Of a DNA stretch of 64,000 bases, positions 1 through 64,000 are shown piece by piece (the stretch's first letter is position 1; each line of letters begins with the position of its first letter). The translations under genes were made by a program, and so were the position numbers. This DNA comes from Verrucomicrobiia bacterium (GTDB taxonomy: Bacteria; Verrucomicrobiota; Verrucomicrobiia; Limisphaerales; JAEYXS01): positions 248,001-312,000 of the forward strand of contig DASWYF010000002.1 in the NCBI GenBank assembly GCA_036405135.1, read 5' to 3'. Under the pieces are notes generated by a model that made no database searches, was not told where the DNA came from, and worked only from the letters and a program-made list of their open reading frames with translations.

Positions 1-158
1 ACACCAGCGTGAGCAAGATTTACGGTGGACCCTTGCCCAGCCAGTCCAAGGGCCGTCGTGGCAAGCATCGTTCTGGTGGCGGTGGAGGTAATCGCCGCTT
101 CGGCGGTGGTGGCGGCTACGGTGGTAGCAAGAGCCTGCCTCCCGGCCGCAGCTGGTAA
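1..158 (+). CDS. C-terminal end of a Gly/Arg-rich protein (5' end outside window)
   Basis: Reading from base 3, an open frame runs to a TAA at 156-158 and gives about 51 residues. They are rich in Gly, Arg, Lys and Ser, with two pure glycine runs of five and a basic patch (SKGRRGKHRS) before them. Such low-complexity RGG-like tails are typical of the C-termini of bacterial DEAD-box RNA helicases and of some RNA-binding proteins, where they add non-specific RNA affinity. No catalytic domain is visible because the gene starts before the window, so the helicase idea is inference only. A strong intrinsic terminator follows 55 bases after the stop, which supports this being a real gene end. Confidence 0.6.
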   Translation, partial: TSVSKIYGGPLPSQSKGRRGKHRSGGGGGNRRFGGGGGYGGSKSLPPGRSW

Positions 159-213
159 AGTTAGGGCAGAGGAGCTATTGCTCTTCACCTGTAGCACAGA
201 TTGATTCAAGCAC

Positions 214-235
214 GGGCGGTTCGAAAGAATCGCCC
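214..235 (+). terminator. Intrinsic terminator after the Gly-rich gene
   Basis: A nine-pair stem (GGGCGGTTC pairing with GAATCGCCC, one G-T pair) closes a GAAA tetraloop and is followed by TTCGCGTTTTCG. It lies just downstream of the stop at 158 in the sense direction. Confidence 0.7.
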
Positions 236-309
236 TTCGCGTTTTCGCCCTAGATGCTGCTCCGAAATTTGATAACGGAAAATTATATGAAACAGGGCCG
301 AAGTGAGAA

Positions 310-353
310 CCCTCTACCCTCGGAGGGGAGAGGGCCGGGGTGAGGGGTGCCGG
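310..353. repeat. GAGGGG-type dispersed repeat, copy 1
   Basis: About 44 bases built around CCCTCGGAGGGGAGAGGG followed by CCGGGGTGAGGGGTGCCGG. The CCCTC/GAGGG part can form a hairpin. Near-identical copies lie at 41166-41212 and, inverted, at 14132-14177; shortened or variant copies lie at 3519-3551, 23561-23611 and 25846-26100. Confidence 0.8.
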
Positions 354-393
354 GTTTGCCCTAAAAGCATGAAAACTTTTGAAGGGTAAAAGT

Positions 394-433
394 CTTCCGG
401 GCGCGATGACGTTCTCCGTCACCCGCCCGGAAG
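394..433. repeat. 40-base hairpin in a structured non-coding stretch
   Basis: The outer arms CTTCCGGGCG (394-403) and CGCCCGGAAG (424-433) are perfectly complementary, and an inner TGACG/CGTCA pair surrounds the loop. Downstream to about 492 the sequence stays rich in short GGCC/GGAAG-type complementary words and ends in CCCCGTTTTTT. It could be a structured RNA, a terminator or a mobile repeat; no family is recognised. Confidence 0.5.
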
Positions 434-846
434 TCCCCCTTCCGGCCTCCTTGGCCTTCGCTTCTTCCGGCCCCGTTTTTTCTCCTCCCTCGACCTTCAT
501 GCCGCACACTTTAGCGAGGGGGGTAGGACATTGGCTGTCCATGTGAACTTTTAATCAAAATTATTTTTGAGTCGTAACTGTTTGGTTGTGAGTGTGTTGC
601 GTTGTTTTCTTATTGAAGGCGGAAAAATTCTTAAAAAGAGTTCACCTAGAACACAAATCGCTTGCGATATTGATCGGTGTTATCCCGCCGGGATAAAAGA
701 AAGTAGCCGGTTGGTTGAGCGAGGAACGAGCGATACCACCGGTCAAATCGGTAAATAAAATGCACTCTGAAGGAGTGCCAGAAGGGGAGTTATTAATGCC
801 TATCCGTGCAGTCCCTCCTGATGGTTGGCCTGCATTTTCAACCTGC
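434..846. other. Gene-free stretch before the ABC permease
   Basis: No convincing gene is seen. Short open frames here lack coding character. A small hairpin (GCACTC, TGAA loop, GGAGTGC) lies near 762-779. The end of the permease gene, on the other strand, follows at 847. Confidence 0.5.
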
Positions 847-2529
847 TCATGCTGTCACTCGTGCTCCTGCCGCCCTCCTGAATATCCGGTTGAACACCCG
901 TTCCCACCACGCCGGTTTGTGCATGAATGCCTCCGCCGCTACATCCCGGAAACGTCTGTTTAACTTCCGTTTCGCATAGATCACAAACCAGATATCCGCG
1001 AACACAGTGAGAACGGTGACAGCTGTCTGCATCGTCAGTTCTTCCGGATCAAATCCGCCGCCGAACATGAAAAAGACCTGTGAAATGAACATCACCAGCC
1101 ATGGTAGCAGCAGAACCCAGTAAAACGCTTTGGTCTCCGCTTCCACGATGCTTCTGCCCGCCAGCCCATGCCACATGCCCATCCAGATCATCGCCCAAGT
1201 ATCAAAGAAGAAGACCACCCCCAGCATGGCCAGCACTATGAGGTTATGCATGTTTGTATCAAAAGGCATGGGACCATGTCCGAAATCCACAAAGGTGCCC
1301 ATGATACCAGCAAAGAGGATGTCGTTGTTCGTATTGATGAGCATCGACTGGAACCAATAGAGCAGCAGCGCGCTTGTGACCAGCACCAGCCCAGCTAGAA
1401 ACCAGCGGTTCATCGCCTGCCGTTTGCCGGAGATGATTTCTCGCACTGTAAGGGAAGAGGTAAGCCAAAGTTCTAAAGCACCGCATTGTTTGGCTTTCTG
1501 AAAATCAACGCAGGCTTTCCAGCCGATGACCACTTTGATCACGAAGAAGATCATCGGCAGCAGAAAAGAGCAGTGACGGTCTTCTAGGATGGAAACCACA
1601 TACAGGTAAAAGAAAAAACCAAAGACCAGCCACAAACTGCGGACGTGACGGTGAGCGGCCAGATTGAAGATGGGATTGTCCGATCCATTCATGCTCAATC
1701 TGGCCCGCAGCCAGAATGGATGAGGTCGCCGATGGTCTGCCGTGGTGGACTTCTCCGTCATCCACGTGGTCCGCAGCCTTCTGGCTGCCAATGCAAGACA
1801 GCCAACGGAAAGGACCAGCAAAACCGCGATCCTTGACCAGAAGCCGAGAGGATTCACCTGATAGGCGATATCGGATGAATTCCCAAATGCCGCGAACGGA
1901 CTGGTCCATGCACCCCACTCCCCAAACGGTGACGGCAGGAACACGTCGAGCAACACCGGCAGCAGGAAAACCATCAGACAGACGAGGGACACAGCCCCGA
2001 CCATGCTGCGGCTTTCTTCCTTGCAGCGCGAAGAAACTAACAGGCTCAGGCTGATGGAGTAAAAAAGCGAAACGACCAGGACAATGCCCACGCGGAACAG
2101 TTCTCCAAACATCAGACCACCCAGTAGCAGTGATATGCCCAAGATGGGAAACGATGCCAGCATGGCGTAGAAGGCGGAAAGCGAGCAGGCTCCCACCTTG
2201 CCCAGAATGATCTCATACTCTTTCAGGTCCGTCAGGAAGAGCAGCCCCAACGTGCCTTCACGCGTCTCTCTGCTGATGGAATCGCAAGCCAGCCGCACAC
2301 CTTCTATCAGACTGAACAGGATGCCTAGGCCCGCGAGGAGGTAAAACACCTGGCTGCTGGAATTGGCTGACAATGGAGTCGAGCTGAATGCCCACAAGAG
2401 GGACCCGCCTATCAGCAAAGCCACCAAGGCTGTGATCCAGCGCAGACGATAAGTGATCTTCTTACGCGCCTGCACCCGCAGTTCGCGTTCCAGCACTGGC
2501 AGAAAAACTGTTCGCTGGTCCTTGGCCAT
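847..2529 (-). CDS. ABC-2 type transporter permease
   Basis: A 560-residue polytopic membrane protein. After a short cytoplasmic start (MAKDQRTVFLPVLERELRVQ) it has many hydrophobic segments, and the stretch SRETREGTLGLLFLTDLK after the second helix is characteristic of the ABC-2 permease family common in Verrucomicrobia. Such permeases pair with an ATPase to export a substrate or assemble envelope components; no ATPase gene is next to it here, so the substrate is unknown. An upstream in-frame ATG at 2622 would overlap the neighbouring small gene and add residues without family character, so the ATG at 2529 was chosen. It probably follows the small membrane-protein gene at 2588-2797 in one transcript, with a gap of about 58 bases. 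Confidence 0.8.
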   Translation of the reverse strand: MAKDQRTVFLPVLERELRVQARKKITYRLRWITALVALLIGGSLLWAFSSTPLSANSSSQVFYLLAGLGILFSLIEGVRLACDSISRETREGTLGLLFLTDLKEYEIILGKVGACSLSAFYAMLASFPILGISLLLGGLMFGELFRVGIVLVVSLFYSISLSLLVSSRCKEESRSMVGAVSLVCLMVFLLPVLLDVFLPSPFGEWGAWTSPFAAFGNSSDIAYQVNPLGFWSRIAVLLVLSVGCLALAARRLRTTWMTEKSTTADHRRPHPFWLRARLSMNGSDNPIFNLAAHRHVRSLWLVFGFFFYLYVVSILEDRHCSFLLPMIFFVIKVVIGWKACVDFQKAKQCGALELWLTSSLTVREIISGKRQAMNRWFLAGLVLVTSALLLYWFQSMLINTNNDILFAGIMGTFVDFGHGPMPFDTNMHNLIVLAMLGVVFFFDTWAMIWMGMWHGLAGRSIVEAETKAFYWVLLLPWLVMFISQVFFMFGGGFDPEELTMQTAVTVLTVFADIWFVIYAKRKLNRRFRDVAAEAFMHKPAWWERVFNRIFRRAAGARVTA

Positions 2530-2587
2530 GTGATTTCCCACCACCATGATGCCGGACTGATCAGTGCTGCCAATGCCAAATTCCACT

Positions 2588-2797
2588 TCAACGGGGATCA
2601 AAAGTAAGGATGGTATAAGCAAACAAACCTAAACCAATGAGGGCTATGATCAGAAATACCGTAGTTAACACTTTTATGGGGCTAGATTTTTGGGCGCTCT
2701 TCTGTTTGGTCGGGAGCCGAAATGCCAGATAGATCATCAGGAATGCCCATGCGGGTGCCCCGAAAAGTAATAAGAGTGGAAATAGGGACCAATCCAT
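2588..2797 (-). CDS. Small two-helix membrane protein, unknown function
   Basis: 69 residues with two hydrophobic segments (about residues 4-26 and 43-65) separated by a basic linker (PTKQKSAQKSSPIK). This layout fits a small integral membrane protein with both ends outside or both inside. It lies directly upstream of the ABC-2 permease on the same strand and may be co-transcribed with it. No clear Shine-Dalgarno sequence precedes the ATG. I do not recognise a family; the clear two-helix pattern and its position between genes are the only support. Confidence 0.55.
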   Translation of the reverse strand: MDWSLFPLLLLFGAPAWAFLMIYLAFRLPTKQKSAQKSSPIKVLTTVFLIIALIGLGLFAYTILTFDPR

Positions 2798-2848
2798 TGA
2801 TGTTCAATTATTAAGCGGAAGTTGGTTAACAGCCAACCGACAAACTGT

Positions 2849-3406
2849 TCACCCCTTCAACTGCCGTATCACCTTGCACGGATTCCCCGCTGCAAACACA
2901 TCGCTCGGCACATACTTCGTCACCACACTGCCTGCGCCGATTACCGAGCGATCTCCGATCGTCACACCCGGACAGATGATCGCCCCGCCGCCCACCCACA
3001 CATCGGAACCGATCGTCACCGGCTTCGCATACTCCAGCCACGTGCGCCGCTCCATCGCGCTCAGCGGATGCATCGCCGTATAGATTTGCACCGAGGGACC
3101 GAACAGCACATTGCTGCCAATCGTCACCGGCATCACATCCAGCACCACGCAGTTGAAATTGAAAAACACCTTGCTCCCCAGCCTGATGTTGTAGCCGTAA
3201 TCACAGAAGAACGGCGGCTGTATCCAAGCATCATTCGGATAACCGAACAGCTCCTCCAAAATCTTCTTTCGCTCCACCACTTGATCTTCCCGCGAATCAT
3301 TCAACGCCTTGAACAGATCGCGACATCGCTGCCGCTCCTGCGAAAGCTGCGCGTCCAGCGCATCATAAAGCTCCCCTGCGAGCATCTTCTCCTTCTCCGT
3401 TTTCAT
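2849..3406 (-). CDS. Sugar O-acetyltransferase (maltose/NodL type)
   Basis: About 185 residues. The N-terminal KEKMLAGELYDALDAQL resembles the Mac (maltose acetyltransferase) domain, and the C-terminal half has left-handed beta-helix hexapeptide repeats (for example VTIGSNVLFGPSV, VTIGSDVWVGGGAIICPG, VTIGDRSVIGAGS). The family transfers acetyl from acetyl-CoA to a hydroxyl of a sugar or lipo-oligosaccharide; the catalytic His is in the TAMHPL segment. Length matches Maa, NodL and LacA. The second Met (MKTEKEKM) was taken as the start because family members begin about there. It lies alone between the small membrane protein and a GAGGGG repeat; the acceptor sugar cannot be told. Confidence 0.85.
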   Translation of the reverse strand: MKTEKEKMLAGELYDALDAQLSQERQRCRDLFKALNDSREDQVVERKKILEELFGYPNDAWIQPPFFCDYGYNIRLGSKVFFNFNCVVLDVMPVTIGSNVLFGPSVQIYTAMHPLSAMERRTWLEYAKPVTIGSDVWVGGGAIICPGVTIGDRSVIGAGSVVTKYVPSDVFAAGNPCKVIRQLKG

Positions 3407-3518
3407 ACTTCGCAAAATAAACCATCAGACAAGAAAAGGATAGTCCATGCCTCTATGTTCGGGTGCTGACATTGCACTCCGAATACCAGTGGATGAGGAA
3501 AGCAAGATAACGCCTCAT

Positions 3519-3551
3519 CTCCCTCGCCCCTCGGAGGGGAGAGGGGTGCCC
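3519..3551. repeat. GAGGGG-type dispersed repeat, copy 2 (shortened)
   Basis: CCTCGCCCCTCGGAGGGGAG followed by AGGGGTGCCC. It lacks the middle GGCCGGGGTG part found in copies at 310 and 41166. The downstream CTCCGTGCCTCCGTGG (about 3580-3596) is another short word seen again near 41830. Confidence 0.7.
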
Positions 3552-3596
3552 GTCTTATTTTGATTCCTCTCTTACGCTTTCTCCGTGCCTCCGTGG

Positions 3597-5891
3597 TTAA
3601 TTCTTATACTTCGCCGGAAAATCCGCCTCCGGCATCCACACCGGCAGATCCTTGATGCTATCCCGTGCCGCTTGAGATGTCGGAACCTTCCACGCTTCGA
3701 AGAAAGGCCCGAGATTCTTGCCCGTCGTCTTCGAGAAACGCACCATCCACTGATCACGTTCCTGATCATCGTTCTTCGGTTTCTCTTCCTTCGGCAAATT
3801 GCGATACTCCGTGAACGTCTTCTTAAACGCATCCCAGCCGAACCCTTCGATCAGCTGATAATACATCGTGAGCGCCAGGAACGGATCACGCTTCCAATCA
3901 TCGAACTTTGCATTCGTGCCGAAGTATTTCTTCAAATGCTTCTGACGTGAATCCGCGCTGATGCCATTATGGCCAGTAAGACCCATGCCCAAAATTTTGT
4001 CGTATGTGTAGAGCGAGAAAAGATTGCAAGTGACTTCCGTGGTGCCATCGATCGTCCACTCCGGCGCCTGATGATTGTGGCCCAGTTCATGATAATGCCC
4101 CCAACTGCCTTTCGTGGTCAGATGCTTGAGATCTAATGTTTCATTCACCACATCGAGGTGTGTCATGATGGGATAACCTGAATGCATATAACCCGCGGAG
4201 ATCTGCACATCGGGAACGAAACGCTCGGGACGCTTGCGATCACGCGGAATAGTCGCGAGATCGGAGACACCATCCATCACCTGATTCCAATGCTTCATCA
4301 ACGCCTCAGGATCATCGAGTGACCGTATCGCCTTGCTTGGTACGCTGAGGATGAGCTTCGCCGTCTCCAGTTCCGCCCAAGGCGCCGGATGATTGCGGAT
4401 CGTCTGCTTCCAATCCTCCAGCGTAGTCTTGCCGAGTACAAAACGCGGCGCATTCACCGCATTGGCGATCGTGACAGTAAATTCCTTCGCCGCCGCATTC
4501 CCCGGCACCTCGATGTAGATCAACCCACCAAACGCACTGGCGATGGTGTTGTTCGTCTTGGATAACGGCTCCGTCGTAGTGATCTCCGGCGCCCGCGACC
4601 ACGTGGTCTTGTCCCAGAGACGATCTGTGTGGCAGCCGATACGTGCCGTGAGCTTGTCCTTCGTCACCTCACCCGGCAATCCGATGCGAATGACCTCACC
4701 CGGCGCAGCGTAAAGCCCCGTGGAATGCCAGCCCGTTTGCTTGGTGCTGATAGGGATGCTCTTCGTGACGCGCTCAGCAGAGGAGGGGACACTGCCAGGA
4801 AATTCAACCGCCGCCGGATGCCCCTTGACCTGTTCCGCCGGGGCATTCTTCAGGTTCTGCAGATCCAGCGTCATCGTGAGCCGCTCGATGCTGTCCTCCG
4901 TCTTCAGCGGCGATTTCTCACTGGGGATCTTGCCTTTGCTACGCTGTTTAAGTGCCACCATCTGCGGTTGCAAGAGCTTGTCGCTCTTCGGTAACGCCTG
5001 CGCCGTCTGTGTCAGAATCCATGAAGCCTGCCCAACCAGTTGCTGCATGATGGGCGTGGAGGCGTTTGTGACCGCGAGCAGAGTGTTCAATGCATGCGAT
5101 GTGTTCACCACCACCGGCAAACTGTTCGTGACCGCGAAACCATTCTTCGCCGTGCGCTCTAACGTCCCATCCATATAAACAATACCTGCATGCGTGAGCA
5201 ATTGATTGCCCAAATGATGATCCCTCAATGTCTTGTCCGGGTTCAATTGCAACCAACCCCAGCCCAGGCTCGCCGTCAGCAAGCCACCACCTGCACGAAG
5301 GTATTTATCCAGTGCCGGACGGCTCGCATCCGGTTTCCAATCACCCACATCCGCACACACCACATGCAGCCCGGTCAGCTTGTTGTGCCAATCCTTCGGA
5401 TCCAGGACCGTGACATCAAAGCCCTGCGCCTTCAGATACTTCTGCAACCCATCATTCTTCAACACGCCCACCTTGATTTCAGCAGGCTTGGCCGTCGTGC
5501 GACTGGACGCCCAGCGCACACTGTTCTGCAGGAACTTCCCCGAATCCGCCTTATCCGTAGTGCTGAGAAAACCACCATGTCCGAACGCCACAATGCGCCC
5601 GCTTCCCAGACGGCTCGCCACCACGACAGGCGCAGAGACAGTCTTGTTCACCGAACCCAGCACTACTGGGAACGCCTGTGGCCCAAACGCCGCCACCGGT
5701 CCCGGCAATCCGCTGGACTCGATGACGCTCACACCCTCCTGAAGAAAACGAATGTCTGCTTGTGGAAATTGCGCGGTTTGCGCGTGCAAGACAGTCGCAG
5801 TGAATATAGCGATGGCTGCGAAGAAAGCGCTTCCGAGCGAACGTCTATCCGCTCGGATAATCTGGTCAGATGTCAAAGTGACGGTCTGCAT
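3597..5891 (-). CDS. Secreted M60-family zinc metallopeptidase
   Basis: 764 residues. Near the N-terminus a hydrophobic signal segment (SAFFAAIAIFTATVLHAQ) predicts export. Residues about 40-230 look like the flavodoxin/ThuA-like module that often precedes M60 domains. The zinc-binding motif HELGH is at residues 601-605, followed by a Glu at 619, matching the M60 signature HExxH-(8-24)-E. M60 (enhancin-like) enzymes cleave mucin-type glycoproteins or other host and environmental proteins. About 77 bases separate its start from the stop of the GntP permease gene on the same strand, so it may be the last gene of that transcript, although a functional link with sugar-acid use is not evident. The substrate is unknown. 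Confidence 0.85.
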   Translation of the reverse strand: MQTVTLTSDQIIRADRRSLGSAFFAAIAIFTATVLHAQTAQFPQADIRFLQEGVSVIESSGLPGPVAAFGPQAFPVVLGSVNKTVSAPVVVASRLGSGRIVAFGHGGFLSTTDKADSGKFLQNSVRWASSRTTAKPAEIKVGVLKNDGLQKYLKAQGFDVTVLDPKDWHNKLTGLHVVCADVGDWKPDASRPALDKYLRAGGGLLTASLGWGWLQLNPDKTLRDHHLGNQLLTHAGIVYMDGTLERTAKNGFAVTNSLPVVVNTSHALNTLLAVTNASTPIMQQLVGQASWILTQTAQALPKSDKLLQPQMVALKQRSKGKIPSEKSPLKTEDSIERLTMTLDLQNLKNAPAEQVKGHPAAVEFPGSVPSSAERVTKSIPISTKQTGWHSTGLYAAPGEVIRIGLPGEVTKDKLTARIGCHTDRLWDKTTWSRAPEITTTEPLSKTNNTIASAFGGLIYIEVPGNAAAKEFTVTIANAVNAPRFVLGKTTLEDWKQTIRNHPAPWAELETAKLILSVPSKAIRSLDDPEALMKHWNQVMDGVSDLATIPRDRKRPERFVPDVQISAGYMHSGYPIMTHLDVVNETLDLKHLTTKGSWGHYHELGHNHQAPEWTIDGTTEVTCNLFSLYTYDKILGMGLTGHNGISADSRQKHLKKYFGTNAKFDDWKRDPFLALTMYYQLIEGFGWDAFKKTFTEYRNLPKEEKPKNDDQERDQWMVRFSKTTGKNLGPFFEAWKVPTSQAARDSIKDLPVWMPEADFPAKYKN

Positions 5892-5968
5892 GGCTGGAGT
5901 ATATCACGAGTTCTGGGAACACCGTGATATTCCTATGCAGGCCGGAGGCGTCGAGCAGAAAAAGCGGG

Positions 5969-7411
5969 TCAAACCATCGGAAACATCTTCGCCGCGATCA
6001 TCACCAGCACCAGACCGACGATCGCCATGATGGTCAGCAGCACGGAGAAGTTGCGCAGAGTTTCGCCTTCCGTCATGCCGCTCATCTTACACACGACCCA
6101 GAAGCCGCTGTCATTCATCCACGCGAACGGCTTGGAACCGCACCCGATGGCAAGCGCGAGATAAACTGGATGGAACCCAAGCGTCTCCGGCGCGGCCATG
6201 CTCTGCAACATGCCGATGGTGGTGATCATGGCCACAGTCGCGGAACCTTGTGCCGTACGGATGAGTGCGGTGACGAAAAAGGCGAGGGGCAAAATGCCAA
6301 TCTGGTAAGCCGCCGCCAGATCGCGGATGCGTTCACCCACACCCGTGTGCTGGAGAACACCGCCGAAAGCACCACCGGCTGCCGTGATGAGGATGATCAG
6401 ACCGCCGCTCTCCAAGGCGCTTTGAACACCAGCAGAAATCTCTTTCTTAGTTTTCCGTTTCTGGCTCACCACGGTGAGCAAGGCGATGCCTGCTGCGATA
6501 GCGATGGCGATGTTCTTGTCGCCGAATTTCTGAAAGAACCAGAGCAAGCCGCTTTGCCAAGCAGCGAGTGTTCCAGCCGCCGCTTTACCCCACGCATCCG
6601 TGATAAAACCTTCACCACCGATCAGCACCACGGGTAGTAAGATGGGCATGAGCGCGAGCCAGAAACCCGGCAGTTCGCTTTCCGGGCGCTGCGTCATCTT
6701 CTCCATTTCCTTCAGCGATTCTCCGCTGGTCTCGCGGACGGGCATGGGCCATTTGCGATTGGCCCAGTATGCGTAGATGAGTCCGGTGACGACAGTGAAC
6801 AAACCGAGGATGATGCCGCAGACCATCATTGTGCCCATCTGGATGTTCAGGGCATTCGCCACGAAGAGCGGGCCGGGTGTGGGCGGCACGAGTGAGTGCG
6901 CCATGGTCGTGCCGCAGGTGATGGTCATCACATAGAGCGCGTAATTCCGCCCCGTACGACTGGCGAGGGCTTTGCCCAATGGAATCAGCAAATAAAAGAC
7001 CGTATCAAAGAATACGGGAATACCGAGCGTGAAGCCCGTTCCGGCAAATGCCACCGGCGCATTTTTCTCACCCAGTAGCTTCAGTGAAGTGCGGACGATC
7101 TTCTCTGCCGCGCCACTTTCCAGCAGGCATTTGCCGATGATTGCCGCCATCGCCACCAAGATGCCGATGCTGCCGCAGGTCTTGCCGAACTCAACCGCCA
7201 CGCGTTCGCCCACGGATTGGTTGACGAGCTTCTTGGTGTCATTCTCGGACAGCTTCCGGTTCTTGCCGAACTCCTGCAAAGCCGTAGTAGAAGTCAGCGA
7301 CCCTACGACCAAGGCCGCGAGGATGAGCGCCAGAAACGCGTTCAATCGCAAGGCGAGAATCCCGCCGACCACGACGATGATGCCGATAAGAAGTATGAGC
7401 AGCGGGTCCAT
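5969..7411 (-). CDS. GntP-family sugar-acid:H+ symporter
   Basis: 480 residues from the ATG at 7411, almost wholly hydrophobic with about 12-14 membrane segments. It starts MDPLLILLIGIIVVVGGILA, and the stretches FTLGIPVFFDTVFYLLIPL and AHSLVPPTPGPLFVANAL are hallmark GntP/gluconate permease sequences. The family imports gluconate and related sugar acids with protons. The start is only 8 bases below the stop of the dehydratase gene, so the two are very likely co-transcribed: uptake of a sugar acid and its dehydration. A longer frame from 7444 would overlap the dehydratase gene and is less likely. Confidence 0.9.
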   Translation of the reverse strand: MDPLLILLIGIIVVVGGILALRLNAFLALILAALVVGSLTSTTALQEFGKNRKLSENDTKKLVNQSVGERVAVEFGKTCGSIGILVAMAAIIGKCLLESGAAEKIVRTSLKLLGEKNAPVAFAGTGFTLGIPVFFDTVFYLLIPLGKALASRTGRNYALYVMTITCGTTMAHSLVPPTPGPLFVANALNIQMGTMMVCGIILGLFTVVTGLIYAYWANRKWPMPVRETSGESLKEMEKMTQRPESELPGFWLALMPILLPVVLIGGEGFITDAWGKAAAGTLAAWQSGLLWFFQKFGDKNIAIAIAAGIALLTVVSQKRKTKKEISAGVQSALESGGLIILITAAGGAFGGVLQHTGVGERIRDLAAAYQIGILPLAFFVTALIRTAQGSATVAMITTIGMLQSMAAPETLGFHPVYLALAIGCGSKPFAWMNDSGFWVVCKMSGMTEGETLRNFSVLLTIMAIVGLVLVMIAAKMFPMV

Positions 7412-7419
7412 CAGCGTGA

Positions 7420-8649
7420 TTATTTCTTCTCTTCCTCCACCCACTTCACGCTGTGATCACCCGTGACGGCAATGGTCTCCGGCGGATTATCGATACGGAA
7501 GTAAGACCACGGACCGGGGATGAACGGATACTTCTCCACGATACTTTCATCCACCTCGATACCGAGGCCCGGACCTTTCGGCACCGTGAGGTAACCGTTC
7601 TTGATCTCCATCGGTTCCGCGAGAATCTCATCGGCCGCAGGGAAGGCATACATGCCTTTGCGACCGCTATTCGAGTAGCAGGGATATTCGAGCCATTCCA
7701 CGACGTTCTCACCCCAGCAGATGCCGAGATGCGCCGCCGCGAGGACTTCCAGCGTGGTGCCCCAGCTATGGAAAGCGAACTTCAAGTTAGCTTTGCCCAC
7801 GGCATCAAAGAGGCGCTTACCCATCGCCACACCGCCCTGGCAGCACACGTCTGCCTGAATGTAATTCGCTGCCTTCGTATCGATGAGATCAAGGAAATCC
7901 GCTTCCGTTTGCTCATGCTCACCCGTGGCGACAGGGATAACTTTCGCGGCCATCAACTTGCGATATGCCGCATGGTCGTCGGGCGGGATGGGTTCCTCGA
8001 GCCACACGGGCTTGAACTCATTGATGGCCTTGGAGACTTCTACGACTGTGTCGTAGTTGTAGCTGTTGCTACCCATGCGCCACCAAGAGTGGGCATCGAT
8101 CATCAGGCCGAAATCAGGTCCTGTCGCCGCACGCATTTTCTGAACGGTCTCAATGTCCTTATCTGGTCCGAGCGCGGGACGCATCTTGTAAGCAGGGAAA
8201 CCCATCGCCTTCACCGCGGCGGCTTCTTCCGCGAACTTATCCGGTGGCATATACATGCCCGCACTGCCGTAGAGCTTGATGGTATCGCGCTTGCGCCCGC
8301 CGATGATCTCGGAGAGCGGGCAGCCTTCGAAACGTGCGACGACATCCAGCACCGCGATCTCCACGGCGTAGTAAGTCTTCTTCACCTCGAGGTCCGCTTG
8401 AAAATTGAAGCTCGCCCATTGCCGCGGATCTTTGCCGATAAGGAATGGCGCGATGATGTCCTTGATCTCATGCACCGCGCGTTCATGCGCTGGGCCCGGA
8501 GCGAAACCTTTCAAACCCGTATCCGTCGTGACGCGGATATACATCGCGTCGCGCTTGAGGATGGTGCGTTCACCGCCGAAGAAAGGCAGTTTGATGGGCT
8601 CAGGAAACGCGTAGGACAACAGGAACGAATCAACCTTGGTGATTTTCAA
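7420..8649 (-). CDS. Mandelate racemase/muconate lactonizing family sugar-acid dehydratase
   Basis: 409 residues with the enolase-superfamily layout: a capping N-terminal domain and a TIM-barrel. Candidate catalytic and metal residues are Lys155 and Arg157 (AYKMR), Asp185 (IDAHSWW), Glu218/219 (WLEEP), Glu244 (GEHEQ) and His294 (FHSWG). Members with this pattern dehydrate acid sugars such as galactonate, rhamnonate or fuconate to 2-keto-3-deoxy acids; the exact substrate cannot be read. The start codon is TTG at 8649, supported by an AAAGGAG site five bases upstream. With the GntP permease right after it, this makes a likely sugar-acid uptake and catabolism operon. No aldolase or kinase for the product is in the window. 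Confidence 0.85.
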   Translation of the reverse strand: MKITKVDSFLLSYAFPEPIKLPFFGGERTILKRDAMYIRVTTDTGLKGFAPGPAHERAVHEIKDIIAPFLIGKDPRQWASFNFQADLEVKKTYYAVEIAVLDVVARFEGCPLSEIIGGRKRDTIKLYGSAGMYMPPDKFAEEAAAVKAMGFPAYKMRPALGPDKDIETVQKMRAATGPDFGLMIDAHSWWRMGSNSYNYDTVVEVSKAINEFKPVWLEEPIPPDDHAAYRKLMAAKVIPVATGEHEQTEADFLDLIDTKAANYIQADVCCQGGVAMGKRLFDAVGKANLKFAFHSWGTTLEVLAAAHLGICWGENVVEWLEYPCYSNSGRKGMYAFPAADEILAEPMEIKNGYLTVPKGPGLGIEVDESIVEKYPFIPGPWSYFRIDNPPETIAVTGDHSVKWVEEEKK

Positions 8650-8654
8650 AAGGA

Positions 8655-8661
8655 CTCCTTT
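8655..8661 (-). promoter_or_regulatory. Shine-Dalgarno site fixing a TTG start
   Basis: On the minus strand AAAGGAG lies five bases before TTG (8649-8647). It is one of the few clear ribosome binding sites in the window and decides the non-ATG start of the dehydratase. Confidence 0.7.
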
Positions 8662-8803
8662 CCGTCGGGCAACGACGGTTCAAAATTCAAATATACTGGT
8701 GGCAAAAAATACATCAGGGACGGCGGGCGTTTTAAGGGGACGGGGCGGGGGTGTCGAGGATGGATTTTGAAATGACCAATGCCCAAATCCGAATGACGAA
8801 GGC

Positions 8804-17121: not shown

Positions 17122-18185
17122 GCCTCCGCGCGCCGCTCATAGATTCTCACGGTCGGGTGATGCGTGATTTGCGCGTCAGCATTACCGACCGATGCAACTT
17201 TCGCTGCCTCTACTGTCTCCCTGAGACGGAAGAGGCAGCGAACTTTTACCGCTCCAAGTTCGACATCCTGCGCAATCCCAATCCCGCGAAACCCATCGCC
17301 CTGAATTGGAAACCCAAGGCGCAGATTCTTACCTTGGAGGAGATTGAGCGCGTGGTGCGTATCTTCGCTGGCTTCGGTGTCGATAAGATCCGCATCACGG
17401 GGGGCGAACCGCTCTTGCGTAAGGGCGTGGAGAATCTGGTGGCGGGCGTGGCGAAGATTCCGGGTATCGAAGACATTGCCATCACCACGAACGGTTTTCA
17501 TTTTCAGGAGAAGGCACAGGCCCTCAAGGCTGCTGGACTGAAGCGCGTGAGCTTCAGTCTCGATTCGTTAGATCACGCTAATTTCAAAAAGATCACTGGC
17601 CGCGATGGTCTTCAGGAAGTACTGGATGGCATCCAGCTCGCGCGGCGACTCGGCTTCACACCCGTCAAGGTGAATGCCGTGCTCATCCGGGGTGTGAATG
17701 ATCATGAGTTAGAAGCACTCGCTGAATTCGCGCGCGCAGAAGATATTTCCTTTCGATTCATCGAATTCATGCCCTTGGATTCCAAGCACGCTTGGCAGAA
17801 AGATTTGGTCATCAGCGCGAAAGAGATTTTAGCGCGTTTGCAGGCGAAGTTCGATCTGCGACCGGTGAAGTCAGTGAACCTTTCAGAGACAGCCAAACGC
17901 TGGGCGTTCCCGGATGGGCGAGGTGAGATCGGCATCATCGCACCTGTGAGCGAGCCGTTCTGTGGCCATTGCAATCGCATCCGGCTCACGGCGGATGGCC
18001 AGATACGCACCTGCTTGTTCAGTCTAGGTGAGCACGATTTGAAGCCGCTCCTGCGCGGTGGTGCGAGTGATGAGGAAATCCAGAAACGCCTGCGTGCTAT
18101 TGTGTGGCAAAAAGAAGATCGCCATCACATCGGCGAACCGGAGTTCCAGCAACCCGAACGCTCGATGAGCTGCATCGGAGGTTGA
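17118..18185 (+). CDS. moaA: GTP 3',8-cyclase (molybdenum cofactor synthesis)
   Basis: 355-residue radical SAM protein. The N-terminal cluster cysteines are Cys26, Cys30 and Cys33 (CNFRCLYC), followed by RITGGEPLLR. The C-terminal cluster is FCGHCNRIRLTADGQIRTC, and the protein ends in the conserved double glycine (CIGG). MoaA turns GTP into 3',8-cyclo-7,8-dihydro-GTP, the first step to molybdopterin. About 20 extra residues follow the first cysteine motif (around residues 35-60) compared with the E. coli enzyme. It is alone here: no moaC, moaE or mog is in the window, and it is coupled to a coiled-coil gene. Confidence 0.93.
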   Translation: MSLRAPLIDSHGRVMRDLRVSITDRCNFRCLYCLPETEEAANFYRSKFDILRNPNPAKPIALNWKPKAQILTLEEIERVVRIFAGFGVDKIRITGGEPLLRKGVENLVAGVAKIPGIEDIAITTNGFHFQEKAQALKAAGLKRVSFSLDSLDHANFKKITGRDGLQEVLDGIQLARRLGFTPVKVNAVLIRGVNDHELEALAEFARAEDISFRFIEFMPLDSKHAWQKDLVISAKEILARLQAKFDLRPVKSVNLSETAKRWAFPDGRGEIGIIAPVSEPFCGHCNRIRLTADGQIRTCLFSLGEHDLKPLLRGGASDEEIQKRLRAIVWQKEDRHHIGEPEFQQPERSMSCIGG

Positions 18186-18189
18186 GCGA

Positions 18190-18807
18190 TTACTGGCTAA
18201 GATCGGTGACGCGGATATTGCGGAAGCGGATCACAGCCTTGTCATCGTGATTCTGTAGACCGAGATAACCTTTCAAGGAACGGGCTGGGGTGTGATCCAC
18301 GATCTGCTCACCATTGTGCCACACCTGCACGCGCGGGCCGCGAGCTTCGATCTTCAGCGTGTTCCATTCATTCGCCGGTTTGGACATGTTCTTCGTAGGG
18401 GCGACCACATCGTAGAGTGAGCCGGTGGTGAACTTCTTTGGTTCACGTCCATGGTCATCTAAGATTTGGATTTCGTGACCGGTGAAGGCCGGGTTTTTCT
18501 CAATGGCGGAGCGGATGAAGACGCCGCTATTGCCTTTCTCATTCACTGAGTATTCCAGCTCCCAGATGAAGTCGGTGTATTCTTTTTCCGTGCGCAGCCA
18601 GGAGCCGCTTTTCTCCGGATTGGTCGTCCATTCGACGCCTTTGCGTCCGACGATCTCGCCATTTTCCACCGTCCATTCACCGCCATGTAGCTTTACCCAG
18701 CTATCGAAATTCTTACCGTTGAAAAGAGTCTGCGGACCTTTGCTCGCGCTGCCAGTGGCGCAAGCGGTGAGCAGGCATAAGGCGATGAGGGTGCAAAAAC
18801 GGGTCAT
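18190..18807 (-). CDS. DUF1080 (3-keto-disaccharide hydrolase domain) lipoprotein
   Basis: 205 residues from the ATG at 18807. MTRFCTLIALCLLTAC is a lipoprotein signal with lipobox. The rest is a single DUF1080 concanavalin-like domain: TLFNGKNFDSWVKL, WTVENGEIVG, FIWELEYSVNEKGNSGVFIR and YLGLQNHDDKAVIRFRNIRV. Some members hydrolyse 3-keto-disaccharides or 3-keto-glycosides; many are uncharacterised. These proteins are abundant in Verrucomicrobia and Planctomycetes. It stands alone, tail to tail with moaA and divergent from mpl. An upstream Met at 18864 would put extra residues before the signal peptide. Confidence 0.85.
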   Translation of the reverse strand: MTRFCTLIALCLLTACATGSASKGPQTLFNGKNFDSWVKLHGGEWTVENGEIVGRKGVEWTTNPEKSGSWLRTEKEYTDFIWELEYSVNEKGNSGVFIRSAIEKNPAFTGHEIQILDDHGREPKKFTTGSLYDVVAPTKNMSKPANEWNTLKIEARGPRVQVWHNGEQIVDHTPARSLKGYLGLQNHDDKAVIRFRNIRVTDLSQ

Positions 18808-18926
18808 GCTTCTAATAAAGTTCAGGTTTGTTTTCTCCGCCAGTCTTTTTCCAGCAAGTGACAAGCAAAATTGCTCTGATGCGATTTATTGCTTCCCAGC
18901 TTTCGGCCATCGTTCATCATCCGCCC

Positions 18927-20324
18927 ATGCTTTCGTCTGCGGACATCAAGACAGTTCACTTCATCGGAATTTGCGGCACAGCCATGGCCTCTGCGGCTGC
19001 TGCCATGCAAGAGCGCGGCTTCAAAGTGACCGGTTCGGATCAAGGCGTGTATCCGCCCATGTCCACCTTCCTCGCGGAGAAAAAGATCGAGGTGTTCTCC
19101 GGCTACAGCGAAGCGAATCTGGCACATAATCCTGATCTGGTGGTGATCGGCAATGCCATCTCGCGCGGCAATCCTGAAGCAGAACTGACGCTCGATAAGA
19201 AACTGCGTTACTGTTCGTTGCCGGAATTGTTGAAAGAATTTTTCATCCGCGGCAAACGCTCGTTGGTGGTTAGCGGCACGCATGGGAAAACGACTACGAC
19301 GTCCTTGCTCACATGGGTGTTTGAACATGCGTGGAAAAATCCCAGTTACCTGATCGGTGGTATCCCGACGAATCTGGGGCAGGGCGCGCGATTCACGAAC
19401 AGCGAATGGTTCATCATCGAAGGTGATGAGTATGACACCGCGTTCTTCGACAAGCGCAGCAAGTTCATCCATTACCTGCCGGAAGTGGCGATCGTGAACA
19501 ACCTGGAGTTCGATCACGCGGACATCTTCGCAGACCTCGCGGCGGTGCAAAAGTCATTCACGCATCTGCTGCGCTTGGTGCCGCGCAATGGCTTGATCGT
19601 GGCGAATGGCGATGAGGCGAATCTGCAGCCGTTGCTCAACGTGAAGTTCGCACCAGTGAAACGTTTTGGCCTGAGTGCGGGCAATGACGTGCGCGCTGAG
19701 TCTTTGGATTTGCGCGATAGCAGTTCACGTTTTGCGCTGGATGGTTTCACATTCGAGATTCCGTTGGTGGGTGAATTGAACGTGCGCAATGCTCTGGCAG
19801 TCGCGACGGCGGCGAAGCATTGCGGCCTGACGAATGAACAGATTCAGGGCGGTTTCAGCACGTTCAAAGGCATCAAGCGCCGCATGGAGGTGAAGGGCGA
19901 TGCGGGTGGCGTGACGGTGATCGATGATTTCGGGCATCATCCCACAGCGATCAAGGAAACGGTGCGTGCGTTGCGCGTGAAATATCCGGATCGTCCGCTC
20001 TGGGCGATCTTTGAGCCACGTTCCAATACCACACGGCGAAATGTGTTTCAGCAGGAGATGGCTGAGGCTTTGGCACTAGCGGATGCCGTAGTGGTGTCTG
20101 AGGTGGCGCGCCTGGAATTGCTCGCGGTGAATGAACGCATGGACCCGGCAAAGCTGATGGCGGACTTACAGACGGCGGGGCGTCCGGCGGCTTATCTACC
20201 CACGGTGGAAGCCATCGTGGAACATGTGGGGCAGCAGGCGAAACGTGGGGATGTGGTGTGCGTGTTCAGCAACGGCGGGTTTGGTGGGATACATGACAAG
20301 CTGCTGCAGCGGTTGGGGAAGTAA
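18927..20324 (+). CDS. mpl: UDP-MurNAc:L-Ala-gamma-D-Glu-meso-Dap ligase
   Basis: 465 residues from the ATG at 18927. A Mur ligase with TVHFIGICGTAMASAAAAMQ (N-terminal nucleotide fold), the ATP loop SGTHGKTTTTSLL and EGDEYDTAFFDKRSKF, the last being typical of Mpl. Mpl reattaches the tripeptide recovered from old peptidoglycan to UDP-MurNAc and so serves wall recycling; it implies a meso-diaminopimelate wall. In-frame upstream starts (18828, 18879) overlap the divergent lipoprotein promoter region and add no family sequence. No recognisable ribosome site precedes the start. Confidence 0.9.
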   Translation: MLSSADIKTVHFIGICGTAMASAAAAMQERGFKVTGSDQGVYPPMSTFLAEKKIEVFSGYSEANLAHNPDLVVIGNAISRGNPEAELTLDKKLRYCSLPELLKEFFIRGKRSLVVSGTHGKTTTTSLLTWVFEHAWKNPSYLIGGIPTNLGQGARFTNSEWFIIEGDEYDTAFFDKRSKFIHYLPEVAIVNNLEFDHADIFADLAAVQKSFTHLLRLVPRNGLIVANGDEANLQPLLNVKFAPVKRFGLSAGNDVRAESLDLRDSSSRFALDGFTFEIPLVGELNVRNALAVATAAKHCGLTNEQIQGGFSTFKGIKRRMEVKGDAGGVTVIDDFGHHPTAIKETVRALRVKYPDRPLWAIFEPRSNTTRRNVFQQEMAEALALADAVVVSEVARLELLAVNERMDPAKLMADLQTAGRPAAYLPTVEAIVEHVGQQAKRGDVVCVFSNGGFGGIHDKLLQRLGK

Positions 20325-20329
20325 TGTGC

Positions 20330-20350
20330 TGCCGGCATCTTGCCGGCAGT
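20330..20350. repeat. CTGCCGG hairpin repeat
   Basis: CTGCCGG-CATCTTG-CCGGCAG; perfect seven-base arms, six bases after the mpl stop. It could also act as transcription end for mpl. Confidence 0.75.
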
Positions 20351-20464
20351 AAAGGGGCTGACGCAGCTAAAGTAAGATTGCGAAGATTCAGCAGCTTAGC
20401 TGTTAGCCGACAGGTTTAGGCGTTCGGATGTTCGGAAGAATGTGCTTCGTCGGGTGCCTCAATC

Positions 20465-20485
20465 CTGCTGGCAAGATGCCAGCAG
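20465..20485. repeat. CTGCTGG hairpin repeat
   Basis: CTGCTGG-CAAGATG-CCAGCAG, the inverted form of the copy at 20330. It lies 25 bases past the radical SAM stop. Two copies of opposite sense thus flank the 185-base gap between converging genes. Confidence 0.7.
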
Positions 20486-20509
20486 CACGGGGCTGCGTGC
20501 TTCGTCGGG

Positions 20510-21652
20510 CTACACCTTTCCGATCCATTGCCGGTCTTCCCAGACGGCTTTGATGGAGGTCACGTTGCGCGAGTCGAAGACGTGTTTCGCGGCCTTTACC
20601 ACGTTGCCTTTTTTTAGGCTCTGCCAGGCATCACTGGCGCTGATGGCGACGAATTGGAGGATGCTGGGATCGCGGTAGCAATCGATCATGCAGCGGGTGC
20701 AGCCATCACGGATGAGCTTGGAGTCATCCCAGTCATACACGTTGCACATTGGGGTTTCCCAGAAGTGGCAGCGATAAAGGTTCAGGTGCCAATCGAGATA
20801 GAAATATTTGTGACCGCCGAGGCAGCCGAACTTTTCTTTTTCCCCGCGCAGATGACGCTGCATCTCGGTCAGTGATTCCGTGGGGTTCACCACGGGGTAA
20901 CCGCTGTTGTGCTTCATCCGCTTGATTTGCTCGAAGACTTCGAGCAGTTCGTTGTTGTTGAAGTTCACCAGGCCGCCATCGCTGAAGCTGAGGTAGCTGG
21001 ATTGCAGGCTGGTGAGGGGATAGCTGAACGTGCAGCTCTTGAAGCCGACGGATTCGAGGAAAGCGGGGAGCTTCTCGTAATCTTCGATCAGGCGGCTCGC
21101 GGTGATGCTCGCGGTGGTCTGGATGCCGACGCTTTGGAAATATTCGTTCGCGCGTTTGATCTTGCGGCAGACATCGGGCAGACCGCGATTCTTCTCGTGC
21201 TTCTGTACATCGTGCGCATCGATGGACATGATGACGCTGCTGAGGCCGTCGCTGGCCAGCGCCTTCATGTTGTCCTCGTTCCACAGGCCGCCGTTCGTGC
21301 AGATCATCGGGTGGATGCCGCGCTCGGCAGCATAACGGATCATGGCGCGGAGATCGCGATGGACCATGGGCTCACCACCGACGAAGAGCAGGTAGCCGAT
21401 GTGATTTTTCAGCGCGATGTCGATGACGTCGGTAGCTTCCTTCAGTGTGACGCTACGGCGGGCTTTGGGATCGAACTTGGAACGGGCGAAGCCGCAGAAG
21501 CCGCAATCGGCATTGCAGATGTTCGTGATGGCAAATTGCAGGTAACCGGGGCCGCCATGGTCCAGCACCTCGCCGAGGAGCTTGAAGGGGCTCTTGCGCG
21601 GTTTTACCACGGGTGGCAAAGGGGTCGTAGCTGTGATGGGCTGATCGCTCAT
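20510..21652 (-). CDS. Radical SAM protein with SPASM-like C-terminal cysteines
   Basis: 380 residues from the ATG at 21652. Radical SAM cysteines Cys46, Cys50 and Cys53 (CNADCGFCGFA) and LFVGGEPMVHRD are clear. The C-terminal part has further cysteines (FGCLGGHKYFYLD, LYRCHFW, PMCNVYDW, GCTRCMIDCYRDPS) that could hold an extra iron-sulfur cluster as in SPASM or HpnH-like enzymes. General layout resembles the HpnH protein at 53919 but sequence likeness is limited. No peptide substrate gene or partner is seen nearby. A longer start at 21745 runs through repeat DNA and was rejected. The reaction is unknown. Confidence 0.8.
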   Translation of the reverse strand: MSDQPITATTPLPPVVKPRKSPFKLLGEVLDHGGPGYLQFAITNICNADCGFCGFARSKFDPKARRSVTLKEATDVIDIALKNHIGYLLFVGGEPMVHRDLRAMIRYAAERGIHPMICTNGGLWNEDNMKALASDGLSSVIMSIDAHDVQKHEKNRGLPDVCRKIKRANEYFQSVGIQTTASITASRLIEDYEKLPAFLESVGFKSCTFSYPLTSLQSSYLSFSDGGLVNFNNNELLEVFEQIKRMKHNSGYPVVNPTESLTEMQRHLRGEKEKFGCLGGHKYFYLDWHLNLYRCHFWETPMCNVYDWDDSKLIRDGCTRCMIDCYRDPSILQFVAISASDAWQSLKKGNVVKAAKHVFDSRNVTSIKAVWEDRQWIGKV

Positions 21653-21735
21653 GGACAACGGCTTATGTTTCCGGCTGGCGGAAGATAGCGCAACTCTTGA
21701 TTCGTGACGAATGGGTGAAGAAAGAAAGCAATGTG

Positions 21736-21756
21736 CTGCTGGCATCTTGCCGGCAG
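21736..21756. repeat. CTGCTGG hairpin repeat
   Basis: CTGCTGG-CATCTTG-CCGGCAG (one G-T type mismatch between arms), upstream of the radical SAM start. Confidence 0.7.
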
Positions 21757-21871
21757 TAAGGGGGCTAGCGTGGTGGAATAAGGGGCCGAAGTAAAAGGTA
21801 GCGGGCGTATTCCGACAGGATAGGGTGAGTCTATATTTGCGGGGTTAAATGCTTCGGCGGGAGCGTTTGAA

Positions 21872-21892
21872 CTGCCGGCTGGAATCCGGCAG
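21872..21892. repeat. CTGCCGG hairpin repeat
   Basis: CTGCCGG-CTGGAAT-CCGGCAG, identical to copies at 14233 and 26208. It lies about 70 bases before the rsgA start, so it may be in the transcript leader. The rest of the 307-base gap between the divergent genes shows nothing else recognisable. Confidence 0.75.
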
Positions 21893-21959
21893 CACAGGGT
21901 TTGCGTTTTGTAGTGGGATTTGGGTATAGTGATGGGATTATTGCCTTTAGTGGCGCTGA

Positions 21960-23018
21960 ATGACGTTGAGTTTGGAACAATTAGGTTGGACGGAAGAGCT
22001 GGAAAAACAGTTCGCGCCGCATCGCGCCCAAGGGCTGATTCCGGCGCGCGTGGCGATTGAGGATAAGCATTATTTTCGTCTGTATACGGATGGCGGTCGG
22101 CTAACAGGGCAGTGTTCGGGAAAGATTTTGCATGAGTCCAAAAGCCCATCGGATTTGCCGAAGGTGGGTGATTGGGTGGTGGTCACGCCGTTGGAAACGG
22201 AGGGGAAGGCGACCATCCATGAGGTGATGCCGCGCAAGTCCTCGCTCTCGCGCAAGCTGACAGGGCGCGATGTGCAGGAGCAGATTTTGGTGACGAACAT
22301 TGATCGGGCGTTCGTCGTGCAGGCGCTGGATCAGACGTTCAATATTCCCCGGTTGGAACGTATGCTGGTCATGGTGCGGGAAGGTGGGGCGCAACCGGTG
22401 ATTGTCCTGAACAAGCTGGACCTGTGCGATGACGTGAAGGCGCGTGTGGCGGAAGCTGAGAAAGCGGCGGGCGATGCGCCGGTGCTGACGACGTGTGCCA
22501 TCACTTGCAAGGGCATCAAAGCGATCAAAAAATTGATCAGCAAGCAGGACACGGTGGTGTTCTTCGGCACGTCCGGTGTGGGGAAGTCCACCTTGATCAA
22601 TGATATTTACGGGGAGGATGTGTTACCGGTGGGTGATGTGCGGGATGAGGATTCCAAGGGACGGCATACGACGACTTGGCGTGAACTGATCCCGCTGCCG
22701 CAAGGGGGCATCGTGATCGATACGCCGGGTATGAGGGAGTTTTACGTGTGGCTGGCGGATGAGGGGTTGAATCGCGCGTTCGCAGATATCGATGAGGTGG
22801 CGGTGAATTGTCATTTCCGTGATTGCACGCACACGCAGGAGAAGAAGTGCGCGGTGCTGGATGCGCGGGCTGAGGGGAAGATCGATGAGGATCGGTATCA
22901 AAATTACGTGAAGCTGAGCAAGGAGCAGAAATTCCTCAAAGAAGTGAAACGGCAGAAGGGCTGGAAGACGCGAGAGAAGCACAGCCGCGTGCTGCATAGG
23001 GTGTTTAATAAGGGGTGA
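21960..23018 (+). CDS. rsgA: Ribosome small-subunit-dependent GTPase A
   Basis: 352 residues with the circularly permuted GTPase order: NKLD (G4, residues 151-154) comes before GTSGVGKST (G1, 203-211) and DTPGMREF (G3). An OB-fold domain precedes and a zinc-binding domain (CHFRDCTHTQEKKC) follows; a basic tail (QKGWKTREKHSRVLHRVF) closes. RsgA checks and matures the 30S ribosomal subunit. Stand-alone transcription unit, with a small DUF1643 gene 23 bases downstream. Confidence 0.93.
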   Translation: MTLSLEQLGWTEELEKQFAPHRAQGLIPARVAIEDKHYFRLYTDGGRLTGQCSGKILHESKSPSDLPKVGDWVVVTPLETEGKATIHEVMPRKSSLSRKLTGRDVQEQILVTNIDRAFVVQALDQTFNIPRLERMLVMVREGGAQPVIVLNKLDLCDDVKARVAEAEKAAGDAPVLTTCAITCKGIKAIKKLISKQDTVVFFGTSGVGKSTLINDIYGEDVLPVGDVRDEDSKGRHTTTWRELIPLPQGGIVIDTPGMREFYVWLADEGLNRAFADIDEVAVNCHFRDCTHTQEKKCAVLDARAEGKIDEDRYQNYVKLSKEQKFLKEVKRQKGWKTREKHSRVLHRVFNKG

Positions 23019-23041
23019 GTTAGAATTTTCTGACAAGAACT

Positions 23042-23560
23042 GTGGCCTCCCAATTTCAACTCATAGAAGGAGAAAAGAGGTCGGCCGTTTTGAGTGTTTG
23101 TAAGCTGTATCGTTACGAACTGCGTCGTGTGTGGGCTACAAATGAAGCCAATACCAAGTTGGTAGTCTTTATTGGGTTGAATCCTTCTACGGCAGATGCA
23201 TTTCAGGATGATCAAACAATTCGGCGATGCCGAAATTTTGCCAAGAGCTGGAGCTTTGATGGGATGATCATGATCAACTTGTTTGCTTATCGGGCAACGA
23301 GTCCAAAAGTCATGAAAGCGCAATCCGATCCTTTCGGTCCTGAGAACGATTATTATTTCAAAAAAGCGCTGAAAGAATCCGCATTGGTAGTTGGAGCTTG
23401 GGGAGAACACGGCATTCTCAAGAATAGAGGGCCGATGGTTGCTGTGACTATTCCACAAATGATGTGTCTGGGAATAACCATGAATGGACAGCCTAGACAT
23501 CCATCTCGGCTTCCGAATTCTGCACAGAAGTTTAGGTTTTCAGACAGAACGAATAAGTAG
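23042..23560 (+). CDS. DUF1643-family protein
   Basis: 172 residues, GTG start. The core LVVFIGLNPSTADAFQDDQT, the segment IRRCRNFAKSWSFDGMIMIN, and LFAYRATSP, with a later VVGAWGEHG, are the hallmarks of DUF1643 (PF07799 type), small cytoplasmic proteins of unknown function, frequent in accessory DNA and phages. Composition is more AT-rich than rsgA upstream. It may be read with rsgA. No Shine-Dalgarno is evident. Confidence 0.8.
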   Translation: MASQFQLIEGEKRSAVLSVCKLYRYELRRVWATNEANTKLVVFIGLNPSTADAFQDDQTIRRCRNFAKSWSFDGMIMINLFAYRATSPKVMKAQSDPFGPENDYYFKKALKESALVVGAWGEHGILKNRGPMVAVTIPQMMCLGITMNGQPRHPSRLPNSAQKFRFSDRTNK

Positions 23561-23611
23561 GGGCACCCCTCATCCTCAATCCTTCTCCCCTCCGAGGGGA
23601 GAAGGAGGAAC
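23561..23611. repeat. GAGGGG-type dispersed repeat, copy 4 (variant)
   Basis: GGGGCACCCCTCATCCTCAA continuing TCCTTCTCCCCTCCGAGGGG and AGAAGG. It begins right at the DUF1643 stop. The middle differs from the copies at 310, 14132 and 41166. Confidence 0.7.
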
Positions 23612-23675
23612 GAAAGCGCTGGTCGTTACTGTGGGCTGTTGTGAAATTGTATGAGCAGATGCTTCGGCGCGGCCC

Positions 23676-25151
23676 CTACCTCTTGCGGACTTCGAACCAT
23701 TGGGTGTTCCAGGCGTCTAGGTCAAGATAGAGGCCTTCTTTTTGGATTTCTTCGCGGGTGCGGTGGTGGAGTTCGGTTCCTAGGCGGTCTTGGAGCGTCC
23801 ACTGAGCTGCGGTGGAGATTTCTAGGCGTACGCGGCATTGGCTGCGGTGGGCGGCGTAGTTTACTGCGATGAGTTCGAATTCATCGGCATTTTTCTGCCA
23901 GATGATCACGAAGAGGTTTTGGTGTGAGGGATTGCCTTCCCATGCAGGTAAAGATTCGGGGATGCGATGGGTGCCATCTTTTAGGGCGGTGGTTTGGCGT
24001 AGGGAGAAAAGTTTTTCGTAGAATGCGCGCAGTGAGGTGTTCGTTGGTTCTTCGGGGCGTCGCCAGAGTTGGACGGGCAGGTGGGCGCGTTGGCCTTCCA
24101 TCTGGCCTTCGTAGAGGAGTTTCATACCCGGCAAAGCGAGCCAGAGCAGGGCGGCGGCTTTTTGGGCGGGTTCTTCAAGTTGAGCGGCGATGCGCGGTTC
24201 GTCGTGGTTTTCCAGAAAGTGTGTGCTGCGGGTTTGAACAGCATTTTCGCGATGGAGATGCGCTTGTAGCTTGTTCGTCTCACGATGAGCTACGTGATCG
24301 AGAAAATTCTTGTCGTAAGTGAAATTGAAACCGAGCTGTTGCAGTTGGGTTTCACGGCCCCAATAGGCTTCGGCTAGGAAGAGGAAATCGGGATGCTGCT
24401 GGCGAACTTGCGTGATGGCATCAGTCCAGAATTCGATCGGCAAAGTTAGCTGGCCGTTGGAGAAATGCTTCCATGTGTCTGCGAAAATATCGTTGAGCAC
24501 GAGCATGGCCATGTCACAACGTACGCCGTCGCATAGCTGGGCGACGCGGAACAGTTTTTTAATCATTTCATGACGCGTGGTGGGGTTGCTATGGTTCAGT
24601 TGCGCGGTGTCCGTCCATGGATCGAAGTAGGGGTCTTTGCCGTGGGCGATCCAGTGTTTCTTGCCGTTGTGTGTGATGGGGAAAAAGCCGTTTTGCTTTT
24701 TGGGACTGTGAATGAGCAAGTCAGGGCGTTGCTGAATCCACGGGTGATCCAGGCCGATGTGATTCGGAATGAAATCGAGGATGAGGCGGAGGCCGTGGGT
24801 GTGTAATCGTGTGCGGAATTCTGTGAGTGCTGCTGTTCCACCGATCAGCGGGTCAGGTGTGTAGGCGCTGATGCCGTAGGGAGAGCCGCCCACATCAGAT
24901 TCCTGCCAATCGGGTAACAGCTCGCGATAGCGCTTGAGCAACGAGGGCTGCTGCAAACCGTGCTGGCGGACGAGCGGGCCATTCGGCCAGACGCCCATGA
25001 GCCAGATGTGCGTGAAGCCGAGCGATTGCCAGCGTTTCAGCTCGGCGTCTGGAATGTCACGCAATGTGGCAGAGCGGCCAAGTTGGCGCGATAAGCCGGT
25101 GAGCAGGCAACGCGTGTTGATCTCGTAGAGCAAGGGATTGGGTGCGGTCAC
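23676..25151 (-). CDS. GH13 alpha-amylase-family enzyme
   Basis: 491 residues, no signal peptide, so cytoplasmic. The TIM barrel shows the GH13 regions: DFIPNH (I), GVRCDMAML with the nucleophile Asp (II), FLAEAYWG with the acid/base Glu (III) and FLENHDEPR (IV). The family hydrolyses or transfers alpha-glucans or related oligosaccharides; the subfamily cannot be decided from motifs. The N-terminus (NPLLYEINTRCLL) and the short barrel without an N-domain resemble maltose-forming or sucrose-phosphorylase-like intracellular enzymes. It stands alone, without glycogen genes nearby. Confidence 0.85.
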   Translation of the reverse strand: MTAPNPLLYEINTRCLLTGLSRQLGRSATLRDIPDAELKRWQSLGFTHIWLMGVWPNGPLVRQHGLQQPSLLKRYRELLPDWQESDVGGSPYGISAYTPDPLIGGTAALTEFRTRLHTHGLRLILDFIPNHIGLDHPWIQQRPDLLIHSPKKQNGFFPITHNGKKHWIAHGKDPYFDPWTDTAQLNHSNPTTRHEMIKKLFRVAQLCDGVRCDMAMLVLNDIFADTWKHFSNGQLTLPIEFWTDAITQVRQQHPDFLFLAEAYWGRETQLQQLGFNFTYDKNFLDHVAHRETNKLQAHLHRENAVQTRSTHFLENHDEPRIAAQLEEPAQKAAALLWLALPGMKLLYEGQMEGQRAHLPVQLWRRPEEPTNTSLRAFYEKLFSLRQTTALKDGTHRIPESLPAWEGNPSHQNLFVIIWQKNADEFELIAVNYAAHRSQCRVRLEISTAAQWTLQDRLGTELHHRTREEIQKEGLYLDLDAWNTQWFEVRKR

Positions 25152-25298
25152 TTTTTGGGACCGCGACTGTGTGCCTAAAGCACCAGTCGCAGTGGGAACT
25201 TTGGCTAAAAACGGTTTTGAAATGGTTTGTAGCCGTTGATGATAGTTTCACACGCTGCGGCTGATTCCGCGAAGCGGAACACAGCCGCGGTCCAAAAA
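25152..25298. repeat. Imperfect inverted-repeat element, 147 bp
   Basis: TTTTTGGGACCGCGACTGT (25152-25170) pairs with ACAGCCGCGGTCCAAAAA (25281-25298), with one extra base and one mismatch. Inside are two smaller hairpins, the right one around CCGCGAAGCGG. It fills most of the gap before the amylase start. It may be a small non-autonomous element, but no clear target duplication is seen. Confidence 0.45.
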
Positions 25299-25338
25299 CA
25301 TTGCGCGGTCCGTTCGCTTAACAAGATCCGGGACAATC

Positions 25339-25731
25339 TTAGCTATTCAGGATTTTTAGGGCCTTCTTCGCGTTTGAGACGCGGGCGATGAGCAGGCCGC
25401 TCTTCGCTGCCGGGCTGGTGGCGCAGTAGCAGTATTCGATGTTGATCTTGGCTGCGGCCAGCTTGCGCGAGATGTCGGCCAAGGAGCCAGGTTTGTTGCC
25501 GCCTTCGATCATCAGGACTTCATTATCCACCACCAAGGTGCCGTGCTCTTCGAACACGCGCAGGGCGCGGTCGGGATTGCTCACGACCATGCGGATGACC
25601 GAGTGATCCACGGTATCGCTGGTGCTGATGGCGTAGATGTTGATCTTCTCGGCGGCCAGAACGTCGCAAACTTTGGCAAGCATGCCCGGTCGGTTGTCGA
25701 GGAAGAGGGCGAGTTGTCGTGTGATTTCCAT
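25339..25731 (-). CDS. Tandem ACT-domain amino-acid-binding protein
   Basis: 130 residues consisting of two ACT domains: QLALFLDNRPGMLAKVCDVL at the N-terminus and MIEGGNKPGSLADISRKLAA from about residue 74, each with the conserved Gly-Met/Ser-Leu start of helix 1. Such proteins bind amino acids and act as sensors or regulatory subunits. There is no catalytic domain. It lies alone between the amylase gene and the repeat island; the ligand is unknown. Confidence 0.85.
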   Translation of the reverse strand: MEITRQLALFLDNRPGMLAKVCDVLAAEKINIYAISTSDTVDHSVIRMVVSNPDRALRVFEEHGTLVVDNEVLMIEGGNKPGSLADISRKLAAAKINIEYCYCATSPAAKSGLLIARVSNAKKALKILNS

Positions 25732-25845
25732 AAAATCTGAATCACCTGAGGTTGGTTATACTTAGCACTGAATCGGAGGTTAGTCGAGGATGTAAAATGG
25801 ATGCCGCTTTTGTGTCGTAAAAAACGAGAGTTGATTGGCTCGCTC

Positions 25846-26100
25846 ACTCCTCACCCCGGCCCTCTCCTCATTGAGCTGAGCATTACCCACAAGTGGTTAT
25901 ACAAGGAAGACAGCATCCAAAACAGCCTGAAGCCCCTTATCAAGGTGGGGCAAAGCTGCCGCTTTGCCCTGACTTTGGCCTTCACCGCCGCCTCTCAAAT
26001 GAAACCGGCCCCCGAAAAACGCAGCTCTCCCTGTCCTCAGTCTTGTTCATTCACACTTTATAGACTTGTGGGTAATGCTCAGCCTCATTGAGAGGAGAGG
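25846..26100. repeat. GAGGGG-type repeat split by a 207-bp insertion
   Basis: Left part CTCCTCACCCCGGCCCTCTC (from 25846) and right part GAGGAGAGGG (to 26100) join to a normal repeat copy if the element 25876-26082 and one 10-base duplicate are removed; the restored sequence would contain the hairpin CTCTCCTCATTGAGAGGAGAG minus one base (arms CTCTCCTC/GAGGAGAG). Confidence 0.75.
25876..26082. mobile_element. MITE-like non-coding insertion with 19-bp inverted ends
   Basis: The ends CTGAGCATTACCCACAAGT (25876-25894) and ACTTGTGGGTAATGCTCAG (26064-26082) are perfect reverse complements. They are flanked by direct copies of CCTCATTGAG (25866-25875 and 26083-26092), the expected target duplication. 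The 207-bp body has no gene. Its middle (25944-26036) is shared with 36222-36315. It has the build of a MITE moved by a transposase elsewhere in the genome; a 10-bp duplication would fit IS4- or ISAs1-like enzymes, but the family is not proven. Confidence 0.85.
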
Positions 26101-26207
26101 GAGAACATTTCACGCCGCTTGTTTCAAGGGTGACATCAATGTGAATTCGCAATATGCGATTTTTCCGTTTCATCAATTATCACCGGCTGGCTTTGTGAGG
26201 CAGCTTA

Positions 26208-26228
26208 CTGCCGGCTGGAATCCGGCAG
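26208..26228. repeat. CTGCCGG hairpin repeat
   Basis: CTGCCGG-CTGGAAT-CCGGCAG, same as copies at 14233 and 21872, placed 15 bases from the gltB terminator. Confidence 0.75.
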
Positions 26229-26242
26229 CACGGGCATTAAAA

Positions 26243-26268
26243 AACCGGCAGAGTTTCCTCTGCCGGTT
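26243..26268 (-). terminator. Intrinsic terminator of gltB
   Basis: Ten-base perfect arms AACCGGCAGA and TCTGCCGGTT, six-base loop, followed on the minus strand by TTTTAATG. It begins seven bases after the gltB stop. Confidence 0.85.
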
Positions 26269-26274
26269 GTTGAA

Positions 26275-29200
26275 TTAGTAGCCGCCCTTAGGTGGCACCG
26301 TTGCGGTGGCCGCAGCGGGTTTGGTCTCCGGTTCGTGGACCGGAGCAGCGCCCGGAGGGGCCTTGGCCGGATGTGGGACGATGCGCCACATCTTGCTGAG
26401 AGCGTCCTTCCAGTTCTTCAAGATCTCGTTCGCACGCGGCGATTCGGTCTTCTCAAGGTGCTGGTAGATGAGGGCTTGCAGGGCCTTGATCTCTTCCTCG
26501 TTGTCGAGGCGTTCGATGCCCACCATCTGGTCGTTGTATTGGTCAGCGAACCGGCCATCGACGTCGTAAACGTAAGCGATACCACCGCTCATGCCCGCGC
26601 CGAAGTTACGGCCCGTGCGACCGAGGATGACCACCGTGCCGCCCGTCATGTATTCGCAACCGTGATCGCCCACGCCTTCCACTACGGCGGTGCCGCCGGA
26701 GTTACGGACGCAGAAGCGTTCACCAGCGCGACCCGCGGCGAAGAGGATACCACCCGTGGAACCATACATCACCGTGTTACCGATGATCTGGTTGTCCGCC
26801 CAGGTGAACTGGCAACCATCCGGCGGGCGGATGATGATCTCGCCACCGTTCATGCCCTTGCCGACGTAGTCGTTCGCTTCGCCGATGAGCTTCATCTTGA
26901 TGCCGTTCGCGAGGAATGTGCCGAAGCTCTGGCCCGCGCTGCCGGTCAACGTGATGTCGATGGAAGCCGGAGGCAGTCCCTTGTCGCCATACGTATAACC
27001 GATCTCACCGGACACCATCGTGCCGACGTTACGATAGACGTTGTTGATCTTGTAATTGAGCTTCACCGCGCCCTTGCCGTTCAGCGCGCGCTTGGCGTCG
27101 TGCATGATCTTGGCGTCGAGCGGGCTGTCACCGAAGCGTTCGTTGCGCTCGCGGGTGTGGATGCGCGTGGCGGAACCAGTCGGGTCCACTTGATAGAGCA
27201 AGCGGTCGAGGTTCAGGCTCGCGACCTTGCCTTGCACTTCCGCCGGGAAGCTCTCCACGGGCTTGCGCTCGATGAGGTCCGTGCGGCCGATGATGTCGTT
27301 CAATGTCTTGAAGCCGAGTTGCGCGAGGATTTCGCGAACTTCCTGGGCCACACCGTTGAAGTAAGCCACCACGTTCTCGGGCTTGCCGCGGAACTTGAGG
27401 CGCAACTTGTCTTCCTGCGTGGCGACACCGACAGGGCAGGTGTTCAGATGGCAGACGCGGAACATCGCGCAACCAGCCGCCACGAGGGCGCCGGTGCCGA
27501 AGTTATACTCTTCACCACCGAGGATGGCCGCCATGACGATGTCATGACCGGTCTTCAGACCGCCGTCCGTGCGCAGAACCACGCGGGAGCGCAGGTCATT
27601 CAGCATGAGCGTCTGATGCGCTTCTGCCAGACCGAGCTCGAACGGGCTGCCAGCGTACTTGATGGAGCTGAGCGGGGAGGCGCCCGTGCCGCCGTCGTGA
27701 CCGCTGATGAGGACGACGTCCGCATAGGCCTTGGCCACACCGGCGGCGACAGTGCCGACACCGGCTTCAGCCACCAGCTTCACGCAGACCTTCGCGCGCG
27801 GATTGACCTGCTTGAGGTCGTAGATCAGCTGCGACAGGTCTTCGATGGAGTAAATGTCATGGTGCGGCGGCGGCGAGATGAGCGGCACGCCGGGCGTGCT
27901 GTGACGCAGCTTAGCAATGAGCGGGGACACTTTGTGTCCGGGCAATTGGCCGCCTTCGCCGGGCTTCGCGCCCTGCGCCATCTTGATCTCGATCTCTTGT
28001 GCGCTCGCCAGATATTCCGGCGTCACACCGAAGCGGCCGGAGGCCACCTGCTTGATCGCGGAGTTCGCGTTGTCGCCGTTCTCACGGACGGTGTAGCGGG
28101 CGCTGTCCTCGCCACCTTCGCCGGAGTTCGATTTGCCGCCGATGCTGTTCATCGCGATAGCCAAGCACTCGTGCGCTTCCGTGGAGAGAGCGCCCAAGCT
28201 CATGCCGGCGGTGGTGAACCGCACGCGGATGTTCTCGATCGGTTCGACTTCCTCGATGGAGATAGGGGTGCCGGGCTTGAACTTCAACAAGTCACGGGGA
28301 GAAATCGGATCGCGGCCCTGGACGGTATCCACGAACTTGAGGTATTCCTCGCGTTTGCCTTCCTTGAGGAAGCGGTGCAGCGTCTGGACAACTTGCTTGT
28401 TGTAGGCGTGGTATTCGCCACGGCCACCACTGAGCACCTTGTAATTGCCGCCCTCGTCGAGCACAGCCGTCTCGGGATTCGCATACGCGCTCTGGTGGCG
28501 GCGCAGGGAATCTTCCGCGATCTGCTTCAGCGAGATGCCGCTGATGAGCGAGGTGGTACCGAAGAAGCAACGATCGATGACTTCTTCCGACACGCCGATG
28601 GCCTCGAAGATCTGGCCGCCGCGATAGCTCGCGATGGTCGAGATGCCCATCTTGGACATGATTTTGAGGATGCCGCTCTCAATGGATTTGCGGTAGTTTG
28701 CCACGGCTTTCTCAACCGTAATGCCAGCCCATTCACCGCTCTGGATGAACTGTCGGATGATGTCGATGGCCACATACGGATTGATGGCGGAAGCGCCGTA
28801 ACCGATGAGTGTGGCGAAGTGATGCACATCACGTGCTTCACCCGTTTCGCAAACGATGGAAACGCGCATGCGTTTGCCTTCGCGGATGAGGTGGTGATGC
28901 ACGGCACCGACGGCGAGGAGCATCGGAACTGGAACGCGCTCGGCGTTCGTGCCTCGGTCGCTCAGGATGAGGACGCACTTGCCTTCATCCACGGCTTGCG
29001 AAGCGCGGGCACAGATGGCGTTCAATGCGGAGTCCAGATCTGCCGCACCTTTTTGCGCGCTAAAATGGCAGTAGAGCGTCTCGCAGTTGAAAGCGGGATC
29101 GGCGATGTTCTTGAGCGCTTCCAACTCGTATTCGAGCAGGAAAGGGCTATCAAGTTCGATTTGCTTCGCGTGTTCAGGGGTTTCCTGCAACCAAGAACGC

Positions 29201-30840
29201 TTCTGACCGATGGTGGTCGAGAGCGACATCACGATCTTCTCGCGAATGGAATCGATCGGAGGGTTCGTGACCTGCGCGAACAACTGGCGGAAGTAAGAGT
29301 AAAGGAGCTTGGGTTTGCGTGAGAGCACGGCCAACGGGGTGTCATCACCCATGGAGCCGATCGCCTCCTGGCCTTCCATGGCCATGGGCTTCATGATCGT
29401 CTGCAATTCTTCGCTGTCCCAGCCGAAGGTGATCTCCTGCAGGGTCAGGTCAAGCAAGTTGACCGGATTATGATTTTCGCTGAACGGCTTGGCGTGTTTG
29501 GCCAGCGAGAACAACTGCTGATCGCACCATTCGCCGTACGGCTGCTTGCCGGCGACGTGGTTCTTCACCTCATCGTTCTCCATGAACTTGCCGGCTTCGA
29601 GATCGATGGCGATGATGCGGCCTGGTCCGAGGCGGCCCTTGCGCACGACCTTCTTCTCATCTAACACCACGACGCCCGCTTCCGAGCCCATGACGATCAA
29701 GCCGTCATCGTAAATCTTGTAGCGGGCCGGACGCAGACCGTTACGGTCAAGCGTGGCACCAATGACTTTGCCATCGCTGAACACCACGGCAGCAGGACCG
29801 TCCCAAGGTTCGTTCAAGCTGGCGTGATAGCGGTAGAAACCCTTCACGTTGCAGGCGACGTCCTTCGACTTCTCCCAAGCTTCCGGAGCGAGCATCATCA
29901 CAGAGTGGAGGATGCTGCGACCGCTCAGCTCAAGCAATTCGAGAGCGTTATCCAAAGCGGCGGAGTCTGAACCGCCGGGCTGGATGATCGGCTTCAAATG
30001 TTCGGTGTTTTCACCCCAGACTTCGGAGATGAGTTCGCGTTCGCGGGCACGGGTCCAGTTCTTGTTGCCCAAGAGCGTGTTGATCTCGCCGTTGTGCGCC
30101 AAGGTGCGGAACGGATGCGCAAGCTGCCAGTTCGGGAACGTGTTCGTGGAATAGCGCTGGTGATAGATCGCCAGCGAGGTCACGTACAGCGGGTCCTTCA
30201 GGTCGGTGAAGAACTTCGGCAACTGCGGGGCGTTGAACAAGCCCTTGTAAACGATGGTGCGTGAGGAGAAGGACGGGATGTAGAAGCTGTCGATCTTCTC
30301 TTCGAGAGCGCGGCGCTCGGCGACCTTACGGGCCAAGTAGAGGCGGCGTTCGAATTCGTCATCGCTCCAGCCGCCGGTGCGGCCGAGGAGAATCTGTTGC
30401 ATCTCGGGCAAGGTCTCGCGGGCCTTGTCGCCCAAGCTGCGGGTGTTCGTAGGCACGGAGCGCCAGCCGAAGATATGGATGCCGAACTGGGCGCAAGCCT
30501 CTTCGACGATGCGGTGGCAGTTGCTGATCTGGTATTTATTACCGCGGGGCAGGAAGATGAAGCCGACGGCCAAGTCGCTGTCGTTCATCAACTTGCCGCC
30601 GAGCTTCTCGACTTCACGGCGGAAGAGCGCGCGAGGAAGTTGGGTCAATACGCCAGCGCCGTCGCCGGTTTTGGCATCGGCATCCAAGGCACCACGATGG
30701 GCCAGGTTGCAGAGTGCCTGAATGGCGTATTCGAGGATGCGATGTTCCTGCTTGCCATTGATGTTAGCGATGAAACCAACGCCGCAGGCATCGTGCTCGT
30801 TCTTCGCGTCGTACAGTGAGTTCGGTATATTCGGATACAT
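26275..30840 (-). CDS. gltB: Glutamate synthase large subunit
   Basis: 1521 residues, full family length. The N-terminal glutaminase (class II amidotransferase) has CGVGF with Cys19 as the nucleophile after processing, and HRGALDADAKTGDGAG. The central and FMN synthase domains follow (KVSPLIAKLRHSTPGVPLIS, SGHDGGTGASPLSSIKYAG), then the 3Fe-4S cysteines CAMFRVCHLNTCPVGVATQ and the C-terminal beta-helix GXGXG domain. It makes two glutamates from glutamine and 2-oxoglutarate. The small subunit gltD is not in the window, so the electron donor subunit must be elsewhere or ferredoxin is used. A Pro/Ala-rich tail of about 30 residues extends the C-terminus. A strong terminator follows directly. Confidence 0.95.
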   Translation of the reverse strand: MYPNIPNSLYDAKNEHDACGVGFIANINGKQEHRILEYAIQALCNLAHRGALDADAKTGDGAGVLTQLPRALFRREVEKLGGKLMNDSDLAVGFIFLPRGNKYQISNCHRIVEEACAQFGIHIFGWRSVPTNTRSLGDKARETLPEMQQILLGRTGGWSDDEFERRLYLARKVAERRALEEKIDSFYIPSFSSRTIVYKGLFNAPQLPKFFTDLKDPLYVTSLAIYHQRYSTNTFPNWQLAHPFRTLAHNGEINTLLGNKNWTRARERELISEVWGENTEHLKPIIQPGGSDSAALDNALELLELSGRSILHSVMMLAPEAWEKSKDVACNVKGFYRYHASLNEPWDGPAAVVFSDGKVIGATLDRNGLRPARYKIYDDGLIVMGSEAGVVVLDEKKVVRKGRLGPGRIIAIDLEAGKFMENDEVKNHVAGKQPYGEWCDQQLFSLAKHAKPFSENHNPVNLLDLTLQEITFGWDSEELQTIMKPMAMEGQEAIGSMGDDTPLAVLSRKPKLLYSYFRQLFAQVTNPPIDSIREKIVMSLSTTIGQKRSWLQETPEHAKQIELDSPFLLEYELEALKNIADPAFNCETLYCHFSAQKGAADLDSALNAICARASQAVDEGKCVLILSDRGTNAERVPVPMLLAVGAVHHHLIREGKRMRVSIVCETGEARDVHHFATLIGYGASAINPYVAIDIIRQFIQSGEWAGITVEKAVANYRKSIESGILKIMSKMGISTIASYRGGQIFEAIGVSEEVIDRCFFGTTSLISGISLKQIAEDSLRRHQSAYANPETAVLDEGGNYKVLSGGRGEYHAYNKQVVQTLHRFLKEGKREEYLKFVDTVQGRDPISPRDLLKFKPGTPISIEEVEPIENIRVRFTTAGMSLGALSTEAHECLAIAMNSIGGKSNSGEGGEDSARYTVRENGDNANSAIKQVASGRFGVTPEYLASAQEIEIKMAQGAKPGEGGQLPGHKVSPLIAKLRHSTPGVPLISPPPHHDIYSIEDLSQLIYDLKQVNPRAKVCVKLVAEAGVGTVAAGVAKAYADVVLISGHDGGTGASPLSSIKYAGSPFELGLAEAHQTLMLNDLRSRVVLRTDGGLKTGHDIVMAAILGGEEYNFGTGALVAAGCAMFRVCHLNTCPVGVATQEDKLRLKFRGKPENVVAYFNGVAQEVREILAQLGFKTLNDIIGRTDLIERKPVESFPAEVQGKVASLNLDRLLYQVDPTGSATRIHTRERNERFGDSPLDAKIMHDAKRALNGKGAVKLNYKINNVYRNVGTMVSGEIGYTYGDKGLPPASIDITLTGSAGQSFGTFLANGIKMKLIGEANDYVGKGMNGGEIIIRPPDGCQFTWADNQIIGNTVMYGSTGGILFAAGRAGERFCVRNSGGTAVVEGVGDHGCEYMTGGTVVILGRTGRNFGAGMSGGIAYVYDVDGRFADQYNDQMVGIERLDNEEEIKALQALIYQHLEKTESPRANEILKNWKDALSKMWRIVPHPAKAPPGAAPVHEPETKPAAATATVPPKGGY

Positions 30841-31154
30841 TTCTTTCGGTATCAGCTTGTCGCCAAGCGCAGGGAACGTAGCAAAACCGTTTTTCTGTGC
30901 AAAAGATTTTTACGTCCCGGCACCACTTTCTGAGCGTAACTGTTCCTGCCTGGCGGTGTTAGTGTTTTCGTATGGGCACGCTGGCCGAATTCCGACAGGC
31001 AAAAGGTCGAAACCTAATGCCGGGCCGGTGCGTCTCCTCAGACAGCAGTCCCGGAGGGGATGTAAGCATAAGCCGGGCCGGGCAAACCCGCCATTTTAGG
31101 GCGTTGAACGGCAGTTGAATAGGTGGAATCATTAGGACGTCAAAGGTAGCAGCA
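30841..31154. other. Divergent promoter region between gltB and the SirB1-like gene
   Basis: 314 bases without a gene. GC-rich words repeat directly (GCCGGGCCGG at about 31020 and 31073), and the stretch around 31020-31080 could fold, but no known riboswitch was recognised. Promoters for both divergent genes are expected here. Confidence 0.4.
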
Positions 31155-32033
31155 ATGAGTTTTCCGTTGCCAAGCCAAAGCTCCCAGCCGCTGACAGCCA
31201 GCCAGCGTGAGGCCTTAGTGACGCTATTGGCGGACGATGATGCCAGTGTTTACCACACCATTCGCCAGAAAATCATGGCGGAAGGAGTCCAAAGCAAGGA
31301 ATGGCTGAAGGGGTATTCGCTGCATAACGACCCGGTGATACGGCGTCGGACCAAGGAAATCATCCAACATTTCGACAAACAGGCGGCAGATAACCGCTTT
31401 TTGGCGTTCTGCCTGAGTCACGGGGAGCATTTCAGCGTGGAGCAGGCGTGCTGGTTACTGGCACAGACCGAGTATCCGGATATCAATGTCACAGGTTATC
31501 AGGCGGTCTTAGATGATTTTGCAGGGGAACTGATGTTGCGGATCGATTTCGGAGCGGAACCGTCAGCCATCTTGGGCGAGATCAACAAATTCCTCTTCAA
31601 GGACATGGGGTTCAAGGGGAACGATAAGGACTATTACGACGCCAAGAACAGTTACTTGAACCAAGTGGTGGACCGGAAGCTGGGCAATCCTATCAGCCTC
31701 TGCCTGATCTACCTGTTCATTGCGCGGCGGCTAAGGCTGCCAGTGGCGGGTATCGGGATGCCGGGGCATTTCGTGTGCCGGTTCCAATCATCGACCGAGG
31801 AGATATTCATCGATGCCTTTAACGGCGGTCGCTTTTGGACGAAGGCCGAGTGTGTGAAGCATCTGGTGATGAGCGGGCACAGCTATCAGGAACGGTTGCT
31901 AGACCCAGTGAGCGCACGGCGGATACTCATTCGCATCTGCTCGAACTTGCATCAGATCTATGTGAACTTGGAGAAGCCTGAGGATAGTGCGCGGTTCCAG
32001 CGGTATATCGTAGCGCTGACACGGACGTTGTGA
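31155..32033 (+). CDS. SirB1-like transglutaminase-fold protein
   Basis: 292 residues. The centre matches the SirB1/transglutaminase-like family (PF13369 type): DYYDAKNSYLNQVVDRKLGN, PISLCLIYLFIARRLRLPVA with the potential catalytic Cys, GMPGHFVCRF with the His and IFIDAFNGG with the Asp. The C-terminus has one or two TPR-like helices. The N-terminal 100 residues are helical, resembling a HEAT or TPR-like repeat. Family members are widespread; a catalytic role is not proven. It converges with rex. Confidence 0.8.
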   Translation: MSFPLPSQSSQPLTASQREALVTLLADDDASVYHTIRQKIMAEGVQSKEWLKGYSLHNDPVIRRRTKEIIQHFDKQAADNRFLAFCLSHGEHFSVEQACWLLAQTEYPDINVTGYQAVLDDFAGELMLRIDFGAEPSAILGEINKFLFKDMGFKGNDKDYYDAKNSYLNQVVDRKLGNPISLCLIYLFIARRLRLPVAGIGMPGHFVCRFQSSTEEIFIDAFNGGRFWTKAECVKHLVMSGHSYQERLLDPVSARRILIRICSNLHQIYVNLEKPEDSARFQRYIVALTRTL

Positions 32034-32054
32034 GCAGAGCAGGGAGACGCTTCG

Positions 32055-32687
32055 TCAGTTCTGGATGAAGTAACTGAGGTTCTCCAATTCGATCGCCAGA
32101 TTCACATTGTTCACCATCACATCCTCAGGCACTTGCAGGACGATGGGCGCGAAATTCAAGATACCCGTGATGCCCGTGCGGACGAGTTCGTTGGTGACTT
32201 CCTGGGCGACAATCGTAGGTACTGTGAGAATGGCCATCTTCACTGCGTTACCGGCTACAAATTCCGCCAGCTTATCCATCGGCAATATCGGCTGCTCGAT
32301 CTTCTTGTTCCGTTTGCGGTCTGCATCCACATCGAATGCCGCCACAATCTCAAAGCCTTCCTGCTCGAACCCACGATAAGAGAGCAGGGCGAGACCGAGG
32401 TTTCCCACGCCTACGAGAACCACCGGTTGCAGGCTGTTTGTGCCTAGCAAATCCGAGATCATCTTCCCCAACTGCTCTACATCATATCCCAACCCACGCG
32501 TGCCGAATTGACCGAAGTAGGTGAGATCCTTGCGAAGCTGGGTGGACTTCACGCCCGCCGCGGAAGCCAGCGCCTCACTCGATACCGTGTGGATGCCATT
32601 ACTCTTAAGCCGTTGCAAGCAACGCATGTAGAGCGACAGGCGGTAAACCGCCTTGCGAGGGATCTCTGTGCGACCGTTCTTTTTCAA
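32055..32687 (-). CDS. rex: Redox-sensing transcriptional repressor Rex
   Basis: 210 residues. N-terminal winged helix (RLSLYMRCLQRL, SSEALASAAGVKSTQLRKDL, YFGQFGTRGLGYDV) and C-terminal Rossmann domain with VVLVGVGNLGLALL and the AFDVD strand end. The swapped C-terminal helix NVNLAIELENLSYFIQN closes the dimer. Rex senses the NADH/NAD+ ratio and represses fermentation and respiration genes when NADH is low. It follows the PSCyt1-type gene by 51 bases on the same strand, so the two may share a transcript; no Rex operator was identified with certainty. Confidence 0.93.
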   Translation of the reverse strand: MKKNGRTEIPRKAVYRLSLYMRCLQRLKSNGIHTVSSEALASAAGVKSTQLRKDLTYFGQFGTRGLGYDVEQLGKMISDLLGTNSLQPVVLVGVGNLGLALLSYRGFEQEGFEIVAAFDVDADRKRNKKIEQPILPMDKLAEFVAGNAVKMAILTVPTIVAQEVTNELVRTGITGILNFAPIVLQVPEDVMVNNVNLAIELENLSYFIQN

Positions 32688-32738
32688 TGCTGCCTCAAGC
32701 TACTCGTTCGCCCGCCCAATACAAGCGCAGCATATTCC

Positions 32739-35700
32739 TCAATCCACGAACACCACTTCGTTCGAGAGCAGCACGATCTGCGCGTATTTCTCCCACGCAT
32801 CCAGCCGTTGCGGTTCCACTTCCTTGCCGAAATCCGCTTTCGCGCTCCATTCCTTCTTGCCGTAAACCGGCATGCCATCCACGCCTGCTGTGTAAATCAC
32901 CTTCGGCGTCCAGTTGAACGAATCCGAGTTCGTATCCTTGCGGCTGTCCGCGATGAAATCGATGATCTCACCCGCCTTCACCTCAACCTTCGCTACGCGC
33001 ATGTCCGCCTTCGCATTCTGCGCCACGCCTTCTTTGAGGAGGCCTTTGCTGCTTGAGATGATCCAGCCTTGGAGTCCATTACCTTGCTTGTTCTTATGCT
33101 CCAGCGCGCCTTGGATTTCGATCGTGCCTGACTGCGGCGCGACCCACCGCCGGATCGCCGTGTGCAACGGCGCGTTACCCGCATGACCGCCATCCGCCGT
33201 CAGTCGTAGATACGCGAATTTGTCGTCCGGGAACTTCGTGCTCCCTTGCCAGGAATCACCGCTGAAGTGCGGCATCTTGTTGAAGGTCTTCACCTTCTTC
33301 GCTGCCTCATCGATCTCGCCATAACCATACTGCCACACCGGCTCGTTCGAGACATCCTTCGGCGAAGCCTGTTCCGCCACATAGCGCTTAGCCATGTCCG
33401 CTTCTTCACGGCTCGGCAAGCGTTGGAAGGCGAGCGCATACAACGCCTTCACCTTCTCGTCATCCGTTTTCGCTGCCGTCATTTCCTTGCGATCCATCAA
33501 GCTTTTCGCCTGTTCCGCGATGAACGGGCTGTTCAGGAAGAACAACGCCTGCTGCGGCACCGTTGTGGTAAAACGCTGCGGCGTGGACACATCCGGATTT
33601 GCGAAATCGAACGCGCGGAACATGCCCGGCAAGTTCTGGCGATCGATGAACCCATACACCGTGCGGCGTCCTGTGAAGGGCGCGCTCGTGAGCTCCACCG
33701 GCAATCCACCTTGTTTCAAGTCCAGCTTGCCGCTGATGGAGAGGATCGTGTCGCGCATCGATTCGAAATCCAACCGCTGCCGGTTCATCTTCCACAGCAG
33801 AAGATTCGTTGCATCCACCTGCGCATACTTCGTGGCGAGTGCCGGATCGGCATCGGCGCTCTGCATATAAGTCGAGGACAGCATCATCACCTTGTGAAGC
33901 TTCTTCATCGACCATCCGTTCTCCATGAAATAGGAGGCGAGGAAGTCGAGCAGTTCCGGATGCGTCGGCGGTTCGGAACGCACACCGAAGTCCGCTGTCG
34001 TGCGCACCAAGGGATTCCCGAAGTGCAGCATCCAGAAACGATTCGCCAGCACACGCGCCGTGAGCGGGTTGTCCTTGCTCGCGATGGCTTCCGCGAGTTC
34101 GAGACGCCCGCTGCCTTTTTGGAATGGCTTGCGATCCGGCTTCGAAAGCACTTCGAGGAACTGGCGCGGCACCTGCGCGCCTCGATTACCTGGGCTGCCA
34201 CGGATGAACACCACCGGGTTCATCGGTTTATCTTTGTCCACGAGTGACATCGCACGGGCAGGGGCACCCGGATGCACCGCATCGAGACGATCAATATCCG
34301 CCTTTAGCTCGCGCAGCTTCGGCCGCGCACCATCCAGCAGGATGTCATGCTTTGCCTCAGCGACAAACGATGGCGATTTCTCATCCAACAACACGAGGCG
34401 CAACGTGTTCTCCTGCGAATCACGCACTCCCGTCGGCAACGTCTCATTCTTTTTCTTCGCCGCCGCGTAAGCCTCTTGGAACTTGTTCTCGATACCTGCG
34501 AACACTTCATTGTAACGATCCGCCGCATCCTTGAGCGAACCCACACTACGTCCCTTGAACGCATTGCGGATCAGCGGATGGATCGGCTTCGCTGCATCAT
34601 TGCCTAGCGCTTCCGTGATCGCCTTCGCCTTGTCCGCGAAACCATCAGCGGGCAGGGCGGCTAATTGGACGAATGGCGTGAATACCTCGTCATGCTTGGT
34701 CTTGATCGCATCGAGCTGCTTCACCCACGCTTCCACCACATCCCGCTCCAGCTTGCGTTCTTGGATCAGCTTGTTCGCTGCGCCACGATCCGCCATCGAC
34801 TTCGTATCAATCGCCGTTTTTAGATAATCGCCAGTGCGTTTGCGGATATCCGCCATCTGCTTGCGCACTTCTTCGGCACGGAAATCTTCCAGCTTCTGCT
34901 CCAGCTTCTTATGCTCGACCAGATAGAGTTCGTTTTCTTTCGGATCAGGCTTGGTTCCGAGCAGGGGCTTTTCGGCCGGCTCCGTGCTGCTGCCGAAAAC
35001 GCCGTAGAGCGAGTAATAATCCTTCGTCGGGATCGGGTCATACTTATGATCATGGCAACGCGCACACGCCACCGTCACTCCCATGAGCCCGCGCGTCACC
35101 ACATCGATGCGGTCATCGATGATGTCATTCTGATTGCCCAAAAACTGACGACCAAGAGTGATGAACCCAAGTGCGGCCAGCGGACGCTTATCCTCGCCCA
35201 GCGGCATCATGTCCGCCGCAATCTGTTGCTTCACGAACTGGTCATAAGGCAGATCCTCATTGAACGCCTGCACCACATAATCCCGATACGTGTAGGAATA
35301 ACCAAAACGCCGCTCCACACCGCCCGCGAGATAACCCTTCGTATCTGCATAGCGCGCCACATCCAGCCAATGACGGCCCCAACGCTCACCGTAACGCGGC
35401 GAGGCCAGCAACTTATCGATCACCTTCTCATACGCATCCGGTGAACGGTCCGCGAGAAATGCTGAAACTTCCTCCGGCGTCGGCGGCAAACCCGTCAGAT
35501 CAAAGTAGGCGCGACGGATGAGCGTACGCTTATCCGCCGGGCCGGAGGGTTGCATGTTCTTGGACTCCAGCTTCGCCAGCACGAAGGCATCGATCGGCGA
35601 TTTCACCCACTTCTCATTCTTCACCGCTGGCTGCGCCGGTTTCATCACCGGCTGAAAGGCCCAATGCTTCCGTCCCTCCGCCATGATGCTATCGAAAGGA

Positions 35701-36131
35701 TTCAACGGTCCTGCGGAAGCCGTACGAGGATCCGGCGCGCCCATCTTCACCCACGCTTCGAGGTCCTTGATCTGCTGATCCTCCAGCTTCTTCTTCGGCG
35801 GCATTTGCATGTTCTCATCGTGATACCGCACCGCCTTGATCAGCAGACTCTTATCGGGATTGCCCGGCACAATGCTCGCCCCGGTATCGCCACCCTTAAG
35901 GATCGCTTCCTTGGAATCCAATGAAAGCCCGCCCTTGATCTTCTTCGTCGCCGAATGGCACTCAAAACAGCGGTCCACCAGCAAAGGCCGCACCTTGTTC
36001 TCGAAAAACTCGATCCCCTTGGCATCATCCGCCGCCTGCATCGACGAAACGCCCACCAGCACAGCCCCAGACAAGGCCGCGCCACGCTTCAAAAATCCCA
36101 GAATGCTGCTCTTACGCCACATACAAATCAT
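32739..36131 (-). CDS. PSCyt1/DUF1549/DUF1553 planctomycete-type cytochrome protein
   Basis: 1130 residues, exported (hydrophobic N-terminus to about residue 33). A haem c site CFECH (residues 55-59) lies in the PSCyt1 domain with MQMPPKKKL as the distal region. DUF1549 follows (FDLTGLPPTPEEVSAFLADR, WLDVARYADTKGY) and then DUF1553 (NPLTARVLANRFWMLHFG, SMKKLHKVMMLSSTYMQS). A coiled segment separates them (about residues 400-600). The C-terminal 140 residues form an extra beta-rich domain resembling the carbohydrate-binding-like end of many such proteins. Members are characteristic of Planctomycetes and Verrucomicrobia; their role is unproven, perhaps in polysaccharide breakdown. The usual DUF1501 partner is missing here. 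An alternative start is the Met at 36122. Confidence 0.88.
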   Translation of the reverse strand: MICMWRKSSILGFLKRGAALSGAVLVGVSSMQAADDAKGIEFFENKVRPLLVDRCFECHSATKKIKGGLSLDSKEAILKGGDTGASIVPGNPDKSLLIKAVRYHDENMQMPPKKKLEDQQIKDLEAWVKMGAPDPRTASAGPLNPFDSIMAEGRKHWAFQPVMKPAQPAVKNEKWVKSPIDAFVLAKLESKNMQPSGPADKRTLIRRAYFDLTGLPPTPEEVSAFLADRSPDAYEKVIDKLLASPRYGERWGRHWLDVARYADTKGYLAGGVERRFGYSYTYRDYVVQAFNEDLPYDQFVKQQIAADMMPLGEDKRPLAALGFITLGRQFLGNQNDIIDDRIDVVTRGLMGVTVACARCHDHKYDPIPTKDYYSLYGVFGSSTEPAEKPLLGTKPDPKENELYLVEHKKLEQKLEDFRAEEVRKQMADIRKRTGDYLKTAIDTKSMADRGAANKLIQERKLERDVVEAWVKQLDAIKTKHDEVFTPFVQLAALPADGFADKAKAITEALGNDAAKPIHPLIRNAFKGRSVGSLKDAADRYNEVFAGIENKFQEAYAAAKKKNETLPTGVRDSQENTLRLVLLDEKSPSFVAEAKHDILLDGARPKLRELKADIDRLDAVHPGAPARAMSLVDKDKPMNPVVFIRGSPGNRGAQVPRQFLEVLSKPDRKPFQKGSGRLELAEAIASKDNPLTARVLANRFWMLHFGNPLVRTTADFGVRSEPPTHPELLDFLASYFMENGWSMKKLHKVMMLSSTYMQSADADPALATKYAQVDATNLLLWKMNRQRLDFESMRDTILSISGKLDLKQGGLPVELTSAPFTGRRTVYGFIDRQNLPGMFRAFDFANPDVSTPQRFTTTVPQQALFFLNSPFIAEQAKSLMDRKEMTAAKTDDEKVKALYALAFQRLPSREEADMAKRYVAEQASPKDVSNEPVWQYGYGEIDEAAKKVKTFNKMPHFSGDSWQGSTKFPDDKFAYLRLTADGGHAGNAPLHTAIRRWVAPQSGTIEIQGALEHKNKQGNGLQGWIISSSKGLLKEGVAQNAKADMRVAKVEVKAGEIIDFIADSRKDTNSDSFNWTPKVIYTAGVDGMPVYGKKEWSAKADFGKEVEPQRLDAWEKYAQIVLLSNEVVFVD

Positions 36132-36221
36132 TTAGACGGAAACTATGCCCAGAATATTGACCTAAACTGCGCTGTGGAAAAGAGTTTTTAAAGGGATGCA
36201 CAAAGTTCTTCTCCCTCCCAT

Positions 36222-36315
36222 GGTGGGGCAAAGCTGCGGCTTTGCCCAAACTAGGGCCTTCACCACCGAACTTACTAAAAGCCGGGGACTCGAAAAACAA
36301 TCCAACGCTCCCTCT
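36222..36315. repeat. GGGGCAAAGC repeat, second copy
   Basis: GGTGGGGCAAAGCTGCGGCT plus TTGCCC (arms GGGCAAAG/CTTTGCCC), then GGCCTTCACC, CCGGGG, CGAAAAAC and CTCCCT in the same order as in the insertion core 25944-26036. Similarity is clear but imperfect. No inverted ends like those at 25876 flank it. Confidence 0.65.
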
Positions 36316-36401
36316 CCCTCGCCTGCACTCGCGACGCCTGTCGGAGTTCCACTCCGTCCCTTGCTGAATGTAAAAGTTCCCGACGAAGCCAATACCCCGT
36401 G

Positions 36402-36422
36402 CTGCCGGATTCCAGCTGGCAG
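36402..36422. repeat. CTGCCGG hairpin repeat (inverted copy)
   Basis: CTGCCGG-ATTCCAG-CTGGCAG, the reverse orientation of the copies at 14233, 21872 and 26208, with one arm mismatch. Confidence 0.7.
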
Positions 36423-36942
36423 TTCAGACGCGTCCGACGAAACATGCTGCTTCCTCACTTCCCCAACCGTCACTACTCCATTTCCCATAACTCCTCCTCT
36501 GCAAAAAGCATTTCTATTCATCTGAGGGGCAGGGGATTCATCGCTCGCGTCACCGACACTCGCTCCATCTGCTCCTTGACCAGACGTAAATAGAATCCTC
36601 CTTCAGATGCAATCCGTCAAAGAATTTTCTCTCCGCAAGAACGATTTCCTTCAACCCCTTGCAATGAACCAAATTACAAAGCAGCCAAAATGTGTAAGTC
36701 ACATTTTGATGCACCATTTTATCGGTTTATTGCTGACACGTAGGATCAAGTAAACATTCTTCTGAACATCTTTGGACCTAGCGGGTTTTCCTCCTTTGAA
36801 TTTGAAATCCTCAGCTATCGGCAATCAACTATTGGCTATGCCCTTTCGCCGCTCCCGCAATCCGTGTGATCTGTGTTCAATCTGTGGCTAAACATCTCCG
36901 CTTTCTCCATGGTAAACTAAATTCCCTCTGAAAACTTGAAAC
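36423..36942. other. Gene-free stretch between the PSCyt1 and PilX-like genes
   Basis: About 520 bases, more AT-rich than the genes, with no convincing open frame. It contains the degraded CTGTGTTCAATCTGTGGCTA word at 36870-36890 shared with 9567. Nothing else was recognised. Confidence 0.5.
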
Positions 36943-38220
36943 TTATAATTCTTTCCACGACGTCACCACAAAGCCCCGATTCAGATCCAGCCGTCCCAAG
37001 TTCTCATCGTAATGAAAATTGAAGCTACCGTTCATCTGCACCGTCTTGGACACGCTTGATCCCGTCACATCCTCGATGCTGCTGCCGCCGCCATTCATCG
37101 TGAATGACGCATTCGGCGCATAGATCACACCCGTGAATGCACCATTGCCATTCACTGCCAGACTCGTGTTCGCCGTCGTGCCCCAATAAAAGAAGTTTGT
37201 CGCATTGCCCGCCTGATTGATCACGCCATTCCCGCCGATCTTTGCGACTGCACCCGCCATATACAAATTCAGCGACGCACCTTTTTGGATGATGATCTTG
37301 TCCTGTCCGGTGAGGTTGATATCGGAATCTACGATCAACCGCGCCTGCACATTGCTCTTGATCAGGAGGCTGCCAGAAAGATTCGGCACACGAAAATCTC
37401 CACTGAAGTCGATGACATATTGATACCCCGTCGCACTGCCCGGCGTGAACCCGCCATTGAAGGGCAGGGTGACTTCCGGAAAGGAAACATTCATATCATC
37501 CGTGAAATACCCCGGCTTGATGCCGTTATTACCACCGCTGTGCCACGCCAGATCACCGATCGCACCATTGTTACCGATACCCACTGTGCCGCCCGGACCG
37601 GTAGAGACATGCCCGAAGATATCCGCATTGCCCGATGCGAGCGAGTTCACCAGCCCCGAGTTCGTCGCTACATCACCGTTATCCTTCCGCTTGCTCACCA
37701 CATACACACCGTTGGAACTGTAGCTCGGATCCGCCGAATCAAAGCTATCCACCAAGATGTTGTTTCCATTCAGCGTTATCTGACCTTTCGCCACCATACC
37801 TTTCGTGAAAAGCCCGTCTTTCCGCGTCTCCACTATTAATGTGCGCTTGATGGTCGCCTCATCTTTTAAAGGAGCTCGCAGATTCGCTGTCGCAAAGATC
37901 ACTGGATAGGTGCCGTTCGAGATTACGATCAGCGTCGAACCATCATCCACCGTGCGCACCTTGAAGCAACCGATGTTCGTCGCCGTCCAGCCGTTGGAAA
38001 CGAGGTTGGTGCCCTTGGTCTGATAGAGATGTGCCAACGCTTCCTCCACGCCGCCTTCCATCGCGGGGATGCAACTGTTCCACACGCGCGACCGCATCAC
38101 CGACTGATGCTGTGCGCTGATCATGCTGAGATACGCAGCCAGCACGAACCCGAGCGTGAAACACAACAACAACACGCCCACCAAGACGGAACCATGATTG
38201 CGACGCAGTGAAATCCTCAT
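36943..38220 (-). CDS. PilX-N/prepilin-like exported protein
   Basis: 425 residues. The N-terminus GSVLVGVLLLCFTLGFVLAA, followed by a helix with a long run to about residue 45, is like the PilX/type IV pilin accessory N-terminal segment (a prepilin-like anchor after a short basic leader). The rest is beta-rich and low in charge: TLNGNNILVDSFDSADPSYS, repeated NGNG/GNGVIN turns and a final VQMNGSFNFHYDENLGRLDL that is typical of the polymer-forming DUF7305-type domain. Such proteins may assemble with type IV pili or secretion systems. No other pilus gene is nearby. It is a stand-alone gene. Confidence 0.7.
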   Translation of the reverse strand: MRISLRRNHGSVLVGVLLLCFTLGFVLAAYLSMISAQHQSVMRSRVWNSCIPAMEGGVEEALAHLYQTKGTNLVSNGWTATNIGCFKVRTVDDGSTLIVISNGTYPVIFATANLRAPLKDEATIKRTLIVETRKDGLFTKGMVAKGQITLNGNNILVDSFDSADPSYSSNGVYVVSKRKDNGDVATNSGLVNSLASGNADIFGHVSTGPGGTVGIGNNGAIGDLAWHSGGNNGIKPGYFTDDMNVSFPEVTLPFNGGFTPGSATGYQYVIDFSGDFRVPNLSGSLLIKSNVQARLIVDSDINLTGQDKIIIQKGASLNLYMAGAVAKIGGNGVINQAGNATNFFYWGTTANTSLAVNGNGAFTGVIYAPNASFTMNGGGSSIEDVTGSSVSKTVQMNGSFNFHYDENLGRLDLNRGFVVTSWKEL

Positions 38221-38702
38221 ACACAGACACCCTTAGCACGCCCCTTGCCAGCCATTAGAGTAGACACTGCAGCAACCGCTTTTTGTACCAAACGCCCTCC
38301 ACAATGGCCCGAGCCCCTAAGCCCTCTCGGCCCTAACGCCTCGTGATGAACCACTCCTTTTCTACAAACCTGAGAACTATTCTTACCCCTGCTAAATCAA
38401 ATCTAAAACCTCTTTGCTCCAATTCAATACACTGTCTTTCGGAGGAGCGCGGGTTGTTCCAACTCGCAGCAATATTCAATAGCACAACCGTAATCAGATG
38501 CTTTGTCGCGCGCACAGTTCCCTTGTAGCGCAAGCGTCCCGCTTGCCGTCCAAGCAGTCCGTCCCGGCTGCTCCCTCTTCGTTCCACAGGTTGACAGCAT
38601 GCTGCCTGTCCCGCGACTGCGGTGATGTCGCCGACTGGCAGTCGGCAGAACCCTGAAATGCATCAAATAGCTTAGTATGATTTCACAATTTCCAAACCCC
38701 TC
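38221..38702. other. Gene-free stretch before the three-hairpin element
   Basis: No convincing gene. A GCCGACTGGCAGTCGGC palindrome lies at 38630-38646 and resembles the CTGCCGG hairpins; the rest shows no recognised feature. Confidence 0.5.
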
Positions 38703-38791
38703 ATTGGCCCAAAGGGCCAATAGATTCTAGCCCAAGGCAGCTCTGCTGCCTTGGGTTAACGAACGAGTATCAATGCGGCCTGAAAGGCCGC
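38703..38791. repeat. Three-hairpin palindromic element
   Basis: Three hairpins in 89 bases: ATTGGCCC/GGGCCAAT (38703-38721, AAA loop), CCCAAGGCAG/CTGCCTTGGG (38731-38755, five-base loop) and GCGGCC/GGCCGC (38775-38791, TGAAA loop). Every stem is perfect. The pattern looks like a composite repeat rather than a terminator since no T-run follows. There is no gene between it and the glyS terminator. Confidence 0.65.
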
Positions 38792-39128
38792 CAGACTTGA
38801 GGAGAGGGGAGACATCCCGACAATTCGCCGTAGCAAAGAGGTTACAAGAAACAGCACATCAAAATCGATATGACGTGGTGGAGCCCATCGTCTTGCCCCG
38901 ATTCCGTGTCGGGCTCCTGGACCCCATGCTGATAGGTCGGAGCAGCGGGCCGTCGCCAAAGCCGGTACCCATCCAAATTTTAACAGTGCCTAATAACGCC
39001 CAACGCCCCCCCCTCTCCCTCTCCTCCGGCGTGGGCAGGGGGGGAGAGGAGGCCTAAAACTCGTAATCGTCCTCGTCGGCGTTCTCGTCCTCGATTTCTC
39101 CAATTCCCATTCGCTTGAAAACAAAAAA

Positions 39129-39154
39129 CCGGTGATCGCGCACGCGACCACCGG
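39129..39154 (-). terminator. Intrinsic terminator of glyS
   Basis: Arms CCGGTGATCGCG and CGCGACCACCGG (one mismatch) with a two-base gap, followed on the minus strand by TTTTTTGTTTTC. It starts about 22 bases after the glyS stop. Confidence 0.85.
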
Positions 39155-39175
39155 CTTGAAAAACTATTCAAACGC

Positions 39176-40972
39176 TTACCTTACCTTCGGCAACAACCAC
39201 CCGAGCAACTCACTGATCGGCATGCGCTCCTGCTTACCGTCATCGCGATGACGCACCGTGACCGTGTTCAGCAGCTCCGGCTTCTCGCCGAGTGTATCGA
39301 AGTCGATCGTCACGCAGAAGGGCGTACCCGCCTCGTCCTGACGTGCATAACGGCGTCCGATGGCACCCGCTTCGTCGTAGAAGGCCAGTGCATGCGGGCG
39401 CAGCAGGTTGAACACTTCTTTCGCCTTGGCGACGAGTTCCGGCTTGTTCTTCAGCAACGGGAACACGCCCACCTTGTAAGGCGCCACGCGCGGATGGAAC
39501 TTCATGATCACGCGCGTCTCGCTCTTGCCCTTGTCGTCGGTCGAGGTCACTTCGCTGTAAGCGTTCGTGATGAGACCGAGGATAAGGCGGTCCACACCGG
39601 CAGACGGCTCGATGACGTGCGGGATGTATTGGCCCTTGGCCAGGCCTTCGGCGTTTTCCTTCGCTTCCTTCTCCGCCTTCTCCTGCGGCACACCCGTCTT
39701 CACCATGTATTTCAGGCGCGCTTCGTAATAACGTTTGGAGATGTCCGCTTTCTTCGCGTCATCCAGCTTGCCCCAGGCCGTGCGCAACTCTTCGTCGAAC
39801 ACGCCCATGCTCTTGCCGGAGAAACGTTGATGCTGCGAGAGATCGAAGTCGCTACGAGCAGCAATACCTTCGAGTTCTTCACCCTTCATCTCACCCTTTT
39901 CATCCACCTTGCTGAAGGGGAACTTGAACAGGATGTCCGTCGTCGCCCGCGCATAATGCGCCAGTTCTTCTGGCGTCTGGATATGGAAGCCCAGCGTATC
40001 GCGCGAGATGCCGATGCCCTCGTAAAAGCGCACGCGTTCCTCCACCCAATACTGATGCCAGATCTGCCAGCCCCAATTCGGCTGCGGCTCACCCGGATGC
40101 CCCGGACCCGTCGGCGTGGCGACACTGCCGTGAATAGCTTCGATGGCCTCATCAGGTTTGATGAAAAATTCCAACTCCATCTGCTCGAACTCACGTGAGC
40201 GGAAGGTGAAGTTACGCGGCGTCACCTCATTACGGAACGCCTTGCCGACCTGCGCGATACCGAACGGGACCTGCTGACGCGATGTTTCCAGTACGTTCTT
40301 GAACTGCGCAAAGATCGCCTGCGCCGTCTCCGGCCGCAGATAAGCCACGTCCGCCTCCGTCGCCGTCGGACCGACGTACGTCTTGAACATCAAGTTGAAC
40401 GGCACTGGGGGAGTGAGCAGACCGCCGTTCTCGGGATTGTAACGCGTCGTCTTCTCGACCTTCTCGGTGTTCTCACCGAGCAGTTCGATGTTTTGCAGAC
40501 CGCGTTGCTGATAAAATAGAGTGGCTGTCTTGCGCGCACTTTCCGGCGGCTTGCCGGGAGCGAGCAGAACGGAGTATGGCTCGTTGCTTTCCTTGCCGGA
40601 AACCGTGTCCTTCGCGCCCGTGTAATGATAGGCGGTGCCGCTCAGCTCATCCACTTGATCCGCGCGGAAACGCTTCTTGGTGAGCAAGCAATCGCACATC
40701 GGATCGCTGAACGTGTCCACATGACCGGACGCGCGCCAGATCTGCGGGGCCATGATGATGGTCGCTTCCAGACCCGCGACGTCATCGCGCTGGTGCACCA
40801 TGCTGCGCCACCACAGGTCTTTCACGTTGCGCTTCAGCTCCGCGCCCAGCGGACCGTAATCCCAAAAGCCCTGGATACCTCCGTAGATCTCCGACGATTG
40901 AAATACAAACCCGCGCCGCTTGCACAGCGACACGATCTTTTCCATGAAAACATTCTCTTTTGGCTCTGCCAT
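39176..40972 (-). CDS. glyS: Glycyl-tRNA synthetase (dimeric, class II)
   Basis: 598 residues from the ATG at 40972. Class II motifs are clear: GFWDYGPLGAELKRNVKDLW, APQIWRASGHVDTFSDPM (motif 1 region), YLRPETAQAIFAQFKNV and FRNEVTPRNFTFRSREFEQM (motif 2) and EPSAGVDRLILGLI (motif 3), with the anticodon-binding domain at the C-terminus. This is the single-chain, eukaryote-like type (GRS1), not the alpha2beta2 GlyQS type. It charges tRNA-Gly. The longer start at 41011 has no family support. Independent unit, with its own terminator. Confidence 0.95.
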   Translation of the reverse strand: MAEPKENVFMEKIVSLCKRRGFVFQSSEIYGGIQGFWDYGPLGAELKRNVKDLWWRSMVHQRDDVAGLEATIIMAPQIWRASGHVDTFSDPMCDCLLTKKRFRADQVDELSGTAYHYTGAKDTVSGKESNEPYSVLLAPGKPPESARKTATLFYQQRGLQNIELLGENTEKVEKTTRYNPENGGLLTPPVPFNLMFKTYVGPTATEADVAYLRPETAQAIFAQFKNVLETSRQQVPFGIAQVGKAFRNEVTPRNFTFRSREFEQMELEFFIKPDEAIEAIHGSVATPTGPGHPGEPQPNWGWQIWHQYWVEERVRFYEGIGISRDTLGFHIQTPEELAHYARATTDILFKFPFSKVDEKGEMKGEELEGIAARSDFDLSQHQRFSGKSMGVFDEELRTAWGKLDDAKKADISKRYYEARLKYMVKTGVPQEKAEKEAKENAEGLAKGQYIPHVIEPSAGVDRLILGLITNAYSEVTSTDDKGKSETRVIMKFHPRVAPYKVGVFPLLKNKPELVAKAKEVFNLLRPHALAFYDEAGAIGRRYARQDEAGTPFCVTIDFDTLGEKPELLNTVTVRHRDDGKQERMPISELLGWLLPKVR

Positions 40973-41165
40973 AGGAACGGCCAGTGTTTGAAAATGCCGC
41001 CGAGAAGTCAAGGTGTTGCCGTTGGAGCTAGGAGCGCGGGTCTTCGACCCGCAGCAACGTACGAAGTTACGCTGACGTAAAATATCCCTACGACAGCCGC
41101 TAACCGCAAGGCGGAGAGAGCCATCACCGTTACAAAAGACTTACGAAAGCAAAGTAATGCTACAA

Positions 41166-41212
41166 CACCCTCGCCCCTCGGAGGGGAGAGGGCCGGGGTG
41201 AGGGGTGCCGGG
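41166..41212. repeat. GAGGGG-type dispersed repeat, copy 5
   Basis: CACCCTCGCCCCTCGGAGGG and onwards GAGAGGGCCGGGGTGAGGGG, then TGCCGGG; nearly identical to the copy at 310-353. It lies between glyS and the PhnB-like gene. Confidence 0.8.
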
Positions 41213-41249
41213 ATTTGTCTGAAGTGCCATTTACAATGAGGTAACCCAA

Positions 41250-41738
41250 CTACTCAGACATCTGCTTCCCTCTCACCGCCGCCTCAATCTTCGCCACATC
41301 GATCTTCCCCATCTCCATCATCGCCACAAACGCCCGCTGCGCCACGTCACCACCCTTGGCCATCGCCTCCGTCAGCACCCGCGGCGTGATCTGCCAGGAC
41401 AAACCCCACTTATCCTTGCACCACCCGCACGCACTCTCTTGACCGCCATTCCCCACGATCGCATTCCAAAGACGATCCGTTTCCGCCTGATCCTCCGTGG
41501 CGATCTGAAACGAGAACGCCTCACTATGCTTGAAAATATCTCCGCCGTTGAGCCCGATGCACGGTATACCGCAAACCGTGAACTCTACCGTCAGCACTTG
41601 CCCCTTCTTACCGCCCGGAAAATCCGCCGGTGCCTTATGCACCGCACCGACCTTGCTATCCGGAAAAGTCCGCGCATAAAAATTAGCCGCCTCCTCCGCA
41701 TCACGGTCATACCACAGGCAAAGTGTATTCTTATTCAT
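41250..41738 (-). CDS. PhnB-like VOC superfamily protein
   Basis: 162 residues of the PhnB/3-demethylubiquinone-9-methyltransferase-like VOC fold: NKNTLCLWYDRDAEEAANFY, FPGGKKGQVLTVEFTVCGIP, GGDIFKHSEAFSFQIATEDQ and CGWCKDKWGLSWQITPRVL. Members are metal-dependent or cofactor-free small proteins, mostly without assigned activity. The start is clear (first Met). It stands alone between a GAGGGG repeat and an MFS gene on the same strand. Confidence 0.85.
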   Translation of the reverse strand: MNKNTLCLWYDRDAEEAANFYARTFPDSKVGAVHKAPADFPGGKKGQVLTVEFTVCGIPCIGLNGGDIFKHSEAFSFQIATEDQAETDRLWNAIVGNGGQESACGWCKDKWGLSWQITPRVLTEAMAKGGDVAQRAFVAMMEMGKIDVAKIEAAVRGKQMSE

Positions 41739-41892
41739 AGTCGTAAGTTGTTTCGGTTGAAATTATCTCATCAGCCTAACCCCGCTCCTGAACTTTGGTA
41801 GTAGGAAAACTCCTATCAATTCATGCCCTCCATGGCTCCGTGGTTTTCCTTTGTCCCAACTGAAAACTGAACACTGAAAACTTGTAACTCTT

Positions 41893-43161
41893 CTATTTCG
41901 CCGGCGGCGAAACCTCCGACACATCCAGCCTTGCCAAGATCGGCGCTGCCGCCTCTCTCAATCGTGGCAACTTCCGATAAAACACCATCACCACGATCAG
42001 GCAGATCGTCCCGCTGATCAACAACGTCGTCGCCGATCCCAATGTATTCGCCACCGAACCCGCGATCAGATTCCCCACCGGCACCGTGCCTGTGAACGCC
42101 ATCGTGAACAAGCTCATCACACGCCCGCGCTTGTCATCGTCCACAAACGTCTGCACCAGCGTATTACTCGACGCCATCAGCAGCACACCACCTGTGCCCG
42201 CACACGCCAGAAACACCATCGAAAGCGCCAGCCAATGTGACATCGCAAACCCGCTCACCCCCAGCGCCATCAGTACGCCGCCAAATGTGATTACATTTCC
42301 CAACCCTCGCACCGTGCTCCTCGTTCCCAGATAAAGCGCTCCCGCCAAAGCCCCGATACCCGATGACGACATCAGCAATCCCAGAATCTTCGCATCCCCA
42401 TGGAACACTTCTTTCGCAAACACCGGCATCAACACCGAGTAAGAGAACCCCGTGGCACTGAAAGCTGCCACTAACAGGATGAGCGCTTTGATCGGCGGAA
42501 ACCCAAACGCATAGCGAAACCCTTCACGCAATTCCACCCACGGATGTTTCTTCACCTCCTTCGGCTTCTGCGGCTTCAACTGCATCGCCAATAGCGCAAA
42601 TATCACCGCCAGATAACTAAACCCATCGATGAGGAAGCAAATGCCCGCGCCAAATGCCGCGATGATAAATCCACCGATCGCCGGTCCCACCAACCGCGCC
42701 AGATTGAACAGAGATGAATTGAGCGCGATGGCATTCCCGAGCTGCTCACGATTCTCTACAAACTCCACCACCATCGCCTGTCGCACTGGCATGTCGATGG
42801 CATTGATCACCCCTTGCAACAAACTCAGCGCGATGATGTGTGACACATCAATCGCATCCGCCAGGGTAAATCCCGCGAGCAAGAACGATTGGATCATCGA
42901 TCCCACTTGTGTCGCCACTAGCAGCTTATGTCGGTTCACCCGATCCACCCAAACACCCGCTAACGGCCCGAGGAAGAATGTCGGCGCGAGACTCGCAAAG
43001 CCCACGACACCCAAGAGGAAAGGGGACGCGCTGATGTGATACACCAGCCACATGGACGCCGTCTGGCTCATCCACGTGCCCATCAGCGACACGATCTGTC
43101 CGGCAAAATAAAGGCGGTAATTCCGTGAAGAAAAAGGCCCCGTCAAACGCTTCCACCGCAT
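41893..43161 (-). CDS. MFS exporter, EntS/DHA3 type
   Basis: 422 residues, 12 predicted membrane segments. The start SSRNYRLYFAGQIVSLMGTW with MSQTASMWLVYHISASPFLL and the loop GPLAGVWVDRVNRHK is typical of the DHA3 (EntS/enterobactin exporter-like) branch. The family exports siderophores, macrolides and other small molecules; there is no siderophore gene around, so the substrate is unknown. It lies alone. Confidence 0.88.
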   Translation of the reverse strand: MRWKRLTGPFSSRNYRLYFAGQIVSLMGTWMSQTASMWLVYHISASPFLLGVVGFASLAPTFFLGPLAGVWVDRVNRHKLLVATQVGSMIQSFLLAGFTLADAIDVSHIIALSLLQGVINAIDMPVRQAMVVEFVENREQLGNAIALNSSLFNLARLVGPAIGGFIIAAFGAGICFLIDGFSYLAVIFALLAMQLKPQKPKEVKKHPWVELREGFRYAFGFPPIKALILLVAAFSATGFSYSVLMPVFAKEVFHGDAKILGLLMSSSGIGALAGALYLGTRSTVRGLGNVITFGGVLMALGVSGFAMSHWLALSMVFLACAGTGGVLLMASSNTLVQTFVDDDKRGRVMSLFTMAFTGTVPVGNLIAGSVANTLGSATTLLISGTICLIVVMVFYRKLPRLREAAAPILARLDVSEVSPPAK

Positions 43162-43288
43162 AAAGACTCAATATCCGCCAAACCACCCAAACTGCAACCT
43201 CTCATCCCGTAGCCGCGGACATTAGTCCGCGCTAACTTACCTTTCGATGTTCAGAGTTCAGTGTTGGATGTTCGATGTTTCCGGGAAA

Positions 43289-43711
43289 TTACGCCCTGAA
43301 TTCCTTCAACACTTTCCCCACTTCCGCATGCGCCATCACCACATCCGGTTCTCTCTGTAGCGCCTCGTAGTAACTCCGCGCAAACCCTTGCCCTTCCTCA
43401 GACGCCACCAGCAGCCCCTTCGTCTGCTTTACGATGATACCCGAATTGATACCCGTGATGCGTTCCTTGCCTTCCAGCAATTCATCGATCGCCACTACCA
43501 GCTCCGAGATCGGATGCAGCCACGCAAACCACGGGTCGGCGATCAGTAATTGCAGAAATTGATTGGGCGATGTCACCTCGCCGAAAGTCTCTTCGTAAGC
43601 CGCTTTCTCGGAATCGATCAATGTTTTGTGCAGCGCCATGAGGCCCAGCCGCAACGCCCCGAGATCCTTGCGATACTTGGCTTCTTCTGCTGATAAATCA
43701 AAGCTCGGCAT
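43289..43711 (-). CDS. Conserved-looking cytoplasmic protein, unknown function
   Basis: About 140 residues from the ATG at 43711 (MPSFDLSAEEAKYRKDLGAL), predicted alpha-helical. The central part SPNQFLQLLIADPWFAWLHP and ISELVVAIDELLEGKERITG look like a conserved core, but I do not recognise the family. A GAGAG before the ATG at about 43720 could be the ribosome site. The frame extends up to 43792, but the extra residues read like intergenic DNA and were left out. It lies divergent from the ATP-grasp gene at 43844. Confidence 0.6.
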   Translation of the reverse strand: MPSFDLSAEEAKYRKDLGALRLGLMALHKTLIDSEKAAYEETFGEVTSPNQFLQLLIADPWFAWLHPISELVVAIDELLEGKERITGINSGIIVKQTKGLLVASEEGQGFARSYYEALQREPDVVMAHAEVGKVLKEFRA

Positions 43712-43843
43712 GACAATGCTCTCTTTCCCGCCAGCGCCTTGCTGGCTCATTACCCATTTACCATCCACCATCCGCCCCTGACGCGCAAACAAAGTTAATA
43801 TGCAAATATTTAATGCTCAGACATTGAAACCGTTTTAATTTCT

Positions 43844-44596
43844 TTGCATCGTCCTCCTGTGCCGACATTGCTGTTATCTTCCCGCCAGACTGATGATACA
43901 CAGAAGCTCTGGCGTGCCTGTATCTCTGAGGAATGGAAAATCGAGCGTGTTCACGGCTGGAAGGTGCCGGAGATTTCCAATAAGCATGTTGCCGTCTATG
44001 GCGAATCCCTCTTTGGTAAACATGTGGCGAAAACCCTTGGGTTCACCTTGCTGGAGCCGTCCATCGATTGGCTGCCCAAGCTTCCTGCACAGTATCGTGG
44101 CCGTGACGTGCGCTTGATGACCTTGGCCGAAGCTCGCTCGGTCAGAGAGCGAAATTTCTTTAAGCCCGCTGATGAAAAATGTTTCAGCCCTCGTGTCTAT
44201 GAACACGGTGGTCAATTGCCTGCTGAGGGATTATTGCCGGAAGAATTGCCGGTGCTCGTACAGGGAGTTGTGCAATGGACAGTTGAATATCGTTGCTTCG
44301 TCCTCAACCGTCGGATTTTAACCGCCTCAGCTTACTGGCGTCACGATGCCCTTGCGAAAGATGCCGAAGGCTATTGGGACTCACCCGCGGAGGAACACGC
44401 CGCTGCAGTTCAGTTCTGTGAATCTGTTCTGCGAGATTCCACCGTGGAGATTCCCTACGCCATCGTCATCGATGTCGGTTACATAGCTGATCAGGGCTGG
44501 GCAGTCGTCGAAGCGAACGCCGCGTGGGCTTCCGGTCTTTACGGTTGCGATCCGGCTCAGGTGTTGAAGGTCTTGCTGGGATGCGTCCACGATTGA
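43844..44596 (+). CDS. ATP-grasp protein (R2K-type, DUF4343)
   Basis: About 250 residues. The segments FFKPADEKCFSPRVYEHGGQ, VLVQGVVQWTVEYRCFVLN and IDVGYIADQGWAVVEANAAW match the ATP-grasp R2K clade family 3 (PF14243 type), where the last contains the Mg/ATP-binding Glu-x-Asn. Such enzymes probably ligate a small carboxylate to an amine and often accompany peptide modification; none is evident here. The start is uncertain: the frame opens at a TTG at 43844 with no good ribosome site, and a GTG follows at 43859. It converges with hisC with a gap of four bases. Confidence 0.75.
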   Translation: MHRPPVPTLLLSSRQTDDTQKLWRACISEEWKIERVHGWKVPEISNKHVAVYGESLFGKHVAKTLGFTLLEPSIDWLPKLPAQYRGRDVRLMTLAEARSVRERNFFKPADEKCFSPRVYEHGGQLPAEGLLPEELPVLVQGVVQWTVEYRCFVLNRRILTASAYWRHDALAKDAEGYWDSPAEEHAAAVQFCESVLRDSTVEIPYAIVIDVGYIADQGWAVVEANAAWASGLYGCDPAQVLKVLLGCVHD

Positions 44597-44600
44597 CGCA

Positions 44601-45701
44601 TCATTTCGCCAACACCTTCTTCAACCCCTCCAAGCACCGCTGATTCTCCTCGCCCGTGCCCACGGAGATGCGCAACCACTCCGGCAAACCATACCCGCCC
44701 ATCGGACGCGTGATGACGCCGAGCTTCTGCAAGCCGAGGAAAACCTTCTGCCCATCGCCCACCTTCACGAGAATGAAGTTCGCCGCGCTCGGGATGTAAT
44801 CGAGGCTCAGCTTGCGGAACGCCAGTTCGTAAAATTCCAACCCCGCCTGATTCACCGCCCGCGTCTTCATGACGTGATCGATGTCATCCAACGCCGCCAT
44901 GGCACCGACTTGCGCCGGAAGATTCAGGTTGAATGGCTGCCGGATCTTCTCCAGCGCTGCGATCACTTCCGGATGTCCGATGCCATAGCCCACACGCAAA
45001 CCGGCCAGCCCAAAAATCTTTGAGAACGTGCGCATCAGGATGATGTTCGGGAAATCACCGCGACGGATGAGCGGCAGGAAATCCACCGGATCTTTGAGGA
45101 ATTCGATATACGCCTCATCGATCACCAGCATCACATGGGGTGGCACTTGGTTTACCAACTCCGCGAGATCGCCCTTGGAGGAGAGCGTGCCCGTCGGATT
45201 ATTCGGCGTAGCCACGAACATCACACGCGTGTTCGGCGTGATGGCTTTCACCATCGCCTTCAGATCGTGACCGAAATCTTTCGCGGGAACGGTGATGACA
45301 TTCGCGCCGAAGAGCTTCGCCATGATCGGATAGATAGCGAAGGAATACTGCGACACAATCACATCCACGCCCGGCCGCATGAACGCATGGCCGACGAACT
45401 CGATGATTTCGTTCGACCCATTGCCGAAGATGATGTTACCCGGCGTCATTCCATGAATGCCCGCCAGCTTGTTCCGCAGATAGAACGCATTGCCATCAGG
45501 ATACAGATGCAGCTTCGGCAACAACTCTTGCAACGCGGCAATCGCTTTCGGAGATGGCCCCAACGGATTCTCATTCGAGGCGATCTTGATGATCTCATCC
45601 GCGGGCAAACCCACTTCACGCGCGACTTCTTCGATCGGACGGCCCGGCACATAAACGGGCAGATCTTTCAAGACCGGGTTCAGTTCAAAGGGCAGGGCCA
45701 T
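44601..45701 (-). CDS. hisC: Histidinol-phosphate aminotransferase
   Basis: 366 residues, PLP fold type I. IKIASNENPLGPSPKAIAAL at the N-terminus is the HisC hallmark; VMFVATPNNPTGTLSS holds the ring-stacking Asn/Pro motif, VIDEAYIEF the Asp of the pyridine nitrogen, and TFSKIFGLAGLRVGYGIG the Lys of the Schiff base. It transfers the amino group from glutamate to imidazole-acetol phosphate in histidine synthesis; related aromatic transaminases share the motifs. It follows the regulatory-domain gene of Pta by 7 bases and is thus in the pta operon, not in a his operon. Confidence 0.9.
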   Translation of the reverse strand: MALPFELNPVLKDLPVYVPGRPIEEVAREVGLPADEIIKIASNENPLGPSPKAIAALQELLPKLHLYPDGNAFYLRNKLAGIHGMTPGNIIFGNGSNEIIEFVGHAFMRPGVDVIVSQYSFAIYPIMAKLFGANVITVPAKDFGHDLKAMVKAITPNTRVMFVATPNNPTGTLSSKGDLAELVNQVPPHVMLVIDEAYIEFLKDPVDFLPLIRRGDFPNIILMRTFSKIFGLAGLRVGYGIGHPEVIAALEKIRQPFNLNLPAQVGAMAALDDIDHVMKTRAVNQAGLEFYELAFRKLSLDYIPSAANFILVKVGDGQKVFLGLQKLGVITRPMGGYGLPEWLRISVGTGEENQRCLEGLKKVLAK

Positions 45702-45708
45702 AAAAATA

Positions 45709-46809
45709 TTAGAGGCGGGAAAGGATGCGTTTCACATCCACATGTTTGGCGATCATGTCACGGATGACATTGATCTTCGCAGTATCCGTCGCGCGTGTCT
45801 TCACCGTGAGATCATGCACTGTGGACGCCACTGTGTAGCTGTCCTTCTTGGCGAGCAGCACAGGGAAGGGGGCGGCCTTAAGAATCTTTTCCACCGCACC
45901 ACTCGGACGAATATCATCCGTCAGCACGATGCCAGCGAGGCAAGGCACACCCGTTTTCTCATCCGTGAGTGCTGTTGCTGCGGCGAGCAAGATATCTTCG
46001 CGGTCACCCGGCACGATGAGCAACGCACCGCATTTGAAATGCTTCACCGCGTTCTGCACGCCCATGGCACCGACGACCACGGTGTCGACTAGATTGTTGA
46101 ACTGCTTGGATTTATTCAACGCCTCGGACTGCAACTCCTCGTGGATCAGTTCCAGTGTCGGACGCGAGAGAATCGGTTGATGCGGCACCACGCCAAGCAG
46201 TTCTAGCCCTTTGCGCTTGAGACCACGACTCGCGAAGTCCTTGATGAAATCCACCTTGTTCGGCAGCACCTTGTTCAGAATCACGCCGATGACCTCGACG
46301 CCTTCTTTTTCAAAAAGCGCTTGGTTGATAGCCACTTCATCGATCGGTTTCCCGATGCCGCCTTGAGAAACGATAATCGCCTTCGCTCCGAGGACTTTCG
46401 CCACACGCGCATTCGAAAGGTCGAACACAGAACCTACACCCGCATGGCCAGAACCTTCGCACAGAACGAAATTCTTTTCCCACGCCACGCGATCGAACGC
46501 CTTCTGGATGCGTTTCACCAGCACATCGTAGTTAGCCGATTCGAGATACTTGCGGGTGAAGTCTGGTTCGATGGCGATCGGGCTCATGTCCACCAGCGGG
46601 CAATCGAGCTGATACACCTTGTCCATCAGCACCGTGTCTTCATCGATCTTCTGCTCTTCGATCTCTACGAAGCGCTGGCCCACTGGCTTGATGTAGCCGA
46701 TGCGCGGGTGCTGCTGCTGCAAGGCCGCCATGAGGCCAAGAGAAGTCGTGGTCTTGCCGTCGTTCTGCCGCGTTGCGGCGATGAACACGCGGGGAGTGGT
46801 CTGATTCAT
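45709..46809 (-). CDS. Pta-type regulatory protein (BioD-like domain plus DRTGG)
   Basis: 366 residues. The N-terminal half is a P-loop domain like dethiobiotin synthetase (FIAATRQNDGKTTTSLGLMA, GYIKPVGQRF, FVLCEGSGHAGVGSVFDLSN); the C-terminal half is a DRTGG domain (VGAMGVQNAVKHFKCGALLI, VPGDREDILLAAATAL, GIVLTDDIRPSG). This is the regulatory part that in E. coli Pta is fused before the catalytic domain. Here it is a separate gene, 11 bases after the catalytic pta. It probably controls Pta allosterically or acts as an independent ATPase; that is inference. Confidence 0.88.
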   Translation of the reverse strand: MNQTTPRVFIAATRQNDGKTTTSLGLMAALQQQHPRIGYIKPVGQRFVEIEEQKIDEDTVLMDKVYQLDCPLVDMSPIAIEPDFTRKYLESANYDVLVKRIQKAFDRVAWEKNFVLCEGSGHAGVGSVFDLSNARVAKVLGAKAIIVSQGGIGKPIDEVAINQALFEKEGVEVIGVILNKVLPNKVDFIKDFASRGLKRKGLELLGVVPHQPILSRPTLELIHEELQSEALNKSKQFNNLVDTVVVGAMGVQNAVKHFKCGALLIVPGDREDILLAAATALTDEKTGVPCLAGIVLTDDIRPSGAVEKILKAAPFPVLLAKKDSYTVASTVHDLTVKTRATDTAKINVIRDMIAKHVDVKRILSRL

Positions 46810-46820
46810 TTGTTTGACAA

Positions 46821-47873
46821 CTATTCGCCAGGCAAGCGAGAGCCAGCACCGGGATACAAGGTTTCGTATTCGATGGATTGAAGGCCGACGATGGCGGCGA
46901 CGCCCAGGATGTCATGGGCATTGCAACCGCGGGAAAGATCAGCGGCTGGACGATCAAGGCCGAGGAGAATCTGGCCGTAAGCATTCGCGCGAGCCACATG
47001 CTGCACGAGCTTGCTTGCGATATTTCCTGAGTTCAGGTCGGGGAAAATGAGCACATTCGCGCGACCAGCCACCTGGCTGTCCGGCAGCTTGCGCGAGGCG
47101 ATGTCCGGGATGAGCGCGGCATCCACTTGCAGTTCACCGTCGAAATCCGCTTCGAGATTTTGCTGATGCGCCTTCTGTCTGGCCAAGGCGGTCGCTGCTT
47201 GTACGCGACCGATGCTGTTATGCGTGGCGCTGCCTTTGGTCGAGTAAGAGAGCAGGGCGACGCGGGGTTTAACGCCGATGATCTGCCGCGCCAGTCGCGC
47301 TGTTGAAACAGCGATGTCCGCAAGCTGTTCCACCGTAGGTTCAGGGATCACACCGCAATCCCCCATGAACAGCACACCATTCTCACCAAAACGCGTGTCT
47401 TCCACTTCCATCACCATGCAGCTTGAAGCGGTGGTAGCTTGCGGTGCGACTTTGATCACTTGGAAAAGGGGACGCAGCACACTGCCGGAGATCTCATTCG
47501 TACCGGAGATGAGCCCATCCGCCTGATGCATCGCGACCATCATGGCGCCGTAATAATTCGGCTTCATCATGGCCTCGCGCGCTTCCTCTTCGCCCACGCC
47601 TTTGGAGCGGCGGAGGGCGGCATAGCGCTTGGCAAAGCTTTCGAGATCTTCGCTTTCAACGGGGTTGATGACGCGGACGCCTTCAAGGGAAACATTCAGG
47701 CGCGCTGCTGCCTCCTTCACCTTGGTACGATCACCCAATAGGATGGGAACACCCAGACGCAAAGAATAAAACTGCCGGGCCGCTTGCAAGATGCGCGGCT
47801 CGGTACCTTCCGGAAACACCACCCGTTTGGGATGACGCTGGAGCTTTTCGATGACACTCCCGATAAATCGCAT
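46821..47873 (-). CDS. pta: Phosphate acetyltransferase, catalytic domain form
   Basis: 350 residues of the PTA_PTB family: RVVFPEGTEPRILQAARQF, LISGTNEISGSVLRPLFQVI, FMGDCGVIPEPTVEQLADIA, VALLSYSTKGSATHNSIGRV and VLIFPDLNSGNIASKLVQHV are conserved phosphotransacetylase segments. It interconverts acetyl-CoA and acetyl phosphate. Length fits the short class I Pta without N-terminal domains; these are encoded by the next gene. It is the promoter-proximal gene of pta / regulatory gene / hisC. No ackA is in the window. Confidence 0.93.
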   Translation of the reverse strand: MRFIGSVIEKLQRHPKRVVFPEGTEPRILQAARQFYSLRLGVPILLGDRTKVKEAAARLNVSLEGVRVINPVESEDLESFAKRYAALRRSKGVGEEEAREAMMKPNYYGAMMVAMHQADGLISGTNEISGSVLRPLFQVIKVAPQATTASSCMVMEVEDTRFGENGVLFMGDCGVIPEPTVEQLADIAVSTARLARQIIGVKPRVALLSYSTKGSATHNSIGRVQAATALARQKAHQQNLEADFDGELQVDAALIPDIASRKLPDSQVAGRANVLIFPDLNSGNIASKLVQHVARANAYGQILLGLDRPAADLSRGCNAHDILGVAAIVGLQSIEYETLYPGAGSRLPGE

Positions 47874-47966
47874 GGGCTGTTAGTAACGGACACCGCCCCA
47901 AACTGCAACTCGCAAACATGGCGGCTTACCCGGTCCAGGGACAAATTCGGGCTTGAGCCTTTTGCG

Positions 47967-49529
47967 CTAACGTGCTGAGTCCTGGGGATTGTTTGTATTC
48001 ACGGCCAGCACCAGATTGAGAAATTCTGAAAACACTGTCTCCGGATTTTGTGCCGCCACTGGTGCCGGCAGATACACTGTGAGCATCTCATGCCCGCGCT
48101 GGCGATACGCATCCTTCAGATGCTGCAAACGCGCCCACCGTGATGTGCTCAATTGCGTGGCCGCCGGTTTTAGCGAGGTGCCGCGCCACGTCGCCTGAAA
48201 AACCGCCTGCCGGTCTGCATCCATCTCGAAGAACCCCAGCGTTCCATTTATCTGGTTGGTGCCGACCATCACTTGGATTGGTTTGGAATCTCCCATGGGT
48301 TTCCATCCTGCGCTGGGCAGGCATACCTGCGCGCTGTGGCCGAAAGCCTGGCTGGGAATGGTTCTCTCCGCCGACCAGAACATGTGAACGATATAGCCAC
48401 CAACGTTCGCGCCCCTGAAATGCCATGCGCCGCCTTCACTGAATTGCAACAACCGCAGTTCCTCCTCGGAAAACGTATCAGACCGCACAATCCAGCCCTC
48501 CGGTGCGGGGTTGCTCCGCACCTTCCAATGTGGAGTATTCAGGACTTCCAGTTGTGTGCCAGCCACCGCCCTCCACCCCAGGGAGGTCAGCAGGGGAATA
48601 GCAACTACAGCGATCAGCAGTGGCGTGGCATGCCTTGATGGACCGTGTGGCCAGAGAACCGGGCCATCCGCTTCCTTTGGTTGTGTGCGCGGTCTCAGCA
48701 GCCATGCCAGCAATCCCAAGGTCAAAAAAATACCGGCACTCGCCCACATGCCCACCGAATCATGCGCTTCCTGAAACCCTTCCTGTCCGAGTTGATGCAC
48801 CGCCTTCGTCAGCAGGATGACGCGTATCACATTGCCTATCACCGCCATGGCCACGCCGGCGATTAGCAACACAACCCGGCGAACAGGAGTCAGCCGCAGA
48901 TACATGCCTAAAAAAATCGAAGCCATCAGGCTGGACAGCAAGGACTGGATGCCGCTGCAAGCCTCGTCGATGCCTACGATTCCGTTCGTCAGTTCGATGA
49001 CATTTCCGCGTTGCAGGGCGGGGAGGCCGGACCAGTTAAGGGCATCCACTGCGATGCGTGTCGCCACAGCCAGCAGGCTGTTCGTCAATTTGTTTTCGAT
49101 CAGTGAAGGCCAAGGGACAGCCAGTGTGAGAAATAAAACCGGTCCCATCAGCGTGCGGGCCCATTTATGCCCGCCCCACATGAACAGAAAACCGAATGTC
49201 ACAAGAGTCGATCCTCCATGCAAAAGCCAGCCGCTAAAACGCCAGAACGGATCGGCCTGGCGGATGCTTTCCCCGCCGAGCAACAATAAGAGGGAGACCC
49301 CGCAGAGCATCCGCCCAACCCGCTGATCATTGCAGGAAGCTGCTGGGGTTTCACCGTCGCGGGGGAGGCGCGCCCACAGCAGCAATCCAGCCAGTAATGG
49401 AACGGCGAAACCGTATTCATATTGGGGATTCAACCTCCATTCCGCAGCCAGGTGTGACCATGTCCAGAGCCAAGCCGCAGCCACAGCTGCCAATCCCGTC
49501 CACGTTTGCCGTGATATAGTGGCACTCAT
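47967..49529 (-). CDS. Exosortase with C-terminal EpsI-like domain
   Basis: 520 residues from the ATG at 49529. Eight or so membrane segments carry the exosortase triad: Cys191 (DEACSGIQSLLSSL), Arg236 (GNVIRVILL) and His256 (AHDSVGMW). From about residue 320 to the end is a soluble domain like EpsI (TFSEEELRLLQFSEGG, GYIVHMFWSAERTIPSQ, QVCLPSAGWKP), usual for XrtA-D types. Exosortases cut PEP-CTERM-type proteins at the membrane and are tied to exopolysaccharide export. The ATG overlaps the stop of the TPR gene (ATGA). A predicted substrate with a VPEVG tail lies just beyond. Upstream codons to 49658 lie in the TPR gene and are not family sequence. Confidence 0.9.
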   Translation of the reverse strand: MSATISRQTWTGLAAVAAAWLWTWSHLAAEWRLNPQYEYGFAVPLLAGLLLWARLPRDGETPAASCNDQRVGRMLCGVSLLLLLGGESIRQADPFWRFSGWLLHGGSTLVTFGFLFMWGGHKWARTLMGPVLFLTLAVPWPSLIENKLTNSLLAVATRIAVDALNWSGLPALQRGNVIELTNGIVGIDEACSGIQSLLSSLMASIFLGMYLRLTPVRRVVLLIAGVAMAVIGNVIRVILLTKAVHQLGQEGFQEAHDSVGMWASAGIFLTLGLLAWLLRPRTQPKEADGPVLWPHGPSRHATPLLIAVVAIPLLTSLGWRAVAGTQLEVLNTPHWKVRSNPAPEGWIVRSDTFSEEELRLLQFSEGGAWHFRGANVGGYIVHMFWSAERTIPSQAFGHSAQVCLPSAGWKPMGDSKPIQVMVGTNQINGTLGFFEMDADRQAVFQATWRGTSLKPAATQLSTSRWARLQHLKDAYRQRGHEMLTVYLPAPVAAQNPETVFSEFLNLVLAVNTNNPQDSAR

Positions 49530-51247
49530 TTGATCTTGGCCAGCGCGGACTTCATCAATTCCCGTTCCTCGGGTACCAAGTTCTCTTCCTGTATTCCTGC
49601 TTCCAGATAAGGCAAGGCTTCCTTTCCACGTCCTGCCTCCACCAGTAAGACACCCCAATAACCGGCGATGGCGGGCATCTTTCTGGTCTCGGTCGGCAAT
49701 GTTTCCATCAAAGCGACCGCTTCCTTTAATTTGCCGTCTTCACGCAAGGCCATGGCATAGGTCGAAGTGGCCGCCGCATCTTTTGGGAATTTTTCGTGGT
49801 TCAACCGCGCCAGTTCCTTTGCTTTAGGGATGTTTTGCCCGAGCAGCAGGCTCAGCATGGCGTAATTGTTCTTGATCACCGGATCGTCGGGGACGAGTTG
49901 AGCGATGGTCTCCGTGATCTTCAAAAGACTGCGTGTGTTGCCCGTGGCGAGGTAGATTTTATGCAATGATTTCAGGGCTGGAATACGTGTCGTGTCGTAA
50001 CGCGACAAGGCCAGCCAGATCTCTTCAGCTTCAGAATACCAGCCCCATCCCTGGGCCATTTTTGCGAGCAAAGTGCGGCTTTGCGTATCAAGGCCCAAAG
50101 AGGAAGTGGCCTGCCGCCAGCTGCTGCGCGAAGTCCCCCACAGGTTCAGCTCCCTTTGAGCCCGCGCGAGAAATGCAAACCGCATGAACTCAAGTTCTTC
50201 CCAGCTGCCTTTGCGCGTCTGCGTCAGCAATTCGTCCCAGCTCTTCAGTTTCACGAGGGTCTCGGCTGCTGTCATGGCCAGTGCTGGCATCTCCAGATCT
50301 TTGGCCGGCAGTGTTTTGGTCCATTCATAAGCCTCCTGGGCCATGTCACGCGCATTCAACCAGGCGATGAGTTCAGGCTTTGACGTGGAGTTTTCCAGGG
50401 CTTTCTTTTTTGCGGCAGCCAGTTCTGCGGAAAACTGCGGATCTTTGTTGCGGAGGAGCAGTTCCAGATACATCAACCGGTCAGCGAAGCGGGCATCGGG
50501 CATGCTGATGATCTTTCGTGCCAGTTCCAGTTGCTTGGGGGCGTTCTTGTGGCGCAATTCATCAGCCAGCAATGCTTGGGCGGCTTCTTTGCCCAGTTCA
50601 GGATGGGATGTCAGCTTTTCCAGCGTAGCCAGCGATTCGCGGACGATCTCCGGCCTGGAAGACAACAGACGGATGGTGGACAAGTTCAACTGTTCCCGCG
50701 GGTCCTCGGGATTCATCTTGGCTGCCTTGGCGAAATGGTATTCCGCCGCCTGATACTGCCGCGCTTGAACCGCGAAGGCTCCAGCAAGGCGGTGATAAGA
50801 CAAGGTTTCCTTATGCTCTTTAGGAAATCTCCGCAACACCTGGTCTGCGGTCAGCATGTCTCCCTGGCGCATCGCCGATCGTGCCCACATCACCAGATTG
50901 GTCGGGTTGGCCGGTTCCAGTTCCACCAGCTTTTGCATCCAAACCGGCGTTACGGGGGAGTTATGCCGGTCTGCCTGGAGGGCCATCATGCGAGTCGCCT
51001 CGATATGGTCCGGTGCCAGTTGCAATGCCCGCCTGAGACTCACCAGAGCGCTGCGGTGGTCTCCTTTAGCTTCTGCAGCTTTAGCCTGGGCCAGCAGGCT
51101 GGATAGTTGTTTCTGTTGATACTTTGCTTTCCCGAGGTAAACGCCCACGGCTGTCACTGCCGCCACGATAAGAAAAATACCCAGCCAAAGCGGACGGATG
51201 CCCGCGATGTTCCACAGAGTCGGTTTTGGATCGTGCTCGTTCGGCAT
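49526..51247 (-). CDS. Membrane-anchored TPR protein of the exosortase locus
   Basis: 573 residues. One membrane helix near the N-terminus (LWLGIFLIVAAVTAVGVYLG) is followed by many tetratricopeptide-like helical pairs (for example GDHRSALVSLRRALQLAPDH, AAEYHFAKAAKMNPEDPREQ, KEALPYLEAGIQEENLVPE). It resembles the PrsT/PEP-CTERM-system TPR lipoproteins found with exosortases. It probably scaffolds secretion or polysaccharide assembly in the periplasm. Its stop overlaps the exosortase start, and the gene with the VPEVG tail ends 66 bases upstream on the same strand, so all three are probably one operon. Confidence 0.85.
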   Translation of the reverse strand: MPNEHDPKPTLWNIAGIRPLWLGIFLIVAAVTAVGVYLGKAKYQQKQLSSLLAQAKAAEAKGDHRSALVSLRRALQLAPDHIEATRMMALQADRHNSPVTPVWMQKLVELEPANPTNLVMWARSAMRQGDMLTADQVLRRFPKEHKETLSYHRLAGAFAVQARQYQAAEYHFAKAAKMNPEDPREQLNLSTIRLLSSRPEIVRESLATLEKLTSHPELGKEAAQALLADELRHKNAPKQLELARKIISMPDARFADRLMYLELLLRNKDPQFSAELAAAKKKALENSTSKPELIAWLNARDMAQEAYEWTKTLPAKDLEMPALAMTAAETLVKLKSWDELLTQTRKGSWEELEFMRFAFLARAQRELNLWGTSRSSWRQATSSLGLDTQSRTLLAKMAQGWGWYSEAEEIWLALSRYDTTRIPALKSLHKIYLATGNTRSLLKITETIAQLVPDDPVIKNNYAMLSLLLGQNIPKAKELARLNHEKFPKDAAATSTYAMALREDGKLKEAVALMETLPTETRKMPAIAGYWGVLLVEAGRGKEALPYLEAGIQEENLVPEERELMKSALAKIK

Positions 51248-51313
51248 GCGACAAAACCACTCTAGTCGGAAATCCTGCCGTCGCCAATGGTGTTTGCTGC
51301 CCGGTTGTTGTCC

Positions 51314-52150
51314 TCAACCAGCCGTCCGATACCGGCGGATATATCTGCCCAGAACCACGCAGGCGCATAGGCAGAATGCTGCCAGGTTTGTCCCAACCTC
51401 CGGCACTTTGGGTTTCGCCTTGTTAAAGCTGATGTCGTAAAGACCTATACCTTGCTGGCCTGGGTTGCTCGGAGCCGAGGAGTGATTTCCGTACTGGAAA
51501 CTGACCTGGTCCACCACGTTTGTTCCGAAATCAAAATCCACATTGGCATTGTCTGAATTGTCTGCGGAGCCTTCATCCCCGCGAGCCGTTTGGGAGGATT
51601 TTCCTTTATTGGCGATGGTCACATAGTCGTCATCTTCCTGGGTGAGGGTGGGGATCACATTGGCACCGCCATCATTGGAGGCTTGGATATTTGAGATATA
51701 GTCACGAAAGCCAGAATTGTTCCCTTCATCCAGACGATCGATGTCGAACAGGGAAAATTCCAAGTTTTCAATACCGTCTGCATAATGAAAATTCAGGGTC
51801 ACAGTGACAGAATCACTCCTTGAACTCCAATTGAAGGCCAATAGCAGCGATTCTTCATTATTGCCTTCCCCGCCCGTGATAATGGAGTTTACTCCCGGAC
51901 TGTAGTATGGATATCCCGTAAGGAATTCACCTGTATCACCGGAAATCGAGATAGTGATGTCGTTTCCCGCATTGGAGGGGTCAAAATCAATGGAAGTAGA
52001 ATAAGTGGAACCACTTTGAGTCCAAGTGAGTGAAGTATAGCTGCTCCAATCCAGCACGATAGCGTCTGATTTCGTGGGGAACCCTATGATCATCAAAAGC
52101 ATCAGTGAAACGATGCTCACCATTATTTTTTTGCAAGATACGTACTTCAT
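51314..52150 (-). CDS. Secreted PEP-CTERM-like protein (VPEVG tail)
   Basis: 278 residues. Signal peptide IMVSIVSLMLLMIIGFPTKS, then a beta-rich, Ser/Asn/Asp-rich domain (DGIENLEFSLFDIDRLDEGN, DYVTIANKGKSSQTARGDEG, DFGTNVVDQVSFQYGN) of the kind used as choice-of-anchor domains. The C-terminal 30 residues hold a sorting tail: VPEVG at residue 249, a hydrophobic helix (NLAAFCLCACVVLG) and a basic end (RYIRRYR). This is the PEP-CTERM tripartite plan with an unusual VPEVG in place of VPEP. Cleavage by the adjacent exosortase is likely. Base composition is more AT-rich than its neighbours, as is common for such surface proteins. Confidence 0.8.
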   Translation of the reverse strand: MKYVSCKKIMVSIVSLMLLMIIGFPTKSDAIVLDWSSYTSLTWTQSGSTYSTSIDFDPSNAGNDITISISGDTGEFLTGYPYYSPGVNSIITGGEGNNEESLLLAFNWSSRSDSVTVTLNFHYADGIENLEFSLFDIDRLDEGNNSGFRDYISNIQASNDGGANVIPTLTQEDDDYVTIANKGKSSQTARGDEGSADNSDNANVDFDFGTNVVDQVSFQYGNHSSAPSNPGQQGIGLYDISFNKAKPKVPEVGTNLAAFCLCACVVLGRYIRRYRTAG

Positions 52151-52322
52151 CTAGCCTAGGTGCATTTGTATAGGGCCAGATGGGGGTTTATTCAAGTTAT
52201 TGTTAAGTTTGTTTTATGAATAAGGTGAAAATACGGACTATTCAGTAGATTGTCTTAAAAATGTTTATTATAACGATAAAGTCCAACTTGCAATCATCAT
52301 GGTGAGAGAAATTCGTGAGTTA
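52151..52322. other. Gene-free gap before hpnJ
   Basis: 172 AT-rich bases, probably holding the promoter of the exosortase-locus operon. No clear terminator for hpnJ was found. Confidence 0.4.
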
Positions 52323-53786
52323 CTACTTGGCCGTAGCCATCTCCTCACGCCGTTGCGCAAGGCTTTTGAAGAACTCCGCACCTTCACGCATACGGCGTTT
52401 GAAGACATCCTTGTCCTCCAACATGGTCTTGAAAATGCGCCAAGACGGCGTGCGGGGGATGAGGACTTTGCCGAAGCGATTGAAGTAGTAGCGCTCGTAG
52501 AAGTCTTCCAGAGCGAGGAATATCTCTTCCTTGCTCAAGCCGGGGTATTCGAGCGTGCTTTGTTGGAAGCCGTCTGTCTCCACGAGGTCCGTCTTGTCCT
52601 TCTTCACGAACCACTGGTTCATCTTCGCCATCTCGTAAAGCTCCGTGCCGGGGTAGGGTGCGGCGAGCGAGACTTGCAGGCTGAACACGTCCAGTTCCTT
52701 GGCGAAGTTGATAGTGGTTTCAATTGTCTGTTTCGTCTCCACTGGCAAGCCAAGGATGAACGTACCATGGATAACCACGCCTGCCTTGTGACAGGCTTTT
52801 GTGAAACGCCGCATCTCATCCGTGGTGACACCTTTCTTGATCGTCTTCAGGATGTCGTCATTGCCGGATTCGTAACCCACGAGGAACAAGCGCAAACCAT
52901 TGTCTTTGAAACTCTGGATGGTGTCATAGTCCAAGTTGGCGCGGCTGTTGCAGGACCAAGTCACGCCGAGCTTGCCGAGTTTCTTCGCGATTTCCCGTGC
53001 GCGCGGCAGATTGGCGGTGAATGTGTCGTCATCGAAGAAGAACTCTTTCACATTGGGAAAGATATCCTTCATGTAGGCCATCTCATCCGCCACGTTCTGC
53101 GCACTGCGCACTCGATACTTGTGTCCACCAATCGTCTGTGGCCAGAGGCAGAAGGTGCATTGCGCCGGGCAACCACGGCCTGTGTACATGGAGATGTAAG
53201 GATGCTGCAGGTAACCGATAAAATATTTCTCGATCTGCAAGTCGCGCTTATACACATCTGCCACCCATGGAAGCGCATCCATATTCGGGATCAGTTCGCG
53301 CTCGGGGTTGTGCTTTATCTTGCCTTCCTTGTCTTTGTACGAGATGCCCGCCACGCTGGAGAGCTCACGGCCTTCCGCGACTTCTTTGCAGGTGTAATCA
53401 AATTCTTTGCGCGCGACCCAATCGATGGCCCAAGAGCCTTTCAACGTTTCCGTCGGCAATACCATCGCATGCGCGCCCACGAAGCCGACCACAGTGCCGG
53501 GTTTCTGGTTCTTGATCGCCTCCGCCACCTTGCAGTCGTTCTTGTACGAAGGGGTGGAAGTGTTGATGATGACGTGGTCGTAGTTCTTGGCGATGCGCAG
53601 GCATTCCTCCAGACCGATGTTATGCGGCGGGCAGTCCAGCAGCTTGGAGCCGGGTACCATGGCGGCGGGTTGCGCCAGCCATGTCGGATACCAATAGCTG
53701 GTCACCTCGCGACGCGCCTGATACCGCGCACCGGCACCGCCATCAAAGCCATCGAACGAAGGAGGGGATAGAAACAGTGCGCTCAT
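52323..53786 (-). CDS. hpnJ: Hopanoid radical SAM protein HpnJ
   Basis: 487 residues. An N-terminal B12-binding-like domain begins SALFLSPPSFDGFDGGAGAR and YQARREVTSYWYPTWLAQPA, which are hallmark HpnJ sequences; the radical SAM cysteines are Cys206, Cys210 and Cys213 (RGCPAQCTFCLWP). HpnJ is needed to turn glucosaminyl-bacteriohopanetetrol into the cyclitol ether in hopanoid-producing bacteria. It lies 132 bases after hpnH on the same strand, but a strong terminator stands between, so it may have its own promoter. HpnI and HpnK are not in the window. Confidence 0.88.
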   Translation of the reverse strand: MSALFLSPPSFDGFDGGAGARYQARREVTSYWYPTWLAQPAAMVPGSKLLDCPPHNIGLEECLRIAKNYDHVIINTSTPSYKNDCKVAEAIKNQKPGTVVGFVGAHAMVLPTETLKGSWAIDWVARKEFDYTCKEVAEGRELSSVAGISYKDKEGKIKHNPERELIPNMDALPWVADVYKRDLQIEKYFIGYLQHPYISMYTGRGCPAQCTFCLWPQTIGGHKYRVRSAQNVADEMAYMKDIFPNVKEFFFDDDTFTANLPRAREIAKKLGKLGVTWSCNSRANLDYDTIQSFKDNGLRLFLVGYESGNDDILKTIKKGVTTDEMRRFTKACHKAGVVIHGTFILGLPVETKQTIETTINFAKELDVFSLQVSLAAPYPGTELYEMAKMNQWFVKKDKTDLVETDGFQQSTLEYPGLSKEEIFLALEDFYERYYFNRFGKVLIPRTPSWRIFKTMLEDKDVFKRRMREGAEFFKSLAQRREEMATAK

Positions 53787-53853
53787 GTGATGTGTTTTAA
53801 GGCCGTCATCCGCAATCGCAGAATCTAATGCCGATTATACTAAACGCAAAAAC

Positions 53854-53883
53854 GGACCCACAAGGGTTTACTTGTGAGTCCGT
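53854..53883 (-). terminator. Intrinsic terminator between hpnH and hpnJ
   Basis: On the minus strand CGGAC-T-CACAAG pairs with CTTGTG-G-GTCCG around a TAAACC-type loop (arms CGGAC/GTCCG and CACAAG/CTTGTG), followed by TTTTTGCGTTTAG. It is 35 bases past the hpnH stop and 68 bases before the hpnJ start. Confidence 0.85.
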
Positions 53884-53918
53884 GTTACAAAACGGAGCCG
53901 ATTGTGACAGCGAAATGA

Positions 53919-55343
53919 CTACTTATTCTTCGCCGCCTCGATCTTCTTCAGGAGATCATCCCGTTGGGACGTATCACCCGTGCTGCAGCCGCCACCAGCA
54001 GTTGCAGTAGTTTCCTCATGCGTATGAGGAATGTCATTACCACCACGGGCAAAGGATGACTTCGCACCAGCGAATTCCTTGTTCACCGCGGCTTTCGCTT
54101 CGGCCAAGTGACCTTTGCCGATGGACACGCCGTTGAACGCTTGCACCTTGTAGCCTTCCGTGTAAGGAGCGGGCTTGGCGCCGAAATTGTACTTCATGTT
54201 TATCCACGTATCGCGAGGCTTGTTGCTGAGCGCGCCGCTCGGATCGTAGCCGCAATGCACCATGCAGTTCTCGCAACGCGGATCGCGAGCCACACCGTTC
54301 ACCACGCCATACTTCTCCCAATTCACCGTGCCCAGCATCTCCTGATAGCCCTTGTAGTGGCCATCCGTCATGAGATAGCAGGGGGCCTTCCAGCCCTTCA
54401 CGTTGTAAGTCGGGATCGCCCAGGCGGTGCAGGTCAGCTCGCGTTTGCCTGCGAGGAATTCCTGATACACCGGCGTGCCGAAGATGGTGAACATCTCGCC
54501 CCACTTCTCGATGTCTTTGAACTTCTGACGCGTGAGATCGCGGGTGAGGAAGAACTCTTTCGGATCGAAACCACGACGGGCCACCATGTCCTTCTTGGCG
54601 GCATCGTAATCGTAACCCGGCGAGATCGTGTGACCGTCCACGTTCAGGTAGGAGAGATACTTGAACATATCTTCCAGCTCCTGGACGTTCGTCTCTTTGT
54701 AAACCGTCGTGTTCGTGGCGACTTGGTAGCCGAGCACCTTCGCCATCTTGATGGCCGCGATGCATTCCTTGAAGACGCCTTCGCGTTCCACGATGAGATC
54801 GTGCGTGTATTCCAGACCGTCCACATGCACGTTCCAGTACATCCACTTGGAAGGCTTGATGACCACCTTTTTCTTGGCGTTCTCATCAGACTTGCGGATC
54901 TGCTCGGCTTCTTTCTCCGTAACCAGCTCGGCCTTCACCAATTCCTGCAGCTTCGTCTCCATCTCGGGAGAGAAGTGGGCGGCCATGTATTCGCGCATCT
55001 TCTTGCGCATGAACACGCCGTTTGTGCAGACGTAAATGATGCGGCCTTGCTCGCGCAGACCATGGATGAGTTCCTCAATCTTCGGATAGATCAGAGGTTC
55101 GCCACCGCAGATGGATACCATCGGGGCATCGCACTCGGCGGCAGCACCCAGGCATTGTTCCAGCGGAACCATGTCCTTGAGGCTGGTGGAGTACTCGCGA
55201 ATACGACCGCAACCCGTGCACGTCAAATTACAGGTGTGCAACGGTTCAAGTTGCAGTACCATGGCAAATTTCGGGGTACGTGCGACTTTATGCTTGATGA
55301 TGTGACGGGCAATCTTGACCGTCAAAGCCAATGGGAAACGCAT
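53919..55343 (-). CDS. hpnH: Adenosyl-hopene transferase HpnH
   Basis: 474 residues. The N-terminal MRFPLALTVKIARHIIKHKV and FAMVLQLEPLHTCNLTCTGC (Cys38, Cys42, Cys45) with GRIREY are characteristic of HpnH, the radical SAM enzyme that joins a 5'-deoxyadenosyl group to diploptene. The protein is about 100 residues longer than usual: a Lys/Glu-rich insert (residues about 115-160) after VCTNGVFMRKKM and a Gly/Thr-rich tail with GGGCSTGDTSQ. DUF3463-like Cys residues follow (CENCMVHCGYDPSG). It is 3 bases after a small lipoprotein gene. No squalene-hopene cyclase is in view. Confidence 0.9.
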   Translation of the reverse strand: MRFPLALTVKIARHIIKHKVARTPKFAMVLQLEPLHTCNLTCTGCGRIREYSTSLKDMVPLEQCLGAAAECDAPMVSICGGEPLIYPKIEELIHGLREQGRIIYVCTNGVFMRKKMREYMAAHFSPEMETKLQELVKAELVTEKEAEQIRKSDENAKKKVVIKPSKWMYWNVHVDGLEYTHDLIVEREGVFKECIAAIKMAKVLGYQVATNTTVYKETNVQELEDMFKYLSYLNVDGHTISPGYDYDAAKKDMVARRGFDPKEFFLTRDLTRQKFKDIEKWGEMFTIFGTPVYQEFLAGKRELTCTAWAIPTYNVKGWKAPCYLMTDGHYKGYQEMLGTVNWEKYGVVNGVARDPRCENCMVHCGYDPSGALSNKPRDTWINMKYNFGAKPAPYTEGYKVQAFNGVSIGKGHLAEAKAAVNKEFAGAKSSFARGGNDIPHTHEETTATAGGGCSTGDTSQRDDLLKKIEAAKNK

Positions 55344-55346
55344 AGT

Positions 55347-55586
55347 TTAAAACTGGGCATCGGCCAGCAGTACCGGCTCGAATTTATTATGAGCAGGTAT
55401 CACTGCTGGAAGAGGTTCCGTCAGAGACGGCGTTTCCTGAGCAGGATTCGTATTGTGCAACAAACCAGGCAACAGGAACGTAGCGGGCGAGATGGTTCTA
55501 GTGGCATTGATGCCACCACAGCCGCTGCCCACGAGGGCAACGAAGCTGAGGCTCAAGCAAAGCCAGCAGTTCCATTTTTTCCGCAT
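55347..55586 (-). CDS. Small lipoprotein upstream of hpnH
   Basis: 79 residues from the ATG at 55586. MRKKWNCWLCLSLSFVALVG then SGC is a lipoprotein signal with lipobox. The mature part is Pro-rich with the sequence RTISPATFLLPGLL, a short word I have seen only as conserved in such small verrucomicrobial lipoproteins, without known role. It lies 3 bases before hpnH and thus starts the transcript. A longer frame upstream runs into the divergent gene's region. Confidence 0.7.
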   Translation of the reverse strand: MRKKWNCWLCLSLSFVALVGSGCGGINATRTISPATFLLPGLLHNTNPAQETPSLTEPLPAVIPAHNKFEPVLLADAQF

Positions 55587-55610
55587 TGGCGTAGTATAGA
55601 TGGCATCGAC

Positions 55611-56414
55611 ATGTGTGCAACTTCTATTTCTAAGGTGTTTGAAGTGAGGTGTTTTCATCTCGCTAAGGCGGGTTTTGCCGGTCTAAAGGCCGTTTTGTGG
55701 CTGATTTTGCTCACCAGTTTCCTGCCGGTTCAAAGGGTTACAGCAGATAACACCACCAATGTCTTTCAGTTACGGGCGGAGAAAGCGTATCAGACCTGCC
55801 GGGAAGCTTACGTGGCCGCGCCCAAGAATGACGACGCCATGTGGCGGTATGGAAAAGCCATTTTCGACCTTGCCGAGTTTGCCAAGGACGATGATGACCG
55901 GGAAAAACTCGCACTGGAAGGTATCGACCTTTGCCGGGCCTTGGTTGCCCGGTCACCTAAGAACGCTGCCGCCCACTATTACTTGGGTATGAACCTCGGC
56001 CAGCTTGCCCGCACCAAGACCTTGGGTGCCTTGTCCATCGTCCGGGAGATGGAGAACGTCTTCAAACGCTCTGCTGATCTGGACAACAAGGTCCACTACG
56101 CTGGTGCTGAACGTTGTCTGGGCATCCTTTACCTCGAGGCTCCCGGTTGGCCCACCAGCATAGGTAACAAATCAAAAGCCCGCCAATACCTCCAACGCTG
56201 CGTAGAAGTCAGCCCTGAGTATCCCGACAATCATTTGGAACTCATGGAAGCCTACGTGGAGTGGAAGGACACGAAAACCCTCCAAAAAGCCGCCAAGGAA
56301 TACGAAGCTATTTTGCCCAAAGCCCGCGAACAATTCAAAGGCGAGGCATGGGAAGAGAGCTGGCTGGACTGGGACAAGCGATGGAAAGCGATCCAAGCCA
56401 AGTTGAAGAAATGA
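55611..56414 (+). CDS. Periplasmic TPR-type protein
   Basis: 267 residues from the ATG at 55611. A signal segment (KAVLWLILLTSFLPVQRVTA) leads into helical repeats with TPR-like words: NAAAHYYLGMNLGQLARTKT, LDNKVHYAGAERCLGILYLE, GNKSKARQYLQRCVEVSPEY and NHLELMEAYVEWKDTKTLQK. Such proteins bind partners or assemble complexes. It is divergent from the lipoprotein-hpnH unit (24-base gap). The frame stays open further upstream, antisense to hpnH, but that part has no coding character. Confidence 0.75.
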   Translation: MCATSISKVFEVRCFHLAKAGFAGLKAVLWLILLTSFLPVQRVTADNTTNVFQLRAEKAYQTCREAYVAAPKNDDAMWRYGKAIFDLAEFAKDDDDREKLALEGIDLCRALVARSPKNAAAHYYLGMNLGQLARTKTLGALSIVREMENVFKRSADLDNKVHYAGAERCLGILYLEAPGWPTSIGNKSKARQYLQRCVEVSPEYPDNHLELMEAYVEWKDTKTLQKAAKEYEAILPKAREQFKGEAWEESWLDWDKRWKAIQAKLKK

Positions 56415-56537
56415 GGGGAACTTAAGTTGCGAGCAATTTATGTGTCAGCGATTCATCTCCTCGGATTTCGCCCCCATGATGGCCCGCCGGTGCAACCGAC
56501 AGTTGACTCATTCGCTCCAGCATCGTTTATTTCCAGC

Positions 56538-56951
56538 ATGCGTTTCACCTGGGTAGTTGTATTGCTGGCGGTCGTATTGTCATCGGGTTGTGCCTCCAAG
56601 TCGAAGCAGGTAGAGGAGAAGAGTCCGTTTATGGACAGGACTTCGGATGTTGCAGTATCTGCAGCACCGCCCGCAGAAAAGAGCACTCGCAAGAACAAAG
56701 ATGACGGCAAGCCGGAGATCGCTCCCGCAAACGCCATCGCGGGTAAAGTGGTGATGGTGAATGATGCCTTGCGCTATGTGGTCGTAGATTTCGGCTTTGG
56801 CCGTCTGCCCCAACCAGAACAACGTCTTGGCGTCTATCGTGCCGGTAATAAAGTTGCCGAGATCAAGATTTCCTCCCAGCCGCGTAATTCCAACTACGCT
56901 GCGGACATCATCACCGGCACCATCGCGATAGGCGATGAAGTGCGGCAGTAG
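56538..56951 (+). CDS. Lipoprotein, unknown function
   Basis: 137 residues from the ATG at 56538. Lipobox at LLAVVLSSGC after a hydrophobic leader. A charged linker (KSTRKNKDDGKPEIAPANAI) is followed by a small beta domain: IAGKVVMVNDALRYVVVDFG, QRLGVYRAGNKVAEIKISSQ and a closing DIITGTIAIGDEVRQ. The pattern resembles small beta-barrel lipoproteins common in Verrucomicrobia; function unknown. It follows the TPR gene by 123 bases, same strand. Confidence 0.7.
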   Translation: MRFTWVVVLLAVVLSSGCASKSKQVEEKSPFMDRTSDVAVSAAPPAEKSTRKNKDDGKPEIAPANAIAGKVVMVNDALRYVVVDFGFGRLPQPEQRLGVYRAGNKVAEIKISSQPRNSNYAADIITGTIAIGDEVRQ

Positions 56952-57097
56952 GCGCGATTTGCTTGGTCTTTTACCCTGCGCATAAGGCCTTTTGGCCGGA
57001 TTGTGCATTGGCGTGTTTATGGTAGCCTCACCTAGTTCTTCCCGATTTGTTCGTGCTTTAAGTTGGGCAGGAGGTAGGAAAAATCAAAAAACGCCAT

Positions 57098-59494
57098 ATG
57101 AACTATTGGAGATTTTTCGGGGCCATCGCAGTTGCGATAGGAACGATTTGCACGACTTCAAACCTAGTTGCACAACAGGGAACCTTGTGGACCAATGTGT
57201 TTGACGGGGGAACATCGAGGGAGGATCGTCCTGCGGTAGTAGCCCGCGATAATGCAGGGAATTTTTTTGTGGGAGGATACGCTGTCACTGAGACCAATAA
57301 TCTCGACATTCTTGTGATGAAGTACGGTCCCGACGGCACCTTGTCCAGCACCTGGCCAGATGTCGGATATGGAGTGGGTGTGAGACGCTATAACGGGACT
57401 GGCAATGATCGTGATACCGTGGCCGCCATGACCACTGATGTGGCGGGAAATCTTTATGTGGCCGGGACATTGGGTAAATCAGGTATTGCAACTACAGCAC
57501 CCGATGATGATGCGTGCGTGCTGAAGTATGACCCTAACGGCAATTTGGCGATGGTGATCCGTCTTACTCCCGGATCTTTTGATTCGAGCGTCGCAATGCA
57601 TGTAGGAGGGACGGGGCGAATTTATTTATTGGTTCGTCAAGGTACATCATTGGGTACGATGTACCTTTACGAAGCCAATGGCACATTGTCGTCTGCGTGG
57701 CCCAACATAGGTAATGGAACCGGAATTCGGCGCTTACCATTTGAGGGGCAATCTTTTGTCGTGGCACCAGATCAGAGCGTTTATGTCCTCGGGCGGCAGA
57801 ACCACTATATGAACTATGTGGATCAGGAATTGACCATTACCAAGCTTGCACCAAACGGTGTAGGTGTTTGGACAAATTATTATGCCGGGCCGATTGCTGG
57901 CAATGACACTGCGGTGAAAATCGCCTTGGCACCCGATGGTGAAATAGTGGCTTTGGGCAATGCACCGGGTAATGGCGTCGGCACCGATTATTTGCTGTGG
58001 CGTTTGCAACCGGATGGTAGTCCATCAGCCGCATGGCCTGATGTCGGACAGGGAGCAGGCGTCAGACGTTATGATGCCAATGCCCGCGTGGACACGGCTC
58101 GCTCATTGAAGATTGATGCACAGGGGAACACTTATGTCAGTGGTTCCGCCAGCCGCTTTCCTTCCAATTACGATTTCGTCACTTGGAAACTGGATCCTCA
58201 AGGCAATCCGTCAGCAGAATGGCCTGATATCGGTTTTGGCCAGGGTATTCGGATTTATCAGGGAGCCGGAACTAGCGCGGATGAAGTCTGGGATATGGCT
58301 TTGGACGCTCAGGGAAATGTATTTGTCACAGGTCGGGGTAATTCCGGACCTAACACGACTTATCCTTATGATGCACTGACGATTTCATATGCCCGAACAG
58401 GAGAAGTTCTCTGGAAAGCGACCTACAGCGGCGGCTCAAATATCGTGGACACAGGAATGTGCATTCTGACTGATGATTCACGCGGAGTGTTCGTAGTTGG
58501 TTATACGGGACCGTCTCCCCAAACCGATGTATTTGTGGCCAAGTATTATCACAACACAGCACCCGTGCCGACTCCGACCTCAGCAGTATTGCCGGAGGAC
58601 GGCTTGGCGCTCGTTTCCTTGTCAGGCTATGACCGTGAAGGAGATGCTTTTTCGGCCACTGTCAGTACACTGCCTGCCAATGGCAGCCTAAGCCTCTCCG
58701 GCGCTGACATTGTTTATTCTCCTGCCTTGAATTTCAATGGCTCCGACAGTTTTTCCTTCGTGCTGACAGACAGCTTCGCCACTTCAGCACCGGCAGCTGT
58801 TCAACTCAACGTGACCCCTGTGAATGATGCACCAGTGGTGCCGCCGGGAACCATATATGGTCAACCGCTCGAAGATAATCCGTACACGTTGACGTTCGAC
58901 ATGTTGGTTGCGGGTTTGCAAGCCACGGATGTGGATGGGGATGCTCTGACGATTCTGGTCCAGCGCGTTGACGGTGGCACCCTGACCAAAGCAGGACTGC
59001 CTGTCGTGCCTGGTGTGACCTTGGTTCTGCCCGGGGAGTCATTGACTTGGCGGCCAGCCACCAACGTGTATGGCGGATTCCTTCCCGGATATGCCATCAG
59101 CGCCTATGACGGAAATCTTGTATCTGCCACTTCAACCGAAGTGAGAATGAGCGTGATAGCAGTGAATGACGCACCTTCGTTCGGATTGAGCAGTTCCTCC
59201 TACACATTGCCGAAGAACGCCAATGCGACCACTCTGACCGGATTGGCCACGAGCATCTCCGCCGGTCCGGCAAATGAATCGTCTCAAGCTGTCACATTCC
59301 ACATTACTAACAACAACGCCGCGCTGTTCACTGCTCAGCCAGCCATGACGTCATCCGGTACGCTGACCTTTACTCCCAAAAAGGGTGCCAAAGGTCAGGC
59401 GGTCTTGACGATCGTAGCGAAAGACACCGGCGGTACGGCAAATGGCGGCGTGGATACTTCGACAGCGAAGACGTTCACCATCATCGCCAAGTAA
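57098..59494 (+). CDS. Large secreted beta-propeller and cadherin-like protein
   Basis: 798 residues. N-terminal signal peptide (AVAIGTICTTSNLVAQ). Residues about 30-470 hold beta-propeller repeats of the SBBP type, each with words such as ARDNAGNFFVGGYAVTETNN, TDVAGNLYVAGTLG, KIDAQGNTYVSGSASRFPSN and LDAQGNVFVTGRGNS. The C-terminal 300 residues form tandem cadherin-like/Ig modules ending in VNDAP (TPVNDAPVVPP, IAVNDAPSFGL) and a final DTGG module. It is a surface or extracellular binding protein; no catalytic motif is seen and no PEP-CTERM or T9SS tail is present. It converges with the sensor kinase gene. Confidence 0.75.
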   Translation: MNYWRFFGAIAVAIGTICTTSNLVAQQGTLWTNVFDGGTSREDRPAVVARDNAGNFFVGGYAVTETNNLDILVMKYGPDGTLSSTWPDVGYGVGVRRYNGTGNDRDTVAAMTTDVAGNLYVAGTLGKSGIATTAPDDDACVLKYDPNGNLAMVIRLTPGSFDSSVAMHVGGTGRIYLLVRQGTSLGTMYLYEANGTLSSAWPNIGNGTGIRRLPFEGQSFVVAPDQSVYVLGRQNHYMNYVDQELTITKLAPNGVGVWTNYYAGPIAGNDTAVKIALAPDGEIVALGNAPGNGVGTDYLLWRLQPDGSPSAAWPDVGQGAGVRRYDANARVDTARSLKIDAQGNTYVSGSASRFPSNYDFVTWKLDPQGNPSAEWPDIGFGQGIRIYQGAGTSADEVWDMALDAQGNVFVTGRGNSGPNTTYPYDALTISYARTGEVLWKATYSGGSNIVDTGMCILTDDSRGVFVVGYTGPSPQTDVFVAKYYHNTAPVPTPTSAVLPEDGLALVSLSGYDREGDAFSATVSTLPANGSLSLSGADIVYSPALNFNGSDSFSFVLTDSFATSAPAAVQLNVTPVNDAPVVPPGTIYGQPLEDNPYTLTFDMLVAGLQATDVDGDALTILVQRVDGGTLTKAGLPVVPGVTLVLPGESLTWRPATNVYGGFLPGYAISAYDGNLVSATSTEVRMSVIAVNDAPSFGLSSSSYTLPKNANATTLTGLATSISAGPANESSQAVTFHITNNNAALFTAQPAMTSSGTLTFTPKKGAKGQAVLTIVAKDTGGTANGGVDTSTAKTFTIIAK

Positions 59495-59506
59495 ATCAGC
59501 GGATGC

Positions 59507-61522
59507 TCATGCAGCTTCCACAATCACTTCTACGGTGAAAATGGAGCCTTTGCCCGGCGTGCTTTGAAAGGTGATATCGCCGCCAAGCAGCTTGGCCAGT
59601 TGTTTGCTGATCGAGAGTCCAAGCCCGCTGCCCCCGTGCTTGCGGGCAATGGTCGGGTCAGCCTGCGCGTAGGGTGAGAAAATTTTTCGCTGGTTCTCTG
59701 GCGCGATGCCATCGCCGGTATCCGTGACCCTGAAAATCAGCTTCTGCTTTCTTAAACCGTTCTGAGGTGCGCTGTCAGGCAGGCTCTGCATCTCAGCCCG
59801 CAATTCAACGTGCCCCTTATGCGTGAACTTGATGGCGTTGCTGACCAGATTGTTCAGGATCTGTCGTAGCCGTCCAGGATCGCTCAGCACCACGCCGGGC
59901 AATTTCTCATCCAGCACGATACGCAGTTCCAAAGCCTTCATCTGTGCGGAAGGGCGGAACAGATGACCGACTTCTTCCATCAATTCACGCGGTCCTACGG
60001 GCAACTGCTCCAGCTCCAATCGTCCCGCCTCCAGCTTGGAATGTTCCAATGTGTCGCCAACCAGCTTGAGCAAACTCTCGGCAGAATTCTCGACCAGTTT
60101 GAGGTCATCGCGGCATGACCGGTCGACCTTATCCAAGCCCAAATTCTGCATGAGCATCACCATACCCGCGAGCGGTGTGCGCACTTCATGGGCCATAACT
60201 GCCATATAGTGTCCTTTCGCTGCGTTTGCCTCTTCGGCAGCTTCCTTGGCCGCGCGCAAGTTCTCTTCTGCCTTCAAACGCTCTGAGATCTCGTGCCTTA
60301 GGCTGCGATTGAGCCGGTAGAGCGGCAGCATCCAGCCAATCGCCGTCAGCGTGACCGCGATGGCCCCAACGATGACCCAGTACACCCAGCGCAGATTCGG
60401 CTGCGGATTGGGATCATACATGAAACCCTCGAATTCAAAGCCGCGCGGGATCATCCCGAACTCCGCATACGTATCCGCGATGTGCCGCCAACGTCCCGGA
60501 TTCATGTGGCCCACTTCTACGAGATCCGTGTGCATGAGCTGCTTGGTATGTTCCGCCTCGTAGAGCAAGTGCTCGGACGTTTTGCGATTGCCGTATTTGC
60601 TGCCGATGATCTCCACGATCTCACGCGGATGTTTCAGCGCATACTCCCAGCCTTTCAAGCTGGCCGCGCGAAAGGCTTTCACTCGTTCCGGATATTGGGC
60701 GATCACTGCTTCCGTAGTGAAAAGATTGTCTCCGTAAAAATCGATACCGCCTGAGCGTGGTGTGAACGTCATCGCCTCCATACCCGCCTTCTCGATCACA
60801 AACGGTTCATCCGTGCTGTAAGCGGACATCGCCGCGACTTTGCCTTTGATGATGTCCTCCACTTCAAACGTGTGATGCTCGATCTTCAGATTGCGCGGGT
60901 CCACGCCTTCCGCCTTGAAATAGGCGAACAACTCAGCCGATTGCGGCTCGATCATGATGGGCTTGCCCACCAGATCATGCAGGTCGTTGATCGCTGCGGT
61001 ACGTCGCGCGACGAGCACCAACGGTGAGTGTTGATATATCGCGGCCAGCACCACGACCGGTTTTCCTTTCGCCCGCAAAAGCATCAGCTCAGACGTGCCC
61101 ACACCGAACTCCGCTTCGCCATTCAAAACCGTTTCCACAGGATCGCGTCCCGGTTGCGCTTCCCTCAATTCCACATCCAGCCCGGCATCTTGATAGTAGC
61201 CTTGTTCCAACGCTGCGTAATATCCGGCGAATTGAAATTGATGTTTCCATTTAAGTTGCAATGTGACCTTCTGCCTTTGAGCCGGAGCCGCCGGGAGCGG
61301 GAGAACATTGAAGCAAATGAAGATCGCAACGATTACTTTGTAGATCGTTTCAAATCTGCCGGAAAAAATTTTGCCTCGAGCCACCTTCCGCAGTTTTGTG
61401 AAAATTTCATTTTGTTCAAGGGATAACCAAGGAAAAGACCGCTCTTCCCGCTCGAATGCCAAAATATGTTGTGAACATGCGTTCTTGCAGGGGATTTGTG
61501 CGAAAAGAAAAAGCGCCGCCAT
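59507..61522 (-). CDS. Sensor histidine kinase fused to an NMT1/THI5-like binding domain
   Basis: About 671 residues from the first ATG. A leader (IYKVIVAIFICFNVLPLPAA) precedes a periplasmic NMT1/THI5-type domain (KVTLQLKWKHQFQFAGYYAA, residues about 85-375), a membrane helix (residues 379-400), a short coiled region and a kinase core: His445 in MAHEVRTPLAGM, then NNLVSNAIKFTHKG (N box), VTDTGDGIAPE (G1) and GGSGLGLSISK (G2). It probably senses a small molecule such as a pyrimidine or amine. The ATG at 61522 sits inside the loop of the terminator of the upstream gene, so a later start is likely; the GTG at 61384 would give a clean signal peptide. No response regulator is adjacent. Confidence 0.83.
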   Translation of the reverse strand: MAALFLFAQIPCKNACSQHILAFEREERSFPWLSLEQNEIFTKLRKVARGKIFSGRFETIYKVIVAIFICFNVLPLPAAPAQRQKVTLQLKWKHQFQFAGYYAALEQGYYQDAGLDVELREAQPGRDPVETVLNGEAEFGVGTSELMLLRAKGKPVVVLAAIYQHSPLVLVARRTAAINDLHDLVGKPIMIEPQSAELFAYFKAEGVDPRNLKIEHHTFEVEDIIKGKVAAMSAYSTDEPFVIEKAGMEAMTFTPRSGGIDFYGDNLFTTEAVIAQYPERVKAFRAASLKGWEYALKHPREIVEIIGSKYGNRKTSEHLLYEAEHTKQLMHTDLVEVGHMNPGRWRHIADTYAEFGMIPRGFEFEGFMYDPNPQPNLRWVYWVIVGAIAVTLTAIGWMLPLYRLNRSLRHEISERLKAEENLRAAKEAAEEANAAKGHYMAVMAHEVRTPLAGMVMLMQNLGLDKVDRSCRDDLKLVENSAESLLKLVGDTLEHSKLEAGRLELEQLPVGPRELMEEVGHLFRPSAQMKALELRIVLDEKLPGVVLSDPGRLRQILNNLVSNAIKFTHKGHVELRAEMQSLPDSAPQNGLRKQKLIFRVTDTGDGIAPENQRKIFSPYAQADPTIARKHGGSGLGLSISKQLAKLLGGDITFQSTPGKGSIFTVEVIVEAA

Positions 61523-61540
61523 GTGCTATGACGGCGCTTT
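61510..61540 (-). terminator. Intrinsic terminator after the 61565-61876 gene
   Basis: On the minus strand AAAGCGCCG (61540-61532) pairs with CGGCGCTTT (61518-61510), followed by TTCTTTTCG. The loop contains the first ATG of the kinase gene. Confidence 0.85.
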
Positions 61541-61564
61541 CTGGAAAGAGCAGGGGAGACGCGG

Positions 61565-61876
61565 CTATCTTACCTTCGTACTCGCGCCTTTGGTGTTTTC
61601 CCAGATGACCCGTGTACCATCGAACGCAGCCGCATACTGCACCCCATTCACATTCTTTACCAAGGCGGTTGCTTTGGTTTTGGTCGGGCCTTCGAACACC
61701 TTTTGTCCACCATAGATCACGGTCGATTTGCCTCCGTCATAGGTGACATTGATGCCGGCAGCAACCGTCTTGGCTTTGCCAGGCAGGCTGCCGATGTTTT
61801 GGGCGAAAGCCGGTGCCGCTATCAGAAGACCAGTCCAAACGATCAGTGCAAATCGGAAGCGGAATAAAGTTTTCAT
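61565..61876 (-). CDS. Small secreted protein, unknown function
   Basis: 103 residues. Signal peptide (FALIVWTGLLIAAPAFAQ) with an Ala-x-Ala cleavage site; the mature part, about 78 residues, is beta-rich with a Val/Gly/Lys pattern (VTYDGGKSTVIYGGQKVFEG, PTKTKATALVKNVNGVQYAA). I do not recognise a family. Followed by its own terminator, which supports it as a real gene. Confidence 0.65.
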   Translation of the reverse strand: MKTLFRFRFALIVWTGLLIAAPAFAQNIGSLPGKAKTVAAGINVTYDGGKSTVIYGGQKVFEGPTKTKATALVKNVNGVQYAAAFDGTRVIWENTKGASTKVR

Positions 61877-61995
61877 GGCAATGCGGTGAGTTGGGTTACG
61901 AAGGGATAAATTGCGCCTTTTGTCGGAAAACGCAATAGTCCGTTTGGGCCTTCCATGACTCGACAGCCACGATTTACCACATTATCGTCTTTTCC

Positions 61996-62301
61996 ATGGC
62001 CGCGATTGAGGCTCCAGTTCAGCCAGATGTAGTCAAGACACCGGAAGAAAAGTCCAAGCAGCAGTTGGACCAAGGCTTCCTCGTGATCTGCTGGGATGAT
62101 CCGGTGAACCTCATGGACTATGTGACGCACGTTTTTCAAAACGTTTTCGGCTGGGACCGGCAGAAAGCCGAACTCCATATGATGCAAGTGCATAAAGAGG
62201 GCAAGAGTGTGTTGGTGCGGGAATCGTTCGAGAAGGCTGAGCACTACGTCCATCAGTTGCACAAGTATAGCCTGCAAGCCACCTTGGAGCCCGCCTCGTG
62301 A
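61996..62301 (+). CDS. clpS: ATP-dependent Clp protease adaptor ClpS
   Basis: 101 residues. The core FLVICWDDPVNLMDYVTHVF, with QNVFGWDRQKAELHMMQVHK and EGKSVLVRESFEKAEHYVHQ, is the ClpS fold. ClpS binds N-degron substrates (N-terminal Leu, Phe, Tyr, Trp) and hands them to ClpAP/ClpCP. First gene of a three-gene unit; its TGA overlaps the GTG of the next gene. The N-terminal about 25 residues are charged and probably disordered. Confidence 0.92.
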   Translation: MAAIEAPVQPDVVKTPEEKSKQQLDQGFLVICWDDPVNLMDYVTHVFQNVFGWDRQKAELHMMQVHKEGKSVLVRESFEKAEHYVHQLHKYSLQATLEPAS

Positions 62302-62789
62302 AACTCCTCCGCCGTAGCGAAACGGAAGTCGTCTTCCACCTCGGTAAACGCGAGCATGACGCTTTCTGCAAACTCGTGGACCGCTATCCCATGGTACCCG
62401 CAGATTTCTCGCCCCTGAGTCGTTTTGCCGATGCCGAAGATATCGGGGGCGATCAAAAACTTTTGGAAGAATCGCTCGCTGAATCGAAAGTGGAAGGCAA
62501 GAAGGCGCTGCAAGCCATGCTCAATGACGGCAAGCATTTCCATGAGGTCAGCCGCGGCTGGAATCTGCACCTGACACCCGGTGAGGTGGACTGGCTATTG
62601 CAGGTGTTCGGAGATATCCGCGTCGGTTGCTGGATGAAACTCGGCTGTCCTGATGAAATGAAGGGCAAGATGCCGGATCTCACGCAGGACAACATCGAAT
62701 ACTACGTGGCGATGGATATGTGCGGACGCCTCCAGATGCTGTTGCTGCATAGCTTGCGCCCGACAGATTCGGACGAATCCAGCTTATGA
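62298..62789 (+). CDS. Unknown protein between clpS and aat
   Basis: 163 residues, GTG start inside the clpS stop (GTGA). Predicted largely helical: HFHEVSRGWNLHLTPGEVDW, LLQVFGDIRVGCWMKLGCPD, YYVAMDMCGRLQMLLLHSLR. I do not recognise a family with certainty. In actinobacteria a DUF2017 gene sits next to clpS, and this protein may be its counterpart by position; the sequence likeness is not enough to say. Its stop overlaps the ATG of aat (ATGA). Confidence 0.7.
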   Translation: MKLLRRSETEVVFHLGKREHDAFCKLVDRYPMVPADFSPLSRFADAEDIGGDQKLLEESLAESKVEGKKALQAMLNDGKHFHEVSRGWNLHLTPGEVDWLLQVFGDIRVGCWMKLGCPDEMKGKMPDLTQDNIEYYVAMDMCGRLQMLLLHSLRPTDSDESSL

Positions 62790-63508
62790 GAGGTGTATTC
62801 GGTCAGCGACAGGGAATTCTCCCGGTTTTGCTGACCGAACGATTGGAGTTCCCCGAACTGGACGATCAAGCTCGTGAACTCGGCCCTCCCGGATTGGTGG
62901 CCTTAGGTGGAGATCTTTCCGTCGCCCGTCTGCTGCTGGCCTATCGGTCGGGCATCTTTCCGTGGAGTGTGGACCCCATCACCTGGTGGTCACCGCATCA
63001 GCGCGGAATCATCGAGTTCTCCCAATTCCATGTCGGCCAGACATTAAGGCGTGTGCTGAAGCAAAAGCCGTTTGAGATCACGATGAATCACGCTTTTCGT
63101 GATGTGGTTCAGAATTGTGCTTTGGCCCGATTGCAAGGGAACTGGATTTCTCCACATTTCGTTGAAGCCTATACGGCGCTTCATGAGGCGGGTTCCGCCC
63201 ATAGCGTTGAATGTTGGCAGGAGGGCAGGCTCGTGGGCGGTATCTATGGTGTGGCGACCGGCGGCACCTTCGCCGCAGAATCCATGTTCTATCGGGTAAG
63301 CAATGCTTCCAAGGTGGCCTTGGTCCATTTGGTGGAATTCTTGCAACAAAGGGGATTTATTCTTTTCGATATTCAGATGGTGACGCCGACCACGGCTGCC
63401 TTTGGTGGTTCAGAAATCAGCCGCAAAGAATACTTGGCGCGTTTGCAGGAAACCATTTCGTTGCCGGTTTCTTTTGAGGGAAACAGAGCAAAAAACGACA
63501 AGTCTTAG
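62786..63508 (+). CDS. aat: Leucyl/phenylalanyl-tRNA-protein transferase
   Basis: 240 residues. Family signatures are GLVALGGDLSVARLLLAYRS, GIFPWSVDPITWWSPHQRGI, HSVECWQEGRLVGGIYGVAT, GTFAAESMFYRVSNASKVAL and FDIQMVTPTTAAFGGSEISR. It adds Leu or Phe from tRNA to proteins that start with Lys or Arg, making them ClpS substrates. Being coupled to clpS by overlaps (through the 62298 gene), it forms a complete N-end-rule module of recognition and tagging. Start at the overlapping ATG. Confidence 0.94.
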   Translation: MRGVFGQRQGILPVLLTERLEFPELDDQARELGPPGLVALGGDLSVARLLLAYRSGIFPWSVDPITWWSPHQRGIIEFSQFHVGQTLRRVLKQKPFEITMNHAFRDVVQNCALARLQGNWISPHFVEAYTALHEAGSAHSVECWQEGRLVGGIYGVATGGTFAAESMFYRVSNASKVALVHLVEFLQQRGFILFDIQMVTPTTAAFGGSEISRKEYLARLQETISLPVSFEGNRAKNDKS

Positions 63509-63546
63509 GTGACAAATCGCCAAAACTAGACTATCTCACCCGCGCA

Positions 63547-64000
63547 ATGTCTTTCCGTGGAACACTGTTGATCGCAGGGGGAGTTTGGCTGGTGGCCATC
63601 ACCTTCCTGCACAATCACTTCAACCCGGATGCGCGTGTGCTGCCCGCTTGGGCAAAAGCGAAAAGTGTTTCGAACTCAGCTCAACAGAAACCCAAGGTCC
63701 GAGTGGGCTTTCTGCCGGTGACCTGTCATCTCACGTGCCCGGTCACGGATTTCATCAATAAAGAAACGGCGGGCGAGGGGTTGTTCCAGCCCGCGCGCTT
63801 CAATGGCTGGCCAGAATTGAAAGAAGCGTTCCTCGCGGGCGATACCAAGACCACGTTCATTCTCGCGCCTTTGGCCATGGCGTTGCGGGAGCAGGGGATT
63901 CCGCTGAAGATCGTTTATCTGGGGCATCGCGATGGCACGGCGATGATGGTGCATAAGGACTCCACCATCCGTAAGATTGAAGATCTCAAGGGCAAACGCG
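63547..64000 (+). CDS. NitT/TauT-type ABC substrate-binding protein (cut at window end)
   Basis: At least 151 residues; the 3' end is beyond the window. A signal-anchor (LLIAGGVWLVAITFL) is followed by KVRVGFLPVTCHLTCPVTDF, FNGWPELKEAFLAGDTKTTF, ILAPLAMALREQGIPLKIVY and LGHRDGTAMMVHKDSTI, matching CmpA/NrtA-type binding proteins for nitrate, bicarbonate or sulfonates. The transporter partners would be downstream. It is 38 bases after aat and may be independent of it. Confidence 0.82.
   Translation, partial: MSFRGTLLIAGGVWLVAITFLHNHFNPDARVLPAWAKAKSVSNSAQQKPKVRVGFLPVTCHLTCPVTDFINKETAGEGLFQPARFNGWPELKEAFLAGDTKTTFILAPLAMALREQGIPLKIVYLGHRDGTAMMVHKDSTIRKIEDLKGKR

Follow-up and report, generated by a model that had tools for sequence, protein, structure and literature searches.

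A gene-less element with IS50-type ends and its insertion in dispersed palindromic repeats of Verrucomicrobiia

A 207-bp element in the genome of a Verrucomicrobiia bacterium is probably a nonautonomous mini-transposon of the Tn5/IS50 type whose transposase lineage prefers dyad-symmetric targets and inserts near the center of dispersed palindromic repeats. We put the probability of this reading at about 0.8, lowered from 0.82 because 3 of the 11 perfect target duplications, including that of the copy described here, exceed the published 8 to 9 bp. This copy lies in a stretch of 64,000 nucleotides (here called the window; contig C2, positions 248001 to 312000) of a 5.8-Mb genome in 52 contigs (G000).

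Anatomy, empty site, and copies of the element

The initial annotation had described a MITE-like element of 207 bp with perfect 19-bp inverted repeats as ends, a 10-bp direct duplication on both sides, and a body that encodes nothing. Inspection of the window bore this description out. The features are as follows, in window coordinates.

25835..25875, no strand: left half of the host GAGGGG-type dispersed repeat, with palindrome arm CCCTCTCCTC at 25860-25869
25866..25875, no strand: left copy of the target duplication, CCTCATTGAG, 10 bp
25876..26082, plus strand: MITE with IS50-subgroup ends, 207 bp
25876..25894, plus strand: left terminal inverted repeat, CTGAGCATTACCCACAAGT, 19 bp
25947..25969, plus strand: inner hairpin, GGGGCAAAGC-TGCC-GCTTTGCCC
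26064..26082, minus strand: right terminal inverted repeat, 19 bp, the reverse complement of the left one
26083..26092, no strand: right copy of the target duplication, CCTCATTGAG, 10 bp
26083..26110, no strand: right half of the host GAGGGG-type dispersed repeat, with palindrome arm GAGGAGAGGG at 26092-26101

A search for inverted repeats returned 20 nt, the additional position being a chance pairing of the two duplications, one with its final base and the other with its initial one. A mechanical open reading frame (ORF) of 96 aa (25801-26091) runs across the MITE, and its frame is shifted by indels between copies; the MITE has no conserved ORF and is noncoding in practice. The element is short and present in multiple copies, and it has terminal inverted repeats, target duplications, and readable empty sites but no transposase gene, as expected of a MITE. 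It is intergenic, located between a 130-aa ORF (25339-25731, minus strand) and a 1,521-aa ORF (26275-30840, minus strand), whose products appear by eye to be ACT-domain-like and glutamate synthase-like, respectively. Another dispersed hairpin repeat lies beside the MITE at 26182-26236 and is found elsewhere in at least four places in G000, at least six in the same-genus genome G001, and at least five in the congener G002.

Removal of the element and one duplication joins the flanks to CCCTCTCCTCATTGAGAGGAGAGGG, which is part of a repeat of about 57 bp. We fetched 17 loci, of which 16 were chosen as matches to this repeat and one (L143) as the orthologous locus in G002. The uninterrupted repeat was present in 15 of the 17 at 91 to 98% identity, with identical central bases in some; at L159, it was matched in two pieces only. 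In addition, G000 contains 67 intact palindromes of the form CCCTCTCC-N0-18-GGAGAGGG, compared with none of the reversed pattern used as a control. The initial reading, an insertion into a dispersed repeat whose empty site can be reconstructed, is thus borne out. The orthologous gene pair is 87 to 88% alike in G000 and G002, with 33 unaligned intergenic bases in G002 versus 479 in the window, and neither the MITE nor its host repeat lies between the genes in G002. The orthologous site thus predates both, and it is unfilled repeat copies at other loci that show the empty site. The comparison also implies that two layers (the GAGGGG-type repeat and the MITE within it) were either gained in G000 or lost from G002.

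The element had at least 39 matches in its own genome at an E value of ≤0.001 (a lower bound, as 40 of 52 candidates were scored; three are the ends of the query matching themselves in reverse). These comprise full or nearly full copies that are 96 to 99% identical to the window's element, a subfamily at 87 to 88% in which the left arm is shorter, copies that are older or have a single end, and matches to the core that lack ends. The 19-bp end alone had 27 matches with up to three mismatches, and the reversed control had none, so the ends are not due to chance. The initial annotation would have given up its reading if no genome held another copy of these ends; such copies exist. Contigs C21, C36, C39, and C44 start or stop within MITE copies, as expected for a repeat.

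Flanks could be read for 15 insertions in G000. In eight of them, the two flanks are on a single contig, and in six, one flank is available; the last is the pair L015 and L016, which we take as two halves of one insertion with the duplication GCCTTCAGGC. Among the eight two-flank insertions, perfect duplications measured 10 bp in the window, 9 bp at L009, L011, L012, and L017, and 8 bp at L013. Ends with more than two mismatches were used only when paired with a better end, which left L020 and L026 outside the 15; of these two, only L026 shows a GAGGGG arm by eye.

The core hairpin is also dispersed in the genome without MITE ends, in part with about 60 extra bases. Copies of this hairpin lie on either side of a RAYT-like gene (L034; contig C37, 778-1161) that matches Pfam Y1_Tnp below the cutoff (E = 0.021) and appears by eye to be truncated by an in-frame stop. 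A REP-like unit may have been taken up into the MITE; alternatively, copies consisting of the core alone may be what is left of decayed MITEs. REPs moved by RAYTs are typically small palindromes with neither terminal inverted repeats nor target duplications. Since the element has both, we rejected a RAYT (IS200/IS605-type) origin for the element as a whole; it is the inner hairpin alone that resembles the repeat beside the RAYT-like gene. A known RNA family within the element was likewise dropped (two matches, both below the gathering score). Two nested arrangements were seen in the same genome. In the L017 copy (contig C31), an unrelated element of about 346 bp with ends TCAGTGGTGTCCAGCTAT and TCAGTAGTGTCCAGCTAT occupies the loop of the inner hairpin and is flanked by an 8-bp duplication, GCTGCCGC. 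At L067 (contig C48, 1501-1861), a 361-bp segment has decayed ends of the MITE type, GAGGGG-like halves outside, and another GAGGGG-like repeat inside.

IS50-type ends and a candidate partner insertion sequence

Members of the IS50 subgroup are described as insertion sequences (ISs) of 1,350 to 1,550 bp with direct repeats of 8 to 9 bp, a common end signature, and a YREK motif (PMC2266710). The end CTGAGCATTACCCACAAGT fits the signature CW------Y---CA-A--W- when compared by eye with Table 1 of that paper. Across the genomes examined, perfect duplications of 8 to 10 bp flank 11 of 23 paired elements (two of 8 bp, six of 9 bp, and three of 10 bp, among them the window's own), and four more have one mismatch; the remaining eight have no good duplication. 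The MITE end is also identical at 14 of 19 positions to what we take to be the outer end of IS50.

In G001, we found a 1,407-bp IS (L103:1501-2907) that is bounded by the ends CTAAGCATTACCCATAAGT and CTGGTCATTACCCATAAGT and encodes a 443-aa transposase. The protein matched the Pfam families Dimer_Tnp_Tn5 (1.7e-16), Tnp_DNA_bind (1.4e-12), and DDE_Tnp_1 (5.6e-6) and the NCBIfam model NF033590 (IS4_3; 2.8e-113), and its best match among structures was Tn5 transposase (3ecp; 1.1e-39). It carries YREK at residue 304 and is, with its DDE domain, a Tn5-type transposase of the kind sought in a partner. The IS sits in GAGGGG-like flanks, of which the left passes the arm pattern and the right is recognizable by eye only. 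It is one of the eight elements without a good duplication. Its two flanks mismatch as if they came from different sites, and the right flank corresponds to the left one of a different copy (L097), which indicates that recombination or assembly has fused two copies. By eye, the likeness of the MITE to this IS is confined to the ends; the body of the MITE is no truncated version of it. IS ends with transposase code also follow GAGGGG-like arms in G047 (two) and G062 (one), and four ISs of G063 with related ends (CTTGTCATTACCCACATCT) all lie, by eye, outside GAGGGG repeats.

In G000 itself, searches with the L103 transposase, NF033590, and PF02281 gave no match, and PF14706 gave one match under the cutoff. 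The L103 transposase had matches in four of eight related genomes (G191 was not among the four), and NF033590 had matches in 7 of 16 genomes, over the cutoff in 2; no MITE-type ends were found near one of these two, that in G326 (L207). Viral contigs held no relatives of the transposase. The full-length IS that the initial annotation had proposed to look for thus exists with similar ends in the same genus, but none was found in the MITE's own genome. As judged from the ends and the candidate partner IS, the MITE probably belongs to the IS4 family, IS50 (Tn5) subgroup. Since its own genome yielded no such transposase, mobilization in trans by an IS50-type enzyme, the route that had been proposed in general terms, is what we infer, and the G000 copies may now be stranded or immobile. 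A transposase of the partner type would bind both 19-bp ends, excise the element, and join it to the target through a staggered cut of 8 to 10 bp, which would give rise to the duplication. Insertion would take place near the center of hairpin-forming repeats, namely, the GAGGGG repeat in this genome and other hairpins elsewhere.

A different family of transposase encoded in G000 could instead move these ends, as might be supposed from copies that are 96 to 99% alike in a genome with no detected IS50-type transposase. We consider this improbable: the end signature, most of the duplication lengths, and the same-genus IS with similar ends all indicate IS50, and the assembly (97.8% complete, 52 contigs) breaks at several copies, so an IS may have been lost or left unassembled. 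A REP-targeting origin of the IS110 or IS3 type (IS1397 belongs to the IS3 family) was also dropped, as IS50 better fits the ends and duplications.

Target preference for palindromic repeats

Two points had been missed in the initial annotation, namely, the IS50 type of the ends and the preference for the interrupted repeat as a target. In 10 of the 15 readable insertions in G000, a CCCTCTCC-like arm lies no more than 28 bp from an end (P = 5e-10 relative to window positions outside ORFs of at least 150 codons). This is the strict count; L014 is an eleventh case by eye, and its inclusion gives a P value of 1.4e-11. Among the flanks outside G191, 49 of 73 have such an arm within the same distance, compared with 366 of 20,000 random windows (1.8%). 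In the flank counts, flanks sharing their last 15 bases were entered a single time, so that some separate G191 and Planctomycetota copies were merged, and the two flanks of one insertion were counted as two. We also reconstructed the empty sites of the 23 paired elements and scored pairing around a dyad no more than 3 bp from the center of the duplication. On average, 8.8 of 14 positions were paired (control, 6.4), and 11 of the 23 sites had at least 10 pairs (control, 0.9%). The insertions are thus concentrated in dispersed palindromic repeats, as in REP-targeting elements. There are exceptions: the L009 site is nonpalindromic (3 of 14 pairs) yet has a clean 9-bp duplication, and L023 and L024 are not clear-cut.

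Such a distribution might arise with no active choice of target, if selection had purged all other insertions and hairpin repeats were merely safe intergenic places. MITEs that survive have been filtered by selection, and the window's copy is indeed intergenic. We regard this as highly improbable, since the arm count in G000 is extreme even against the intergenic-like background of the window and since mere avoidance of gene damage does not require a cut near the dyad.

The target could also be defined by the letters of the GAGGGG repeat rather than by its symmetry. In a scan of named genomes for the exact end, we found 23 stretches in nine metagenome-assembled genomes (MAGs) labeled Deltaproteobacteria (three), Desulfobacca, Syntrophobacterales, Planctomycetota (two), Verrucomicrobiales, and Thiotrichales. 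GAGGGG arms predominate in these MAGs, which span several phyla (24 of 30 flanks; none at L185, L189, L190 [Thiotrichales], L193, and L194), as expected of a sequence-specific enzyme. Against this stand three observations that make it, in our view, unlikely. First, the L015/L016 insertion in G000 lies in an unrelated perfect hairpin, CCGTGGCCTTCAGGCCACGG. Second, the same 19-bp end uses an unrelated hairpin repeat in G191. The end occurs with at most one mismatch in 8 of 320 genomes of the same order (G000 included), and G191 alone contains 121 such ends, 36 of them exact. MITEs of other sizes in G191 and G062 (88, 286, 297, 299, and 305 bp; at L176, 475 bp between ends) have the same ends around other hairpin-rich bodies. 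The G191 copies lie in a GCGGT-8 nt-ACCGC repeat, with GCGG ahead of the last 8 to 9 bases in 18 of 21 flanks (a pattern picked after viewing the flanks), and at L125 the entire 8-nt loop AACTAGGC is duplicated between GGCGGT and ACCGC. Third, ISs from Nostoc, Anabaena, Deinococcus, and haloarchaea use other palindromes, as described below. Target choice therefore seems to follow dyad symmetry more than any one sequence, and the enzyme would recognize symmetry or hairpin shape rather than the GAGGGG letters. At two further G191 loci (L126 and L127), the left and right flanks seemingly derive from different target sites, which suggests recombination between copies or misassembly.

The search for plasmid relatives of the transposase gave 711 records at 1e-5 and 183 at 1e-40, and ISs were chosen among these relatives. 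Nineteen ISs were scanned, and ends plus a duplication were found in 14 (the five without a clear combination were from Thiodictyon, Leptolyngbya, Pseudosulfitobacter, Nostoc HK-01, and Mycetohabitans). Eleven of the 14 are proteobacterial and have no centered dyad (5 to 8 of 14 pairs; control mean, 6.4); the Polaromonas IS has 8 of 14 pairs with a dyad one base off center. The ISs of Nostoc (9 pairs), Deinococcus (12 pairs), and Natribaculum (10 pairs) are exactly hairpin centered. We then added eight ISs chosen by kinship to the hairpin-sited ones, which makes this a biased sample. Three had no ends plus duplication (Haloarcula, Natribaculum luteum, and Halorubrum), and that of N. longum repeats a counted site. 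The relatives in Anabaena, Halobellus, Halococcus, and a second Natribaculum plasmid were again centered, with 8 to 9 pairs and an offset of 0 to 0.5; a random centered position has at least 8 pairs in 4% of cases. Hairpin-centered ISs made up 3 of the 14 scored initially and, once the added ones are included, 7 of 18 distinct sites. At the Nostoc, Anabaena, Deinococcus, and four haloarchaeal sites, the IS lies within 0.5 bp of the hairpin dyad. The haloarchaeal plasmid ISs L237, L238, L241, and L242 are IS50-type elements within hairpins that resemble the ends of IS200/IS605-type elements.

In a tree of 18 transposases, four labeled hairpin users fall outside two well-supported groups of six; the tree has weak deep forks and several long branches, and the target is known for all but two rows. 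One row scored as nonhairpin (L117 of G190) has complementary flanks and no duplication. These results suggest that some Tn5-type elements select targets by palindromic symmetry. A broader proposal, to which we give somewhat less than even odds, is that one or more Tn5-type lineages across bacteria and haloarchaea pick structure, inserting at the symmetry center of unrelated hairpin repeats (possibly extruded cruciforms) and duplicating the loop, and that they and their MITEs have hence become stable residents of REP-like repeats.

Precedents and significance

The element shares with IS50, the outer element of Tn5, its end signature and mostly 8- to 9-bp duplications, and its candidate partner is a 1,407-bp IS with a YREK transposase. 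It differs in being gene-less, in the 10-bp duplications (3 of 11 perfect ones), and in its strong bias toward hairpin dyads. A partial precedent is ISRm22, an IS4-family element of Sinorhizobium meliloti of which every copy lies in REPs, on the axis of palindromy (PMC1525189); the same paper cites a palindromic tendency of Tn5 targets. ISRm22 differs from the present case in belonging to another subgroup (IS4Sa; PMC2266710), in its 6-bp repeats, in its restriction to one species, and in being an autonomous IS. Dispersed palindromic repeats are also targeted by IS1397, IS621, and ISPpu9, the latter two of the IS110 family (PMC1525189), but these are not of the IS50 type. QMITE2 of Coxiella burnetii is a MITE of 150 to 190 bp with 7- to 11-nt repeats and a REP inside (PMC5896051). 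That REP, however, is the target of another IS, and the passages of the paper that deal with QMITE2 do not mention an IS50 origin.

Beyond these precedents, our literature search, which covered few subscription papers and is weak evidence of novelty, found no report on MITEs of the IS50 subgroup or on hairpin-centered targets of that subgroup. The string ATTACCCACAAGT was found in no paper, and among the listed matches to the string AACCCTCTCCC, no title concerned the host repeat. What is added to the earlier reading is the IS50/Tn5 type of the element, the kind of IS that is a candidate for its partner, and a rule of target choice that applies across several phyla.

In the laboratory, Tn5 transposase is widely used as a tool and is loose in its choice of target. 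If our reading is correct, its hairpin-centered natural relatives would show how one enzyme family can gain a strict and mostly harmless target, and whether structure or letters are recognized becomes directly testable. It would also partly explain the layered intergenic repeats of Verrucomicrobia and other phyla, in which mobile elements are nested in the loops of repeats.
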